Origin: Methylocystis sp. ATCC 49242
Lineage (GTDB): Bacteria; Pseudomonadota; Alphaproteobacteria; Rhizobiales; Beijerinckiaceae
Assembly: GCF_000188155.2 (NCBI RefSeq)
Contig: NZ_KE124774.1
Span: 2,858,356 to 2,922,355 of the forward strand
Direction: 5' to 3'
DNA length: 64,000 nucleotides
Shown: piece by piece, positions 1 to 64,000 of the stretch
Layout: each line of letters starts with the position of its first letter
Position numbering within the stretch: position 1 is the first letter of the stretch
Notes under the pieces: model-generated
What the model saw: only the letters and a program-made list of their open reading frames with translations
Databases searched by the model: none
What the model was told of the DNA's origin: nothing
Made by a program: the position numbers and the translations under genes

Positions 1-289
1 TGAGCGAGGTGACGATCGTACCGTAGACCGCCGGCAGCGCGCCGAAATTATCCGTGACGGGATTCCAGGCCTGTGACGTCAGAAAGCCGAAGCCGAACGC
101 CTTCATCGACGGCAGGGAGCCGTGAACGAGCGAGACGATCACGCCGCCGAGGATGATGAGAACGGCGATCGCCGCCGCGCGCGTCACCTGATGGAAGACG
201 CGGTCGATGATCGCGATGCGCGCGAGCGACCGGCCGCGGTCCGCGACGGCCGGCTGCGAAACGCTTTGCTCCATTAGTGCATCCGACAC
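1..289 (-). CDS. pstC: Phosphate ABC transporter permease PstC (partial, N-terminus)
   Basis: This is the first ~96 codons of an inner-membrane permease of the high-affinity phosphate importer PstSCAB; the rest lies beyond the left edge. The visible part has a polar N-terminus, one strong transmembrane helix (AAAIAVLIILGGVIVSLVHG), then a stretch rich in FGFGFLTSQAWNP, typical of PstC before its permease core. I place the start at a GTG (codon 289-287) because GGAG sits 8 nt upstream at 298-301. An in-frame ATG at 274 has no ribosome site and is the alternative. It follows pstS on the same strand after ~140 bp, the usual pst order, so it is expected to respond to phosphate starvation. Identification rests on the partial sequence plus context. 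Confidence 0.85.
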   Translation of the reverse strand, partial: MSDALMEQSVSQPAVADRGRSLARIAIIDRVFHQVTRAAAIAVLIILGGVIVSLVHGSLPSMKAFGFGFLTSQAWNPVTDNFGALPAVYGTIVTSL

Positions 290-366
290 GTCGCCCGCTC
301 CATTCACTTCACGCCGGCTCGCTTCGCGCCGGCCTGGCTCGATCGTCATTCGCAACTCCCGACGCC

Positions 367-420
367 GGTCCGCGAGGACCGACGTCCCTTGATGAAAAGG
401 CCGCCGTCTCCGCGGACGGC
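367..420 (-). terminator. Attenuator-like hairpins between pstS and pstC
   Basis: Two stem-loops lie between pstS and pstC. The first on the transcript (403-420) pairs GCCGTC with GACGGC across a 6-nt loop and is followed by GGCC and four T on the minus strand. The second (367-380) pairs GGTCC with GGACC. Such intercistronic structures commonly reduce distal expression so that the periplasmic binding protein is made in excess of the permease. The structure is seen; the role is inferred. Confidence 0.5.
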
Positions 421-430
421 GCCTGCCATA

Positions 431-1474
431 TTAGTGCGCCAGCGGCTTGCCGTCCGCGCCCTTCACAGTAGCCCAGCTCTTCCTGATGAGCTCGACCACC
501 GGCTTCGGCATCGGAATATAGTCGAGCTCCTCGGCGGCCTTGCCGCCCTTGGCGAAGGCCCAGCCGAAAAACTTCAGCGCCTCGGCCGCGGCCGCCTCGT
601 CCTTCGGCTCCTTCGGGAGCAGGATGAAGCTCGCCGCCGTGATCGGCCATGACTTGGCGCCGGGCTCGTTGGTCAGGATCTCGTAGAAACCGTCGGCATG
701 CGACCAGTCGGCGCCGGCGGCGGCGGCCTGGAAGCTTTCCGTGGCTGGCGCGACGGCCTTGCCGTCCTTGTTGACCATCCTGGTGTAGGTCAGCTTGTTC
801 TGCTTGGCGTAGGCGTATTCGACATAGCCGATCGCGCCCCTGGTGTTCGCCACATTGTTGGCGACGCCCTCATTGCCCTTGGCGCCGATGCCGACCGGCC
901 ATTCCACGGCCGAGTTCTCGCCGACCTTGGTCTTCCAGTCCTCGGAGACCTTGGACAGATAGTTGGTGAAGTTGAAGGTGGTGCCGGAGCCGTCCGAGCG
1001 ATGCACGACGACGATCGGCGCGTTCGACAGTTTGGCCTTCGGATTGAGCTTCTTGATCGCGGCATCGTCCCAGGCGGTGATTTCGCCGAGGAAGATCCTG
1101 GCCAGCGTCGCGCCGTCGAGCGTCAGTTCGCCCGCCGCGACGCCGTCCAGATTGACCACCGGCACGATGCCGCCGATGATCTGCGGCCATTGCACGAGGC
1201 CCGCCGCCTCGAGATCGGGGGCCTTGAGCGGCTGGTCCGAGGCGCCGAAGGTCACCGTGCGCGCCTTGATCTGCTTGATGCCGCCGCCCGAGCCGATCGA
1301 CTGGTAGTTCATGCCGTTGCCGGTCTCTTTCTTGTACGTCTCGGCCCATTTGGCGTAGATCGGGTAGGGGAAGGTCGCGCCGGCGCCGGAAATGTCCAGG
1401 GCGACCGCCGCGCCCGCCGTCACGGCGAGCGCAAGCGCCGCGCCGGCGCCGCGTTTCAGCATGTTGAAAATCAT
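431..1474 (-). CDS. pstS: Phosphate-binding periplasmic protein PstS
   Basis: This is the periplasmic binding subunit that captures inorganic phosphate for PstCAB. The 347-residue product has a Sec signal peptide ([20 protein letters not shown]...AVA) and then the family hallmarks: [14 protein letters not shown], the phosphate-contacting [10 protein letters not shown] and FGASDQPL segments, and [16 protein letters not shown]. The start chosen puts the signal peptide at the N-terminus. A longer in-frame extension upstream would run through the promoter and is rejected. It is the first gene of a pst operon reading toward the left edge. A three-repeat Pho box lies about 93 bp upstream, so induction by PhoB during phosphate limitation is well supported. 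Confidence 0.96.
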
Positions 1475-1566
1475 CTGAGGTCTCTTTCTCAGTTCGAGAA
1501 CAAAACAGGGGGAGGCGCCCACGGCGCCGTCACAGGCAGTTCCTACCCGACCCACAAAAGGATTTT

Positions 1567-1595
1567 GTGACAGTTGGATAACAGTAATATGACAG
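1567..1595 (-). promoter_or_regulatory. Pho box (PhoB operator) of pstS
   Basis: On the minus strand, three 7-mers CTGTCAT, CTGTTAT and CTGTCAC are spaced by exactly 4 bp (11-bp period), giving a direct-repeat array at 1589-1595, 1578-1584 and 1567-1573. This matches the known PhoB-binding consensus of CTGTCAT-like repeats. It lies between phoR and pstS and points toward pstS. The array has three half-sites rather than the minimal two, which suggests strong PhoB binding (inference). Confidence 0.9.
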
Positions 1596-1618
1596 ACTTA
1601 TCGCTTGTATTTTAATGA

Positions 1619-2695
1619 CTATCGCGATTTTGCCGCGTCGGGATCGATCGCCGGCAGCGTCACCTTGAAGAGCGAGCCTTCGCCGAGCGCGGATTCGATC
1701 GCGAGCCGGCCCTGGTGGCGCAGCACGATATGCTTGACGATGGCGAGACCGAGCCCTGTGCCGCCCTTGGCGCGGCTCTTGCCGGCGTCCACGCGATAGA
1801 AGCGCTCGGTGAGACGCGGAATATGCTCCGGCGCCACGCCCGGCCCGTGGTCGCGCACGGAGAAGGTCGCGACCGCGTCCTTGCGCGTGAGCGAAATCTC
1901 GATCGGCTTCTCCCCGCCATTTTCGTTGCGGCCGTATTTGAGCGCATTCTCGATGAGATTCTCGATGATCCGTGCGAGTTCGTCGCGGTCGCCCGGAACG
2001 ATGACATTGGGCGCGAGATCGAGCGCGAGGGGAATGGCGTCCTCTTCCGCCATCGGGGTCAGCGTATCGACGATATGCGCGACCAGCAGGGTGAGATCGA
2101 CCGGAGTCGCCGGGCGCACATGCATGTGCTGCTCGATGCGCGACAGCGACAGAAGATCATCGACGAGGCGCGCCATGCGCTGCGCCTGCTCGCGCATGAT
2201 GCCGAGAAACTTCTCGCGCGCGGCCGCGTCATTTTTCGCCGGGCCCTGAAGCGTTTCGACGAAGCCGAGGAGCGAGGCGAGCGGCGTGCGCAATTCATGG
2301 CTGGCGTTGGCGACGAAGTCGACGCGCATGCGTTCGACCCGATGCGCTTCGGTGAGGTCGCGCAGGCTGATCATCGCCGCCGCGTCATAGCCCGGAACGC
2401 ACATCGGCGCGACATGCGCCTCGAACCAGCGCTCGACCGGCGCCCGCTCGACCCAGACCGTCTTTTCCGCCGCGCCGCCCGCGAGCACGCGCCCGACGGC
2501 GTCCAGCATGTCAGGGGAGCGCAGGCTGCGCGACAGAGGCTCTCCGAAGCGCATGGCCGGCGCCAGCGCGCGCGCCGCGCCATTGGCGGCGATGGTCCGC
2601 TCCTCCGCGTCGACGACGAAGACCGGTTCCGGCAATGCGTCGATGACAGGTGCGAGCCAGTCGGTCGCCTGATCACGCCATTTTGTCTGCGGCAT
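1619..2695 (-). CDS. phoR: Phosphate regulon sensor histidine kinase PhoR (soluble form)
   Basis: This 358-residue histidine kinase is placed directly upstream of pstSC on the same strand, the usual position of phoR. An N-terminal PAS-like region (about 12-115; LPEPVFVVDAEERTIAANGAA) is followed by a HisKA domain with SHELRTPLASLLGF (phosphoacceptor His133). A HATPase_c domain follows with an N box (IIENLIENALKYG), G1 (DHGPGV), an F box (ERFYRVD) and G2 (GGTGLGLAIVKHI). It would phosphorylate PhoB, which is not in the window. No transmembrane helix is visible, unlike enterobacterial PhoR, so membrane recruitment would need a partner. ATG 2695 is the first in-frame methionine consistent with the domain. 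The gene follows the flippase-like gene by 29 bp. Confidence 0.85.
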   Translation of the reverse strand: MPQTKWRDQATDWLAPVIDALPEPVFVVDAEERTIAANGAARALAPAMRFGEPLSRSLRSPDMLDAVGRVLAGGAAEKTVWVERAPVERWFEAHVAPMCVPGYDAAAMISLRDLTEAHRVERMRVDFVANASHELRTPLASLLGFVETLQGPAKNDAAAREKFLGIMREQAQRMARLVDDLLSLSRIEQHMHVRPATPVDLTLLVAHIVDTLTPMAEEDAIPLALDLAPNVIVPGDRDELARIIENLIENALKYGRNENGGEKPIEISLTRKDAVATFSVRDHGPGVAPEHIPRLTERFYRVDAGKSRAKGGTGLGLAIVKHIVLRHQGRLAIESALGEGSLFKVTLPAIDPDAAKSR

Positions 2696-2724
2696 GAATG
2701 AGAGTCCGGTTTGTGCGGAGACGG

Positions 2725-3795
2725 TCAGGCGCCGCGGTCCTCGAGAATGCGGGCGATGGCGTCGCGCAGGGAGGACCAGCGGCGGGCGCCTTCGTCCGCG
2801 CCGAGAACGGCGAGCGCGAAGATGAAGGGCAGGAAGTAATAGATGACGCGGAAAAGCAGAAGCGAGGCGAGAATGCTTCCCTGCGAGGCGCCGGGGAGCG
2901 CGTGCAGCATGATCGCCTCGAACACGCCGATGCCCCCCGGCGCGTGGCTGACGACGCCGAGGATGCAGGCGACGACATAGACCGCGACGAAACCCATGAA
3001 ATCGAGGTCGACGCCCTGCGGCAGCAGCACGTAGAGCGCGCCGGCGGCGGCGCAAAGATCAGCCACGCCGAAGGCGAGTTGCGCCAGCGTCGGGCCGAGA
3101 CGGGGCAATTCGAGCGCATGGCCGCGAATGTGAATGCGCCGCCGCTCCAGCGCCACCCAGACGCAATAGGCGGCGACCGACGCCGTGACGACGACGCCCA
3201 GCGCGATGTGCAAGAAGACCGGGACGTGATCGAGCGCGGCGAGCGCGTCGGCGCCCGTCAGCAGGCTGACGCCGATCATCATCGTCATGCCGAGCCAGAA
3301 GGTGACTCCGGTTATGACCGTGATGTTGGCGACCTGCAGGGCGGTGATCTGGACGCGCGAATAAATCCAGTAGCGCACGGCCGCGCCGGTGATGATCGGA
3401 AAGCCGAGATTGAAGGAGATCGCATAGCTGGCGAATGAGGCGAGCGCCGCGATGCGATAGGGCGAGCGCATGCGAATTTGATACAGCGCCGAGACGTCAT
3501 ATCCGGTGAGGGCCAGATAGGACAAGGCGGTGAACAGCATTGCGACGAGGATCTGTGCGCCGCTCGTCTCCTTGAGCGCCGTCGCGACGTCGGCGAAATG
3601 GATTTTCGACAGGACATTGCCGAGAACGAAGGCGGCGAGAGTGAACAGCGCGAGACTCGCCAATGCGCCGATGATCTGGCCGGCGCCGTGAGGCAGGCGC
3701 TGGCTCAGTGTCTCGAAGAAGCTTTTTCGCTGCGGGGCCACGACGACAGGCAGGCGGGGTTGAGGTGAAATGGCGAGATCCTCGTCTTTTTGCAT
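2725..3795 (-). CDS. UPF0104 / MprF flippase-like integral membrane protein
   Basis: This ~356-residue polytopic protein belongs to the lysylphosphatidylglycerol synthetase transmembrane-region (UPF0104) family. A charged, proline-rich cytoplasmic N-terminus is followed by about eight hydrophobic helices. Recognisable segments include SFASYAISFNLGFPIITGAAVRYW and the conserved GVVSHAPGGIGVFEAIML. In MprF this domain flips aminoacyl-phospholipids, but here there is no aminoacyl-transferase domain, so the substrate is unknown. The start at 3795 (MQKDED) is chosen for the hydrophobic profile; upstream in-frame ATGs exist up to 3912. The gene lies between imuB and phoR, all on the minus strand, with 29 bp to phoR. 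Confidence 0.8.
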   Translation of the reverse strand: MQKDEDLAISPQPRLPVVVAPQRKSFFETLSQRLPHGAGQIIGALASLALFTLAAFVLGNVLSKIHFADVATALKETSGAQILVAMLFTALSYLALTGYDVSALYQIRMRSPYRIAALASFASYAISFNLGFPIITGAAVRYWIYSRVQITALQVANITVITGVTFWLGMTMMIGVSLLTGADALAALDHVPVFLHIALGVVVTASVAAYCVWVALERRRIHIRGHALELPRLGPTLAQLAFGVADLCAAAGALYVLLPQGVDLDFMGFVAVYVVACILGVVSHAPGGIGVFEAIMLHALPGASQGSILASLLLFRVIYYFLPFIFALAVLGADEGARRWSSLRDAIARILEDRGA

Positions 3796-3940
3796 CTTTG
3801 TCTCGCGGGCTTCGGGCCCGAATGGACGGAACTGCGCTTCTTTGCTCGCAAGAGTGGCGCCGTCGCAGCGACTTCGACCGGAAATCATGACGTTTGAATG
3901 ACGTCGAGCCATCTTCAGGTTGGAGCGGCGAAGACCTGGA

Positions 3941-5473
3941 TCAAGAGAGGCCATGCACATACCAGCGCGGCCGGCCGGCCTCGCGCCCGTAAAGCCCCTC
4001 GCGAAACAGCCAGAACAGCAGGCCCTGCGCGTCCTGCGCATGGAAATAATCGCGCGTCAGCCCGTCGTCCCCAGCGCCCCACCAGGGCGGCGCGATGCGC
4101 TCCGGGCCTTCATAGGCCACGATTTCATGCAGCGCGCGCCGCCAGCGGAAGCGCAACGGGGGGCCGTCGGGCGCGAGCGCCATGGCCTCGATCGGTTCAG
4201 GCCGCTCGAAGAGGCGCAGCGGCCGCGGCGCCTCCTGCGCCGGAAAGGCGACGGGCGTAGGGCCGGAGGCGGCCGGGACGGCGGCGACCGCGAATTCCGG
4301 CAGATGCGTCTCCTGTGGATGAAGCCGCAGCACGCGGCGCAGGCCGAGCCTTGCGCCGAGCCGGTCGAGAAGATCGGAGAGATCCCGATCGTCCGGCGCG
4401 CCCTTCGGCGGCGCGACGAGCGTCGTCTGCGGCGTCTCGAAACTCTCGACCTCGCTGGCGCAGAGCCGGAGCACGTCGAAGCCATAGCCCGCGTCGAGCC
4501 CCTCCTCCGTGATCGCCGCAAGGCGCTCGATGAGCAGCGCCGCGAGGCGGGAGGGCTCGCGCAGCGGCCGGCTCGTCCCGGCGGAAAGATGTTTCACGGC
4601 GCCGTCGACGCGGTAGAAAACGGCCTCCAGCCGCCGCGCGCCGACGCCGGCGCGCGCAAGCATCGGGCAGAGGTCGGCGGCGAGGAGCCGCAGCGTCGCC
4701 TCCACATCGGCGCGCCGGGTGAGCCCGTCGATGAAGCGCCGCTCGGCGATGAAGGCCGGCGCCTCGAAGCGCGGCGTGATCGGATCACGGATGCGGCAGG
4801 TCAGCGCGTCGAGCCGGGCGAGCGCCGCCTGTCCGAAACGCGCCGCGAGCGGGGCGCGCGGGCGGGCGAGGAGATCGCCGATCCGGCGCAGGCCGGCCCG
4901 GCGCATTCCTGCCAGCGCCTCGGGATCGAGGCCGAGCGCGGCGGCGGGCAAGGCGGCGGCGATCCGGTCGATCTCCTCCTGCGGAGTCTCCGGCGCGACG
5001 AGCCGCAGGGTCGAGAAACGCGCCAGCGCCCGGGCGAGGGCGGGACCCGGCGCGATCGCGGCGCGGGCGGAAAAGCCGAGGGCCGCGAGACGGCCTTCGA
5101 TTTCCGCCATCAGCGCATTCTCGCCGCCGAAAAGATGCGCCGCGCCGGAAACGTCGAGCAGCACGCCGTCCGGCGGATCGGCGGCGGCGAGCGGGGTGAA
5201 GCGGCGGCTCCAGTCGGCGAGCGTCCCGACCAGCGCGGCGTCGGCGCGGGGATCGGCCTCCGCAAGCGCGAGCGCCGGGCAGCGGGCGCGGGCGTCGGCG
5301 ACCGCCAGGCCGGGATGAAGGCCGAGCTTCTGCGCGCCGGCGTCGACGGCCGTGAGCCGCTCGGCCCCCTTCACCCGGGCGTAGACGGCGAAGGGCTCAC
5401 GCCCGGCGCCGCCGCGCCGCCGCAGCAGCCGGTCGGTCGCAAGACGGGGCAGGAAGACGCTCAGGAAACGCAT
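3941..5473 (-). CDS. imuB: Y-family DNA polymerase-like mutasome protein ImuB
   Basis: ImuB is a catalytically inactive Y-family homologue that links ImuA and DnaE2 to the sliding clamp in SOS mutagenesis. The 510-residue protein opens MRFLSVFLPRLATDRL, typical of the family. It keeps the palm/finger fold (AVDAGAQKLGLHPGL; GVLLDVSGAAHLFGGE) but lacks the acidic SIDE-type catalytic cluster, as expected for ImuB. The little-finger and C-terminal tail include LRFRWRRALHEIVAYEGPER and end with TRDYFHAQDAQGLLFWLFREG, typical of ImuB. Its 5' end overlaps imuA by 77 bp, implying co-transcription under the LexA site upstream of imuA. dnaE2 (imuC) is not adjacent in this window; a flippase-like gene follows instead. 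Confidence 0.92.
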   Translation of the reverse strand: MRFLSVFLPRLATDRLLRRRGGAGREPFAVYARVKGAERLTAVDAGAQKLGLHPGLAVADARARCPALALAEADPRADAALVGTLADWSRRFTPLAAADPPDGVLLDVSGAAHLFGGENALMAEIEGRLAALGFSARAAIAPGPALARALARFSTLRLVAPETPQEEIDRIAAALPAAALGLDPEALAGMRRAGLRRIGDLLARPRAPLAARFGQAALARLDALTCRIRDPITPRFEAPAFIAERRFIDGLTRRADVEATLRLLAADLCPMLARAGVGARRLEAVFYRVDGAVKHLSAGTSRPLREPSRLAALLIERLAAITEEGLDAGYGFDVLRLCASEVESFETPQTTLVAPPKGAPDDRDLSDLLDRLGARLGLRRVLRLHPQETHLPEFAVAAVPAASGPTPVAFPAQEAPRPLRLFERPEPIEAMALAPDGPPLRFRWRRALHEIVAYEGPERIAPPWWGAGDDGLTRDYFHAQDAQGLLFWLFREGLYGREAGRPRWYVHGLS

Positions 5474-6224
5474 GACGAAACACCACTCTTTCGGGATCGA
5501 AGGCGAGATCGCGCCATTGCCCCGGATCGATCTCGCCCGTCTCGCCCAGCAGGCCCGCGCGGGCTTTCGTCACCCGCAGCCGCCAAGCGAAGGGCGCGGC
5601 GGGCGAGAGCGCCGGGCGGGGACGCGACGGCGGGACGGGGGCGGCGGCGATTTCGAGGCGAAGTTCGGCGGCGCTGGAGAAGCGCGTCGCCTCCGCCCCC
5701 TGCGCGACGACGAGGCCGAGGCCGCCGCCGCGCCGCGCCGCGAGCAGCAGGCGGCGCGAAGCGGAAAGATCGTAGAGACGCGCGGGCAGGAAGCTCTCGG
5801 CGACCACCGCCGCGCAGGCTTCGCTCCTCAGCGCCTCCTCCATCGCCCAGAGAGTTTCGCGCGGACGGCGGACGCGAATGAGCGCGAAGCGGGAGAGGTC
5901 CATCCCCGCCGCCGCGAGGCCGCGCCCGTAGGGCAGGCCGAATTCGCCGGCGCTGAAATCCTCGACGATCCAGACCAGCGCCCCGCCGCCGCGCGCCGCC
6001 TGCGCCCGCAGCGCAAGCGCCAGAGCGAAAGCGCCCGCTCCCGGCGCGTCCGGCGGGCGGGCCGGCAAAAGCTCGCTCAACCCAGCGCGGCCGGGAGAAA
6101 AAAGCGCGTCGATGGAGTCGCGCGCGCCTTCGCGGACGCCCCGCGCGACCCCGTCGCGCGCCTCGATGGCGGCGATGCGGCGGCGCAAAAAGCCGATACG
6201 TTCCGAAACGCCGCCCTGCGACAT
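5397..6224 (-). CDS. imuA: SOS mutagenesis protein ImuA (RecA-like)
   Basis: ImuA is a RecA/SulA-related ATPase-fold protein that works with ImuB and DnaE2 in DNA-damage-induced translesion synthesis. The ~275-residue product has the alphaproteobacterial ImuA pattern: an N-terminal helix (ERIGFLRRRIAAIEA), a RecA-like core with ALALRAQAARGGGALVWIVED, YGRGLAAAGMDLSRFALIRV and WAMEEALRSEACAAVVAE, and a basic C-terminus rich in R/A. No intact Walker A motif is visible, usual for this family. The start at 6224 (MSQGG) is preferred over 6263, which would put the coding region nearly onto the LexA box. The 3' end overlaps imuB by 77 bp. Confidence 0.88.
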   Translation of the reverse strand: MSQGGVSERIGFLRRRIAAIEARDGVARGVREGARDSIDALFSPGRAGLSELLPARPPDAPGAGAFALALALRAQAARGGGALVWIVEDFSAGEFGLPYGRGLAAAGMDLSRFALIRVRRPRETLWAMEEALRSEACAAVVAESFLPARLYDLSASRRLLLAARRGGGLGLVVAQGAEATRFSSAAELRLEIAAAPVPPSRPRPALSPAAPFAWRLRVTKARAGLLGETGEIDPGQWRDLAFDPERVVFRHAFPERLPAPSCDRPAAAAARRRRA

Positions 6225-6269
6225 CGGTTGCGAAGTCCCCGAGTTTGGAAAGATCGCCCTCATGGCGAT

Positions 6270-6284
6270 GTTCGATATTTGTTC
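6270..6284 (-). promoter_or_regulatory. LexA (SOS) box upstream of imuAB
   Basis: The sequence is GTTC, seven bases, GTTC, an exact match to the alphaproteobacterial LexA consensus GTTC-N7-GTTC (GAAC-N7-GAAC on the imuA strand). It lies 46 bp upstream of the chosen imuA start, a position consistent with direct LexA repression and damage induction of imuA-imuB. Confidence 0.9.
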
Positions 6285-6415
6285 TCACGCGCCACGAGAG
6301 TCAAGCGAAAGAGTCCGGGCGTCGCCGCCAGGCTTGATTACGTCTACATATGGCCCAGCTAACCAAGGGGGCCGACGCGGATGAACGCGTCGATCGACCG
6401 ATCGGAGGACGCCCC

Positions 6416-6763
6416 ATGCACAAAATGTCCAAGGAGATGCAGAGCTGCGTCGACGAATGTCTGCGCTGCTACCAGATGTGCTTCGGCATGGCGATGACCC
6501 ATTGTCTCGAAACGGGCGGCGACCATGTGAAACCGAAACATTTCCGCGCCATGATCAGCTGCGCCGAAATGTGCCGCAACGCCGCGCATATGATGCTGAT
6601 GAAATCGCCGCAGGCCAGACATATCTGCGAGGATTGCGCCGAGGCCTGCGAAGCCTGCGCGAAGGAATGCGACGCCCTTCCCGACATGAAGGATTGCGCC
6701 GCGCAATGCCGCCGCTGCGCAGAAGCCTGCCGCAAGATGGCGGGACAAAAGATGGCGGCGTGA
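6416..6763 (+). CDS. Cytosolic four-helix-bundle copper storage protein (Csp3-like)
   Basis: This 115-residue protein has 16 cysteines (11, 15, 18, 22, 30, 49, 53, 71, 74, 78, 81, 85, 94, 98, 101, 105) in CxxxC and CxxCxxxC helical spacing. That pattern lines the interior of Csp-type four-helix bundles, which bind many Cu(I) ions. There is no signal peptide, so it is expected to be cytosolic, like Csp3. The start at 6416 is set by GGAGG 7 nt upstream (6404-6408); an upstream in-frame ATG at 6350 lacks one. In a methanotroph such a protein would buffer copper for particulate methane monooxygenase (inference). It is transcribed divergently from imuAB, and its upstream region contains the SOS box. 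Confidence 0.88.
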   Translation: MHKMSKEMQSCVDECLRCYQMCFGMAMTHCLETGGDHVKPKHFRAMISCAEMCRNAAHMMLMKSPQARHICEDCAEACEACAKECDALPDMKDCAAQCRRCAEACRKMAGQKMAA

Positions 6764-6828
6764 GAACCGGCGCTTGCGTCTCACGCAAGCGCCAAGCCGC
6801 TCCATCGCGACAAGGGACGCGCTCGCCG

Positions 6829-7152
6829 CTACTTCTTCTTGAGCCCCAGAATATAGGCCGCCAGGGAATCGATCTCCTCCGGCGAGAGCATGATGTTGGG
6901 CATGTTTTTATGCGAGGAGCGCAGGAAGACCTTCAGCGACAGTTCCGTCGTCGAGACCATATTCGCGACCTCCGCGAAGCGCGGCGCCTTGGGGTCGGGA
7001 CTCCTGGCCTTGGCGTCCGCGTCGATGGCGTGACAGGCGGCGCATTCGCTCTTTGCGAGGCGCTCGCCCACGGCCGGATCGACGCTCTGCGCGCGAGCCG
7101 GGAAAGCGGCGGCGAGAGCGCCGATGAAAGTCATTGCAAGCGCCAGCCTCAT
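6829..7152 (-). CDS. Small periplasmic class I cytochrome c
   Basis: This 107-residue protein has a signal peptide (MRLALAMTFIGALAAAFPARA) and a single haem c site CAACH. The distal Met comes from MPNIMLSPEEIDSLAAYI, the usual C-terminal helix of small monohaem cytochromes. It carries electrons in the periplasm; its redox partners cannot be read from the sequence. The start at 7152 gives the signal peptide, whereas a longer in-frame extension would overlap fabI. The gene begins 20 bp after the fabI stop on the same strand and may be co-transcribed. The C-terminus is lysine-rich (LGLKKK). Confidence 0.88.
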   Translation of the reverse strand: MRLALAMTFIGALAAAFPARAQSVDPAVGERLAKSECAACHAIDADAKARSPDPKAPRFAEVANMVSTTELSLKVFLRSSHKNMPNIMLSPEEIDSLAAYILGLKKK

Positions 7153-7172
7153 TCGCGTCGCCCCCTTGCGCC

Positions 7173-7982
7173 TCACTCGCCGCCGTTGAGATCCTCCGGC
7201 CGCGGCTGCAGCATGATGTTGTAGCCGGCGTCGACGAGATGGATTTCGCCGGTCACGCCGCCCGAAAGCTCGGAAAGGAAATAAAGCGCCGAACCGCCGA
7301 TTTCGTCCAGCGTGATCATTCGCCGCAGGGGGCAATGCTGCTTCTGGAAGGCGCCCATCGCCCGCGCGCCGGTGATGCCCGCGCCGGCCATGGTGCGCAC
7401 CGGCCCCGGCGAGATGGCGTTCACGCGGATGCCGCGCGCGCCGTAATCCGCTGCGAGATAGCGCACGGAGGAATCGAGCGCGGCCTTCGCGACGCCCATG
7501 ACATTATAGTTCGGCATGACATGCGTGCCGCCGCCGAAGCTCACCGTCACCATGGAGCCGCCCTTCTTCATCAGCGCCGCCGCGCGGCGCGCGGCCTCTG
7601 TGAAGGAGAAGCAGGAAATCACCATCGTGCGGATGAAATTCTCGCGCGAGGTGTCGGCGTAAAGCCCCTTCAGCTCGCTCTTGTCGGAATAGGCGATGGA
7701 GTGGACGAGAAAGTCCATCTCGCCCCAGTCATATTCGAGACGCGCGAAGACGTCGTCGACCGTCGAAATATCCTCGGCGTCGCAGGGCAGCACGAGGGAG
7801 GAGCCCAGCTCCTGCGCAAGCGGCTTGACGCGCTTGCCCAGCGCCTCGCCCTGATAGGTGAAGGCGAGCTCGGCGCCATGGCGCGCCAATACGCGCGCTA
7901 TGCCGTAGGCGATCGAATGGTCGTTGGCGACGCCCATGATGAGCCCGCGTTTGCCTTTCATCAAACCAGTTGCAACCGTCAT
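7173..7982 (-). CDS. fabI: Enoyl-[acyl-carrier-protein] reductase (NADH) FabI
   Basis: FabI reduces trans-2-enoyl-ACP in the last step of each fatty-acid elongation cycle. This SDR-type enzyme has an N-terminal nucleotide site GVANDHSIAYGIA and the FabI-specific Y-x6-K active site in YNVMGVAK (Tyr159, Lys166). C-terminal PVRTMAGAGI and GEIHLVDAGYNIM complete the family pattern. ATG 7982 is preferred because GAGAAAGAG lies just upstream; a GTG at 7988 is two codons earlier. It is on the same strand as fabB and fabA but separated from them by an unrelated secreted-protein gene. Its length is normal for the family. Confidence 0.95.
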   Translation of the reverse strand: MTVATGLMKGKRGLIMGVANDHSIAYGIARVLARHGAELAFTYQGEALGKRVKPLAQELGSSLVLPCDAEDISTVDDVFARLEYDWGEMDFLVHSIAYSDKSELKGLYADTSRENFIRTMVISCFSFTEAARRAAALMKKGGSMVTVSFGGGTHVMPNYNVMGVAKAALDSSVRYLAADYGARGIRVNAISPGPVRTMAGAGITGARAMGAFQKQHCPLRRMITLDEIGGSALYFLSELSGGVTGEIHLVDAGYNIMLQPRPEDLNGGE

Positions 7983-8016
7983 CGACACTCTTTCTCTTTA
8001 AGCGCGCCGCGCCTTT

Positions 8017-8421
8017 TCATTTCTTGCGATAATCGCCGCTGAATTCGCAGGACGCCCCGTGGAAGTAGAGGCAGCGGCTGTCTTCCTCGACGCTGACGCC
8101 CTTTTTCGTGCGGCGGATGGTCAGCGTGCAGGTCTCGTTGTCCTCTTTCTGCGAGGCCGCCAGCGCGTCCCCGCCCGCCGCGCCCACGCCATCGAAGACG
8201 CCCGTGCAGTCCGGCGTCCCGACGACCGCCTCGACTCGAAAATCTCCGTTCGCGCGGCGCTTGATGTCGAGGCTCCGCGAATACTCCTTCGTCGCTTTGG
8301 ACTTCACGCCCCCGGCATACCGGCCCTCGAAGGCGGCCGCGCCGGAGGCGGAGGCGAGCGACCACGCGAGCGCGATAACGCCTGAAACTCCTGCTCGCCT
8401 TCTCGTCGTGGCGTTTGTCAT
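8017..8421 (-). CDS. Secreted hypothetical protein
   Basis: I do not recognise a named family. The ~134-residue product begins MTNATTRRRAG and has a signal peptide (VIALAWSLASASGAAA), so it is probably exported. The mature part is short and strand-rich with four cysteines (PDCTGVF, ETCTLTI, RCLYFHGASCEF) that could form two disulfides. The start at 8421 is chosen because it begins the signal peptide. It lies between fabI and fabB on the same strand; nothing links it to lipid synthesis. Composition is like the neighbours. Confidence 0.7.
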   Translation of the reverse strand: MTNATTRRRAGVSGVIALAWSLASASGAAAFEGRYAGGVKSKATKEYSRSLDIKRRANGDFRVEAVVGTPDCTGVFDGVGAAGGDALAASQKEDNETCTLTIRRTKKGVSVEEDSRCLYFHGASCEFSGDYRKK

Positions 8422-8634
8422 GAAGCGTTCCTTAACGCGGCCCAGCCGCAAGCGCCACTGTCTGGCCGGCCCCGTTCCGCCAAAAATCCTGAAAACCCGC
8501 GGCCTGCGCCGAGCGAGCGGCGCAGGGACATGCTGTAAAGCTGCAAAAAAACGCGGCGCGCCGGATGGCCGTGTCAGGGCCGCCTCCGGCAGTTGCTCGG
8601 CGCCCGCCGAAATCTGGCGCGCGCCGGAACGCCC

Positions 8635-9858
8635 TTACGCGTCGGGATGCTTGAAGACCAGCGTCGCGTTGGTTCCGCCGAAACCGAAGGAGTTCGACAG
8701 CACCGCGCCGAGCTTCACATTGTCACGACGCTCCAGCAGGATCGGCATGTCCGCGAAGTCGGGGTCGAGCTCCTCGATATGGGCGCTCTTGCAGATGAAG
8801 CCGTTCTGCATCATCAGCAGCGAATAGATCGCCTCCTGCACGCCGGTCGCGCCGAGCGAATGGCCCGTCAGCGACTTTGTCGCGGCGATCGGCGGACATT
8901 TGTCGCCAACGCCGAAGACTTCGCGCAGCGCCTCGATCTCCTTGGCGTCGCCGACCGGCGTCGCGGTGGCGTGCGGATTGATATAGTCGATCGAACACTT
9001 CACGGTGGAAAGCGCCTGGCGCATGCAGCGCACGGCGCCTTCGCCCGAGGGCGCGACCATGTCGTAGCCGTCCGACGTCGCGCCATAGCCCGCCACTTCG
9101 GCGTAGATCTTCGCGCCGCGGGCCTTGGCGTGCTCATATTCCTCGAGCACCAGCACGCCCGCGCCGCCCGCGATCACGAAGCCGTCGCGGTTTTTGTCAT
9201 AGGCGCGGGAGGCGGTCGCCGGACGGTCGTTGTAGGCGGAGGACATCGCGCCCATGGCGTCGAAGAGGACGGAGAGCTCCCACTCCAGCTCCTCGCAGCC
9301 GCCGGCGAAGATCATGTCCTGCTTGCCGTGCTGGATCATCTCATAGGCGTTGCCGATGCAATGGTTGGAGGTCGCGCAAGCCGAGGAGATGGAATAGTTC
9401 ACGCCCTTGATCTTGAACCAGACCGCGAGCGTCGCGGACGCCGTCGAGGACATGCATTTCGGCACCGCGAAGGGGCCGACGCGCTTGGGGCCCTTGCTGC
9501 GGGTGATGTCGGCCGCCTCGACGATGGTCCTGGTCGATGGGCCGCCCGAGCCCATGATGATGCCGGTGCGCTCGTTGGAGATTTCCGCCTCGGTCAGCCC
9601 CGCGTCGCGGATCGCCTGATCCATGGCGACATGGTTCCAGGCGGTACCCGTCGCATGGAAGCGCATGGCGCGGCGGTCGACGACGGTCGAGGGATCGAGC
9701 GTCGGCATGCCGTGGACCTGCGAGCGGAAGCCGAGTTCGGCGTATTTCTCCGCGCGCACGATGCCCGACTTCGCCTCGCGAAGGGAGGCGACCACTTCCT
9801 GCGTCGTATTGCCGATTGACGACACGATGCCCATGCCGGTGACGACGACTCGTCTCAT
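8635..9858 (-). CDS. fabB: 3-oxoacyl-[ACP] synthase I FabB
   Basis: FabB is the elongation condensing enzyme needed for unsaturated fatty-acid synthesis after FabA isomerisation. The 407-residue thiolase-fold protein has the catalytic triad at Cys161 ([10 protein letters not shown]), His296 ([11 protein letters not shown]) and His333 ([12 protein letters not shown]), close to the E. coli FabB positions. It ends with the usual [18 protein letters not shown] 9858 ([10 protein letters not shown]) is the canonical FabB start. An in-frame upstream ATG at 9903 would overlap the fabA-fabB junction. It follows fabA by 56 bp, and the fabA-fabB pair opposite irr is a conserved alphaproteobacterial arrangement. 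Confidence 0.96.
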
Positions 9859-9914
9859 TGTTCTCTCCCCTGGCGTCGGGATCACGGCTCCCGAACTTCC
9901 CATCGATTTTCCGT

Positions 9915-10436
9915 TCAGGCGGCGGGCGCTTCGGCCTTGGCGAGTCCGACCCTCAGATCCTTCGCCTCATAGATTCGCTCCCCGTCGGCCGCCACCCAGC
10001 CGTCGGCGATGCCGAGCACGAGCTTGCCCTTGAAGACGCGCTTGAAATCGACTCCATAGGTGACCGTCTTGACGGTCGGGCGCACCTGGCCGGTGAACTT
10101 CACCTCGCCGACGCCCAGCGCCATGCCGCGTCCCGGATTGTCCAGCCAGGCGAGGTAGAAGCCGACCATCTGCCAGAGGGCGTCGAGGCCGAGGCAGCCG
10201 GGCATGACCGGATTGCCCTTGAAGTGGCAGTCGAAGAACCAGAGGCTCGGCTTGATGTCGAGTTCGGCGCGCATATAGCCCTTGCCATGCTCGCCGCCTG
10301 TCTCGAAAATCTCGGTGATGCGATCGAACATCAGCATCGGCGGCAGCGGCAATTGCGCGTTGCCGGGGCCGAAAAGCTCCTCGCGCCCGCAGGCCAACAA
10401 GTCCTCATAGCCGAATGACGAGCGCCGTTCGCTCAT
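9915..10436 (-). CDS. fabA: 3-hydroxydecanoyl-[ACP] dehydratase/isomerase FabA
   Basis: FabA dehydrates 3-hydroxyacyl-ACP and isomerises trans-2- to cis-3-decenoyl-ACP, the branch point to unsaturated fatty acids. The 173-residue hot-dog-fold protein has the active-site His71 in [20 protein letters not shown] with Asp85, matching the E. coli His70/Asp84 pair. GGGAGG lies about 10 nt upstream of ATG 10436. It is the first gene of fabA-fabB, and its 290-bp upstream region is shared with divergent irr, so iron-linked control of membrane lipid synthesis is possible but no clear Irr site was found. Confidence 0.97.
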
Positions 10437-10726
10437 GGTGATACCGCCTCCCGTTGGAGCCTAAAGCCCTGATTCCCCAGCCTTTGCGCTCGACCTCCGA
10501 AAGGAGGGCGAGCCGCCCCTTTGTTATCGAAAGGTCCGCGGCCAGCGAGGACGCGCCTTTGCGCTTATGGGCGATTTGTTCCGTAACATAGGCCGCGGCG
10601 CGCCGGAAGCGTCTGCTGCGATCGCGTGGACCGCTCGCTGCGCCGGCGCCCAGGCGCCGGCGGACGTTGAGTTCCAGCCGTTTTTTGGTATAAGTCAAAG
10701 CTTGGGAGAACAAAGAGCCGCCGCCG

Positions 10727-11200
10727 ATGGACGCCTTTGAAAACGGAGCCGTTGCGCCAGCCGCCGCCTCGCGCGAACAGGACGCGAGCCGCAGGCCGGT
10801 TCATGAAATTCTGGACAAGGCGGGGCTTCGGCCGACGCGCCAGCGCCTCGCGCTCGGCGAACTGCTCTTTTCCGGCCGCGACCGCCATGTGACGGCGGAG
10901 CGTCTCTATGAAGAAGCGGCCGCCGCCAATCTCTCGGTCTCGCTCGCGACCGTATACAACACGCTGCATCAGTTCACCGACGCCGGCCTTCTGCGCGAAA
11001 TCGCCGTGGACGGGACTCGGGTCTATTTCGACACCAATGTCAGCGACCATCATCATTTCCTGATCGAGGACGATGGCGAGCTGTGCGACATTCACGGCTC
11101 GAACATCACGATCGCAAATCTGCCCGCGCCGCCCGAGGGACTGCGCGTCGAGCGCGTCGACGTCGTGGTCCGGCTGCGGCGGGACAAGCCCGCCTCCTGA
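10727..11200 (+). CDS. irr: Iron response regulator Irr (Fur family)
   Basis: Irr is the haem-sensing Fur-family regulator that controls iron and haem genes in rhizobia and relatives. The 157-residue protein has the Fur winged helix (LRPTRQRLALGELLF; VTAERLYEEA; VSLATVYNTLHQFTDAGLLREI) and the Irr-type HHH triplet (108-110) in SDHHHFLIEDDGELCDI. It lacks the zinc CxxC pairs of true Fur. There is no N-terminal haem regulatory motif like that of Bradyrhizobium Irr. It is divergent from fabA across 290 bp, the conserved rhizobial arrangement. That intergenic stretch holds the ribosome sites of both genes and an AT-rich patch near 10680-10700, but no array I could assign. Confidence 0.93.
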   Translation: MDAFENGAVAPAAASREQDASRRPVHEILDKAGLRPTRQRLALGELLFSGRDRHVTAERLYEEAAAANLSVSLATVYNTLHQFTDAGLLREIAVDGTRVYFDTNVSDHHHFLIEDDGELCDIHGSNITIANLPAPPEGLRVERVDVVVRLRRDKPAS

Positions 11201-11212
11201 CGGGTTCCGGCG

Positions 11213-11743
11213 CTACTCCACCTTCTCGCCGGGATAGACGCCCCAAAGATTCTCCTGCTGAATGTAGCCGTCGAACTCCTTGCCCGCGAGACGGCACCAT
11301 TTGCCGTCGCAGCCGCGCAGCGTCCCGATCACGCCGGGGCCGAGCTTGGCGACCGGCGTCGTGTGATCCGAGGCCGTGAGGAGCTGCGGCTCTTTCTTCC
11401 AGGGCGCGATCAGCGCGGTGCGCCGGCCCGACAGCAGCGAGTGCAGGACCCAGCCCTCCGAGCCTTCCGAATCGCGGATCTTGCGCCAGGTCTCGAATTC
11501 GGCGGTGATCTCCACGGGCAGGCCGGCCCGCGTGTAGATCCAGAGGGTGGGGTGCTCCTTGCTCGGCCCCTCGCGCACATTGACGCGGTCGGACTTCAGG
11601 CTGACGTAGCGCGGGATCGGCAGATTGCTCACCGGCCCCTTCTGCTGCTCCTGCGCAGGCGCCAATGTTGCAAAAATCAGGCAGAATGCGCCGATCAGCA
11701 GGGCGGCCCCGCCTGTTGCAAAGTCTCTTTTCCGATGCGGCAT
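11213..11743 (-). CDS. Exported SH3-domain protein
   Basis: This 176-residue protein has an N-terminal hydrophobic export signal (GGAALLIGAFCLIFATLAPAQ) and a bacterial SH3-like domain at about 45-110 (YVSLKSDRVNVREGPSKEHP; WRKIRDSEGSEGWVLHSLLSG). A second SH3-like half follows, with KLGPGVIGTLRGCDGKWCRLAGKEFDGYI. Such proteins bind the cell envelope, often peptidoglycan, but no specific ligand is evident. It converges on irr with a 12-bp gap. The start ATG 11743 is the only one giving the signal peptide. Confidence 0.85.
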   Translation of the reverse strand: MPHRKRDFATGGAALLIGAFCLIFATLAPAQEQQKGPVSNLPIPRYVSLKSDRVNVREGPSKEHPTLWIYTRAGLPVEITAEFETWRKIRDSEGSEGWVLHSLLSGRRTALIAPWKKEPQLLTASDHTTPVAKLGPGVIGTLRGCDGKWCRLAGKEFDGYIQQENLWGVYPGEKVE

Positions 11744-11992
11744 GATGGAGTGGTCGCTCGTCTTGTCTTTGGCCCGTCATCTGCTAGGAAGTCTAAGCCC
11801 AGCGCGCAGACGGCGTATTGGTTTTGTCGCTTATCGCCGTTAAGACCGGGTTGAAAAGGGCGCAGGATTCGACCGCGGTCTTTACCCGCGAAGATTGTGA
11901 ATCGGCTCGGGCGACTGGGCGAAATTGTATCGGAAATTGCGGATTTCTGCTACGCAGCAACGCATAGGCGAGCCGAGGGGATAAAGCGCAAG

Positions 11993-12988
11993 ATGCCGAA
12001 AAAGAAGCCGCTCGTTGTCGTGACGCGTCGACTCCCCGAGGTGATCGAGACTCGCATGTGCGAACTCTTCGACACGCGCCTCAATGAGACCGACAGGCCG
12101 CTCACCCACGACGAACTGGTCGAGGCCATGCGCACCGCGGAAGTCCTGGTGCCCACCATCACCGACCGCATCGATTCGCATCTCATCGCCCAGGCGGGCG
12201 AGCAGATGAAGCTCATCGCCAATTTCGGCAATGGCGTCGACAATATCGACGTCGCCTCGGCGCTCGGCCGCTCGATCACGGTCACCAACACCCCCGGCGT
12301 GCTGACGGAAGACACCGCCGACATGACCATGGCGCTGATTCTCTCGGTCGCGCGCCGTCTGGTGGAAGGCGCCCGCGCCATTCCCGAGGGCACATGGTCC
12401 GGCTGGTCGCCGACCTGGATGCTCGGCCATCGCATCACCGGCAAGCGGCTCGGCATCGTCGGCATGGGCCGCATCGGCCAGGCGCTCGCCCGCCGCGCCA
12501 AGGCCTTCGGCCTGTCGATCCACTATCACAACCGTCGCCGCGTTCCCGTCGAGATCGAGGAGCAGCTGGAGGCGACCTATTGGGAATCGCTCGACCAGAT
12601 GCTGGCGCGCGTCGACATCGTGTCGATCCACTGCCCGCATACGCCGGCGACCTACCACCTGCTGTCCGCGCGACGGCTGAAGCATCTGCGCCCGCAGGCC
12701 ATTCTGGTGAACACCGCGCGCGGCGAGATCGTCGACGAGAACGCGCTGGTGCGCATGCTGGAAGCCGATGAAATGGCCGGCGCGGGCCTCGACGTGTTCG
12801 AGCACGAGCCCGCCGTTTCGCCCAAGCTCCTGAAGCTCGCCCAGTCCGGCAAGGTCACGCTGCTGCCGCATATGGGCTCGGCGACGATCGAGGGCCGCAT
12901 CGACATGGGCGAGAAGGTCATCATCAATATCAAGACCTTCATGGACGGCCACCGCCCGCCGGATCGCGTTCTGCCCAGCATGCTGTAA
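11993..12988 (+). CDS. D-2-hydroxyacid dehydrogenase (glyoxylate/hydroxypyruvate reductase-like)
   Basis: This NAD(P)-dependent dehydrogenase of the D-isomer 2-hydroxyacid family probably acts on glyoxylate or hydroxypyruvate. The 331-residue product has the NFGNGVDNIDV segment, the Rossmann motif GMGRIGQALARRAKAFG with NRRR after it (suggesting NADPH), NTARGEIVDE with the catalytic Arg, Glu in the FEHEPAV stretch, and catalytic His in LLPHMGSAT. ATG 11993 (MPKKK) fits the family start; a longer in-frame version from 11897 has no support. In a serine-cycle organism hydroxypyruvate reductase is central, but the usual HprA is a different paralogue, so I leave the symbol open. Confidence 0.85.
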   Translation: MPKKKPLVVVTRRLPEVIETRMCELFDTRLNETDRPLTHDELVEAMRTAEVLVPTITDRIDSHLIAQAGEQMKLIANFGNGVDNIDVASALGRSITVTNTPGVLTEDTADMTMALILSVARRLVEGARAIPEGTWSGWSPTWMLGHRITGKRLGIVGMGRIGQALARRAKAFGLSIHYHNRRRVPVEIEEQLEATYWESLDQMLARVDIVSIHCPHTPATYHLLSARRLKHLRPQAILVNTARGEIVDENALVRMLEADEMAGAGLDVFEHEPAVSPKLLKLAQSGKVTLLPHMGSATIEGRIDMGEKVIINIKTFMDGHRPPDRVLPSML

Positions 12989-13073
12989 AAGTAGACGCGC
13001 CGGCGCCCGACCGCCGCCAGATTTTGCGGCGATGATCGTCCCGCGTCGCTTTGAATTCAGGGAGAACGCCCAG

Positions 13074-13559
13074 ATGAACAGATTTTTCCTCGCTGTCGCC
13101 GCCACCCTCTGCGCCGTGGCGCTGGCGGCGCCGGCCGAGGCCAAGAAGGCGAAGCCGGCGGCCGGCGGCGAGCAGCAGCAACAGCAGCAGGGCGAAGGCG
13201 AGGACGCCGCCGGCATTCCGCGCTACCAGCCCTTCCCGCACAATCGCAACTTCGTCCTCAAGGAAATCAACGGCAAGGCTCCGCCCGTCGAGATGTGGAT
13301 CACCATCGACGCGACGGGTCGCGCAAACGGCTTCTCGGGCTGCAAGAACTGGTCGGGCGTCTTCGTGATCGGCCCCAACCGCCTCGGCCCCAAGGCCATG
13401 CCGGCGATCAACGAGCAGAAATGCGACGGCGCCCTCGCCTCCATCGAAAAGGACTATTGGGGCGTGCTGCTTTCCGGCCCCTATTGGGACACCAAGGGCG
13501 ACGAACTGACGCTGAAGGGCTTCAAGGGCGGCGTGCTGAAGTTCCAGCGGTCGCTTTGA
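13074..13559 (+). CDS. Secreted META-domain protein
   Basis: This 161-residue protein begins with a signal peptide (MNRFFLAVAATLCAVALAAPAEA) and a low-complexity linker with a poly-Gln run (13173-13190). A META/HslJ-like domain follows with ATGRANGFSGCKNWSGVF, then MPAINEQKCDG and YWDTKGDELTLKG. The domain occurs in envelope and heat-shock-associated proteins of unknown biochemical role. GGAG lies 9 nt upstream of ATG 13074, while the in-frame ATG at 13032 would destroy the signal peptide. The gene stands alone between the dehydrogenase and a convergent stress-protein gene. Confidence 0.82.
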   Translation: MNRFFLAVAATLCAVALAAPAEAKKAKPAAGGEQQQQQQGEGEDAAGIPRYQPFPHNRNFVLKEINGKAPPVEMWITIDATGRANGFSGCKNWSGVFVIGPNRLGPKAMPAINEQKCDGALASIEKDYWGVLLSGPYWDTKGDELTLKGFKGGVLKFQRSL

Positions 13560-13579
13560 TACGAAGAGGCAAAAGGGAT

Positions 13580-13598
13580 GCGAGGCGCGAAGCCTCGC
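13580..13598. terminator. Stem-loop between convergent genes
   Basis: GCGAGGC and GCCTCGC pair around the 5-nt loop GCGAA. The hairpin lies between the stop codons of two convergent genes (13559 and 13603) and probably terminates transcription in both directions. No long T tract is present, so strength is uncertain. Confidence 0.5.
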
Positions 13599-13602
13599 GT
13601 TC

Positions 13603-14421
13603 CTATTTCACCGGCGCAGCATAGAGCGGGCAGGGCGACTGGCGCAGGACGCGCTCGGTCGTCGAACCGCGCAAGGCGTCGAGCAGTCCGTGACGGCCGC
13701 GCGTCGGCATGGCGATCATGTCCGCGCCGATCTCCTTCGCGTAATTCAGGATCGTCTCCACAACCGGCCCCTGCCGCAATTCGATATGCGGCAGCAGCCC
13801 GTCGAAGATGGGCAGATCCTCGCCCACATGCAGCAGCATGACGTCCGCGGCCGGGTTCAGCGCATGGGCGAAGTCGGCGACATGGCGGAAGGCGTCGAGC
13901 GGGGCCACCCTCGCCTCGACCGGCATCAGCACGGTGTTGAGCGACACCGCGCCCGTCTCGCGATCGACGAAGCCGGTCTGATCTTCGCGCAGGAACAGCG
14001 CGGGCGTCTTCGCCTCGCGCGCCGCATCCTCCGCCACCGACCCCTCCAGCCAGCGCTCCAGCCCGCTGCGATTATGGGTCATCAGCACCATGAGGTCGCA
14101 CATGTGCCGCTCGACATAGGCGGCGACGCCATGCACGGGCGTATCCGACTCGACGGCGGCCTTGATCAGCTTGACGCCGAGCTTCTCGGTCACTTCGGCG
14201 CGCGAGGCGCTCGGCTCGATCATCCGCCAGCGCGCGAGCATTTCGCGAACATGGGGAAAGCGCTCCCAGTCGTCTTCGTCCTGATCCTCCCCCTCGATGT
14301 GCAGGATATGCAGCAGCGCCCTCGACGCGACGGCGATGCGCAGCGCATGCGCGAAGGCGTCGAGGCTCCCGAAGGAAAGGTCGGTCGGATGGACGATGGA
14401 TTTGGGCGGATTGCCGAGCAT
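13603..14421 (-). CDS. Tandem universal stress protein (UspA family)
   Basis: This ~272-residue protein contains two Usp domains, about 6-130 and 150-270. The first starts SIVHPTDLSFGSLDAFAHALRIA. The second starts NTVLMPVEARVAPLDAFRHV and ends with the nucleotide-loop-like MPTRGRHGLLDALRGSTTERVLRQSPCPL. Usp proteins bind ATP or AMP and support survival under stress. The second of two close ATGs (14421) is preferred because AGGGG sits 8 nt upstream; the first (14427) is too close to it. It is downstream of hisS on the same strand with an ~80-bp gap. Confidence 0.88.
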   Translation of the reverse strand: MLGNPPKSIVHPTDLSFGSLDAFAHALRIAVASRALLHILHIEGEDQDEDDWERFPHVREMLARWRMIEPSASRAEVTEKLGVKLIKAAVESDTPVHGVAAYVERHMCDLMVLMTHNRSGLERWLEGSVAEDAAREAKTPALFLREDQTGFVDRETGAVSLNTVLMPVEARVAPLDAFRHVADFAHALNPAADVMLLHVGEDLPIFDGLLPHIELRQGPVVETILNYAKEIGADMIAMPTRGRHGLLDALRGSTTERVLRQSPCPLYAAPVK

Positions 14422-14500
14422 TTGCATTTCCCCTGGCCGCGTTACCCAGAAAACTATAGCGCGCCGAAGGTGACGCAAGGACGAGCTTTGTCGCAGGCCC

Positions 14501-16003
14501 TCACTCCTGCCCCTTCTGCGCCGCGAGCGCCTGCGCGACCCTCTCGACGAGCTCGCTTTCGGGGATGGAAATCTGCGCGGGGCGCGCGGCCTTCCATTCC
14601 TCATTCGTGGCGATCGCCGCCGCGGCCCTGGCGCCGGCCACGAGATCCTTGATCTGCACTTCGCCCTTCGCCTTTTCGTCCGAACCTTGGATGACGACGA
14701 GCGGGCTGTTGCGCCGGTCGGCGTATTTCATCTGCGCCTTCATGCCGGCGGCGCCGAGATAAAGCTCGGCGGCGATTCCGCCCTGCCGCAATTGCCCGAC
14801 CATGCGCTGATAATCGGCGAGCCGGTCGCGATCGAGCACCAGCACCACCACCGGCCCGACATGCGGCCGCGCCGTGACGATCGGACTTCCCACGAGCTTC
14901 AGCGCCGCGAAGAGGCGCGACACGCCGATCGAGAAACCGGTCGCCGGCGTGTTCTCCGGCCGGAAGCGCCCGACGAGCCCGTCATAGCGCCCGCCGCCGC
15001 CGACCGAGCCGAAGCGCACCGGATGGCCCTTCTCGTCCCGCGTCTCGAAAGTGAGGTCCGCCTCGAAGACGGGGCCGGTGTAATATTCGAGGCCGCGCAC
15101 GACGGAAGGATCGATGCGGATGCGGTCCGGCCCGAAGCCGGCGTCGCGGGCAAGATCCTCGATCTCCAGTAGCTCCTCGGCGCCCTGCGCTCCGATGTCG
15201 CTCTTGCCGAGCAGGCCGAAGAGATCGAACTGCGGCTTGCCGTCCCGATATTGGCCGCCGAGGCTGAAGGAGAGGATCGTGTCGATCGCCTCGAGCGGCA
15301 GGCCCGCGCCTTTGGTGAAATCGCCGCTCTCGTCCTTGCGGCCCTCGCCGAGCAATTGCCGCACCCCGTCGGGGCCGAGCCGGTCGAGCTTGTCGATGGC
15401 GCGCAGCACCACGAGGCGGCGCCCCGCGTTTTCCTCGCCGCCAACGCCGATCGCCTGCATGACGCCGTCGAGCACCTTGCGGCTGTTGATCTTGATGACA
15501 TAGTCGCCGCGCGCAATGCCGAGCTTCTCCAGCGCGTCGGCCGCCATCATGCAGATTTCCGCGTCGGCGGCGGGCGAGGCGGAGCCGACGGTGTCCGCGT
15601 CGAACTGCATGAACTGGCGGAAGCGTCCCGGCCCCGGCTTCTCGTTGCGGTAGACATGGCCGAGCCGGTAGGAGCGATAGGGCTTCGGCAGCCGGTCGAA
15701 ATTCTGCGCGACGAAACGGGCGAGCGGCGCGGTCAGGTCATAGCGCAGCGACAGCCATTGCTCGTCGTCGTCCTGAAGCGAGAAAACGCCCTCGTTCGGC
15801 CGGTCCTGATCGGGCAGGAACTTGCCGAGCGCGTCCGTATATTCGAACGCCGGGGTCTCCAGCGCCTCGAAGCCGTAAAGCTCATAGACCGAACGGATGA
15901 CGTCCAGCATGCGCGAGGTCGCGGCGAGTTCGCCCGCCTCTCGGTCGGCGAATCCGCGCGGCGCGCGCGCTTCGACTTTGGTCTTTGCTTCTTCCTTGGA
16001 CAT
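14501..16003 (-). CDS. hisS: Histidyl-tRNA synthetase HisRS
   Basis: HisRS charges tRNA-His. The 500-residue class II synthetase has motif 1 ([17 protein letters not shown]), motif 2 ([20 protein letters not shown]), the histidine A box ([14 protein letters not shown]), motif 3 ([15 protein letters not shown]) and a C-terminal anticodon-binding domain ([17 protein letters not shown] onward). [10 protein letters not shown] near residue 15 is the usual N-terminal region of the alphaproteobacterial form. ATG 16003 is used, with an in-frame lysine-rich leader. A palindromic repeat lies immediately upstream (16021-16085). Confidence 0.97.
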
Positions 16004-16020
16004 TTGGCCTTGTTCGCCGT

Positions 16021-16085
16021 GAGGGCGCTGAATCGCCCTCCCCTTTAGGGGGAAGGTCGGACCGCGGGGCGGTCCGGGGGTGGGG
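16021..16085. repeat. Palindromic intergenic repeat (REP-like)
   Basis: Three adjacent dyads occupy this short span: GAGGGCG/CGCCCTC (16021-16040), CCC-TTTA-GGG around 16045, and CGGACCGC/GCGGTCCG around a 3-nt loop (16058-16076), followed by GGGGGTGGGG. The block sits in the 5' region of hisS and supplies the stop codon and last residues of the next gene. A related C/G-rich element occurs at 54744-54773. The structure is seen; mobility or a REP-family assignment is inference. Confidence 0.65.
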
Positions 16086-16521
16086 TGAATTCAGCCGCCT
16101 TCCTAGCATTTTCCCATGCGGAGGGAAGCCGCGCATCGGTAGGAAAAAAGCGCAAATGCGACCCGCAGCGCGGGCAATCGGAGCTGCCGAAGCCGTCGAG
16201 GGGGATTGGCAGCGCGGCGAGCGCGGCGTTGAGCGCGCATTCGTCGCCGCCCTCGACGATGAAAGCCCCGCGCGCCTCGCCCGCGACGGTGAGCTGGTCG
16301 ATGTGCCAATGGGGGCGTTTGTCGCGACGCATGTGGCGGGCGAGGCGCGCGCGCAACCCGCCCGATCCGCGCGCCGAGCCGCAATAGAGATAGTCCCCCG
16401 GCGCGAGAACCGCGGCGCGCTTGCCGGCCGTGACGGCCAATGGCGCGTCGAGCCGCAGCCACAGCGCATAGGCGCCGGGCGCTGCGGGGGCGTCGGCGGC
16501 GTCGATGACGAAACGGATCAT
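16045..16521 (-). CDS. DUF123 (GIY-YIG-related) protein
   Basis: This 158-residue protein matches the DUF123 family: [52 protein letters not shown], and a pair of cysteines in [17 protein letters not shown]123 is distantly related to the GIY-YIG nuclease fold; biochemical function is unknown. The last ~12 residues ([12 protein letters not shown]) are encoded by the palindromic repeat, so the original C-terminus was probably shorter or different. It reads toward hisS on the same strand. Confidence 0.8.
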
Positions 16522-16627
16522 CGCTCACCCAGGCGGCGCGCGCCCTTTCGGGGCGGGGTCGAGCGCGCGTTTACCCTGCCGCAAGCTCGGCCTCGACGGG
16601 GAGACCGGGATTGCCGACAATCGAAAA

Positions 16628-17944
16628 ATGCTGCGCAGCAATCCTTGCACAAAACCGATTTCCCGCCGAGAAATGCTGCGCCTTTGCTGCGCGGTAAGTA
16701 TTTCTCAAGTCTCACAAATTCCCGCGGCCCATGCGAGGACCGCCGATCTCGCCCTTCGGCTTCGGGAAGCCGCGGCGCGAGGCGCCGCCGTGAACCTTCC
16801 CGCCGGTGAAATATCCCTCATGGGCCTCGACCTCCCGGACGGGACGATCCTCAAAGGCGTTCCCGGCCGCACGGTGTTGAAGCTCGCCGGCCTCGGCCCG
16901 CTGCTTTCCGCCAGCATGGCGAAAAGAATTACGCTGGAATCGCTCATTCTCGAAGGGGCCGAAGCCTTTATCCCCCGCGAAAAGGGCCTTCTCGATTTCG
17001 CCGACGTGATCGACCTCGCGATCCGCGATTGCGTGATTCGCCGCTCGACGGCGCGCGGCGTCAATCTCCTGCGCTGCGGCGGCGTCTTCGCCGGGAATAC
17101 GATCGAGACAGTCGCCGATTCCGGCTTCCATTCGCTCGACGGGCTCGGGATCGACGTCGACGACAATCTTGTGCGCAAATGCGGCGACAATGGCGTCGTC
17201 GTCTTCACCACGACCGCCGGCCGCTATGAGGGCTCGCGCATTCGCAACAACAGGATCGAGGACATTCTCAACCGCTCGGGGGGCAACGGGCCCTTCGGCA
17301 ATGGCGTGCTGATCTGGGGCGCGGGCGCGGTGCGCGTGGCGCATAACCGCATCTCGCGCTGCGCCTACACCGCCGTGCGCAACAACTCCGGACATGGCGT
17401 CGAGGTGATCGGCAACGACTGCAGGACCTTCGGCGAAAAGGCGATGTACGCCGAATTCGGCGCGAAGAACGCCGTCTTCCGCGACAATCGCATCGAGGAC
17501 GCCGGCGCGGGAATAGCGGTCGCAAATTCCGACAAGGGCACGGATGGCGCGGTCATTTCGGGCAATGTCATCATCGGCATGAGGGAGAGCCATCCCGATT
17601 CCGACTTCGGGCCGGACATGCTCTGGCTGACCGGAATCCTCGCCGAGAAGAACGCCGACATCGTCGGCAACCGCATCGTCGGACCGGGCTGGATCGGCGT
17701 CGCGCTCGGCGGCTGGCGCGAGAATCTGCGCGCCGAGGCGAATGACATCGCCGGCGTCGACTATGGAGTGGTCTTCGCGACGGGCGAAGGCGCTGGCGAC
17801 GCCCTCATCGCGCGCAACCGGATCAGGGCGCGAAAAGGCGCGATCGTCGCCACGGCGGGAACGGAATTCCTGCCCGGCGATCTGGCGGCGCCCGGCGCGC
17901 GAAAATATCCCCGGCTGACGGTGCGGGACAATGAGACGACCTAG
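16628..17944 (+). CDS. Tat-exported right-handed beta-helix protein (TIGR03808 family)
   Basis: This 438-residue protein has a twin-arginine signal (ISRREMLRLCCAVSI) followed by a repetitive body of the TIGR03808 family, which combines an RR signal with parallel beta-helix repeats. Repeat units are visible as short N/G/I/V-rich rungs such as GVFAGNTIETVADSGF, SRIRNNRIEDIL, NAVFRDNRIEDAGAGI and ADIVGNRIVGPGW. The fold resembles polysaccharide-processing beta-helices, but no catalytic set is evident. ATG 16628 gives the Tat signal. Its stop abuts the convergent hydrolase stop at 17945 with no gap. Expected location is the periplasm or cell surface. Confidence 0.85.
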   Translation: MLRSNPCTKPISRREMLRLCCAVSISQVSQIPAAHARTADLALRLREAAARGAAVNLPAGEISLMGLDLPDGTILKGVPGRTVLKLAGLGPLLSASMAKRITLESLILEGAEAFIPREKGLLDFADVIDLAIRDCVIRRSTARGVNLLRCGGVFAGNTIETVADSGFHSLDGLGIDVDDNLVRKCGDNGVVVFTTTAGRYEGSRIRNNRIEDILNRSGGNGPFGNGVLIWGAGAVRVAHNRISRCAYTAVRNNSGHGVEVIGNDCRTFGEKAMYAEFGAKNAVFRDNRIEDAGAGIAVANSDKGTDGAVISGNVIIGMRESHPDSDFGPDMLWLTGILAEKNADIVGNRIVGPGWIGVALGGWRENLRAEANDIAGVDYGVVFATGEGAGDALIARNRIRARKGAIVATAGTEFLPGDLAAPGARKYPRLTVRDNETT

Positions 17945-20182
17945 CTAGAATTTCGTCAGCACGAAGCGGACGAGCGCAGCGCAGACGGCAAGAGTCAGTG
18001 TCGCGCCCATCGCCGGAAACGCCATGTGACCGGCGCTGTCGAGCGTTATGAAATCGATCGCCTCCACACCGAGCGCGGCGCCGAACCAGATCGCGACGCT
18101 GGCGGCGAGAACGATGAAAAGGCGGGTGAGTCCCTTCGCGACTTGCGCGGGAGGCGTATGTTTCCAGTAGTAGAACTGAATCGCGACAAAGCTGGCCAGC
18201 AGCGCGAGGAAAACCATGCCCGCCCACTCGCCGAAAAGCGCATCGGGGGTCCAGCGCCGATATTGTTCGGGCATCCAGCGCGAGCAGACGAAAACGATGG
18301 CGACGGCGGCGAGCGAAAAGAAAAAGGGAACGCCGATGCGGGCGCGTCCCAGCAGAGCGAAAAGCCAGGACTTGTCTCTGAACAGCGCGTCGTTTTCCCC
18401 GATATGGCCGAAGGGCTTTTCTCGCGTGACGATGAACTTCGCGATCTCGGGCCAGTGTCCCTCCCCGATCGCGCCGCTGTGGCCGCCTTTCGCGTAACGC
18501 TTCGATTGCGTCAGCTCGGCGCCATCCATCTCGATCTGATCGAATCCATCGAAGCCGCCGCCGCCGAGATCCGTGAAATATTCGAGGCTCTTGGGCAGGA
18601 GGGCCACGACCCAGTCCGTGCCGCCGCGCGCATTGTGAAACCTCCGCACTCGCTCCTGCGCGATCTTTTCCTTCCAGTCATAGGCCGGATGAACCACGCT
18701 GCCGGCGAAATAGATGTTGCCGAAACGCGCCGCCGGATAATACTCCAGGGAGCTTGCGGCGAGATATGTGCCGTTGGAGTGGCCGACGTAATGCATGGTC
18801 GCGCGCGGAAATTGCGCGCGGGTTTCGACGTAGAGATCCATGAACCATTCGACTTTTTGCCGCCTGATCCAGGGCATGATGAACGCGCCCATCGGAAAAT
18901 AGCCATAGGTCTGCGTGCAGGCGACAAACGGCGCGCGGTCCGCTCCGTCGGGGTCGGCGGCGCGCGTCGCCTCGTCCGTTTCCTTGATGCATTGCGCGAT
19001 GCGCTGCGTCCAATAGCCGTCGTCGCGTATGCCGTGCATGACGAAGACGACGTCGGTCACGCCCGGGTCGACGGGCGACTGGCGGTCGAAGAAATAGGCG
19101 GGATTGAGCGAGAGACGCGCCAGTTCCTGCGGCGGAAGACTCAATGCGCTCGCAAAGATCTCCTTGCGCTTTTCGAGGATCTCGCCGCTTTCCACGACCG
19201 GTCTTTGCAGGAGCCCGCGCTTTCTCCCCAGTGAATTGCTGAAATCGACAACCCCGCCGTGGTCGCTCCCCTCCATTTGCAGCAGGAAGTAACGCTTCTC
19301 GTCGGCGTCGTCCTCCAGCCAGGCCGTCGCCTCGACGTCCCGGTCCACCTGGTCTCGCGGCGACACGAAATCGTCTTGCGACCCGATCACCTGCACGACG
19401 ATCGGATTGGCTGCTTGCTTCTCGTCCGGCGCCGCAAGAAGCGCCGCTGGGCGCCCCGCATTGTAAAGCTCGCGAAGTTTCTCGTTATGCCAGCGACGGT
19501 AGGCCATCCACAGCAGCCGGGTCTGGACGATGAAGGGCGCGCCCTTTCGCGCGTCGAGCATCGTCCGGCCCGGCTTGCGTTCGCTTATTCCGGATAATTC
19601 CAGCAGATCCAGAACACGGCCCCAGGCGCCCAGAATATTCAGACCGATCGAATAGAACCAGCTGGTGCTGTCGGAAATGCTCCAGCCCTTGTCCCAGGAA
19701 GCGAGCAGCACGAGGCGCCTGACGCTCCTGGCCCATTCGCAAGGGAGTCCCCTGTCGCGCTTTTGCGCGACAGCCTTCCACAATTCGTCACGCACCGAAT
19801 ATGCGCCCGAATAATCGGGCGGATTTAGCGAACCCGCGAGAAAGACGCGCCGCAGGATCGTGCCGCCGATGCTGTGCCCGATGAAAATGACGTTTTGGTA
19901 TTTTTCTCCGGCCTTGGCGTCCCATATCCGGTCGAGGTCGGCCACGAGATTGAGGACGAGTTCATCGGCGCCGCCGCCGTCGAGCCGATGCTGATAGGGC
20001 AAGTCGGGGGCGTAGACGTCGACCTCGTCCTTTCCGTAAACCGTCTCCACGACCCTGATCAGATCGGCGAGTTGCTTATGCGTCGACGCGAATGCGTGCA
20101 GCATCACGACGAGCGTTTTCGCTCCGGGAGCGGAAGTGAAGACGGGAATGTTGTAGGTCAGCGCCGGGCTCGTCGAATTCAT
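17945..20182 (-). CDS. Membrane protein with two alpha/beta-hydrolase domains
   Basis: I know no named family for this 745-residue protein. An N-terminal alpha/beta-hydrolase domain (about 20-320) has the nucleophile elbow GHSIGG (Ser104), DDFVSPRD as the acid region, and His308 in GSDHGG. A second domain (about 375-570) begins VVFVMHGIRDDGYW and has a second elbow GHSNGT (Ser469) with GEGHW as candidate His. The C-terminus has about four hydrophobic helices (610-745). No signal peptide is present, so the hydrolase parts probably face the cytoplasm. Two potentially active lipase/esterase-like modules in one anchored chain is unusual. No neighbour suggests the substrate. Confidence 0.7.
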   Translation of the reverse strand: MNSTSPALTYNIPVFTSAPGAKTLVVMLHAFASTHKQLADLIRVVETVYGKDEVDVYAPDLPYQHRLDGGGADELVLNLVADLDRIWDAKAGEKYQNVIFIGHSIGGTILRRVFLAGSLNPPDYSGAYSVRDELWKAVAQKRDRGLPCEWARSVRRLVLLASWDKGWSISDSTSWFYSIGLNILGAWGRVLDLLELSGISERKPGRTMLDARKGAPFIVQTRLLWMAYRRWHNEKLRELYNAGRPAALLAAPDEKQAANPIVVQVIGSQDDFVSPRDQVDRDVEATAWLEDDADEKRYFLLQMEGSDHGGVVDFSNSLGRKRGLLQRPVVESGEILEKRKEIFASALSLPPQELARLSLNPAYFFDRQSPVDPGVTDVVFVMHGIRDDGYWTQRIAQCIKETDEATRAADPDGADRAPFVACTQTYGYFPMGAFIMPWIRRQKVEWFMDLYVETRAQFPRATMHYVGHSNGTYLAASSLEYYPAARFGNIYFAGSVVHPAYDWKEKIAQERVRRFHNARGGTDWVVALLPKSLEYFTDLGGGGFDGFDQIEMDGAELTQSKRYAKGGHSGAIGEGHWPEIAKFIVTREKPFGHIGENDALFRDKSWLFALLGRARIGVPFFFSLAAVAIVFVCSRWMPEQYRRWTPDALFGEWAGMVFLALLASFVAIQFYYWKHTPPAQVAKGLTRLFIVLAASVAIWFGAALGVEAIDFITLDSAGHMAFPAMGATLTLAVCAALVRFVLTKF

Positions 20183-20335
20183 TTTCGACCTCGAAAAAAT
20201 TTCCCGGCCGGAATTCGGCCGAATGAATGAAATGCGACTCCGCCACGATCGCGAGCGGACGAAAGTTTATAATTAAATGGTGTTAGCGCAATGACGATTT
20301 ACGGCGGAGGCGGCGCGGAAGGCGCCGCCAAGCCT

Positions 20336-22264
20336 TTACGCGATCATCACCCGGGCCGCGCCCTTCTCGTCCCCAAGAAGCTCCAGCGCCTTCGCCACGA
20401 TCGCCTTGCTGTCGAGCATGGCCCTGGCGATCATGATCTCGTGCTTGTCGTGGTCGATATAGGCGTCTGGCAGGGTCATGCTGCGGAACTTGAAGGCGCC
20501 GCGCGCGCCATCGAGCAGGCCGTCGTCGGAGAGCGCCTGGAAGACCTGTGAACCAAAGCCGCCGATCGAGCCCTCCTCCAGGGTGATCACGACTTCATGA
20601 TTGGCGGCGAGGCGGCGCAGCAGGTCGCGGTCGATCGGCTTGGCGAAGCGCGCGTCGGCGACCGTGGTCGAGACGCCGTAATTCTCCAGCTCCTCGGCGG
20701 CCTTCATCGCCTCGGCGAGACGGGTGCCGAGCGCGACCAGCGCGACCTTTGTCCCTTCGCGCAGGACGCGGCCCTTGCCGATCTCGAGGACGTCGCCGCG
20801 TTCCGGCAGCTCCACGCCCACGCCTTCGCCACGTGGATAGCGGAAGGCGATCGGGCCTTCGTCATAGGCGGCGGCCGTCGCCACCATATGCATGAGCTCC
20901 GCCTCGTCGGAGGGCGCCATCACCACCATGCCCGGCAGGCAGCCGAGATAGGCGATGTCGAACGCGCCCGCATGAGTCGGGCCGTCGGCGCCGACGAGAC
21001 CGGCGCGGTCGATGGCGAAACGCACCGGCAGATGCTGAATCGCAACGTCATGCACGACCTGATCGTAGCCGCGCTGCAGGAAGGTCGAATAGAGCGCGCA
21101 GAAGGGCTTGTAGCCCTCGCAGGCGAGGCCGGCCGCGAATGTCACCGCATGCTGCTCGGCGATGGCGACGTCGAACGTGCGCTGCGGGAAATGCTTGCCG
21201 AATATGTCGAGGCCCGTGCCCGACGGCATGGCGGCCGTGATGGCTACAATCCTGTCGTCATGCTCGGCCTCGGCGACCAGCGCCTTGGCGAAGACGCCCG
21301 TGTAGGAAGGGGCGTTGGCCTTCGGCTTGAACTGCTTGCCGGTCTCGACGTCGAATTTCACGACGCCGTGATATTTGTCGTCGGCGGCCTCGGCCGGCGC
21401 GTAGCCCTTGCCCTTCTGCGTCACGACATGGACGAGAACCGGGCCGTCGTCCTTGTCGCGCACATTCATCAGCACGGGCAGGAGATGGTCGAGATTGTGC
21501 CCGTCGATCGGCCCGACGTAATAGAAGCCAAGCTCCTCGAACATCGTGCCGCCGGTGATGAAGCTCCTCGAGAACTCCTCGGCCTTGCGCGCCTTGTCGT
21601 AGATGAAGCGCGGCAGATGGGAGGCGAGCTGCTTGGCGGCGTCGCGGATCGAGCGATAGGCGCCGCCGGAAACCAGACGCGCCAGATAGGCCGACATGGC
21701 GCCGGTGGGCGGCGCGATGGACATGTCGTTGTCGTTGAGAATGACGATGAGGCGGGAATCGAGCGCGCCGGCGTTGTTCAGGGCCTCATAGGCCATGCCG
21801 GCCGACATGGAACTGTCGCCGATCACTGCTACGACATGATTATTGCCGCCCGCGAGGTCGCGGGCCACGGCCATGCCGAGGCCGGCGGAGATCGAGGTCG
21901 AGGAATGACCCGCGCCGAAAGCGTCATATTCGCTCTCCGCGCGCTTGGTGAAACCCGAAAGGCCGCCGCCCATGCGCAACGTGCGGATGCGGTCGCGCCG
22001 CCCGGTGATGATCTTGTGAGGATAGGTCTGGTGGCCGACGTCCCAGATGATCTTGTCGTTGGGCGTGTCAAAGACATAGTGCAGCGCGACCGTCAGCTCG
22101 ACGACGCCGAGGCCCGCGCCGAGATGGCCGCCCGTGACCGATACGGCGTCGATGGTCTCGCGCCGAAGCTCGTCAGCGAATTGCTTCAGCTGGCTGGGGT
22201 GCAGCCTGCGCAACTCGTCAGGCGTGTTGATCCGGTCGAGAAGGGGGGTCTTCGATGTGGTCAA
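20336..22264 (-). CDS. dxs: 1-deoxy-D-xylulose-5-phosphate synthase
   Basis: Dxs condenses pyruvate and glyceraldehyde-3-phosphate in the first step of the MEP isoprenoid pathway; ispG of the same pathway is at 52533. The 642-residue TDP enzyme has [29 protein letters not shown], the TDP motif [18 protein letters not shown] with LNDND, the pyrimidine-binding [17 protein letters not shown], and [18 protein letters not shown]. The metal motif reads GDSS where many Dxs have GDGA, a mild variant. The first codon is TTG (22264) preceded by an A/G-rich stretch, and no in-frame ATG fits better. In methanotrophs this pathway supplies carotenoids, quinones and hopanoids. Confidence 0.96.
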
Positions 22265-22437
22265 AGTCTTTTCTCTGATCTCGGTCGCTTACGATGCCGG
22301 AAGGGCAAGCCTTACCCGCTTAGCAGCGCCGCCGCAAACGCCACGCAACGCATTGAGATGATTCTCTTGACGAGTGTTGCCGCCGGGCAACGCCGCAGCC
22401 GCATTTGCGGCCGCCGGGGGGCGCAAGACGGAACATT

Positions 22438-22968
22438 TCAATAACGGGAGACGCTCTCGAGCACAACGTCGGCAGAATCCGCGTCGCGAACCGGCGGACG
22501 GCGGGAGAACCGCGGCCGCTCCAAGCGCGGCCCGCGGCGCGCGGCGGAACGGGTTTCGCCGACGATCTCGATGGAGGCGCCGCCCTGCTCCTCGACCCAT
22601 TGATAGAGCTTCTGCGCATTGGCCACCGAAAGCCGAACGCAGCCGTGCGAGGCCGGCCGGCCCAGCCCGCGCTCGAAACTGCCATGAATGGCGAGCCCGC
22701 GCGGCGAGAAGAAGATCGCATAGGGCATCGGCGCCTGGTCATATTCGTCGGAATGGTGGTCGGCCTCCATCCGCATGACCGAGTAGCTCCCGGTCGGCGT
22801 CTCGTAACCCGGTCGGCCGCTGGAGATTTTCCACACCACCGTCTCACCGCCGCCGCGCATGGCGGTGAGCCGCTGCGCGCCGAGGTCGATCCTGATCTGG
22901 ACCCTGGCGAAGGCTGGCGCCGTCGATAGCAAGGCTGCGAAAACCAGCAAAATCCGGAAAGTCTTCAT
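22438..22968 (-). CDS. L,D-transpeptidase (YkuD domain)
   Basis: This 176-residue periplasmic enzyme has a signal peptide (MKTFRILLVFAALLSTAPAFA) followed by a YkuD domain with the active-site signature HGSFERGLGRPASHGCVRL (His95, His108, catalytic Cys110). L,D-transpeptidases make 3-3 peptidoglycan crosslinks or attach proteins to the wall. The C-terminal ~40 residues are Arg/Pro-rich and unlike the family core. A much longer in-frame extension upstream is rejected because ATG 22968 gives the signal peptide. No other wall-synthesis gene is adjacent. Confidence 0.9.
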   Translation of the reverse strand: MKTFRILLVFAALLSTAPAFARVQIRIDLGAQRLTAMRGGGETVVWKISSGRPGYETPTGSYSVMRMEADHHSDEYDQAPMPYAIFFSPRGLAIHGSFERGLGRPASHGCVRLSVANAQKLYQWVEEQGGASIEIVGETRSAARRGPRLERPRFSRRPPVRDADSADVVLESVSRY

Positions 22969-23140
22969 GTGCGGACCTAACCACGACGGGCGGCCGGCGT
23001 AAAGCGCCGGTTCAAGACAGGATTCACGCGGCTGGCGCGCCGCTTGAAGCGCGCGACGGCGGCGGGGGCGACGCTTTCGCAAACGTCCCGAAAAATCGGG
23101 CCTTCGTTTCAGGATGACGCAGTCGGGAGGATCGTCGAGG

Positions 23141-24421
23141 ATGTTCGCGCCGTTCCGGAACACCAAAGGCGTCGCAGGCGCCATGGTCGATTTCGGCCTT
23201 TCCGAGGCGCGCGGCGGCCGGCCCGCGCGACCGGGCCCGCCGCGCCTCGTAGCGGACAACCGTCTGTCGGGCGGCTTCGCCGCCTTCGACGTGGCCGAGC
23301 TGTCGCTGGACCAGATCGACGCGGCGCAGGGCGAATGGACGAGCCTCGCGGCGCGGGCGCTGGAGCCCAACGCCTTCTTCGAACCCGGCTTCGCCCTTGC
23401 GGCGGCGCTGCATTTTCCGCCGAAGGCGCGGCCGGTCTTCATCGTCGTCTGGAGCCGCCAGCCGGGCGGCGGCCGCCGAATGATGGGCCTCTTTCCGATC
23501 ACGCCGGCCAATCCGCTCACGGGCGACGGCTTCATCCGGCTGTGGCTGCACAAGCAGGCCGCGCTGGCGACGCCGCTCGTCGATCGGGAGAAAGCCGTCG
23601 AGGTTCTCGAAGCCTTTCTCGACTGGTTGGAGGCGCGCAGTTTCGCGCGGGGGATCGTCTTTTCCAGAACGACCGCCGACGGCCGTTTCCACGCGGCGCT
23701 CGCCGACGCCGCCCGCCGAAAGGGGCGGCGCATGGAAATTCTAGATTCCTACGAACGCGCGGCCCTGTTCGCCGGCGGCGACGCGGACGCGGTGCTGGCG
23801 CGCGGCTCGCGCAAGAGGCTCAACGAAATAGGTCGGCTGCGCCGCCGCCTCGCGGAAATGGGGCGCGTTGATTTCGACTTCGCCGCCACGCCCGAGGAGG
23901 TGCGGGGCGCGACCGAGGAGTTTCTCGCGCTCGAAGCCTCCGGCTGGAAGGCCGGCCGCGGCGCCTTGCTCTCGCAGGCCTCGCTGACGACCTTCCTGCG
24001 CAGCGCGACGCGGCTGCTGGCCCGAGAGGGTCGCTGCAAAATCCACGCGCTGCGCCTCGAGGGCCGCCCCATCGCCATGGGCGTGCTGATCGAAAGCCAG
24101 AGGCGGAACTATTACTGGAAGATCGCCTTCGACGAGAATTTCCGCTCGCTGGGGCCGGGCGTCCAGCTCGTCCATGAGCAGACCAGATTGCTGCTGTCGC
24201 GGCCGGAGGTCGAACTCACGGATTCCTGCGCCATCGCCAATCATCCGATGATCGACCGCCTCTGGCCGGATCGCATCGGCGTCTGCGATCTCGCCGTGCA
24301 GCTGCAATCCGGGCGGGAAGGCGATTTTCTGGCGGGCTGCCGCAGGGACCTTGGCCGCCGCCGGTTGCGCGATCTCGCCAAGCGGGCCGCGAACCGGCTT
24401 CTGAGGCGCAAGGTGAGCTGA
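23141..24421 (+). CDS. GNAT-superfamily acyltransferase (BcsL/CelD-like)
   Basis: This ~426-residue protein belongs to the Acetyltransf_6 (CelD/BcsL-like) group: FEPGFALAAALHFPP near the N-terminus, then RKRLNEIGRLRRRLAEMG, EFLALEASGWKAGRGALLSQ, CKIHALRLEGRPIAMGVLI and YWKIAFDENFRSLGPGVQL. Members are often linked to polysaccharide or cellulose synthesis, but no such genes are adjacent. The start at 23141 is supported by GGGAGG 10 nt upstream (23125-23130); an ATG at 23114 is in frame but lacks spacing. Function beyond acyl transfer is not determinable. Confidence 0.75.
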   Translation: MFAPFRNTKGVAGAMVDFGLSEARGGRPARPGPPRLVADNRLSGGFAAFDVAELSLDQIDAAQGEWTSLAARALEPNAFFEPGFALAAALHFPPKARPVFIVVWSRQPGGGRRMMGLFPITPANPLTGDGFIRLWLHKQAALATPLVDREKAVEVLEAFLDWLEARSFARGIVFSRTTADGRFHAALADAARRKGRRMEILDSYERAALFAGGDADAVLARGSRKRLNEIGRLRRRLAEMGRVDFDFAATPEEVRGATEEFLALEASGWKAGRGALLSQASLTTFLRSATRLLAREGRCKIHALRLEGRPIAMGVLIESQRRNYYWKIAFDENFRSLGPGVQLVHEQTRLLLSRPEVELTDSCAIANHPMIDRLWPDRIGVCDLAVQLQSGREGDFLAGCRRDLGRRRLRDLAKRAANRLLRRKVS

Positions 24422-24489
24422 GACGGCTCGCCTTTTCTCCGCGGATCAGTATAGTGCGCGCTGTTCCATACCGCCGGACCGACCGACCC

Positions 24490-24771
24490 GTGACGCTTCG
24501 CCGAACCCTTCGTTACACCCTTTTCGCCGCCGCGATCTGCGCGCTGGGCCTCTCCGGCTGCGGACGGCGCGGACCGCTGGAGCTGCCGCCCGAAACGCAG
24601 GCGCGCGGCGCCGCGCTGAAGGCGGAGGAGGAGGCGCGCGCGGCGCGCGCCCCCAAGGCGCGGCCGGCCCCCGGCGCCGCGGAAGCGCCAAAACAGGACC
24701 CCGCGATCCCCGGCACGATCGGCCATCGCCCGCCGGACCAGTATCCCTTCCCGCTCGACCCGCTGCTCTAG
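24490..24771 (+). CDS. lptM: Small LptM-like lipoprotein
   Basis: This ~93-residue lipoprotein has a type II signal and lipobox: MTLRRTLRYTLFAAAICALGLSGC, with the modified Cys followed by GRRGPLELPPE. That short motif after the Cys marks the LptM/YifL family, which helps oxidative maturation of the LPS translocon LptD. The rest is Ala/Pro/Lys-rich with a C-terminal PPDQYPFPLDPLL typical of the alphaproteobacterial form upstream of lysA. GTG 24490 is preferred because it begins the signal peptide; an in-frame GTG at 24454 is possible. It ends 5 bp before lysA, so they form one operon. Confidence 0.8.
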   Translation: MTLRRTLRYTLFAAAICALGLSGCGRRGPLELPPETQARGAALKAEEEARAARAPKARPAPGAAEAPKQDPAIPGTIGHRPPDQYPFPLDPLL

Positions 24772-24776
24772 AAGCG

Positions 24777-26042
24777 ATGCATCATTTCGACTATCGCGAC
24801 GGCGCGCTCCACGCCGAAGACGTCGCCGTGTCCGCCATTGCGGATTGCGTCGGCACGCCCTTCTATTGCTATTCGGCGGCGACGATCCGGCGACACTTTC
24901 GCGTCTTCGCGCAGGCTTTCGACGGCCTCGACGCGATGGTCTGCTATGCGATGAAGGCGAACTCCAACCAGGCGGTGCTGCGCCTTCTGGCCAAAGAGGG
25001 CGCCGGCATGGACGTGGTCTCGGGCGGCGAACTCGCCCGCGCGCTCGCGGCCGGCGCGCCGGGAGGCAGGATCACCTATTCCGGCGTCGGCAAGACCGAG
25101 GAGGAGATCGCCGCGGCGCTCGACGCGGACATCTTCTGCTTCAATGTCGAGTCGGAGCCGGAGCTCGAGGCGATCTCGCGCGTCGCGACCCGCATGGGCA
25201 AGGTCGCCCGCGTCTCGCTGCGCGTCAATCCGGACGTCGACGCGCGCACGCACAAGAAGATTTCGACCGGCAAGGCCGAGAACAAATTCGGCGTGCCGCT
25301 GTCGCACGCCCGCGAGGTCTATGCGCGGGCCGCGAAATTCCGCGGCGTCGACATCACCGGCGCCGACATGCACATCGGCTCGCAGCTCACGGATCTCGAA
25401 CCCTTCGACGAGGCCTTTTCACTGCTCGCCGAACTGGTGGTCGATCTGCGCGCCGACGGCCATCATATCTCGCATGTCGATCTCGGCGGCGGCCTCGGCA
25501 TTCCCTATCACGAGGGCGACGACCCGCAGTCCTATCATCCGGAGCGCTACGCCGCGATCGTTCGCAAGCACTTTGCCGGATTGAACTGCAAGCTGGTGCT
25601 GGAGCCGGGGCGCCTCATCGTCGGCAACGCCGGGGTTCTCGTTACGCGCGTGATTTACGTGAAGCATGGCGAGGCCAAGACCTTCGTCATCGTGGACGCC
25701 GGCATGAACGACCTCGTGCGGCCGACGCTCTACGACGCGCATCACGACATCATCCCCGTGCGCGCGGCGGCCGACCGCGAGGAGATCACCGCCGACGTGG
25801 TGGGTCCGGTCTGCGAGACAGGCGATTATCTCGCGCTCGACCGCAAGATGCCGGAAGCGCGGCCGGGCGAATTGCTCGCGGTTCTCACCGCAGGCGCCTA
25901 TGGCGCCGTGCAGGCGGGCACCTACAACACCCGCCCGCTGATCCCGGAAGTTCTGGTCGACGGGGAGCGCTTCGCGGTGATCCGCCCGCGCCCGAGCGTC
26001 GCGGAGCTTATTGCGATGGACCGGGTGCCGGACTGGCTGTGA
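24777..26042 (+). CDS. lysA: Diaminopimelate decarboxylase
   Basis: LysA decarboxylates meso-diaminopimelate to lysine using PLP. The 421-residue fold III enzyme has the PLP lysine in VCYAMKANSN, the substrate and phosphate loops HIGSQLTDLEP and DLGGGLGIPY, EPGRLIVGNAGVLVT, and the dimer-interface Cys in PVCETGDYLALDR. ATG 24777 follows the lptM-like stop by 5 bp. The 3' end overlaps the convergent hydrolase by 35 bp. Length is normal. Confidence 0.97.
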   Translation: MHHFDYRDGALHAEDVAVSAIADCVGTPFYCYSAATIRRHFRVFAQAFDGLDAMVCYAMKANSNQAVLRLLAKEGAGMDVVSGGELARALAAGAPGGRITYSGVGKTEEEIAAALDADIFCFNVESEPELEAISRVATRMGKVARVSLRVNPDVDARTHKKISTGKAENKFGVPLSHAREVYARAAKFRGVDITGADMHIGSQLTDLEPFDEAFSLLAELVVDLRADGHHISHVDLGGGLGIPYHEGDDPQSYHPERYAAIVRKHFAGLNCKLVLEPGRLIVGNAGVLVTRVIYVKHGEAKTFVIVDAGMNDLVRPTLYDAHHDIIPVRAAADREEITADVVGPVCETGDYLALDRKMPEARPGELLAVLTAGAYGAVQAGTYNTRPLIPEVLVDGERFAVIRPRPSVAELIAMDRVPDWL

Positions 26043-26853
26043 CGGTCGCGTCGATCCAGTCAATCGCGCGGGCCAGCACGTCGGGGCGCGACATGGGCAC
26101 GTGGCCGCCGCCGGGGATTTCGACAATCTCCTTGGGTTCGTTCGCCCTTGCAAAAAGGCGGCGCGCGGATTCGACCGGGGTGATCGGGTCCGCTTCACCC
26201 ACGGCCATGAAACACGGCGCGCGCACTTTTCCGATGGCCTCACCGGCGTTGAAAGTATCGATGACGGCGAGGCTGACGGGAAAGAGTGGAAATCGCACCG
26301 CGGCCGCGTCGACGATCGAATCGTAGGGCGAGTCCAGCACCAAGGCCGCCGCCTCATGGCGCGAAGCGAGAATCGTCGCGACGCCCGTGCCGAGAGATTC
26401 TCCCATCAGGACGATTCGCGAGGGCGGAAAACCGCGTCTGCGCGCCTCGGCGTAGGCGGCGTCGGCGTCCTGCAACAGCCCCTCCTCGGTTGGCGTTCCC
26501 GTTGAACCGCCATAGCCGCGATAAGAGATCGCGAGGAGTCCGAAGCCGTGCATGGTCAGCATGCGAAACCGGTTCCCGCGGTCGACGAGCCCGCCGCCAT
26601 TGCCATGGAAATAGATGATCAACGGAAAGCGCGCCGTGCTGGGCGCGGCGTACCAGGCCGCCAGGCGTTCTCCGTCCTCGGTAGCGAGCTTCAGCGTCTC
26701 GGCCCCGGCAAGCCCCGCCTGCGCGGGCGTCATGAAGGCGGCGCCGGGATGATACAGGATCGAGCGCTGCTGGAGCGCGAGGCCGATAAAAGTCGTGGCG
26801 TAAAGCAGCGGGGGGCCGCAAGCCGCGACAGCAATGATGTTCCTGATCCGCAA
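26008..26853 (-). CDS. Membrane-anchored alpha/beta hydrolase (Bem46/ABHD17-like)
   Basis: This ~281-residue protein has one N-terminal hydrophobic segment (NIIAVAACGPPLLYATTFIGLAL) followed by a hydrolase domain: LIIYFHGNGGGLVDRGNRF (oxyanion region), the nucleophile elbow GESLGT, the acid region GEADPITPV and the His in GGGHVPMSRPD. This is the Bem46/YfhR-like group, probably serine esterases facing the periplasm. A TTG start at 26853 is favoured because GGAGGA lies 7 nt upstream (26861-26866); the ATG at 26892 is in frame without a site. It overlaps the lysA 3' end by 35 bp, convergent. Confidence 0.8.
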   Translation of the reverse strand: MRIRNIIAVAACGPPLLYATTFIGLALQQRSILYHPGAAFMTPAQAGLAGAETLKLATEDGERLAAWYAAPSTARFPLIIYFHGNGGGLVDRGNRFRMLTMHGFGLLAISYRGYGGSTGTPTEEGLLQDADAAYAEARRRGFPPSRIVLMGESLGTGVATILASRHEAAALVLDSPYDSIVDAAAVRFPLFPVSLAVIDTFNAGEAIGKVRAPCFMAVGEADPITPVESARRLFARANEPKEIVEIPGGGHVPMSRPDVLARAIDWIDATVTASPAPGPSQ

Positions 26854-26930
26854 CCCATGTTCCTCCGCCGCGGCGGCGCGCCAGTCGACCATGAAGATAT
26901 GTCGCGCCTGACGAAAAACGGAAGGAGAGA

Positions 26931-27941
26931 CTAAAGTTTCAACTCACCATGCGTCGCCCGATACTCCCGATACCATCCCACCAGCGCCTTCACCCCCTCG
27001 TCGAGCGACGTCTGCGGCCGGTAGCCCGTGAGCCTTTCCAGCAGATCGGCGGAGGCGAAGGTGCGGGGCACGTCGCCGGGCTGCATGTCGAGATAGTTGC
27101 GCTTCGCTTTCCTGCCGAGCGTTTTCTCCAGCGTGTCGATGAAATCGAGGAGCTGGACAGGGGCGCCGCGGCCGATGTTGACGATGCGGAAGGGCGCGAC
27201 CGGCGAGACGCTGTCGTCGCCCGAATCCCGCGCGGGAACGCAGTCGATCAGCCGCACGACGGCCTCGACGAGATCGTCGACATAGGTGAAGTCCCGCGAC
27301 ATGTTCCCGTGATTGTAGATGTCGATCGGCCGGCCGTTTTCTATCGCGTCGAGAAATTTCAGCGGCGCCATGTCGGGGCGCCCCCAGGGGCCATAGACGG
27401 TGAAGAAGCGGAACATGGTCGTCGGGATCGACCACAGATGCGCGTATGAGTGCGCCATCGCCTCGCCCGCCTTCTTGCTCGCGGCGTAGAGCGTCAGCGG
27501 ATGGTCGGTGCGATCATGTTCGTGGAAGGGCACGCTCGGGCTCGCGCCATAGACCGAACTCGTCGAGGCGATGAGCAGATGCCGCGGCTTGAGGATGCGC
27601 GCGACCTCCATGACGTTGAAGGTTCCGACGAGGTTCGATTCGACATAGGCGCGCGGGTTCTGCAGGCTGTAGCGAACCCCCGCCTGCGCCGCCAGATGAA
27701 TGATGACGTCGGGCGCGCCCGCCTCCGCCGCGCGGTTCAGCGCCTCCATGTCCTCGAGCATGGCGATCGTGTCGCGATAGCCGTCGCCGCGCAGCAGGAT
27801 CGCGCGGCGTGCCTCCTTGAGGCGGGGATCGTAATAGAGCGTCATCCCGTCGAAGCCGTCGACAAAATGGCCGAGTTCGAGCAGTCTCCTCGCGAGATGG
27901 AAGCCGATGAATCCGGCCGTGCCGGTGACGAAAACGCGCAT
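26931..27941 (-). CDS. UDP-sugar epimerase (UDP-glucuronate 4-epimerase-like)
   Basis: This 336-residue extended SDR resembles UDP-glucuronate 4-epimerases that supply galacturonate for surface polysaccharide or LPS. It has the NAD site [19 protein letters not shown], then [38 protein letters not shown] and the catalytic Tyr/Lys in [25 protein letters not shown] and [17 protein letters not shown] are typical of the group. The substrate specificity is inferred from similarity. No glycosyltransferases flank it. Confidence 0.88.
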
Positions 27942-28085
27942 GGACCGCCGTGTCGCTGGAGGGGAAGTGCCGCGCCCTCATGGGCAAAAGCCGCGGGCGT
28001 GTCAACGCGTCGCACTTTGGCGAAACTCTCGCTTTCCGGCGCGCGCGACATAGTTGAGAGTGGTTCGCTGACAACGGGAGACGCG

Positions 28086-28715
28086 ATGAAGGCTGAAGCG
28101 CGGGAATTTGAGTCTGTTTCAGGGGCGACCGTTCACCCGCTCGCCCTGAGAATGCTGCATTGGGCGACCGCCTTCGCCGTCATCGTCATGATCCTGAGCG
28201 GCTGGCGCATCTACAACGCCTCGCCCCTCTTTCCGTTCGTGTTTCCGGTGGGATTCACGCTAGGCGGCTGGCTCGCCGGCGCGCTGGCCTGGCACTTCGC
28301 CGCCATGTGGCTGCTGGCCGGGAGCCTTCTCGCCTATCTCGCCTACGGGATATTCACCGGCCATTTCCGCAGGCGCCTGTGGCCGTTTTCGCCCGGGGCC
28401 ATATGGCGTGATTTCCAGAAAGTGCTCGCCGGCCGCGGCCACGTTCCCGGCAGTTACAATGCCGCGCAACGCGCCGCCTATGTCCTCGCCTTCCTCGCCA
28501 TCGCCGTCGCCATCCTCTCCGGCCTCGCGATCTGGAAACCCGTGCAGCTTCAGGAGCTGACGGCGGCGTTGGGCGGCTTCGAGACCGCGCGGCGCATTCA
28601 CTTCTTCGCAATGTCCGCGCTCGTTCTCTTTATCGTCGTCCATGTCTCCTTCGCCTGCGGCGTGAAGGGCGTGCTGAAACTCATGATCACCGGGCGGTTG
28701 GAGGCGCCGCAATGA
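28086..28715 (+). CDS. Cytochrome b561-type membrane subunit
   Basis: This ~209-residue protein has four to five membrane helices and the histidines expected for two b haems: His in LRMLHWATAFAVIVMILSGW, WHFAAMWLLAGSLLAYLAYG, RRIHFFAMSALVLFIVVHV. It belongs to the cytochrome b561/NiFe-hydrogenase b-type family. Its stop overlaps the start of the next molybdopterin protein (ATGA at 28712), so it is probably the quinone-linked membrane anchor and electron partner of that enzyme. A long in-frame extension upstream of 28086 would overlap the divergent epimerase gene and is rejected. Confidence 0.88.
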   Translation: MKAEAREFESVSGATVHPLALRMLHWATAFAVIVMILSGWRIYNASPLFPFVFPVGFTLGGWLAGALAWHFAAMWLLAGSLLAYLAYGIFTGHFRRRLWPFSPGAIWRDFQKVLAGRGHVPGSYNAAQRAAYVLAFLAIAVAILSGLAIWKPVQLQELTAALGGFETARRIHFFAMSALVLFIVVHVSFACGVKGVLKLMITGRLEAPQ

Positions 28716-29461
28716 AGACGCGCAAAATCTCTTTGCAGGATTTCCGACCGCAACTCGCCCGCGTCGAGCGCCGGCTCTTTCTGAAGCAGAGCCTGTCGCT
28801 GGGCGCCCTGACCATGCTCTCCGGCTGCACGCTGAAGGACGAGGACGCGGTCGATCGTCTTCTCTTCGCGATGTCGTGCTTCAACGACCGCGTGCAGGCG
28901 GCGCTGTTCGACCCGGATAAGCTCGCGCCGACCTATTCGGAAGCGGAAATCACGCAACCTTTCCCCTTCAACGCATTCTACGAGGAGCCGCTCGCGCCGG
29001 TCATCGACGGCGACCATTACCGCCTGCAGCTCTCGGGCCTCATCGAAAACAAGAGGGCCTGGTCGCTGCGCGAATTGCGCGAACTGCCGCAGGTCAGCCA
29101 GATCACGCGGCAGGTTTGCGTGGAGGGCTGGAGCGCGATCGGCAAATGGGGCGGGGTTCCGCTGCGCACATTTCTCGAGCGCGTCGGCGCCGATCTGACC
29201 GCGCGCTATGTCGGCTTCCGTTGCGCAGACAATTATTCGACGAGCATCGACATGCCGAGCGCGCTGCATGCGCAGACCCTGCTGGCGCTGGATTTTCCGG
29301 GGAGCCAGGTCGAAACGAAATATGGCTTTCCGGTAAAGATCCGCATTCCGACGAAACTCGGTTTCAAGAATCCGAAATTCGTCACCGAGATTTTCGTCAC
29401 CAATGATTATCCGGGCGGCTATTGGGAAGACAAAGGCTACAATTGGTTCAGCGGCTCGTGA
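28712..29461 (+). CDS. Exported molybdopterin-dependent oxidoreductase
   Basis: This 249-residue protein belongs to the sulfite-oxidase/MsrP-like molybdopterin fold. An N-terminal export signal contains RRLFLKQSLSLGALTMLSGC, a twin-arginine-like motif that ends in a lipobox cysteine. The molybdenum ligand Cys lies in RQVCVEGWSAIGKWGGVPL. YVGFRCADNYSTSIDMPSAL, KYGFPVKIRIPTKLGFKNPK and the C-terminal YPGGYWEDKGYNWF follow. It is translationally coupled to the cytochrome b subunit upstream, a pairing seen in periplasmic Mo-reductases and in YedYZ-type systems. The substrate is unknown; methionine-sulfoxide or other S/N-oxide reduction is possible. Confidence 0.85.
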   Translation: MKTRKISLQDFRPQLARVERRLFLKQSLSLGALTMLSGCTLKDEDAVDRLLFAMSCFNDRVQAALFDPDKLAPTYSEAEITQPFPFNAFYEEPLAPVIDGDHYRLQLSGLIENKRAWSLRELRELPQVSQITRQVCVEGWSAIGKWGGVPLRTFLERVGADLTARYVGFRCADNYSTSIDMPSALHAQTLLALDFPGSQVETKYGFPVKIRIPTKLGFKNPKFVTEIFVTNDYPGGYWEDKGYNWFSGS

Positions 29462-29605
29462 CGCCTCAATCGTGGTCAAGCTCGCCTTGAAATGAACTCA
29501 TTAGGGCCAAATGCGCGACTCGAATTTTCCACGGTTGGGCGGCCTCATTGCCTCGGGCGGGCCGGCTGAGTCGGCGCGGGGGCTTTTCACATCCGAGGGG
29601 ATTTC

Positions 29606-29824
29606 ATGATCCATCCCAGACCCTGCGTGAACGGCATTCTCGCCGCCGTGCTGTCGGCCAGCATACTTCCGATCCATGGCGCGCTTGCCAGAGAGAAGGC
29701 GCCCGCCGCGCACAAGGCGGCGAAAAAACACGCGGTGAAGAAGCCCGCGCCGGCCGAGGCGCCCAAGGCCGAGCCGGCCCCCGACACCGGCGGGGGCGGA
29801 GCCGGCGCGCCGATGGTTCAGTAA
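29606..29824 (+). CDS. Small exported Ala/Pro/Lys-rich protein
   Basis: This 72-residue product has a signal peptide ([20 protein letters not shown]) and a short, disordered, lysine-, alanine- and proline-rich mature part ending [17 protein letters not shown] lies 5 nt upstream of ATG 29606. It overlaps the truA stop by 7 bp in convergent orientation. No family is recognised, and the mature peptide is only about 44 residues. It may be an envelope-associated small protein; the coding call rests on the signal peptide and ribosome site. Confidence 0.6.
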
Positions 29825-30555
29825 TCGACAGCGACGAGATAGAGACCGTGCGGCGGCGCGACCTGTCCGCAGCGCGCACGGTCTTTCGCCTCGAGGGCCG
29901 CCGCCAGATCGTCGGCGGTCCATTTTCCCGAGCCGACATGCTCCAGTGAACCCGCCATGGAGCGCACCTGATTATGCAGGAAGGAGCGGGCGCAGGTGAC
30001 GATCTCGATGCGGTCGCCCTCGCGCCGCACGTCGAGTCTTTCGAGCGTGCGGACGGGCGAATTGGCCTGACATTCGGAGGCGCGAAAGGTCGTGAAGTCG
30101 TGGCGGCCGACGAGGCGCTGGGCTGCGTCATGCATGGCCTGCGCGTCGAGGGGGCGCTTCACATGCCAGGCGCGGCCGAGGCCAACGGTGAGCGGCGCGC
30201 GGCGGTTGTCGATGACATAGCGATAGTGGCGGCGGATCGCGGAGAAGCGCGCCTCGAAATTTTCATCGACCGCGCGCGCTGAAACAACGGCGACAGGATC
30301 GGGCTTGAGATGCGCGTTCAAGGCGTCGCGCAGCCGGTCCGCGCGCCATTCGCGCGCGAGATCGACATGAGCGACCTGCCCCAGCGCGTGGACGCCGGCG
30401 TCGGTGCGCCCGGCGCCGTGGATGACCGCGCGCGCGCCATTGATGGCCGCGACCGCTTCCTCCAGCCGCTGCTGCACGGAGACGCCATTCGCCTGCCGCT
30501 GCCAGCCGACGAAGGGGCCGCCGTCATATTCGATGGTGAGCGCGTAGCGGGGCAT
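29818..30555 (-). CDS. truA: tRNA pseudouridine synthase TruA
   Basis: TruA makes pseudouridine at positions 38-40 of the tRNA anticodon stem. The 245-residue protein has the catalytic Asp in [18 protein letters not shown], the N-terminal [34 protein letters not shown], and [19 protein letters not shown] near the end. Its start overlaps the fmt stop by one base (TGATG), so def-fmt-truA is one operon, a common bacterial arrangement. Confidence 0.96.
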
Positions 30556-31481
30556 CAGGCGAGCGTGACGCCGCGCGTGAGCTTGCGGCCGCGCAGGAAT
30601 TCCTCGATCCCCATTTCGCCCTTGCCTGCGCGCTGAACGCGCAGGAGGCGCAGCGCCCCTTCGCCGCAGGCGATGAGTCCCGCGTCGTCGAGAGCCGCGC
30701 CGGGCGCGCCCCTGCCGTCCTCGACCCGCGTGCGCAGGACTTTCACGCGCTCGACGCCATGGCCGAGATCGCTTTCGAAAAAGGCGCCGGGGAAGGGCGC
30801 GAGGCCGCGAACGTGATTATGGAGGTCGCGCGCCGACCTGCGCCAGTCGATGCGTCCCTCCGCCTTGTCGATCTTCTGCGCGTAGCAGGCGCCCTCCTGC
30901 GTCTGCGGCGTGAAGCGCAGTTCGCCCTTCGCGAGAAGGTCGAGCGCGTCGGCCATCAGCGGCGCGCCGAGTTCGGCGAGCTTGTCGTGCAATTCGCCCG
31001 CGGTCATGTCCGGGCCGATCGGCGTCCTGGCGGTCAGGGCGACGGGGCCGGTGTCGAGGCCGGCGTCCATCTTCATCACCATCACGCCGCTTTCGGCGTC
31101 GCCCGCCATGATGGCGCGCTGGATCGGCGCCGCCCCGCGCCAGCGCGGCAGCAGCGAGCCGTGGAGATTGAGACAGCCATGTTTCGGCGCGTCGAGGATC
31201 GGCTGCGGCAGGAGAAGCCCATAGGCGGCGACCACCGCGACGTCGGAGCCCAGCGCGGCGAAAGCCTCCGCCTCCTCCGCGCTGCGCAGGCTCCTCGGCG
31301 TGCGCACGGCGAGGCCGCGGCTTTCGGCGAACTGGTGGACGCTGGATTTCTTTTCCGACATGCCGCGCCCGGCCGGACGCGGCGGCTGCGTATAAACCGC
31401 GGCCACGTCATGGCCGCGGGCGCAAATCTCTCTGAGCAGGGCCGTCGCGAAGTCCGGCGTGCCCATGAAAACGAGGCGCAA
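30555..31481 (-). CDS. fmt: Methionyl-tRNA formyltransferase
   Basis: Fmt formylates initiator Met-tRNA with 10-formyl-THF. The 308-residue protein has [13 protein letters not shown] at the N-terminus, [11 protein letters not shown], the catalytic stretch [21 protein letters not shown] (Asn/His), and [12 protein letters not shown]. The start codon is TTG at 31481, three bases after the def stop; the family N-terminus MRLVFMGTP supports it over the internal ATG. It lies between def and truA in one operon. Confidence 0.96.
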
Positions 31482-31484
31482 GCG

Positions 31485-32051
31485 TCAGGCCCCGGCTTCT
31501 TCCGACTGGCGCTCGGCTTCCGCGCGGCGTTGGGCGACGATCTCGTCGAAGCGCGCCGCCTTGCTGAATTTCTTCACCACCCGCTCGCGCTTCAGGCGAG
31601 AGAGATTGTCGATGAAAAGGCCGCCTTCGAGATGTTCGAGCTCGTGCTGCACGACGGTCGCGAGCAGCCCCACCGCGTCGAACTCCTGTGTTTGGCCATG
31701 CCGGTCTAGGTGGCGCACCTTCACCATCGCCGGACGTTTCACGTCGTCGAAATAATCCGGCACCGAGAGGCAGCCCTCCTGATAGGAGCTGAGCTCCTCG
31801 GACGCCCAGATGATCTCGGGATTGATGAGAAAGAGCGGCGAGCGCTCGTCCTCCGTCTTGCCGATGTCGACGACGACGATCCGCTTCGCGACGGCGACCT
31901 GAATGGCGGCGAGCCCAATGCCCGGAGCCGCGTACATGGTCTCCAGCATGTCGTCGAGGAGCCGGTGGATTTCGGCGTCGATGCGCTCCACGGGTTCGGA
32001 GACCTTGCGCAGGCGCGGGTCGGGAAGGGTGATGATCGGCAGAAGAGCCAT
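31485..32051 (-). CDS. def: Peptide deformylase
   Basis: Def removes the N-formyl group from nascent proteins. The 188-residue metalloenzyme has motif 1 GIGLAAIQV, motif 2 EGCLSVP (metal Cys) and motif 3 QHELEHLEG, supplying the HExxH metal site. Motif 1 has Ile where most deformylases have Pro (GxGLAAxQ is kept), and motif 3 has Glu for the usual Asp, both tolerated. ATG 32051 (MALLPIITLPDPRL) fits the family; longer in-frame extensions are rejected. It is the first gene of def-fmt-truA and is divergent from lemA. Confidence 0.96.
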   Translation of the reverse strand: MALLPIITLPDPRLRKVSEPVERIDAEIHRLLDDMLETMYAAPGIGLAAIQVAVAKRIVVVDIGKTEDERSPLFLINPEIIWASEELSSYQEGCLSVPDYFDDVKRPAMVKVRHLDRHGQTQEFDAVGLLATVVQHELEHLEGGLFIDNLSRLKRERVVKKFSKAARFDEIVAQRRAEAERQSEEAGA

Positions 32052-32234
32052 CGCTGTTTCTTCTATGGTTTGGTCGCGTTTTCGCGCGCTGCAAGGGTTT
32101 CGGAAGAGATAGGCGCGGTTTGCCGTTCCGTCAAATGCCGCGCGCGTCTTTGCCATGGCGCGGAAGGCGGCTAACATGCAGGCGTTGCAAGTCGGCGCAG
32201 CCGCCTCGGGGGGTCGACCGGAAAGGATTACGTC

Positions 32235-32795
32235 ATGGCGTTCCTCGTATTCTTGGGATTGGTCGCGCTCGTCGGCCTCTGGCTGGTCGGCGTCTACAAC
32301 GGCCTCGTCAATCTGCGGCAGCGCAGCAAACAGGCCTTTTCCGACATCAATGTGCAACTGAAGCAGCGCCACGACCTCATTCCCAACCTCGTCGAGACGG
32401 TGAAAGGTTACGCCACCCACGAAAAGACCACGCTCGAGGACGTGATCAAGGCGCGCAACGCCGCCGTCGTCGCCAGCGGCCCGGCCGCACAGGGCGCCGC
32501 CGAGGGCGCGCTGACCGGCGCCCTTTCCCGCCTCATCGCGCTGTCGGAGGCCTATCCCGACCTCAAGGCCAATCAGAACTTCCAGCAGCTTCAGAACGAG
32601 CTTTCGGACGTCGAGAACAAGATTTCGGCGGCGCGGCGCTTCCTCAACAACACCGTCGCCGAATACAACGCCACGCGCGAGGGCTTCCCGGGCTTTCTGA
32701 TCGCCCAGCGCTTCGGCTTCGATCCGCTCGACTATTTCAATCTCGACGAGGCCGAACAGAAGGCCGTCGAGGCCCCGCCGAAGGTGCAGTTCTGA
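32235..32795 (+). CDS. lemA: LemA family membrane protein
   Basis: This 186-residue LemA protein has one N-terminal membrane helix (FLVFLGLVALVGLWLVGVYNGLV) followed by a long alpha-helical coiled domain: RSKQAFSDINVQLKQRHDLIPNLVETVKGY, LIALSEAYPDLKANQNFQQL, VENKISAARRFLNNTVAEYN. AAGGA lies 7-8 nt upstream of ATG 32235. Function is poorly defined, but LemA genes are often paired with M48 proteases or HtpX, as here (next gene), and with envelope stress. Confidence 0.93.
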   Translation: MAFLVFLGLVALVGLWLVGVYNGLVNLRQRSKQAFSDINVQLKQRHDLIPNLVETVKGYATHEKTTLEDVIKARNAAVVASGPAAQGAAEGALTGALSRLIALSEAYPDLKANQNFQQLQNELSDVENKISAARRFLNNTVAEYNATREGFPGFLIAQRFGFDPLDYFNLDEAEQKAVEAPPKVQF

Positions 32796-32893
32796 CTGGC
32801 CTTCGCCGCACGGCCGGGCTCGACCCGGCCGGCCCTGCAAACGCCCGGCGCAAAGACCGGGCCTGACGGCCGCAGCCAGGACAATTGCGCCAG

Positions 32894-34003
32894 ATGTTCA
32901 AAGCCTACGGCCTTTATTCCCATATCCGCGCCAACCGGCTGCGCTCGGGCTTTCTGCTCGCGGGCTTCGTCGCGCTGCTGTTTGCGCTGATGTTCTCCTT
33001 CGCGCTGCTGTTCGAGGCCTTCGGCGCGCGGCACGGCGAGCCCTTCGACTACATTCTCGCCCACGCTTACGACGACTTCAGGCGAAGCTGGCCGATCGGC
33101 TTCGCGGCCGCCGGCGTCTGGTTCGCCATCGCCTATCTCTTCCACCAGAAGATGATCGACTTCGCCACGGGCGCTTCGGCGATTTCGCGGGCCGAGGCGC
33201 CGCGGCTTTACAATCTGCTGGAGAATCTCTGCATCTCGCGCGGCGTCCCGATCCCGGCGCTCCAGATCATGGAGAGCGAGGCGCTCAACGCCTACGCCTC
33301 CGGCCTGAAGGAAGGGCAATACAGGATCGCGGTGACGCGCGGGCTGATCACCGAGCTCACCGACGCCGAGATCGAGGCGGTGCTCGCCCATGAGCTGACC
33401 CATATCCGCAATCGCGACGTGCAGATGATGGTGATCGCGGTCATCTTCGCGGGGATTTTCGCCTTCGTCGCCGATCTGACCATCCGCCGGTGGGACTTTC
33501 CCTTCGGCTTCTCGCCGCATCGCCCCTCGACGCGCGAGGACAACCGCCGCGAGGGCGGCGCGGGGCTGGCCGTTCTCGTCGCGCTGCTCATCATCGCGCT
33601 GAGCTGGGGCGCGTCGGTGCTGATCCGCTTCGCCATCTCCCGCTCGCGCGAATATCTCGCCGACGCGGGCTCGGTGGAATTGACCAAGAACCCGGACGCC
33701 ATGATCTCCGCGCTGCGCAAGATCGAGGCGCATTCGGCGATGCCGGCCATGCCCTCGCGCATGCACGCCTTTTTCATCGAAAGCCCGGCGCGCATTCAGG
33801 AGTCAGGCTGGTTCTCGACGCATCCGACCGTCGACGAGCGTATCCGGGCGCTGGTCGAATATGCGGGCGGCCAGGATGTTTCGATCGCGCTGGAGGAGCC
33901 GCCGCGGGAGGCGAACGGGCTGCCCCGGGAGGGCGAAGCCTCCTTTCTGCCGCAGGACGGCCGCAGCCCGCTCGAGCCGCCGCCGGAAGGACCCTGGGGT
34001 TAA
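32894..34003 (+). CDS. M48 family membrane metalloprotease (HtpX-like)
   Basis: This ~369-residue zinc protease has two N-terminal membrane helices (about 18-42 and 68-84), the zinc site HELTH (His166/Glu167/His170) in IEAVLAHELTHIRNRD, and the third zinc ligand Glu in SREYLADAGSVELT. Two more hydrophobic segments lie between these motifs. HtpX-type enzymes degrade damaged membrane proteins. Downstream of lemA, the pair is a recurrent envelope quality-control module. ATG 32894 is used; a TTG three codons earlier is closer to the AGGA site and is an alternative. Its stop overlaps the convergent esterase stop by 4 bp. Confidence 0.88.
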   Translation: MFKAYGLYSHIRANRLRSGFLLAGFVALLFALMFSFALLFEAFGARHGEPFDYILAHAYDDFRRSWPIGFAAAGVWFAIAYLFHQKMIDFATGASAISRAEAPRLYNLLENLCISRGVPIPALQIMESEALNAYASGLKEGQYRIAVTRGLITELTDAEIEAVLAHELTHIRNRDVQMMVIAVIFAGIFAFVADLTIRRWDFPFGFSPHRPSTREDNRREGGAGLAVLVALLIIALSWGASVLIRFAISRSREYLADAGSVELTKNPDAMISALRKIEAHSAMPAMPSRMHAFFIESPARIQESGWFSTHPTVDERIRALVEYAGGQDVSIALEEPPREANGLPREGEASFLPQDGRSPLEPPPEGPWG

Positions 34004-34884
34004 ACGCTCCGTCGCGCCTTTTCCTTCAGGAACGCGATCGCCTTCCCGCGCGATTCTTCCGCCTCGGGCAGGAAGCTCATCAGCTGCCATGCGTGGGGAA
34101 CGCCGGGCCAGATTTCGATCTGCGCCTCCACGCCGGCGGCGCGCGCCCGCTCGACGAGTCTCGTCGAATCGTCGCGCAGGACTTCGTCGGCGCCCACATG
34201 GACGATGAGGGGCGGAAGGCCGGAGAGGTCGGCGAAAATCGGCGAGGCGAGAGGATTGCGCGCGCTTGCCTTCCCCAGAGCGGCGCGGGCGCCGGAGAGA
34301 ATCGCGCGCCGCGTGAAGAAAGCGTCCTTCTCCTCATTCTCGCGCGCCGAGGCGCCGGTGGCGGCGAGATCGGTCCAGGGCGAAAACAGCGCGGCGGCCG
34401 CGGGCAGACGGAAACCGTCGTCTCGCAGCCGCGCCATCAACGAAACGGCCAGGCCGCCGCCGGCCGAATCGCCGGCGACGACGATCGGCCCCGGCCTTGC
34501 GGCGGCGAGCGCCTTGTAGGCCGCCACCGCATCCTCCAGCGCCGCGGGGAAGACATGTTCGGGCGCGAGGCGATAGGCGGGCGTGAAGACGTCGAAGCCG
34601 GCCTGCGCGAAACGGCGCGACGCATAGCGGAAAACGCGGGGCGAACCGACCAGAAAGGCGCCGCCGTGAAGATAGAAGAGCGTCGCCGCGGGCGCGCCCT
34701 CCGATGGCGTCCAGTCGCCGGGGATGTCGGGCGCGAAAGGCGCGCGGCGGGCGGGCGACAGCCTTTCGATGAGGGATTGCAACAGCCGCAGCGTCGGCGC
34801 GAGGCGCTCCACCCGCGGCTTCACGAAGCGGCGCAGGAAGCCGACCGTCCGCTGAACGGCGGGGCTTGCAGTCTTGTCGCTCAT
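34000..34884 (-). CDS. HSL-family alpha/beta hydrolase (esterase)
   Basis: This 294-residue esterase of the hormone-sensitive lipase type has the oxyanion motif FYLHGGAFLVGS, YRLAPEHVFPAALEDAVAAY, the nucleophile elbow GDSAGGGLAVSL, the acid region HVGADEVLRDD and the His in WPGVPHAWQL. No signal peptide is present, so it acts in the cytoplasm, probably on short acyl esters. Its start overlaps the stop of the Sel1 gene (ATGA at 34881-34884), so it is the last gene of the argH operon. Confidence 0.88.
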   Translation of the reverse strand: MSDKTASPAVQRTVGFLRRFVKPRVERLAPTLRLLQSLIERLSPARRAPFAPDIPGDWTPSEGAPAATLFYLHGGAFLVGSPRVFRYASRRFAQAGFDVFTPAYRLAPEHVFPAALEDAVAAYKALAAARPGPIVVAGDSAGGGLAVSLMARLRDDGFRLPAAAALFSPWTDLAATGASARENEEKDAFFTRRAILSGARAALGKASARNPLASPIFADLSGLPPLIVHVGADEVLRDDSTRLVERARAAGVEAQIEIWPGVPHAWQLMSFLPEAEESRGKAIAFLKEKARRSV

Positions 34885-35795
34885 TTCGCAGGCGGGGGCG
34901 GAGGCGTCTTGCTCTCCGCCGCTTTGGGGGGAGTCTCCGCATTGTCCAGAAAATCGAGCGAGGGATCCTTCAGTCCGGCCTCGCGCGCCTTGTCGCGCCA
35001 CTCGCGGGCTTCGCGCAGGTTGGTCTCGACGCCGAGCCCCTCGGCGAGGAGATGCGCGAGGCGGTTCTGCGCCACCGCATTGCCCTTCACCGCGGCCTTG
35101 CGCAGGAGATCGACGGCCGAAAGCCGGTCGCGCTCCACGCCAACGCCGTTGAACTGCATGATGGCGTATTCGACCATCGCCGCCGTCAGGCCGAGATCGG
35201 CGGCGCGCCTGAACCATTCGGCCGCCGCCTTGTCGTCCTTCGCGACGCCCTTTCCGGTCTTGTAGAGGACGCCCAGCGCATAATCGGCGTCGGCGTTGCC
35301 GCCCTCGGCGGCCCGGCGGAAATAGTTCGCGGCCGTATCGAAATCCGACGGCTTGCCTTCGTTCTCCAGCGCCATCTCGCCGAGAAGATGCAGCGCCGCC
35401 GCATGATCCTGGGCGGCGGCCTTCTCGAGATAGTTTCGGGCGGCCGCGCGGTTCTTGGGGATGTCGATGCCTTCGAGCGCCGCCACGCCGTAAAGATAGG
35501 CCGCCTCCTTCCCCCCCGCGTCGGCGCCGCGCCGGAACCAGTCCATCGCCTGCTTGCCGTCGCGCCTGACGCCGGCGCCTTCGAGATAGAGCTGGCCGAT
35601 GAGGGTGAGCGCCGCAGAATCCTTCGGGTTCGCCTCGACGCGCTTCTTCGCCTCGCTCATCGCCGCCTTGTAGTCGCCGCGCTGATAGGCGCCATAGGCG
35701 AGATCGCGCGGTGGCGCGCCGTTCTCCGCCTCCTTGGCCAGCGCGGGCGCGAGCAGGGAGAGAAGGACGAGCGACGCGAGTAGACGGCGAATCAT
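34881..35795 (-). CDS. Exported Sel1-repeat (TPR-like) protein
   Basis: This 304-residue protein has a signal peptide ([20 protein letters not shown]) and about six Sel1/TPR-like repeats between residues 30 and 260, with units such as LTLIGQLYLEGAGVRRDGKQ, ADYALGVLYKTGKGVAKDDK and AQNRLAHLLAEGLGVETNLR. Sel1 proteins mediate protein-protein contacts in the envelope and in signalling. The C-terminus is Pro/Lys-rich. It is coupled at both ends by ATGA overlaps with the thiE-like gene and the esterase, so these genes are transcribed with argH. Confidence 0.88.
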   Translation of the reverse strand: MIRRLLASLVLLSLLAPALAKEAENGAPPRDLAYGAYQRGDYKAAMSEAKKRVEANPKDSAALTLIGQLYLEGAGVRRDGKQAMDWFRRGADAGGKEAAYLYGVAALEGIDIPKNRAAARNYLEKAAAQDHAAALHLLGEMALENEGKPSDFDTAANYFRRAAEGGNADADYALGVLYKTGKGVAKDDKAAAEWFRRAADLGLTAAMVEYAIMQFNGVGVERDRLSAVDLLRKAAVKGNAVAQNRLAHLLAEGLGVETNLREAREWRDKAREAGLKDPSLDFLDNAETPPKAAESKTPPPPPAK

Positions 35796-36403
35796 GGCTG
35801 CGCTTCCTGCAAATGTTTCAGCGCGTCGGCGACGGCGGCGGCGGGACCGCGGCTGTCGGTCCATACCGCGTCGTCGAGCATGACGAAATCGGCGCCGGCC
35901 TGCGCAAGCGGCGCGACGTCCGCGAGAGAAGCGGCGCGCGCCACGCAGGGCGTGTTGAAAAGCTCCGTCCACCAGGAGACGCGCTCGGCGAGGGCTTCCC
36001 GGTCGTCGTCCTCGAAGAGCACATAATCGGCGCCGAGCTCTCCGGCGCGCATGGCGTCGTCGCGCAGCGCCAGTCCGCCGGCGCCGACGATGTAGCGCGG
36101 CGAGAGTTTCTTGACGGCGTCGGCAAGCTCGTCGCCGGAGCCCGAAACATGCGCGCCGTCGGCCCTGGCGCGCAGCGCGACCGTCACGGACCCGTCGACC
36201 AGAACCGCAACGCCCTTTTCCTGCGCGAGGGGCGCAAGCGCGCGAACGATGTCCTCGTTCCTGCGCGGGTCATCGCCCGCGAGACGGATGAGGAGCGAGG
36301 CGACCTCGCCGGCCGAAAGCGCGCTCGTCAAGGCGGGCAGGAAATCCCGCGCCTCCGCGAGCGGCGGGGTCGCGAGATAGAGACGCGGGGCGTCCTCGCT
36401 CAT
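35792..36403 (-). CDS. Thiamine-phosphate-synthase-like TIM-barrel protein
   Basis: This 203-residue protein has the ThiE/TenI fold pattern: [84 protein letters not shown]. In true ThiE the loop after the equivalent of ADYVLF carries the GPxFxTxTK pyrophosphate site; here it reads [12 protein letters not shown], so the catalytic signature appears absent. It is best described as ThiE-like with uncertain activity. Start and stop overlap argH and the Sel1 gene by ATGA, as in related alphaproteobacteria. No thiamine riboswitch or thi gene is near. Confidence 0.75.
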
Positions 36404-37788
36404 TTTTGCGCCTTCAGGCAGTCGAGCCAGCTTTGCGCGGAGCGGCGCACATTGTCGGGCGCCGTGCCGCCGTAGCTCGTGCGGCTCTCGACGGATTTTT
36501 CCACGCCGAGCACGGCGAACACGTCCTGCGTGATGCGCGGCTCGACGCTCTGCATGTCCGCGAGCGTCAGATCCTCGAGGCCAATTCCGCGGCCCTCGGC
36601 CAGCGCCACGACGCGGCCCGTGACGTGATGCGCCTCGCGGAAGGGGAGGTTGAGCTTTCTCACCAGCCAGTCGGCGAGGTCGGTCGCGGTCGCGAAGCCC
36701 GCTCCGGCGGCGGCCTTCATGCGTGCGCGGTTCACCTTCATGTCGCGAACCATTCCCGCGATGGCGGCGATGCAGAGCGACAGCGAATCGAGCGAATCGA
36801 AAGCGCCTTCCTTGTCCTCCTGCATGTCCTTGGAATAGGCGAGCGGCAGGCCCTTCATCACGATCAGCAGCGCCGTCAGCGCGCCGATGACGCGGCCCGA
36901 CTTGCCGCGCACCAGCTCCGCAGCGTCGGGGTTTCGCTTCTGCGGCATGATCGACGAGCCGGTGGTGAATTTGTCGGACAGCGCGATGAAATTGAACTGC
37001 GGCGTCGTCCACAACACGATCTCTTCCGCGAAGCGCGAGAGATGCGTGGCGCAGATCGCGGCGGCCGACAGCGTCTCCAGCACGAAGTCGCGGTCGGAAA
37101 CGCTGTCGAGCGAATTGGCGGTCGGGCGGTCGAACTGAAGCGCCTTCGCCGTCATGTGGCGATCGATGGGGAAGGACGTTCCCGCAAGCGCGGCGGCGCC
37201 GAGCGGGCACTCGTTCGTGCGCGAACGCGCGTCGCGCAGGCGCCCGCGATCGCGGCCGATCATCTCGACATAGGCGAGAAGATGATGGCCGAGCGTGACC
37301 GGTTGCGCCGACTGCAAATGTGTGAAGCCCGGCATGACGCTCGCCGCCTCCTCCATCGCGCGCTCGACGAGCGCGAGCTGCAAATCGGCGAGCTGGGCGT
37401 CCAGCGCGTCGATCTCGTCGCGGATGTAGAGGCGGAAATCCGTCGCCACTTGATCGTTTCGCGAGCGCGCCGTGTGCAGCCGGCCCGCCGCCGGGCCGAT
37501 GAGTTCGGCGAGGCGCGATTCGGCGTTCATGTGGATGTCTTCCAGCGCGCGGGAGAAGACGAATTCGCCGCGCTCGATCTCGCCGCCGATCTGCTCGAGG
37601 CCCTTCTTTATCCTGTCCGCGTCCTCCTGCGAGACAATGCCCTGTTTCGCGAGCATCGCGACATGTGCGAGCGAGCCGCGTATGTCCTGGGGCCCGAGAC
37701 GCTTGTCAAAATCGATGGAGACGTTAATGGCCTCCAGAACCGCGTCGGTTGCGCTCTGAAAGCGACCGCCCCATATCTTGCTCGTCAT
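36400..37788 (-). CDS. argH: Argininosuccinate lyase
   Basis: ArgH cleaves argininosuccinate to arginine and fumarate. The 462-residue enzyme of the fumarase/aspartase superfamily has the signature [20 protein letters not shown], then [42 protein letters not shown] and [12 protein letters not shown] 37788 ([10 protein letters not shown]) is the family start, 23 bp from divergent tlpA, the standard alphaproteobacterial tlpA/argH arrangement. It is the first gene of the argH-thiE-like-Sel1-esterase operon. Confidence 0.96.
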
Positions 37789-37811
37789 TTTTTCCCCGGA
37801 GCCCGCGCCTG

Positions 37812-38456
37812 ATGAAAACACCGTCCGCCTTCCCGCGACGCCTGACGTCGCTCGCTGTTGTCGCGGCCAGCGCCGGTTTTCTATACTTGGGCGGGCCGAG
37901 CGGCAAGGAAGCGCTGGCGGAGGAAGCCTGCGGGGCGTCGGCCAGGATCGCCGACAGCGTGAAGGATCTCGCTAGGGGCGATGTCGCGGCGATGAATATC
38001 TCGAAAAAGCCCGAGGCCTTGCCCGACTTCGCCTTCAACGGTCCCGACGGCAAGGCGACCTCGCTGTCCGCCTTCAGGGGCAAGACCCTCCTCTTCAATG
38101 TCTGGGCGACATGGTGCGTGCCCTGCCGCGCGGAAATGCCGGAGCTCGACAAGCTTCAGGCCGACCTGGGCTCCAACAGGTTTCAGGTCGTGACGGTCAA
38201 TATCGACACGTCGAGGCTCGAGCGGCCGAAAAAGTTCTTCGAGGAGACTGGCGTCAAGTCGCTCGACCTCAACGCCGACCCCAAGGCCAATATTTTCTTC
38301 GAGCTGAAACAGGCGGGCAAGGCGCTTGGGCTTCCCGTCACCATTCTGATCGGCCCCGACGGCTGCCAGATCGGACTGATGAACGGCCCGGCCGCCTGGC
38401 ATTCCGCGGACGCCAAGGCGCTCGTCTCGAAGGCGGTTGAAGCGGCGTCGCGCTGA
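37812..38456 (+). CDS. tlpA: TlpA-type membrane-anchored thiol:disulfide reductase
   Basis: This ~214-residue protein has one N-terminal membrane helix ([17 protein letters not shown]) and a periplasmic thioredoxin domain with the redox pair in WCVPC (Cys102/Cys105). TlpA was first described in Bradyrhizobium as needed for cytochrome aa3 maturation, and it reduces copper chaperones and Cu(A) sites. It is divergent from argH with 23 bp between starts, the conserved arrangement. Its copper-oxidase role may matter in a copper-dependent methanotroph (inference). Two extra cysteines (Cys40 and one near the C-terminus) are present. Confidence 0.9.
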
Positions 38457-38527
38457 ACGCTTAACATCGGCCGGCCGCGCCCTAGTTGATGTCGAGATGT
38501 TTCCCGGACGCAACAAGGAAGACGGCC

Positions 38528-38962
38528 GTGCACGTATCGATCGAACAGGCGGAGAAAGCCATCGCCGCCGCCCGCAGCAAGGCGCTCGAACTCAAGACCC
38601 AGATGTGCATCGCCGTCGTCGACTCGGGCGGCGTGCTGAAAGCGTTTCATCGCATGGACGACGCCTGGGTCGGCAGCGTCGATATTGCGATGAAGAAGGC
38701 GAAGACGGCCGTCTTCTTCGGCATGCCGACCGGCCAGATCGGCAAGCTGTCGCAGCCGGGCGGCCCGCTCTACGGCATCGAACACTCGAACGACGGGCTC
38801 ATCACCTTCCCCGGCGGCCTGCCCATCGTCGACGGGCAGGGCGTCATGATCGGCGCCATCGGGGTCAGCGGCTCATCGGTCGAGAATGACCACGCCGTGG
38901 CGAAGGCGGGCGTCGACACGCTCGGCGTCTGCGACCTGCCGGAGCATCCCTGGCGGACCTGA
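38528..38962 (+). CDS. GlcG/HbpS-family protein
   Basis: This 144-residue GlcG/HbpS-like (DUF336/PF03928) protein has [52 protein letters not shown] and [18 protein letters not shown]. The fold binds small ligands such as haem or tetrapyrroles in some members and is often encoded near glycolate or methylotrophy genes. GTG 38528 is chosen because AGGAAG lies 6 nt upstream; an ATG at 38486 is in frame but has no ribosome site. No export signal is present. Function in this organism is unknown. Confidence 0.8.
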
Positions 38963-39002
38963 TGGCGGCGCCGGGCGGCGGCGCCCGGGCCGCGCCAAGG
39001 CC

Positions 39003-39464
39003 TCAATCTTCGTCATGCGACCTTTTCGATTTCTTCTTTTTCTTGCCGGCGGGCTTTGCCGGCTCGGCGGGAGCGGCGGCCTTGGGCGCCTCTGGCGCCG
39101 CGGGGGCGGCAGCGGGAGGCTGTTCGGCGGGCGGCGCCGCGGCGGGCGCCGGGGCGCTCTCGGCGGCGGGAGCGGGGGCGGCGGCTTCAGTCGGCGCCTC
39201 GGGCGCGGGATTGGAGGCGGGACGGGTCGTGAAAAGCCAGGTCAGACCGGCGATGACGAGAACCGCTGCGGCGATCGCGAGACCCGACATGCTCGCCTTC
39301 TTCGCCGCTGCGACGGGCGTCTTGACCGCAACCGCCTCGGCGGGCGGTTCGGCGGCAGGAGCGGCGGCTGGCGCTGGATCGGCGGCGGCCGGCGCGGGCT
39401 CCCCGGCCGGAAGTTCGCCCCGATACTGGCTCCACACCCACGCCTTCGACTGCTCGTCCGACAT
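39003..39464 (-). CDS. Single-pass membrane protein with Ala/Pro-rich arms
   Basis: This ~153-residue protein has one central membrane helix (MSGLAIAAAVLVIAGLTWLF, about residues 59-78) flanked by long Ala/Pro/Glu-rich low-complexity arms, and ends with a basic cluster GKKKKKSKRSHDED. The N-terminal SDEQSKAWVWSQYRGELPAG may be the only folded part. The second of two close ATGs (39464) has GGAGG 7 nt upstream and is preferred. No family is recognised. A structural envelope role is a guess. Confidence 0.65.
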   Translation of the reverse strand: MSDEQSKAWVWSQYRGELPAGEPAPAAADPAPAAAPAAEPPAEAVAVKTPVAAAKKASMSGLAIAAAVLVIAGLTWLFTTRPASNPAPEAPTEAAAPAPAAESAPAPAAAPPAEQPPAAAPAAPEAPKAAAPAEPAKPAGKKKKKSKRSHDED

Positions 39465-39683
39465 CGTCATTCCTCCCTGAAAAAGCTCGCGCCTGGAGAA
39501 GTTTATCTCCGATCCGCCACTGGCCTCATGTTGCCTTCCCTTCGCGCGGGTCACAAGACCATTTCGCGGAAAACGCGTGGGCGAAACCGCGCAAAATCCG
39601 TCTCCCCAACTGGAGACAGGGCTGCAAATCGCGCTAAGTAGAAGGCAGTTTCACCCAACCCGAAGCAATGAGCGAGAGGCAGC

Positions 39684-40169
39684 ATGACCATCAAGGCCGG
39701 CGACAGAATTCCCGACGTCACACTGACCGTCATGGGCAAGGACGGCCCGCAGACGATCAAATCCAAGGATTATTTCGCCGGTCGCAAGATCGCGCTTTTT
39801 TCGGTGCCGGGCGCCTATACGCCGACCTGCCACACGAAGCACCTGCCGGGCTTCGTCGAGAAGGCCGACGAGATCAAGTCCAAGGGCGTCGACGCCGTGG
39901 CGGTGACCGCGGTCAACGACATCTTCACCCTCGACGCCTGGCTGAAGGAGAAGGGCGCGAGCGGCAAGATCGACGGTCTCGCCGACGGCTCCGCCGTGCT
40001 CGCGAGGGCCATGGGGCTCGAACTCGATCTGACCGAGCATGGACTCGGCGTGCGCGGCAAGCGCTATTCGGCGATCGTCAGGGACGGCGTCGTCGAATGG
40101 ATCAATGTCGAGGAAAATTCGAGCCTCGCGACCGTATCGAGCGCCGAATCGACGCTGGCGAAGCTCTGA
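39684..40169 (+). CDS. Peroxiredoxin (Prx5/AhpE-like, 1-Cys)
   Basis: This 161-residue peroxiredoxin has the peroxidatic Cys49 in VPGAYTPTCHTKHLPGF, the Prx5-subfamily signature, with no other cysteine, so it works as a 1-Cys enzyme that needs an external thiol. It reduces peroxides in the cytoplasm. GAGAGG precedes ATG 39684. It ends 54 bp before the convergent mcl stop, and both share the terminator at 40190-40222. Confidence 0.93.
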   Translation: MTIKAGDRIPDVTLTVMGKDGPQTIKSKDYFAGRKIALFSVPGAYTPTCHTKHLPGFVEKADEIKSKGVDAVAVTAVNDIFTLDAWLKEKGASGKIDGLADGSAVLARAMGLELDLTEHGLGVRGKRYSAIVRDGVVEWINVEENSSLATVSSAESTLAKL

Positions 40170-40189
40170 GCGCGACGCGCTGAAACGAA

Positions 40190-40222
40190 AAGGCCGGCCC
40201 CGCGAGGCCGGCCTTCTTTATT
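40190..40222. terminator. Bidirectional intrinsic terminator between prx and mcl
   Basis: A perfect 10-bp stem AAGGCCGGCC/GGCCGGCCTT with a 6-nt loop at 40190-40215 is followed by a T-rich tail (CTTTATTTT) on the plus strand, with an A tract on the other side. It serves both the peroxiredoxin (plus) and mcl (minus) transcripts. Confidence 0.88.
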
Positions 40223-41263
40223 TTAGAATCCGTAAATCTTCGCGAAATCCGCATCCTTCGCCGCGACCTGCCTTGCGAGGTCGACGACGACCTTGCACTG
40301 CTTCCAGGTCGCGTCGTCCTGCATGCGGCCGTCGATCATCACCGCGCCGGTGCCGTCGGGCATGGCCTCCAGCACGCGCCTCGCGAAGGCGACTTCCGCC
40401 GGATCGGGCGAGAAGACGCGCTTGGCGATGTCGATCTGGGTCGGATGAAGCGACCAGGCGCCGGCGCAGCCCAGAAGGAAGGCGTTGCGGAACTGCGATT
40501 CGCAGGCGGCCGGGTCCGAGAAGTCGCCGAAGGGGCCATAGAAGGCCTTGATGCCGGCGGAGGCGCAGGCGTCGACCATCTTGGCGATGGTGTAATGCCA
40601 GAGATCCTGCTGGAAGGTCGCGCGCGGCGCGTCTCCTTGGGCGTCCGCGATGACCTTGTATTCCGGATGGCCGCCGCCGACGCGCGTCGTCTTCATGGCG
40701 CGCGAGGCCGCGAGGTCCGCCGGGCCGAGCGAAATGCCGTGCATGCGCGGCGAGGCGGCCGCGATGGCGTCGACATTCTTCACGCCCTCGGCCGTCTCCA
40801 GAATCGCGTGGATCATGATCGGCTTGGTGACGCCGTTCTTCCCCTCCAGCTGCGCGAGCAGCTGGTCGAGATAGGCGATGTCCCAAGGGCCTTCGACCTT
40901 GGGCAGCATGACGACGTCGAGCTTGTTCCCCACCGCGCCCACGACCTCGATCATGTCGTCGAGCGCCCAGGGGCTGTTCAGCGAATTCATGCGCGTCCAC
41001 AGGCCGGTGGAGCCGAAGTCGGTGGACTTCGCCATTTCGATGAAGCCGGCGCGGGCGGCCTCCTTGGCGTCGGCGGGAATGGCGTCCTCGAGATTGCCGA
41101 GCACCACGTCGACCTGTTTCGCGATATCCGGAACTTTCGCGCGCATTTTCTCGATATGCGGCGGCACGAAATGGATCATGCGCTCCACCTTCACCGGCGG
41201 CTCGCGGTAGGGAGCGGGCGCGCCGATGGCCAGCGGACGGTAGAATTGATTGGGAAGTTTCAT
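40223..41263 (-). CDS. mcl: Malyl-CoA lyase
   Basis: This 346-residue TIM-barrel enzyme of the HpcH/CitE family cleaves L-malyl-CoA to acetyl-CoA and glyoxylate, closing the serine cycle of type II methylotrophs and the ethylmalonyl-CoA pathway. It has [17 protein letters not shown] at the N-terminus, [38 protein letters not shown] (acidic metal ligand), [32 protein letters not shown] and [20 protein letters not shown], all typical of malyl-CoA lyases rather than citrate lyase. No other serine-cycle gene is adjacent, so it is not part of the large cycle cluster seen in relatives. The upstream gene is convergent across a shared terminator. Confidence 0.9.
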
Positions 41264-41422
41264 CGAGATCAGCTCCGCTCGCGCGCGTCTCCCGCCGGGA
41301 ATGGAGGCCGGAGGGCTTCGGGGGAGACGCGGAAAAGACGGGTCGAGCTAGCGCAGACCGCGGGGAATGGCAATGGCGCCGCCCGAAGGCCGCGCCTTTT
41401 TGAAGATCGGCCCGGACAATGA

Positions 41423-41442
41423 AAGGGCGCTCCTGCGCCCTT
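41423..41442 (-). terminator. Intrinsic terminator of the radical SAM gene
   Basis: AAGGGCGC and GCGCCCTT pair around TCCT; the distal arm is followed by a short T run (TTTCATT) on the minus strand. The hairpin includes the stop codon region of the radical SAM gene, a compact arrangement. Confidence 0.7.
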
Positions 41443-43012
41443 ATTCCGCCGGCGCGGGCTCCGCGTGACGCGCCGGCTGGGGAGCGGGCGGCATGGCGAG
41501 TTGCGGCTCCCAGTAATTGCCCTTCGCGAACATGTGCCGGGCCTGGGCGTATTGGAACATGATGCGCGCGACGATGGTCATCGTGGAGGGCTTACGCACG
41601 GCCGCGCCCCAGACCCTGTTCCACATGCGGCCTTCCGGCTCGCCCATCTTGCGCACGTCCATCCCCACCTGCATCGCCTGGCGCTCGATATCGCGCAGCT
41701 TCGACACGTCGAGCGGAGCCGGCTCCGGCCCCTTGCGCTCCCGGCCGAAGGTCTCGATGAAGCGCAGCATCCGCTCGCCGAAGGCCGCCGGCGCATAGAG
41801 CGCGTTGCAGAGATTCTTCATGCCGTGATGAAGCTCCTCCATGCTCATCGTCTTCGACTGGATGTTGGAGCTCCACGGCACCGCCTGCGTCTCGACGCCG
41901 CCGGAGAGAAGGCGCCCTTCGCTCGTGATGCGGTCGTAAAGCGGCGTCGCCTCGGAGGCCATAAGGGCGCCGAGGCTGAACATCGGAATCGCGGTCGCCA
42001 TGGCGAAATCATATTGCTGGGCGAAGACGTTCGGACCGTCGTGGTCGAAGCCGACGATCATGCCGCCCATGACGGAAATCCCGTGGTCGACGAGCTTCTG
42101 CACTTCGTCGACGAGATTGATCTTCAAATTCTGCCGCTTGCCCGTCTCGCGCAGGCTCTCGATATTCGGCGTCTCGATGCCGACGAAGACCTGGTTGAGG
42201 CCGGCCGCGACGCACATGTCGAGCAGTTCCTCGTCGCGGGTCGCGTCGATGGAGATTTGCGTGACGAAATCCATGGGGTGATCGCGCCGCCAATCGGCGA
42301 TCGCCGCGAGCAGTTCCTTGCAATGCGCACGATAGGCCGTGAAATTGTCGTCGGCCAGAAAGGCCGCGCGATAGCCCTGCGCCCAGAGTGCGTCGAGTTC
42401 GGCGATGACATGCGCGATGGGCTTGTGGCGCTGCCTGCGCCCCAGATACTGGATGACGTCGCAGAACTCGCATTCGAACGGACAGCCGCGCGAGGTCTGC
42501 ACGGCCCCTAGCAGCGCGCGATCGTTGGGATAGAGATCCCAGCGCGGCGCCGGCGTGAGGGCGAGCGAGGGCTTGTCGCCGAAATAGGCGTCGTTCGGCC
42601 GGCCGGCGCGAAGATCCGCGAAGACCTTGCCGGCGATTTCCTCCGCCTCGCCGCACACCATCACGTCGCAATGGTCGCGCAGGCGGGCGGGGCTGAGGCT
42701 GGCATAGGGGCCGCCGATGACGACCTTCTTGCCGCGACGCCGGAACGCGTCGGCGATCGCGGTCATGCGGCCGCGCTGGCTGACCTTGCCGGTGATCAGG
42801 ATCCAGTCCGCCGGATGGTCGTAATCGACCGGCGACACCGTTTCATCGCAAATGGAAATCCGGAAGTCGCCCGGCGCCAGAGCCGCGACCGTCGCGGCGG
42901 CGAGGTCGGCCATCATCACGCCGGCGGGCTGTCCCGAAGCGGCAAGAACCTCCGCGCCGAAATAGGTCGGAAAATCGGCCGCCGGATTGATCACGTACAG
43001 AGATGATGTCAT
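41441..43012 (-). CDS. B12-binding radical SAM protein
   Basis: This 523-residue protein has an N-terminal cobalamin-binding Rossmann domain (about 5-140; VVIGGPYASLSPARLRDHCDVMVCGEAEEI) and a radical SAM domain with the cluster motif CPFECEFCDV, followed by FLADDNFTAYRAHCKELL, FVGIETPNIESLRETGKRQN and a DUF4070-like C-terminal region. The combination occurs in class B radical SAM methyltransferases, including the hopanoid methylase HpnP, but the substrate cannot be decided here. GAGG lies 7 nt upstream of ATG 43012. The gene has its own terminator and stands alone. Confidence 0.85.
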   Translation of the reverse strand: MTSSLYVINPAADFPTYFGAEVLAASGQPAGVMMADLAAATVAALAPGDFRISICDETVSPVDYDHPADWILITGKVSQRGRMTAIADAFRRRGKKVVIGGPYASLSPARLRDHCDVMVCGEAEEIAGKVFADLRAGRPNDAYFGDKPSLALTPAPRWDLYPNDRALLGAVQTSRGCPFECEFCDVIQYLGRRQRHKPIAHVIAELDALWAQGYRAAFLADDNFTAYRAHCKELLAAIADWRRDHPMDFVTQISIDATRDEELLDMCVAAGLNQVFVGIETPNIESLRETGKRQNLKINLVDEVQKLVDHGISVMGGMIVGFDHDGPNVFAQQYDFAMATAIPMFSLGALMASEATPLYDRITSEGRLLSGGVETQAVPWSSNIQSKTMSMEELHHGMKNLCNALYAPAAFGERMLRFIETFGRERKGPEPAPLDVSKLRDIERQAMQVGMDVRKMGEPEGRMWNRVWGAAVRKPSTMTIVARIMFQYAQARHMFAKGNYWEPQLAMPPAPQPARHAEPAPAE

Positions 43013-43082
43013 TGTGAAGCCTCAGCTTTAACATGATTTATTATTTCCTTTTCTGAATGTTGCCACAAGCGCCGTAATCGCG

Positions 43083-43286
43083 TCACATGGCTGCTGTCGC
43101 GCCTAAGCTTGCCCGGTCGGGGCCGGCGTCGGGGCAATTCGGCGCCGGCGCGACGCATGCGCCGTCAGCTCCCGTCACCCCTATGCGCTGATTGCTGACT
43201 TCCACGGCGGCGACCGACGCCGGCGACCCGGCCATCGCCCGCGAAGAAGGGAGACCACCGCAGCCGGGATTAAGTATTTTTCGCAT
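43083..43286 (-). CDS. Possible small protein (weak)
   Basis: A 67-codon minus-strand frame starts MRKILNPGCGGLPSS with AAGAG 6 nt upstream of the ATG and ends at 43083. It has three cysteines, no signal peptide and no recognised family. Codon use is only weakly gene-like, and the region is otherwise intergenic, so this may be spurious. It is recorded because ribosome-site spacing is good. Confidence 0.2.
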   Translation of the reverse strand: MRKILNPGCGGLPSSRAMAGSPASVAAVEVSNQRIGVTGADGACVAPAPNCPDAGPDRASLGATAAM

Positions 43287-43393
43287 GTTGCGCTCTTCGA
43301 TCATTCGTGGAACCCAGGGCCGGGTTTTTGAAGCGCGCCCGAAATTTTGTCCGCGCGGCGGCCTTCGAGGGTGAGCGAGGGGCGCGAGACAAC

Positions 43394-43527
43394 GTAAAGA
43401 AAGCGTAAATGCGACGACGCGACGCGCTGTTTCTAATCGGGAAATCCGGTACGGGACCGGCACGAAGCCGGTCCGAATCGGGAGCGGCGGATTCGCCCGG
43501 CGCGAATGTGAAGAAAGCGTAATCGCG
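43394..43527. repeat. Direct repeat pair with internal hairpin upstream of DUF983 gene
   Basis: Two 20-mers, 43394-43413 and 43508-43527, agree at 17 of 20 positions and share the core AAGAAAGCGTAA. They lie 114 bp apart, with the perfect 8-bp stem-loop GGACCGGC/GCCGGTCC at 43454-43474 between them. The second copy ends 22 bp before the DUF983 start. A regulator-binding pair or a remnant repeat unit are both possible. Confidence 0.5.
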
Positions 43528-43549
43528 CCCGGCGGATCGGGGAGGATGT

Positions 43550-43909
43550 ATGGGTAACGCGACGTCGCCGAAGAAATCCCTGTGGCGCGGGATCATGATG
43601 AAATGCCCCCGCTGCGGGGAGGGAAAGCTTTTCAACGGCTATCTGAAACGGGAAGCGGCCTGCCCCCATTGCCATGAGAGCTTCGACGGCCTCGACGCGG
43701 ACGACGGCCCGGCGTGGCTGACGATCGGCCTTACGGCGCATATCGTCATTCCGCTGCTGATCTTTCTGGAGCGCGGCGACTTGCTGCCGCTCTGGCAGGA
43801 GTTCTCGATCCTCGCCGTCGTGACGATCGCCTGCGCGCTCCTGCTGCTGCCGCTCTCGAAGGGCTTCTTCATCGCGGCGATGTGGCTCACCGCCCGCAAG
43901 AGCGCCTGA
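43550..43909 (+). CDS. DUF983 zinc-ribbon membrane protein
   Basis: This 119-residue protein has an N-terminal zinc ribbon (CPRCGEGKLFNGYLKREAACPHC) followed by two membrane helices (LTIGLTAHIVIPLLIFLE and ILAVVTIACALLLLPLSKGFF), the DUF983 pattern. In alphaproteobacteria such genes are sometimes near cytochrome oxidase assembly genes, but not here. The start ATG 43550 has GGAGG about 7 nt upstream. Its stop abuts the convergent fusion gene. Function is unknown. Confidence 0.85.
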   Translation: MGNATSPKKSLWRGIMMKCPRCGEGKLFNGYLKREAACPHCHESFDGLDADDGPAWLTIGLTAHIVIPLLIFLERGDLLPLWQEFSILAVVTIACALLLLPLSKGFFIAAMWLTARKSA

Positions 43910-45007
43910 TTACGACATAACCTTGCGCAACAACGCTTCCAGCCCCTCGGGAAAGATCAGCTCGCGCGAGGCGGCGATCTCCTCCGGGCTCCACCAGCGC
44001 CAGCCCAGCGTGTGGGTCTTTTCCTCTTCCGTCTGCCCTTGCGGAGCGGGCGCGAATTCCTCGGTGCGGATGAGATAATAGCGCTCGACCGCCTGATGCC
44101 AGTCCTCGCCCAGCTCCATCGGGAATTCGCGCGTGGCGACGACGGGGCCGGGATCGCCGGAGACGACGAGGCCGGTCTCCTCATAGACCTCGCGGCGCAG
44201 GGCGGCCGTGAAGCTCTCGCCCTCCTTCAGCGCGCCGCCCGGCGTCGCCCAGAAGTGATGATGGCCAAGCTCCAGGAAATGCGGCGACAGCCCGCCGGCG
44301 TATTGCATCAGCAGCGCGCGGCCGCCCGTCTCGACGATGAGCGCGCGGGCCGCCTCGCGCCGCGGCAGCTTGGACCCGTCCCAGGGCGCGGCGATCTCGG
44401 GGCGCCCCTCCGGCCGGGCCCAGTCGACGAGCGACCATTTGCCGTCCTCGTAAGCGATCCAGTTCGGCGTGGCGTTCAGCACCGGATATTCGCGCTTCTC
44501 GTCGAGCCGCTTGCCCGTGGCGAGGCGCCAGGCGATGTCGAGCACGCCCGCATGGGCGACCACCAGCACGGTGCGCCCCTCGTTTTCGCGCGCGATGGCG
44601 GTCAGGGCCGCCGCGACTCGCTCGCGAAACTGCTCGAGAGTCTCGCCGTCGGGCGCGGCGAAGCTGGCCTTCCGGCTCAGATAATGCGGATAGATGTCTT
44701 CGTAGATGACCTGCACTTCGGCGTGGGTGTGACCCTGCCAGACGCCGTCATTCTTCTCGCGCAGCTCGGGAACCGTCCGGATTTTCAGCCCCCGTCCCTC
44801 GGCGACGGCTTCCGCGGTCGTCAGCGCCCGGCGCAGATCGCTCGAATAGACTCGGTCGAAATGTTTTTCGTCGAGCTCGCGGGCCAGCGCCTGCGCCTGG
44901 GCGCGGCCGCGGGCGTTGAGCGCGATGTCGAACTGGCCCTGAAAGCGCCGTTCGATATTCCAGTTGGTCTCGCCGTGGCGGGCGAGGCATAGCAGCGTGC
45001 GGGACAT
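43910..45007 (-). CDS. Histidine phosphatase-Nudix hydrolase fusion
   Basis: This 365-residue protein joins two enzymes. Residues 1-200 are a phosphoglycerate-mutase-like histidine phosphatase with LARHGETNWN (phospho-His11) and the second His in VVAHAGVLDIAW (His152). Residues 215-365 are a Nudix hydrolase with a complete Nudix box starting at Gly258 (GALKEGES...RREVYEETGL). The Nudix part would hydrolyse a nucleoside diphosphate derivative and the phosphatase could remove the phosphate produced, a plausible but unproven two-step link. Both active sites look intact. No internal start or stop separates the halves. It is convergent with the DUF983 gene. Confidence 0.88.
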   Translation of the reverse strand: MSRTLLCLARHGETNWNIERRFQGQFDIALNARGRAQAQALARELDEKHFDRVYSSDLRRALTTAEAVAEGRGLKIRTVPELREKNDGVWQGHTHAEVQVIYEDIYPHYLSRKASFAAPDGETLEQFRERVAAALTAIARENEGRTVLVVAHAGVLDIAWRLATGKRLDEKREYPVLNATPNWIAYEDGKWSLVDWARPEGRPEIAAPWDGSKLPRREAARALIVETGGRALLMQYAGGLSPHFLELGHHHFWATPGGALKEGESFTAALRREVYEETGLVVSGDPGPVVATREFPMELGEDWHQAVERYYLIRTEEFAPAPQGQTEEEKTHTLGWRWWSPEEIAASRELIFPEGLEALLRKVMS

Positions 45008-45159
45008 GTCGTTTCAAGCTGCGCCGGCGCCGAAAACGGCCTGGCCAATATGCGCGCGGGCTTGCGCGAAAATCGCCCGCCGCGCCGTTACGCTTGGTTG
45101 TATTGCCTCATTCAGCGCCAAAAGTCAGTCGCCTTTTGGCTGTTGCGGCCGCCAAATCG

Positions 45160-45414
45160 CTAGTGGCGGGCGGTCAGCGTGAATTCGCCCGCGCGCAGGC
45201 GGCCAGGCAGCGCCTCCGCGAATGTCGCCACAGCCTCTTCGCCATAGGTCGCGACGAGCTCGCGCAGGGCGGCCGACAGCGCGGCCTGAGCGAAGGAATC
45301 GCTCTCTATGCCGGCGAGGATCGCTTCGGCGAAAGCTTCGGTCACATAGGCGAGCGCGGCGCGGTGTTGCTCCCCGCCCGCCTCGTCGAGAGAGGCGAAT
45401 GTCAGTTGCGTCAT
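45160..45414 (-). CDS. Small hypothetical protein
   Basis: This 84-residue cytoplasmic protein (MTQLTFASLDEAGGEQHR...) is mostly alpha-helical and Ala/Glu-rich, with no cysteine, no signal and no recognised family. The start at 45414 is chosen over 45465 because it begins the conserved-looking helix. It lies just left of the island boundary (45479), so it is the native left neighbour of the integration site. Confidence 0.6.
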   Translation of the reverse strand: MTQLTFASLDEAGGEQHRAALAYVTEAFAEAILAGIESDSFAQAALSAALRELVATYGEEAVATFAEALPGRLRAGEFTLTARH

Positions 45415-45478
45415 GAAGCGCACTCTAGACAAGCCGCCCGCCCCGCGCGACACGCCTCTTTCCAAACGGTTAATTCGG

Positions 45479-45521
45479 GCTTGTAAAAACTGTTACGGAC
45501 TTCCGTAGCGATAGGTGATGT
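45479..45521. repeat. Left 43-bp direct repeat (att-like)
   Basis: This copy matches 48969-49011 at 42 of 43 positions (T at 45491, C in the other copy). It contains the dyad TACGGA-CT-TCCGTA, whose 2-bp centre resembles serine-recombinase crossover sites. It is a duplicate of the TIGR02301 3' end including the stop codon. Confidence 0.88.
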
Positions 45522-45575
45522 TTTCATGCTCGGTGATTAGGTCTCGATCTGAGACCTGTCCTCGCTTGCCGAAAT

Positions 45576-45645
45576 GCGGGAGTTCCGCACGCCCCTCGTG
45601 TTTCTCGTAAACACGAGGGGCGACTCACTTGCTCGTAGGGAGCAA
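45576..45645. repeat. Cluster of three hairpins in the island leader
   Basis: TGCGG/CCGCA (45576-45590 region), a perfect 14-bp stem CGCCCCTCGTGTTT/AAACACGAGGGGCG around CTCGT (45590-45622), and TTGCTC/GAGCAA around GTAGG (45629-45645) lie in a row before the cargo gene. They precede the gene start by ~50 bp. They could form a structured leader RNA, a terminator/antiterminator, or a recombination site folded as single strand; no choice is possible from sequence alone. Confidence 0.6.
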
Positions 45646-45693
45646 AGCTAATAGCCTATTCCTTAATGGATTATAAGAACTTAAGGGATCGAT

Positions 45694-45829
45694 GTGACCT
45701 ATTCTTTTTTATGCACCACTATGATTGGACTAACGTTGATAGCTTCATCTGCTCTTTGCTTCGCCGTGTACAAGTGGATCAATTACCGCCGGGCGCTCAC
45801 GGAAGCCCAAATTGCTTTGCGCGACCTAG
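45694..45829 (+). pseudogene. SNIPE-like gene fragment 1: membrane anchor
   Basis: About 45 codons encode VTYSFLCTTMIGLTLIASSA, one membrane helix, then KWINYRRALTEAQIALRDL, the start of a coiled coil. The fragment ends at the CTAG target site of the first IS. With the basic residues after the helix, the bulk of the protein is expected in the cytoplasm. Confidence 0.75.
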
Positions 45830-46692
45830 AGGGTGTTATGCACCTTGGATCATGAAATCTGCTGCGCGCTTGAGCATGAGACATGCGAAGGCGACGACGT
45901 GGAGTCCTGCGAGGGTCTGAGCATAGCGCTCGTAGTCTTTGACGAGCCGCCTGCATCGCGTCGCCCAGGCGAATGAACGCTCGACCACCCAGCGCTTGGG
46001 CAGCAACACGAAGCCCTTCTTCGCTTCGGCAAGTTTGACGACGCACAGTTCGGCGCCTTGCGCCTTCGCCGCCTCGGACGCCTTTTCGCCGGTGTAGCCC
46101 TGATCGACATAAACGAGTTCGACGCTTTCGCCTGTCACATCCTGCACGGCTGCGATGAGCTTGCCGACCTCGGCGCGGTCATCGACATTCGCCGGCGTGA
46201 CATGCAACGCCAGCAAATGGCCCAATGTGTCGACTGCCATGTGCAGCTTCGAGCCGCGCTTTCGCTTCGCGCCGTCATAGCCCGCTCGTGGGCCGCTCTC
46301 AGGGGTCGAGCGCAAGGTGCGGCTGTCGATGATCGCCGCCGTCGGCTCCGCCGCCCGCCCGGAAGCGACGCGCAACTGGGCGCGCAGATCCTGCGCAAGC
46401 GCCTCGAACACGCCCGCCGACAGCCAGCGCTGCGATTGCTGATACACGGCGAACCATGGCGGCAGATCGTTGGGCATGGCGCGCCAGGCGATGCCGTAGC
46501 GCAGCACGTAACGCAGGCCGTTGAACAGCTCGCGCAGCGAATGTTGACGCTGCGGCGCGCCTTCGTCCATGAGCGTCAGATAAGGCGCAACCAGCGACCA
46601 TTCTTCGTCGCTGACGTCAGACGGATAAGGTTTGCGAATCGGAGACATCCGATTCTACTAAGACAATCAATCACCAAAGTACATAACACCCT
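45830..46692 (-). mobile_element. IS5-family insertion sequence, 863 bp
   Basis: Terminal inverted repeats AGGGTGTTATGCACCTTGG and AGGGTGTTATGTACTTTGG (2 mismatches in 19) bound the element, which is flanked by CTAG on both sides (45826-45829 and 46693-46696), a 4-bp target duplication. One intact transposase gene fills it. The element is complete and recent-looking. Confidence 0.9.
45836..46648 (-). CDS. IS5-family transposase (intact)
   Basis: This 270-residue DDE transposase has the N-terminal YPSDVSDEEWSLVAPYL, first Asp in AAIIDSRTLRST, second Asp in VYVDQGYTGEKA and the Glu in RWVVERSFAWATRCRRLVKDYE. The DUF4096-like N-terminal module and the DDE order are typical of the IS5 family. 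It is uninterrupted and could be active. ATG 46648 lies just inside the right end. Confidence 0.93.
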   Translation of the reverse strand: MSPIRKPYPSDVSDEEWSLVAPYLTLMDEGAPQRQHSLRELFNGLRYVLRYGIAWRAMPNDLPPWFAVYQQSQRWLSAGVFEALAQDLRAQLRVASGRAAEPTAAIIDSRTLRSTPESGPRAGYDGAKRKRGSKLHMAVDTLGHLLALHVTPANVDDRAEVGKLIAAVQDVTGESVELVYVDQGYTGEKASEAAKAQGAELCVVKLAEAKKGFVLLPKRWVVERSFAWATRCRRLVKDYERYAQTLAGLHVVAFACLMLKRAADFMIQGA

Positions 46693-46696
46693 CTAG

Positions 46697-47372
46697 AGTT
46701 GCACTTCTCGCCGATAACCAATCTCGACGAAGAAAGAGGTCGCATTCAAACTGAAATTGAGCAGCTGGATCAAAAATTCGAGCAACTGAAATTTGCATAC
46801 CATACCCAATTCGAGAAAGCGAAGAGTTCCTGTATCCAAGAAATAGAAGCTATTAAGGCATCTTACAGAGAAAAGAAGGAAATTTATGACCATTTAGCTT
46901 CCGAAGTAGCTATTTTCGATGATCGTTTAGCTTTTGCCGAAATGGGAGTCTATGAGCCACATTTCGATTTCAGTGATAGTGAAGAATATAAACAGAATAT
47001 CTTGAGAATACGCGAAAATCAAAAGGAAATGATCTCACTGAAAACAGCAGTATTTTGTACTACAAGCTGGACTTTGGATGGTAGTCAGTCCAAAGGGCAG
47101 ACGATGACGAATCGTGCAATTAGGCTTACCCTGCGAGCATTCAACAATGAGTGTGAAGCGGCCATAGCTAACACTAGATGGAATAACGTCAACGCTATGG
47201 AAAAGCGAATTGTTAAAGCAAAAGAGCAGATAGACAACTTAAATAGCTCAAGTAAAATCTTCATATCTGATGATTTCTTGAAGCTTAAGTTGGAAGAGCT
47301 TTATCTTACCCACGAATATCGTGAAAAATTAAAGCATGAACGAGATGAACGTGCGGAGGCTGCCAGACTTCA
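46697..47372 (+). pseudogene. SNIPE-like gene fragment 2: coiled coil and DUF4041-like core
   Basis: About 225 codons between the two IS elements. The first half is a long coiled coil (EERGRIQTEIEQLDQKFEQL, EIEAIKASYREKKEIYDHL). It then has MGVYEPHFDFSDSEEYKQNI and WTLDGSQSKGQTM, TNRAIRLTLRAFNNECEAAI, followed by NTRWNNVNAMEKRIVKAKEQ, which match the DUF4041 pattern. AT-rich codon use differs sharply from the chromosome. The reading frame remains open to the second IS. Confidence 0.8.
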
Positions 47373-48307
47373 GAGTCCGTCCCAGAAGTTAGTCAACAAT
47401 TGCAGAGCTTTCGTAGCATGAGCCGAATCGACGCGAAACGCAGGAACACGAGCGCTGTGATATTGAGGTTTTCCCAATCCTTGGCCAGTCTTCTACAGCG
47501 GTTTAGCCAGGCGATTGATCTTTCGACGATCCAGCGCATGGGCAATTTCACGAAGCCCTTCGCCTGATCGGATCGTTTTATAATCTCGATTTTGAGACAC
47601 GGTAGGATTTTGCCCGTTGCGTCGGCGAAGATCGGTCCCTGATAGGCGCTGTCAGCCAACAGCTTTTCAAGAAAGGGAAACCGCCCATGCAACGTCGAAA
47701 GCAGCAAGACGCCGCCGTCTCGGTCCTGAATGTCGGCGCCGTGAACGACGGCGCCCATCAACAAACCTTGCGTATCGACGAGTACGTGGCGTTTCTTGCC
47801 TTTGATCTTTTTGCCGGCGTCATAGCCATGCGGATCAATGCGCGCCCCCCTTTTTCCGCGCTCTTCACGCTCTGACTATCGATGATCGCCGCGGTGGGGC
47901 TCGCCTCTCGTTCCGCTCGTTCGCGACACATGACGTAGAGCGCGTCGTGCATGCGATCCAGAACGCCGCACCAGGCCCAATCGCAAAAATAACGATACAC
48001 TGTGCTCTTCGGGGGAAAATCCTTGGGAATGTACCGCCATTGGCATCCCGTGCTCAGCACATACATGATGGCGTTGAACACCGCCCGCATGTCCACTTCA
48101 CGCTTGCGCCCGCCACGCTTGGCCGGAGGAATAAGCGGCGCCACATGCCCCCACTCCTCGTCCGTCACATCACTCGGATAACGTAACCTGTCGCGATTGT
48201 ATTTCGCCCGGTTTGCCTTCGTCCACATCGACGGCCTCCTACGAATCAGACCGCCTCCCATCCATCACAACAGATTCATTCGATTCAACATCTTTCAGGA
48301 CGGACAC
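47373..48307 (-). mobile_element. Second IS5-family insertion sequence, 935 bp
   Basis: Ends GAGTCCGTCC and GTGTCCGTCC (inverted, 9 of 10 identical, extending imperfectly to 16 bp) bound the element. TCA flanks both sides (47370-47372 and 48308-48310), the 3-bp TNA duplication typical of the IS1031-like IS5 groups. It differs from the first IS in ends, transposase and target, so there were two independent insertions. Confidence 0.88.
47393..48228 (-). CDS. IS5-family transposase in two frames (programmed -1 frameshift)
   Basis: The first frame starts at 48228 (MWTKANRAKYNRDRLRYPSD) and contains AAIIDSQSVKSAEKGG with the first Asp. The second frame, ending at 47393, carries LADSAYQG and RWIVERSIAWLNRCRRLAKDWE. 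They join by a -1 shift at the slippery run of five A and six G (C6T5 at 47845-47855 on the plus strand), which restores GG-RIDPHGYDAGKK in the correct place. Such shifts are normal in this IS group, so this is probably not a decayed gene. Confidence 0.85.
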
Positions 48308-48310
48308 TCA

Positions 48311-48935
48311 GCGGGAGGAGCAGCGTTTGCTGCGCGACATGGAGGAGGCCGAACGTCAAGAAGAACATTACACGAAGCTTCTAGAAAAGGCAAAATTAGA
48401 AGCAGCCAATATAACTGGAGAACGGATAAGTGCGTATGACGAACAGATAAAATTGCTTGAGAAACAGTTGGAAGAAGCGCACGCGAAGGCGGAGCGCGCC
48501 AAAGCTATGGCAGAGAAAACTCGATCTGGTTACGTTTACATTATCTCTAACATCGGTTCTTTCGGAGAAGGCGTAGTAAAAATCGGTTTAACTCGACGAC
48601 TCGATCCCTTAGATCGAGTTCGAGAGTTGGGTGACGCAAGTGTCCCATTCATTTTCGACACACACGCCATCATTTACAGTGACGATGCGCCACTTCTCGA
48701 AAGGATGCTTCATGCAGAGTTTGAACAAACACGAATAAACACCCAAAATTATAGGAAGGAATTTTTCCGAGCCTCTCTCGACGAGGTTGAAGTCGCCGTA
48801 AAGCGGCTAGCGCCCGACGCTCCATTTTTCAAAGACATTGAGGCTCAGGAATACCGTGAAACACTTTACAAGCGTCAACTACTCTTGGAACAAAATGACC
48901 TAGGAAATAACTCAGCGTTTCCTGATCAGATTTAG
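48311..48935 (+). pseudogene. SNIPE-like gene fragment 3: GIY-YIG nuclease domain
   Basis: About 208 codons: a heptad-rich helix (REEQRLLRDMEEAERQEEHY, EQIKLLEKQLEEAHAKAERA) then the Mug113/T5orf172 GIY-YIG domain with GYVYIISN, KIGLTRRLDPLDRV (catalytic Arg), RELGDASVPFIFDTHAII, and LLERMLHAEFEQTRINTQNY (catalytic Glu) before RKEFF. All key residues are present. A short in-frame start at 48339 lacks a good ribosome site, so expression of a soluble remnant is doubtful. Confidence 0.85.
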
Positions 48936-48968
48936 TAATTACCAAGCGGCACACCTGAAGGGTTTACC

Positions 48969-49011
48969 GCTTGTAAAAACCGTTACGGACTTCCGTAGCG
49001 ATAGGTGATGT
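48969..49011. repeat. Right 43-bp direct repeat (att-like)
   Basis: This is the chromosomal-side copy. It includes the stop codon (48983-48985) and last eight codons of the TIGR02301 gene, so that gene stays intact. The dyad TACGGA-CT-TCCGTA lies at 48984-48997. Confidence 0.88.
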
Positions 49012-49549
49012 CGAGCGACAGCCGCGACGCCTCGTCCAGATAGCGGGAAATCGCGGTTTTCGCATTGGGCGTGCAGACCCGATAGGCGAGTTCGTAGCCG
49101 CGAAAACCGCGGTTGAAGGAGGCGATGAATTTGTCCCGGCGCGGGCCGTTCGGCGCCTCGGCGTCGAGGAGGGCGGACATTTTGCCGCGCCAGTCGTCGC
49201 CGTCGCCCGCGCCGCAAAGGTCGCGCAGAAAGGACAGCGCCCCGAGCACTTCGGTGAGCCGCGTCATCTGCGCCTCATAGGGCGGGGGCGGCGCCTCGGC
49301 GCCCGTCGCGGGTTTGGCGGGCTCGGCGGCCTTGTCGCTTTTGCGGGCCTCGCGCTTCTTCGTCCGGGGCTCGGCGCGCTTCTTCTCCTTCTCCGCCGCG
49401 CGGGGAATGTCGCGCGAGGGCCGCGGCGCGGCGCGGCGGGAGGGGCCGTCCGCGCCAAAGAGATCGAGGATCCCCTGCGCGGAAGCCTCCGAGGCGAAGA
49501 GAAGCGCCGTCGCGACGGCGAGGGCGGCGGCCCCTTTGCGCCCGATCAT
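48983..49549 (-). CDS. TIGR02301 family exported protein
   Basis: This 188-residue protein has a signal peptide ([24 protein letters not shown]), a Lys/Arg/Pro-rich linker (30-90) and a C-terminal domain of the TIGR02301 family: [38 protein letters not shown] and [20 protein letters not shown], ending [12 protein letters not shown]. Function is unknown, but the family is widespread in alphaproteobacteria. Its start overlaps the pdxH stop (ATGA). Its 3' end is the integration target of the island and is duplicated at 45479-45521. Confidence 0.9.
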
Positions 49550-50160
49550 GGATACAGCCGCTGCTTGCGCCAGTCCTCGCCCGGCGCGTCGCGGAAGAAA
49601 CGGACGCGGTCGTGCAGGCGAAAAGGCCGGTCCGACCAGAACTCCATGGCGACGGGCCGGATGCGGAAGCCGCGCCAGTAGGGCGGGCGCGGAATGTCGC
49701 CGATGGCGTATTTGGCGGCGTAGGTCGCGACCGACTTCTCCAGCGCGAAACGGCTTTCGAGCGGGCGCGACTGCTGGCTCGCCCAGGCGCCGATGCGGGA
49801 GTCGCGCGGGCGGCTGTTGTAATAGGCGTCCGCCTCCGCGTCGCTGACCTGTTCGACGGGGCCGCGCACGCGCACCTGCCGGCGCAGCGATTTCCAGTGG
49901 AAGAGCAGCGCCGCCTTCATGTTTCCGGCGAGCTGACGGCCCTTGGCGCTCTCGGCGTTGGTGTAGAAGACGAAACCTTCCGGCCCCCAGTCCTTCAGCA
50001 GCACCATGCGCAGGTCAGGCAGGCCGTCGGCGTCGACGGTGGCGATCGCCATGGCCTCGGGATCGTTGAGTTCTTTCTGTTTCGCCTCCTCGAACCACTG
50101 TCCGAACAAGGCGAAAGGCTCCACGGCCTCGACAAAGTCACCCGTCGTTAACGCATTCAC
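49546..50160 (-). CDS. pdxH: Pyridoxamine 5'-phosphate oxidase
   Basis: PdxH is an FMN enzyme that oxidises pyridoxine/pyridoxamine phosphate to PLP. The 204-residue protein has [77 protein letters not shown] and the C-terminal [11 protein letters not shown]...[11 protein letters not shown] 50160 is the start, with GAGAGGA about 7 nt upstream. It is coupled to the TIGR02301 gene. Confidence 0.96.
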
Positions 50161-50216
50161 GCGAAAATCCTCTCTCGACCGCAGCCCCGGGCGCGGCGCG
50201 TTTTGAAGGTGGCGCT

Positions 50217-50708
50217 TTGCAGTTCTTGCGTATCAGACATAACGCCGGCGGCGTGTTTCCTCAATTCCCGCCGGCCGCGCGGATTGCTGCGGCGCTCATG
50301 GCCGCAGGCGCCCTTTCCGGCTGCTCCATCGCCATCCCCATGTCCTCCTCCTCCGCCATGTGGAGCGGCGGCGCGGAGGACGTAACCGGCTCGATCCCGA
50401 AGCCCGGCGGGCTGAAACTCTCGCGCGCGCTCGACCCGGAGGACCTTCGCCGCGCCGCGGCGGCGATGAGCACGGCGCTCGACCCGCAGGGCAGCGGCGC
50501 GAGCGTCAACTGGGACAATCCGCAAACGGGCGCCAGAGGCTCCTTCACCCCCGTCGGCCAAGCCTATCCGCTCGACGGCAAGATTTGCCGCGCCTTCCTC
50601 GCCGACGTGACGGCCGACGAAAGCCATGAGAAACTGCAAGGCGCGGCCTGCCGCGAGAAAACCGCCGATTGGGCGCTGACCGAGGTGAAGCCCTTCAGGA
50701 AGAGTTGA
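50217..50708 (+). CDS. RT0821/Lpp0805-like surface lipoprotein
   Basis: This ~163-residue protein has a lipobox ([10 protein letters not shown]) and a mature domain with [33 protein letters not shown] and [20 protein letters not shown], the RT0821/Lpp0805 surface-antigen pattern. It is probably an outer-membrane or periplasmic lipoprotein. The start is TTG 50217 with GAAGG 7 nt upstream. The next small gene follows after 2 bp, likely in one operon. It is divergent from pdxH. Confidence 0.75.
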
Positions 50709-50710
50709 CC

Positions 50711-50989
50711 ATGGACCAGCCCTTCGGCCGCCGGAAGATGATCGCCGCCCTGATCCTGGCCATTGTGGCGATGCCGGTCTTTTTCCTCTCCGTCCGCGCC
50801 TTTTCCGCCTGGCGGGCGGGTTACTCCTGGGCCGAGATGGACTGGGACGGCAAGGGGCGCACAACCATCGTCGACTTCCTGAAGGCGGCCGAGATCGGCA
50901 AGCGGCCGATTCTGGTCAATGGCCAGCAATGCTTCGAATATTACCTCCATCGCGACCGGCTCGTGGTGAAGACCGTCTGCCCGCGGTAA
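50711..50989 (+). CDS. Small single-pass membrane protein
   Basis: This 92-residue protein has one membrane helix (MIAALILAIVAMPVFFLSV) and a short exposed domain with WAEMDWDGKGRTTIVDFLKA and the ending YYLHRDRLVVKTVCPR. AGGAAG lies just upstream of ATG 50711. I recognise no named family. It is downstream of the lipoprotein gene and likely co-transcribed; an envelope role is plausible. Confidence 0.7.
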   Translation: MDQPFGRRKMIAALILAIVAMPVFFLSVRAFSAWRAGYSWAEMDWDGKGRTTIVDFLKAAEIGKRPILVNGQQCFEYYLHRDRLVVKTVCPR

Positions 50990-51067
50990 ACCCTTCGGCG
51001 TCGGGTTTCGGAACAGGATCAACTCCCCGCGCGTTGAATTTGCAAGAGCGCAAACGCGAGGGTTCAG

Positions 51068-51364
51068 ATGAAGATACAGGCGTCAAACCTCGGCAAGGCC
51101 GAAATCGAGCAGGCCCTGATTTCGCCGACCGCCGTCTTCGACCTCCCGTCCGAAGTGGTGGAGGCGACGACCCTCACCCAAGTCCAGAAAATCGAAATAC
51201 TGAAGCGCTGGGAGCTCGACGCCCGCGCCCTGAGCCGCGCGACGGAGGAGAACATGCCCGGCGGCGAGCCCCCGCTGCTCGACGAGGTCAACGCCGCGCT
51301 CGCGGTCGTCGATCCGGAAGGCAAGTCGCTGGAAGAATTCGATAAAGCCCCCACGAAACTTTGA
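51068..51364 (+). CDS. Small hypothetical protein
   Basis: This 98-residue cytoplasmic protein (MKIQASNLGKAEIEQAL...) has a compact alpha-helical pattern with LTQVQKIEILKRWELDARAL, resembling small proteobacterial proteins of unknown role placed before DnaJ-type genes. No cysteine or signal is present. GAGGG lies 7 nt upstream of the ATG. Confidence 0.7.
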   Translation: MKIQASNLGKAEIEQALISPTAVFDLPSEVVEATTLTQVQKIEILKRWELDARALSRATEENMPGGEPPLLDEVNAALAVVDPEGKSLEEFDKAPTKL

Positions 51365-51482
51365 CGGGGCCTGCTCTTCGATCTGAACGCTTGCGTCAGC
51401 CCCGCGCTTCTCCCAAATATTAGATGAGACATTTGCGCCTGCGCCGCTTCGGGCGGGCGCCATCATGGGCTACTGGACAGAC

Positions 51483-52442
51483 ATGCGCGATCCTTATGAC
51501 GTTCTAGGCGTATCCAAATCGGCGAGTCCCGCCGACATCAAAAAGGCCTATCGCCAGCTCGCTAAAAAGTATCACCCCGACCGAAACAAGGACGACGTCA
51601 AGGCGAAGGAGCGCTTCGCGGAGATCAATTCGGCCTATGAGATCGTCGGCGACGAGAAGAAGAAGGCCCAGTTCGACCGCGGCGAAATCGGCGCGGACGG
51701 CAAGCCGCGCGGCTTCGAGGGCTTCGGCGCGGGCGCCGGGCCGGGCGGATTCTCGCGCGGCTGGCGCGGCGGCGCAGGCTCCGGCGGCGAGCAGCATTTC
51801 GAATTCAATTTCGGCGGCGGCGGACCGGGTGCCGGCGGCGGCGGTTTCGATCCCGCCGACCTCTTCGCCGATCTCTTCGGCGGGCGCGGCCGGCGCGCGG
51901 CGCCGACACGCGGCGAGGACGTCGTGGCGACAGCCACCGTGCCGCTGGAGACCGTCGCCCATGGCGGCGCGGCGCGGGTCATCCTGCCGAGCGGCCGCAC
52001 GCTGGAGGTGAAAATTCCCGCCGGCGTCGACGACGGCCAGCAGATCCGCCTGCGCGGCCAGGGCCAGCCCGGCGCGCGCGGCGGAGAGCCGGGCGACGCG
52101 CTTGTGACGGTGAAGGTCGCCGCGCACCCCTCCTTCAAGGTCGATGGCCGCGACCTGCGGCTGGAGCTGCCCGTCACTGTCTACGAGGCGGCGCTCGGCG
52201 CGCGGGTGCAGACGCCCACGCTTGACGGCAAGGTGGAGCTCGCCGTGCCCCCGGGCTCCAACGGCGGGCGCGTGCTCCGTCTGCGGGGCAAGGGCCTGCC
52301 GGCCTCGGAGGGCAAGATTGCGGGCGACCTCTATGTGTCGCTGAAGATCATGCTGCCCGAAACAACGGGCGCCGATTTCGAGGCGAAGATGCGGGAGCTG
52401 CGGGACGTCCATCCCTACGATCCGCGCCGGAAGATGGGCTGA
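51483..52442 (+). CDS. DnaJ-type co-chaperone (CbpA-like)
   Basis: This ~319-residue J protein has an N-terminal J domain ([25 protein letters not shown]) with the HPD motif (KKYHPDRNK), a Gly-rich linker (75-135) and the C-terminal DnaJ beta domains ([60 protein letters not shown]). There is no zinc-finger domain, so it is CbpA-like, not DnaJ. It stimulates DnaK ATPase. ATG 51483 is used because family proteins begin at M-R/K-DPY; an ATG at 51465 is an alternative. Confidence 0.9.
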
Positions 52443-52532
52443 GCCGGCGACGCTGTCGGCTGTCCGAGCTTGACCCGCGGCCCATTCCGCGCGACCTAGT
52501 GCGAAATTCGCAATGGAGCCGTGACGAGAGCC

Positions 52533-53843
<1,311 letters not shown>

Positions 53844-53887
53844 TTTTCGTCCCTCCTCCGTGAAGGAGGCGGTGGGCGAGCGGCTGA

Positions 53888-54733
53888 TCAGCTTCGCAAG
53901 AGAGCCGCCGCCGCGCGCAAATCACGCCACGCGGCGGGCTTGAGGCCCGCGCTTTTCAGCATCGCGTCGAGGCTCGAAAAAACAAATGCGCGCGCGGCGT
54001 GATCGCCGCAGCGGACATCGAAACATTTGCCGCGCAGCTTCGCGAGCGGCTCGCCCGTCTCCAGCATGATCCGCGCCGGTGCCTCGCCGAAGAGCAGCAG
54101 AACCTCGGGCCGCGCGAGCTCCACATGACGGCGCGCGAAAGGCGCGAAGACCGCCATTTCCTGCGGCGTCAGCGCCTTGTCCCCAGGCGGCCGCCAGGGC
54201 GAGACATAGGCGAGACGCGCGCTCCCGCGATCAAGGCCGATCGCCGCGAGCATATTGTCCAGAAGCTTCGCGCGCTCGCCGCTGAACGCCGCTCCGCCGG
54301 ATTCCTCCGTCGCGCCCGGCGCGGCGTCGAAGGCCATCAGCCGCGCGCCCGGCGCCCCCGCGCCGAACAGGAAATGCCGCGCCATGTCGCGAAACGGCGC
54401 ATGGGGAAAATCCGCGAGGCGGGCGGCGAGATCATCGAGATCGCGCGCGGCCGCCGCCGTCGCCTCGGCGGCGCGGGCGGCTTCATCGGGAGGGGCGATC
54501 AGCGTCTCGGGACGGGCGCGCCGCGGCGCGGGCGTCAACGGCGCCCGTGGCTCGCCGCGTTCGACGGCCCGGGAGGGCGGCGGCGGCTCGGAAACCGCTG
54601 TCGGCGCCCGCGCACTGTCGGCGTAGCGGTCGTGCGGCGAGTCGTCGAGCGCGAAATCGGCGCCGCTCTCGACATACCAGTCGAGCAGCGCGAGGAGCGC
54701 TTCACGCGTTTCGGGCGGATGAGCGAGGGACAT
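53888..54733 (-). CDS. Uracil-DNA-glycosylase-superfamily protein (degenerate)
   Basis: This 281-residue protein has the UDG-fold core (about 115-280). AFDAAPGATEESGGAAFSGE corresponds to motif A (GEAPGxxE), LAYVSPWRPPGDKALTPQE follows, then EVLLLFGEAPARIML and KPAAWRDLRAAAALL. The usual HPS/HPA motif with the catalytic His is replaced by FSSLDAML, and no iron-sulfur cysteines are seen. It may be inactive or act on another substrate. The N-terminal 110 residues are Pro/Ala-rich. Expected to be cytoplasmic. The start ATG 54733 has GAGC upstream only, so it is not certain. Confidence 0.7.
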   Translation of the reverse strand: MSLAHPPETREALLALLDWYVESGADFALDDSPHDRYADSARAPTAVSEPPPPSRAVERGEPRAPLTPAPRRARPETLIAPPDEAARAAEATAAAARDLDDLAARLADFPHAPFRDMARHFLFGAGAPGARLMAFDAAPGATEESGGAAFSGERAKLLDNMLAAIGLDRGSARLAYVSPWRPPGDKALTPQEMAVFAPFARRHVELARPEVLLLFGEAPARIMLETGEPLAKLRGKCFDVRCGDHAARAFVFSSLDAMLKSAGLKPAAWRDLRAAAALLRS

Positions 54734-54743
54734 GCGCCAGCTT

Positions 54744-54773
54744 ACCCCACCCTTCCCTCGAGGGGGAGGGTCG
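54744..54773. repeat. C/G-rich palindromic repeat
   Basis: ACCCCACCCTTCCCTCGAGG with GGAGGGTCG forms an imperfect dyad just upstream of the UDG-like start. It resembles the block at 16041-16085 read on the other strand, suggesting one dispersed repeat family. Confidence 0.5.
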
Positions 54774-54796
54774 AACGCGTGCGCGACGACGATCCG

Positions 54797-55018
54797 TCAG
54801 CAGCACCGGAACGCGCGTTCTCCGTCCACGCCGAAACGCGCATTTTCCCGCGCGCGGAAAAACTCCTCGCGCGTCATGACCGGCTGGCCGTCGTGGCGTG
54901 CGCGGACATGGGCGACATAGGCGTCATAGTCGCCCTGCCCCACCATCAGCCGCGCGCCGTCGCGCAGCTTTCCGGCGAGCCGCGCGAGATCAAGCACGGG
55001 CAGGCTGCAACATTTCAT
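54797..55018 (-). CDS. YbdD/YjiX family small protein (CstA partner)
   Basis: This 73-residue protein has the DUF466/YbdD pattern: LRDGARLMVGQGDYDAYVAH and MTREEFFRARENARFG, ending RCC. YbdD-type proteins are encoded next to cstA or btsT and help the peptide/pyruvate transporter. Its start lies within the last codons of cstA (29-bp overlap), so translation is coupled. The C-terminal CC pair is usual in this family. Confidence 0.9.
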   Translation of the reverse strand: MKCCSLPVLDLARLAGKLRDGARLMVGQGDYDAYVAHVRARHDGQPVMTREEFFRARENARFGVDGERAFRCC

Positions 55019-57077
55019 CTTCCGTCTCCCGGGTGGTGACGACGTCGCAGGCGCGGGCGTGGCGAATGGCGGCGAGCGCGAAGCCGAGCATGGCGAGCAC
55101 GAGCGCGATGTAGATCGCGCAGAGACTGGCGTCGATGTAGTCGTTGAAGATCACGCGCTGCATTTCGGAAAGCGTCTTCGCCGGCGCGAGCAGCTGCTCC
55201 TTGTCCGCCGCCGCGGCGAATTTCCTTGCGTGAGCGAGGAAGCCGATGCGCGGATCGTCATGGAAGATTTTCTCCAGCCCCGCCGTCATGGTGCAGATGT
55301 AGAGCCATGTCGCCGGGACGATGGCGACGAAGGCGTAGCGTTCGCGCTTCATGCGGAACAGCACGACGACGCAGAGCGTCAGAGCGATGGCTGCGAGCAT
55401 CTGATTGGCGATGCCGAAGAGCGGCCAGAGCGTGTTGATGCCGCCCAATGGATCGATGACGCCCTGATAAAGGAAATAGCCCCAGCCGGTGACGGCGACG
55501 CCTGTCGCGACGAGATTGGGCGTCCACGCCTGGGTGTGACGGAAGGACGGAATGAAAGTTCCGACGAGATCCTGAATCATGAAGCGCGCGACGCGCGTGC
55601 CGGCGTCGATCGTGGTGAGGATGAACAGCGCCTCGAACAGGATCGCGAAATGATACCAGAAGGACATGGCCGTCGAGCCGCCGACGACCTTGGAGAGAAT
55701 ATGCGCCATGCCGACGGCGAGCGTCGGCGCGCCGCCTGTGCGCGAGAGAATGGTCTTCTCGCCGACTTCCGCCGCAACGCCCGACAATGTTTCCGGCGAA
55801 ACCGCAAAGCCCCATGAGGAGATCGCCGCAGCCGCGGCCTCTGGCGTCGCGCCGATGACGGCGGGCGCGCTGTTCATGGCGAAATAGACGCCGGGCTCCA
55901 GCACGCTCGCGGCGATCAGCGCCATGACGGCGACGAAGCTCTCCATCAGCATCGCGCCATAGCCGATGAAGCGCGTCTGCGTTTCGTCGGCGATCATCTT
56001 CGGCGTCGTGCCGGAAGAGACGAGCGCGTGAAAACCCGACACTGCGCCGCAGGCGATGGTGATGAAAAGGAAGGGGAAGACGCTGCCGGCGAATACCGGA
56101 CCCGTGCCATCGATGAAGCGGCTCACAGGCGGCATCCGCAAATCGGGCCAGACGATGAAAATGCCGAGCGCGAGCGACATGATCGTGCCGATCTTGAGGA
56201 ATGTCGACAGATAGTCGCGCGGCGCAAGCAGCAGCCATACCGGAAGAACGGAAGCGACGAATCCATAGCCGATGAGCATGAAGGCGAGCGTCTCGCCCCG
56301 ATACGTAAACAGGGGCGCGAGCGTCGCGCTCTCCGCGACCGTGCGGCCAAAGGCGATGCTCAGGAGCAGCAGCGCGAAGCCGATGATCGACATTTCGCCG
56401 ATGCGATGCGGACGGATGTAGCGGCCATAGACGCCCATGAAGACGGCGATGGGAAGCGTCGCGAAAACGGTGAAGGCGCCCCAGGGGCTGTCGGCGAGCG
56501 CCTTGACGACGACGAGCGCGAGCACCGCGAGCAGAATGATCATTATCGACAGAATGCCGATCATGGCGACGACGCCGGGAATCGGCCCCATCTCGGTCTT
56601 GATCAAATCGCCGAGCGAGCGCCCGTCTCGGCGCGTCGAAATGAAGAGAACGAGAAAGTCCTGCACCGCTCCCGCGAAGATGACGCCGGTCAGCAGCCAC
56701 AGCGTTCCCGGAAGATAGCCCATCTGCGCCGCGAGCACGGGGCCGACGAGCGGGCCGGCGCCGGCGATGGCCGCGAAATGATGGCCGAACAGAACCCATT
56801 TGTCGGTCGGCACATAATCGAGACCGTCGTTGCGCCGATGCGCGGGCGTGCGCCGCGCGGGGTCGAGCCCGAGCACCGTGTCGGCGATGAAACGCGAATA
56901 GAAACGATAGCCGATGGCGTAGACGCCGATCGCCGCCGTGACGAGCCACATGGCGTTGACGGGTTCGCCGCGCACGGTGGCGAGCGTGTAGAGCGCGTAA
57001 AGCGCCAGCGCAAAGACAGCCGCCCAGGCGGCGAGTGAAACGGGTGAGTGGCGGCGGACGGAATCAAGGCGCGTCAT
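54990..57077 (-). CDS. cstA: Carbon starvation protein A (CstA), transporter
   Basis: This 695-residue polytopic protein has about 16-18 membrane helices with CstA hallmarks: RRNDGLDYVPTDKWVLFGHH, FAAIAGAGPLVGPVLAAQMG, GAVQDFLVLFISTRRDGRSL, SGFHALVSSGTTPKMI, and LTTIDAGTRVARFMIQDLVG. CstA proteins import pyruvate or peptides when carbon is scarce. ATG 57077 (MTRLDSV) is chosen; an upstream in-frame extension to 57269 would cover a region with a clear terminator. It overlaps the ybdD-like gene downstream. Confidence 0.93.
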   Translation of the reverse strand: MTRLDSVRRHSPVSLAAWAAVFALALYALYTLATVRGEPVNAMWLVTAAIGVYAIGYRFYSRFIADTVLGLDPARRTPAHRRNDGLDYVPTDKWVLFGHHFAAIAGAGPLVGPVLAAQMGYLPGTLWLLTGVIFAGAVQDFLVLFISTRRDGRSLGDLIKTEMGPIPGVVAMIGILSIMIILLAVLALVVVKALADSPWGAFTVFATLPIAVFMGVYGRYIRPHRIGEMSIIGFALLLLSIAFGRTVAESATLAPLFTYRGETLAFMLIGYGFVASVLPVWLLLAPRDYLSTFLKIGTIMSLALGIFIVWPDLRMPPVSRFIDGTGPVFAGSVFPFLFITIACGAVSGFHALVSSGTTPKMIADETQTRFIGYGAMLMESFVAVMALIAASVLEPGVYFAMNSAPAVIGATPEAAAAAISSWGFAVSPETLSGVAAEVGEKTILSRTGGAPTLAVGMAHILSKVVGGSTAMSFWYHFAILFEALFILTTIDAGTRVARFMIQDLVGTFIPSFRHTQAWTPNLVATGVAVTGWGYFLYQGVIDPLGGINTLWPLFGIANQMLAAIALTLCVVVLFRMKRERYAFVAIVPATWLYICTMTAGLEKIFHDDPRIGFLAHARKFAAAADKEQLLAPAKTLSEMQRVIFNDYIDASLCAIYIALVLAMLGFALAAIRHARACDVVTTRETEDEMLQPARA

Positions 57078-57205
57078 GCATAGGCCCCGGCGATCGTGCA
57101 AAATCGCCGAAAATCCAGCAAAGACGCGATCTTCGCGGGCGGCGACGGCTTGGCGAGCCGTCACATTAAGAGAGCGCTGCTTTTGCTTCAACTGCGGCGA
57201 GCGCC

Positions 57206-57242
57206 GAAAAAATGCGGCGCGCCCCGCGAAGGAGGCGCGCCG
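57206..57242 (-). terminator. Intrinsic terminator after the vWA/small-protein pair
   Basis: CGGCGCGCC and GGCGCGCCG form a perfect 9-bp stem followed on the minus strand by GC-ATTTTTT. It ends the transcript of the small exported gene at 57351 and the TadG-like gene before it, separating them from cstA. Confidence 0.85.
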
Positions 57243-57350
57243 TTTCCGAAATGCAAGGTTGTTTTTCAATCAAGCCGCCATTGCTCGCTCGCCATCCCGT
57301 GTATTCAAAAATCAACCGGAGGTGAGAGACACCAGGCGGCGACCGCCATG

Positions 57351-57515
57351 TTACTGGGCTTCGCTGCCCGAATGGCCGTCGCTGCCTTCATCGACAGGGG
57401 CGCTGTAATCGTCGTTTCCGTGGCCGTTATCCCAGTAGTGATCGTCGGCAAAAGCCGGGGCGACCGGGACAGCGAAGGCGGCAAGAAACAGGGACAGCAG
57501 CAGAAATTTTTTCAT
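57351..57515 (-). CDS. Small exported acidic peptide (54 aa)
   Basis: This 54-residue product has a clear signal peptide (MKKFLLLSLFLAAFAVPVAP) and a short acidic mature part (DDHYWDNGHGNDDYSAP...). GGAG lies 8 nt upstream of ATG 57515. It starts 23 bp after the TadG-like gene and ends before a strong terminator, so it is the second gene of that operon. No family is recognised; His/Asp-rich segments suggest possible metal binding. Confidence 0.7.
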   Translation of the reverse strand: MKKFLLLSLFLAAFAVPVAPAFADDHYWDNGHGNDDYSAPVDEGSDGHSGSEAQ

Positions 57516-57538
57516 GGGCGTTACTCCGGTTGCATTGA

Positions 57539-59305
57539 TTACTGAGAGAGGCGCAGCTTGCCGAGGCCGATTCCGATCGAGGAGAAGGCCGCGTTGAGCT
57601 GATTGGCGTTTTCGACCGCGAAATAGTGATCGACATTCGTCGCACAGCTTTTCAGCAATTCGAGGCCCTGCGCGTCGATCGGGTCCGTCGAGGTCGAGAA
57701 GCCGATGGTGAAGACTTCGACGCCGGCGTTCTTGGCGTTCGTGCAGGCCTGCAGCGTCAGTTCATCCTGGGCGTCGCGAGCCGTCGCGAGATAGCTCGAA
57801 TTGGAGTTCCTCGCCGCCTTCAGCGCGTTCTGGTAATCGACGCGATCGCCCCTGGAGCCGTCCGGCAGCCGCAGGTTCTTCTCGCCGTTGTAAGTGTAGT
57901 AGCCGAGCGCTTCGTAATCCGAGCCGACGACAGTGTTGGGATAGGCGCCCCAATGGTTGAAGCCATCGGTCATGAAAACCATGACCTTGCGGTTGTTGGA
58001 CGTGGCGTAGGGCCGGCCAGCGGCGAAGGGACCGTTGGGGGAAATGGTGCGCCATCCCCACATGAAGCCTTCCTGCAGGTTGGTGTTGCCGTTCGCCACC
58101 AGCTGGTCGATCTTGTTCTTGATCGTCGTCTGCGACGTGGTCAGTTGCAGCAGTCTCTGGGTCGTATGGTCGGGGCAGAAGGCGTTTGGCCCAAAGAAGC
58201 TCGTCGGACCATAATTGCCGCTCTTCGCCGCGGTCGGCTTGTATTTGCAGACATGCGTCAGCTTGCTCCAGCTGCCGCTCGCTGTGTCGGAGCAGGTGTA
58301 GGTGGTCGTCGAACCGTAATAGGTCCTGGTCGTGACGCCGCCATTGTCGTCGATATAATTGTTGTTGTCGTATCCGCTCGGCTCGTCCGGCGCGAGATAA
58401 GGCACGAACTGCGTCTCCGGATCGCTCGACGACACGACGATGTCCTGCACATTTTTCGGATAGGCGGGCGCCTCGAAGCAGCCGCGCCAATCCATGGCGC
58501 TGTTGCGCTGCTTGAGCTTATTGAAAATGTCGAAACGGTTGTTGAAGCCCTGCGCCGCCGCGGCGGCCTTGGCCGTCGACGGCGTCAGGCTGCCATTGCC
58601 GAAGACGAGCCAGTGCTGCGAATTGTCGCCCTCTGTGTCGATCCAGGGCAGCGTGCGATTGGCCGCGACCGTCGGATCGACCGCGACGACCGCGCCGGCG
58701 AAAGGCGTGACCGAGAACTGCACGCGGTCGGGCGCCTTGGCGAACATCGTATCAACGAAGCTCTTGGCGGCGGTCTTCAATGCGGAAATTTTCGTCACGC
58801 TGCCGTCGCTCGACAACATCGAGCCCGAATTGTCGACGACGAGCGCGACTTCATATGTCGCGTTGGGATTGGCGCCCCAGGCGAGATCGGCGCAGGACGT
58901 CACGCTCGGCGTCAGCGACGTTACGCGCGCCATCTGCATGAAGGAATTCTGGATCGTGACCTCCGAGGTCGCGCAGAACGTCTGCTTCGTGGTCGCGATG
59001 GAGGCGGTCGTGATGCTCGCCGTCGACATGCGGGGTTGCGCGTTGAGAATGACCTGCGCCTGGGCCTTCGCCTGCGCGTCGGTCGTGGTCGCGGTCAGCT
59101 TCGAGGCGACTGTCAGCACCGCCACGTCGGTGGCTTGCCGCAAGGCCGAACGCGTCGTGGCGTAACGCGTGTAATCCGCCGTGGCGCCGAGCATGAACAT
59201 GACGGGGACGAGGCCGAGGCCGAAAACCATGCCGACATTGCCGGACTCGTCGGCGCCAAATGATTTCTTCTGCTGCGGCTTTTGCGAATGCGCGTCGGTA
59301 ATCAT
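57539..59305 (-). CDS. TadG-like pilus-assembly protein with vWA domain
   Basis: This ~588-residue protein has an N-terminal TadE/G-like segment (ESGNVGMVFGLGLVPVMFML, one membrane helix, then TRYATTRSALRQATDVAVLT) and a von Willebrand A domain with the MIDAS start VALVVDNSGSM. Further vWA segments are VMVFMTDGFNHWG and AGVEVFTIGFSTST. A large insertion (about 250-400) is Asn/Tyr/Thr-rich. Such TadG proteins are minor components or anchors of Flp pili or other surface structures; no tad cluster is in the window. ATG 59305 (MITDAHSQ) is used. Confidence 0.88.
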   Translation of the reverse strand: MITDAHSQKPQQKKSFGADESGNVGMVFGLGLVPVMFMLGATADYTRYATTRSALRQATDVAVLTVASKLTATTTDAQAKAQAQVILNAQPRMSTASITTASIATTKQTFCATSEVTIQNSFMQMARVTSLTPSVTSCADLAWGANPNATYEVALVVDNSGSMLSSDGSVTKISALKTAAKSFVDTMFAKAPDRVQFSVTPFAGAVVAVDPTVAANRTLPWIDTEGDNSQHWLVFGNGSLTPSTAKAAAAAQGFNNRFDIFNKLKQRNSAMDWRGCFEAPAYPKNVQDIVVSSSDPETQFVPYLAPDEPSGYDNNNYIDDNGGVTTRTYYGSTTTYTCSDTASGSWSKLTHVCKYKPTAAKSGNYGPTSFFGPNAFCPDHTTQRLLQLTTSQTTIKNKIDQLVANGNTNLQEGFMWGWRTISPNGPFAAGRPYATSNNRKVMVFMTDGFNHWGAYPNTVVGSDYEALGYYTYNGEKNLRLPDGSRGDRVDYQNALKAARNSNSSYLATARDAQDELTLQACTNAKNAGVEVFTIGFSTSTDPIDAQGLELLKSCATNVDHYFAVENANQLNAAFSSIGIGLGKLRLSQ

Positions 59306-59687
59306 CCTAACCCCCAACAGTCCATTCCTGAAATGGCGTGTTCCTCATGAACGCGCTCAAAGTTCATGGAGGGAGTTAAAGGCGAAAGCGGAGCAATTGG
59401 AATCGACGACTGTCGACAGCGTATGCGGCCTGTGTACGAATTGCGCGCGATTCGACGAATATTTTAAGAGTTCTTTTAGAAGCGCGGCCGGCGGCGCTTC
59501 GTTAACAATTCATTGAATGGATCGATAAGCGCCTTGAATCGCTGCGCTTCTGACAAATCCACATAATTGTGCGCGAACACTGTCGAGCGCCAATTTCCAG
59601 CTAACTATTCATAAACCGTATGAGTTGCGCGGTCGCGTCCTCGGCAGGTCGAACGGCGCCGCGAGCGTGTCGCGGCGCCGTTTTTCG
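59306..59687. other. 382-bp intergenic region with plus-strand terminator
   Basis: It contains the promoter region of the TadG-like gene (minus strand, AT-rich around 59460-59640) and a perfect hairpin at 59652-59682. The T tract is on the plus strand, where no gene is seen upstream. A short plus-strand RNA is possible. No riboswitch is recognised. Confidence 0.5.
59652..59685 (+). terminator. Strong intrinsic terminator facing away from metH
   Basis: AACGGCGCCGCGA and TCGCGGCGCCGTT form a perfect 13-bp stem around GCGTG, followed by TTTTT on the plus strand. On the minus strand the T tract is absent, so it may still end metH transcription weakly. It lies 2-3 bp from the metH stop. Confidence 0.8.
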
Positions 59688-63406
<3,719 letters not shown>

Positions 63407-63410
<4 letters not shown>

Positions 63411-64000
63411 GCGTCTACTTTCTCGCGAACGGGACGAACGCCGAGCAGATGGCAAATGGCGAAAACGAGATCTGCGCGGTTGTTGGTGTAAAAGTGAAAT
63501 TCATTGACGCCGGCGCGGGCGAGGCCCATCACCTGCTCGACCGCGGTGGTCGCCGCGACGAGCGCGCGTGTCTCTGGATCCTCGTCGAGACCCTCGAAAC
63601 GCTCGGCGACCCAACGCGGCACGCTCGCGCCGGCCTTTTGCGCAAAGCCGGCAACCTGCCGGAAATTGCGGATCGGCATGATGCCGGGGACGATGGGAAT
63701 CGTGATTCCCCGCGCGCGCGCCCTGTCGAGAAACCGGAAGTAGATGTCGTTGTCGAAGAAGAATTGCGTGATGGCGCGCGTCGCCCCCGCGTCGATCTTC
63801 GACTCCAGCGCGTCGAGATCCTGCTCGATCGAGGCGCTTTCTGGATGGCCTTCGGGATAGGTCGAAACTGAAATCTCGAAATCATGCAGACGGCGAATAC
63901 CGCGCACGAGATCGGAAGACGAGGCGTAGCCATTGGGGTTCGCCTCGAATTTCGTGCCGACGCCCGTCGGCGGATCGCCGCGCAGGGCGACGATGTGACG
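63407..64000 (-). CDS. metF: Methylenetetrahydrofolate reductase (partial)
   Basis: Only the C-terminal ~197 residues are inside the window; the N-terminus lies to the right. MetF reduces 5,10-methylene-THF to 5-methyl-THF, the substrate of MetH encoded next. Visible hallmarks are [71 protein letters not shown] and [14 protein letters not shown]. The stop overlaps the metH start (ATGA). The region upstream of metF, where a SAM riboswitch could lie, is not in the window. Confidence 0.95.

What the first reader, a model, noticed from the sequence alone, without database searches (positions are those of the whole stretch)
45694..48935. SNIPE-like anti-phage gene inactivated by two independent IS insertions
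Deleting 45830-46692 plus one CTAG copy, and 47373-48307 plus one TCA copy, fuses three fragments into one ~478-codon frame with no stop or shift at either junction. The restored protein has an N-terminal membrane helix, coiled coil, DUF4041-like core and GIY-YIG nuclease, the SNIPE order. Two different IS elements in one foreign gene suggest selection against its activity, or relaxed selection, after arrival.
Basis: partly seen in the sequence, partly recalled or inferred. Interest (0 to 1): 0.9.

Follow-up and report, generated by a model that had tools for sequence, protein, structure and literature searches.

The report
Phage-defence gene broken by two insertions
A methane-eating bacterium picked up a small piece of foreign DNA carrying one known type of anti-phage gene, and two different jumping genes have since landed in it and split it into three parts, so it is most likely dead; the gene type is known, but the way this single gene seems to have arrived is unusual.

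Summary
At 45694-48935 a SNIPE (PD-lambda-1) type gene is split by two different IS5-family elements: IS-A 45830-46692 (duplication CTAG) and IS-B 47373-48307 (TCA). Reading phases match across both junctions (478 codons plus stop), checked by arithmetic without joining. The pieces, searched apart, hit DUF4041, T5orf172/MUG113 and PADLOC PD-Lambda-1 (2.7e-69, 2.9e-88), and lie end to end on intact relatives at 58-71% identity. The catalytic glutamate is kept.

Selection against the gene is not supported. The genome holds at least 40 copies of IS-A and 25 of IS-B; 6 of 25 IS-B, this one included, lie within 680 bp of an IS-A (0.28 expected).

New here: the gene is the only cargo of a low-GC island (1,642 bp besides the ISs) between 43-bp repeats that copy the 3' end and terminator of a TIGR02301 gene. 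No integrase was found within about 211 kb, and 31 of 31 anchored Methylocystis loci lack the island. A Kiloniellales SNIPE has a similar layout, but flanking repeats are not clearly enriched around SNIPE genes. A separate IS66 insertion splits SNIPE in Rhizobium.

Verdict: a dead member of a known family with an interesting mode of arrival.

The parts
45479..45521 (.). left copy of the 43-bp direct repeat (att-like)
   Evidence: 43 nt, 98% identical to 48969-49011; terminator-like hairpin in both copies
45522..45693 (+). leader of the island, strongly folded (several inverted repeats); role unknown
   Evidence: z -6.0 as DNA for 45479-45700; z -5.2 for this stretch; z below -3 upstream of only 1 of 36 other SNIPE genes
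45694..45829 (+). SNIPE piece 1: GTG start and N-terminal hydrophobic helix, 45 codons + 1 nt (last 4 nt = CTAG duplication copy)
45830..46692 (-). IS-A, IS5 family, 863 bp, transposase 45836-46648 (-), 270 aa; at least 40 full-length copies in the genome
46697..47372 (+). SNIPE piece 2: coiled coil and DUF4041 domain (last 3 nt = TCA duplication copy)
   Evidence: PF13250 4.6e-17; PD-Lambda-1 2.7e-69
47373..48307 (-). IS-B, IS5 family, 935 bp, transposase in two overlapping frames 47758-48261 and 47393-47764 (-); at least 25 near-identical copies, one partial, in the genome
48311..48935 (+). SNIPE piece 3: coiled coil and GIY-YIG (T5orf172/MUG113) nuclease; Glu aligned with E. coli E414 at 48699-48701
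   Evidence: PD-Lambda-1 2.9e-88
48936..48968 (.). right tail of the island
48969..49011 (.). right copy of the 43-bp repeat, spanning the stop codon (48983-48985), last codons and terminator-like hairpin of the TIGR02301 gene
48983..49549 (-). TIGR02301/DUF2385 family gene whose 3' end is the insertion site

Best explanation
A single SNIPE-family gene (a membrane-anchored GIY-YIG nuclease that in E. coli cuts phage DNA during injection) entered this Methylocystis chromosome as the sole cargo of a small low-GC island. The island sits at the 3' end and terminator of a TIGR02301 gene and is bounded by 43-bp direct repeats, most simply by site-specific recombination with an enzyme supplied in trans or since lost. 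Two high-copy IS5-family elements then inserted by ordinary transposition. IS-A split the membrane helix from the cytoplasmic part and IS-B split DUF4041 from the nuclease, so anchored nuclease can no longer be made as one protein. Shown: sequence, domains, duplications, frame phases, empty site in relatives. Inferred: ancestral function, loss of function, route of arrival. Not resolved: order of the two insertions.
For: Domain and PD-Lambda-1 matches of the separate pieces. Pieces end to end on intact relatives at 58-71% identity and aligned with the protein annotated PD-lambda-1 in lambdoid phage PhiR26_1 at 52% and 48%. Glu of LERMLH aligned with residue 414 of that protein and invariant in the 28 sequences of A2; E414A abolishes defence in E. 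coli (PMC13190303 section 5; that the two proteins share numbering is assumed). Target duplications typical of each IS. 43-bp repeats. No island in 31 of 31 same-genus loci where both flanks could be anchored. Nearest tyrosine integrase match about 211 kb away and nearest serine recombinase match about 273 kb away.
Against: The N-terminal piece is identified only by hydrophobicity and position. Predicted structures of the nuclease piece are of middling confidence (mean pLDDT 72.2 and 71.8), and the PDB fold searches gave no match at E 0.001 or better and no GIY-YIG entry among the 50 rows shown of each. No uninterrupted allele at this site and no integrase-bearing element using it were found. 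I saw no test of phage defence by an alphaproteobacterial SNIPE in what I read.
Confidence: 0.88

Rival explanations
1. Ordered, selected inactivation: IS-A landed first and separated the membrane helix, leaving an unanchored, toxic DUF4041-nuclease, and IS-B was then favoured because it disarmed it.
For: In E. coli SNIPE without its membrane helix is highly toxic through its nuclease, partly less so without DUF4041 (PMC13190303 section 5). The first in-frame start after IS-A is TTG 46699, so an unanchored protein is conceivable.
Against: Both ISs are identical to other genome copies (10 other IS-A of 30 examined, 18 other IS-B of 25), so the order cannot be read. IS-A/IS-B proximity recurs: 6 of 25 IS-B, this one included, within 680 bp of an IS-A. 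No ribosome-binding site or promoter was shown for the truncated frame.
Confidence: 0.12
2. The island is the remnant of a larger integrative element that lost its integrase by deletion, not a unit that moves as one gene.
For: Site-specific islands usually carry their integrase (recalled). SNIPE of M. suflitae lies on one contig with an integrase and a prophage tape measure protein, and E. coli PD-lambda-1 lies in a lambdoid phage record.
Against: Both repeat copies are intact and the gene fills the island tightly (172 bp before, 33 bp after), with no other gene fragment seen. A Kiloniellales MAG has a similarly compact layout.
Confidence: 0.4
3. The split is functional: the pieces are expressed separately and still act together.
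For: Each piece has an open frame. The last piece extends 32 codons into IS-B as a 240-codon frame (48213-48935), and the middle piece has a 240-codon frame (46699-47421).
Against: The helix is detached from both other parts; both transposases read on the opposite strand; the promoter-like scan found 4 sites against 3.0 expected in shuffles. 53 of 63 distinct relatives have DUF4041 and nuclease in one frame.
Confidence: 0.03

Closest known systems
SNIPE / PD-lambda-1 (E. coli; PMC9519451, PMC13190303)
   Same: N-terminal membrane helix, DUF4041, C-terminal GIY-YIG nuclease in that order; conserved catalytic Glu; middle and last pieces 52% and 48% identical
   Different: Interrupted by two ISs; lies alone in a chromosomal island instead of a phage; middle piece has about 22 extra residues in the coiled coil against P0001-P0003
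Intact alphaproteobacterial DUF4041 proteins (a second Methylocystis genome G023 = P0001; Bauldia litoralis = P0002; Rhizobium ecuadorense = P0003)
   Same: 58-71% identity over the middle and last pieces, collinear; P0001 matches PD-Lambda-1 at 4.4e-161
   Different: Single intact frames at other chromosomal sites; of the three only the Bauldia copy showed flanking repeats (351 bp, 87%)
SNIPE split by an IS66 element in Rhizobium leucaenae, R. lusitanum (two strains) and R. freirei
   Same: The insertion separates DUF4041 from the nuclease, as IS-B does here
   Different: One insertion, IS66 family; nearly identical DNA in four genomes, so one event
Integrase-less cis-mobilizable elements (CIMEs; described from recall)
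   Same: att-like direct repeats at a gene 3' end, no recombinase inside, empty site in relatives
   Different: No partner element with the same repeats was found, and mobilisation was not shown

Membership tests
SNIPE / PD-lambda-1 | membrane segment near the N terminus | tested here: met
   best 19-residue window at residues 5-23, mean hydropathy 1.91; K/R follow it; hydropathy only, no topology predictor.: 59% of known homologues have one predicted TM, 7% two, 34% none
SNIPE / PD-lambda-1 | DUF4041 domain | tested here: met
   PF13250, 62.1 bits, cut-off 27
SNIPE / PD-lambda-1 | C-terminal GIY-YIG (T5orf172/MUG113) domain | tested here: met
   60.8 and 57.7 bits, cut-offs 20 and 22.3; the fold search did not confirm it
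SNIPE / PD-lambda-1 | catalytic Glu (E414 in E. coli) | tested here: met
   aligned with residue 414 of the PhiR26_1 protein; invariant in the 28 sequences of A2
SNIPE / PD-lambda-1 | PADLOC PD-Lambda-1 model | tested here: met
   232 bits (middle piece) and 295 bits (last piece); first piece no match
SNIPE / PD-lambda-1 | one continuous reading frame | tested here: not met
   three pieces; a pseudogene of the family, not a working member
SNIPE / PD-lambda-1 | defence against siphoviruses, membrane location, contact with tape measure protein | not testable with these tools
   needs experiments
IS5 family (IS-A, IS-B) | IS5 transposase model NF033580 | tested here: met
   207.4 bits for IS-A; IS-B frames 130.7 and 80.5 bits against cut-off 110, so its second frame alone falls below
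IS5 family (IS-A, IS-B) | terminal inverted repeats and short target duplication | tested here: met
   the IS-B ends (GAGTCCGTCC/GTGTCCGTCC) were read by eye
Integrative island / CIME | direct repeats at both ends with one copy completing a host gene | tested here: met
Integrative island / CIME | site without the island in relatives | tested here: met
   31 of 32 same-genus loci; one lacked the left anchor; 4 of the 36 same-genus genomes not examined
Integrative island / CIME | recombination by a partner integrase at the same att | tested here: inconclusive
   no other copy of the repeat in the genome; only 3 of 149 family genomes matched the core at all, so uninformative; the genome has 34 tyrosine-integrase matches over the cut-off, the nearest about 211 kb away

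The most novel reading that the evidence does not exclude
SNIPE can travel as a one-gene, recombinase-less integrative cassette that inserts at the 3' ends and terminators of host genes by att-like repeats of about 43-51 bp, with a recombinase borrowed in trans. The window (structured leader plus gene) and the Kiloniellales copy at the 3' end of a peroxiredoxin-type gene would be two independent examples.
Probability: 0.15. Interest if true: 0.6.

Novelty: new member of a known kind. Interest (0 to 1): 0.36.

Why it matters
It adds an alphaproteobacterial SNIPE with a readable life history: arrival as a single-gene island, then interruption by the host's own jumping genes. It shows that counts of defence genes can include dead copies. 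With the Rhizobium IS66 case it gives two independent insertions between DUF4041 and the nuclease. It also points to a compact mode of transfer for one-gene defence systems that can be tested directly.

Tried and rejected
Selection by double hit: rejected as evidence. Set-up: the 37 of 40 IS-A copies on the main contig and all 25 IS-B matches, placed uniformly; 0.28 IS-B expected within 680 bp of an IS-A, 6 observed, this pair included. Only 40 candidates were scored in each, so the copy numbers are lower bounds.

Flanking repeats as a general SNIPE feature: not clearly supported. With 900-bp flanks, 2 of 52 SNIPE loci and 3 of 181 shifted controls (two of those three from one contig) had direct repeats of 40 bits or more (53 of the 63 loci were given, one dropped for a short flank). 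With 1,500-bp flanks the result leans towards enrichment, 5 of 48 against 2 of 84 (49 loci given, one dropped), but two of the five and both controls come from one contig.

Structured leader as a conserved SNIPE part: rejected, z below -3 in 1 of 36 relatives (36 of 63 loci given). The leader matched only itself and one weak 35-bp hit inside a predicted frame in 298 family genomes and nothing in plasmids. The large hairpin has no exact match in viral contigs; the small palindrome has 2, not followed up.

Structure: two predictions of the nuclease piece and two PDB fold searches were uninformative. Sequence searches of solved structures found nothing. Rfam: nothing at gathering score in L158, one chance-level hit in the window stretch.

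dN/dS was not usable because synonymous sites are saturated. Pfam COX14 on the first piece is below its cut-off (21.6 against 25) and is taken as a generic membrane-helix match.
Full report
What is there. The window lies on the main contig (4.3 Mb) of a six-contig genome. The genus is inferred to be Methylocystis: a same-genus genome, G013, has its SNIPE on a contig of 23,907 bp, the same length as the Methylocystis suflitae NLS-7 contig returned as L124, and both give the same best frame and 78.06% identity. At 45694-48935 three stretches on the + strand are separated by two insertion sequences on the - strand. IS-A (45830-46692) has inverted ends (23 bp, 91%, including the duplication) and CTAG duplications. 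IS-B (47373-48307) has ends GAGTCCGTCC/GTGTCCGTCC and TCA duplications. Both transposases match the IS5-family model. IS-B's transposase lies in two overlapping frames; 18 other copies are identical in sequence, which fits programmed frameshifting (recalled) better than decay.

The gene. The pieces were searched apart. The middle piece hits DUF4041 (4.6e-17) and the last piece T5orf172 and MUG113 (2e-16, 1.8e-15). Both hit PADLOC PD-Lambda-1 (2.7e-69, 2.9e-88) in successive parts of one profile: positions 54-277 for the middle piece and 280-479 for the last (PDLC03976). On three intact relatives (P0001-P0003) the middle piece matches at 58-63% and the last at 67-71%, end to end. The protein annotated PD-lambda-1 in Escherichia phage PhiR26_1 matches at 52% and 48%. 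Its residue 414 is Glu, and the window has the aligned Glu in LERMLH, invariant in a 28-sequence alignment. The first piece carries a hydrophobic stretch with K/R after it and has no significant match. Lengths 136, 676 and 625 nt add to 478 codons plus stop with phases that match.

How it would have worked. PMC13190303 (abstract, section 5 in full and passages read) describes SNIPE as an inner-membrane protein with a GIY-YIG nuclease and a DUF4041 domain that promotes DNA binding. It cuts phage DNA during injection. E414A and deletion of DUF4041 abolish defence, and removal of the membrane helix makes it toxic to the host. PMC9519451 (passages read) reports that 12 of the 21 systems of that screen lie in intact prophages. 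PMC12904381 (passages read) summarises SNIPE in the same terms. By homology the ancestor of the window gene did the same; this is inferred. In the present allele the helix, DUF4041 and nuclease lie in separate frames, so anchored nuclease cannot be made as one protein. The gene is most likely inactive.

Why two insertions. The genome has at least 40 full-length copies of IS-A and 25 near-identical matches of IS-B, one partial; in both searches only 40 candidates were scored. Of those examined, 10 other IS-A and 18 other IS-B are identical to the copies here. Using the 37 IS-A and 25 IS-B on the main contig, 6 IS-B, this one included, lie within 680 bp of an IS-A, against 0.28 expected under uniform placement. 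About 57 kb upstream the same two ISs flank a 374-bp stretch of open frame with no Pfam or PADLOC match. Close pairs therefore recur in this genome, so the double hit is not evidence of selection on this gene. The order of the insertions cannot be read. The idea that IS-A created a toxic unanchored nuclease which IS-B then silenced fits the published toxicity of the helix-less protein but is untested.

How it arrived. The unit is bounded by 43-bp direct repeats with one mismatch. The right copy spans the stop codon and a terminator-like hairpin of a TIGR02301 gene; that scan found 3 such hairpins in the region against 4.5 expected in shuffles, so the hairpin is suggestive only. Of 29 same-genus loci examined, 21 have the left flank joined to this gene at the spacing expected for an empty site, 7 have about 110 bp extra and 1 lacks the left anchor. 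Three further loci are at empty-site spacing. So 31 of 31 anchored loci, from 32 of the 36 same-genus genomes, lack the island. Between the repeats there are 1,642 bp of non-IS DNA at GC 0.44, against 0.66-0.68 outside, with 172 bp before and 33 bp after the gene. The leader folds far more stably than shuffles (z -6.0 for 45479-45700), which other SNIPE genes do not share (1 of 36). The nearest tyrosine-integrase match is about 211 kb away, of 34 over the cut-off, and the nearest serine-recombinase match about 273 kb away. The repeat occurs nowhere else in the genome. The simplest reading is site-specific integration at a gene 3' end by a recombinase in trans or since lost.

Is that layout general? 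In a Kiloniellales MAG (L129) an intact SNIPE (PD-Lambda-1 8.1e-167) lies between 51-bp repeats (88%). One copy spans the end of an AhpC/TSA-type peroxiredoxin gene (Pfam 1.4e-41; probably bcp, recalled). The larger frames of that 13-kb locus gave no integrase match. The MAG has 6 integrase matches elsewhere; I could not tie contig numbers to this record, so the rest of its 33-kb contig is not excluded. Bauldia litoralis has 351-bp flanking repeats (87%). Flanking repeats are not clearly more common than in shifted controls: 2 of 52 against 3 of 181, though a wider test gave 5 of 48 against 2 of 84. The general claim stays a hypothesis.

Other broken copies. Of 64 loci tested (58 from genomes, 5 viral, and L038, which repeats L124), 54 have one frame spanning DUF4041 and nuclease. 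In L124/L038 that frame lacks the N-terminal part, which lies in another frame. The 10 others: L157 and L170 cut by the end of the stretch held, L164 truncated or different at the C-terminal end, L154, L160 and L165 split between frames (drafts, so possibly errors), and L158/L161/L162/L163, where an IS66 element splits the gene at about residue 241 of P0001, the end of DUF4041, in nearly identical DNA (99.9-100%). Most SNIPE genes seen are thus intact, with two independent IS cases.

Novelty. The gene is a new, dead member of a known family. The paper searches (listings only, apart from the papers named) showed none whose title or listed abstract describes an IS-inactivated SNIPE or an integrase-less SNIPE cassette; this covers only the held open-licence library. 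The listing on integrase-less elements was not read further; what is said of CIMEs is recalled. Structure prediction added nothing decisive.

Noticed in passing
L158, L161, L162, L163: 2757-6711: SNIPE gene in Rhizobium leucaenae, R. lusitanum (two) and R. freirei is split by an IS66 element at the end of DUF4041; the four loci are nearly identical (99.9-100% over 11 kb), so one shared event.
   Followed up: partly
L129: 5684-7471: Intact SNIPE in a Kiloniellales MAG is flanked by 51-bp repeats (88%) at the 3' end of a peroxiredoxin-type gene; no integrase among the larger frames of the 13-kb locus: a layout like the window's.
   Followed up: partly
window 45522-45693: Island leader with several inverted repeats (z -6.0 as DNA with its flanks); apart from itself only one weak 35-bp hit in 298 family genomes; role unknown.
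   Followed up: partly
L010-L014, L025, L026, at the TIGR02301 3' end: About 110 bp of extra sequence sits at the same spot next to the TIGR02301 gene in 7 of 29 relatives' loci; in L012, L013, L025 and L026 it contains an inverted repeat by eye, while L010, L011 and L014 differ.
   Followed up: no
L180: 1168-3339 (own genome, about 57 kb upstream of the island, outside the window): Another IS-B/IS-A pair flanks 374 bp of open frame with no Pfam or PADLOC match, possibly a second broken foreign gene.
   Followed up: partly
L038: 843-13040: M. suflitae SNIPE lies on one contig with a tyrosine integrase and a prophage tape measure protein; its N-terminal part is in a different frame from the rest (sequencing error not excluded).
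   Followed up: partly
L147 and L148 (one Rhodobacteraceae contig): Two SNIPE copies with the same match statistics about 15 kb apart on one contig.
   Followed up: no
window, about 46774-46839 (middle piece): The window protein has about 22 extra residues in the coiled coil compared with P0001-P0003; no convincing counterpart among 30 relatives compared.
   Followed up: partly
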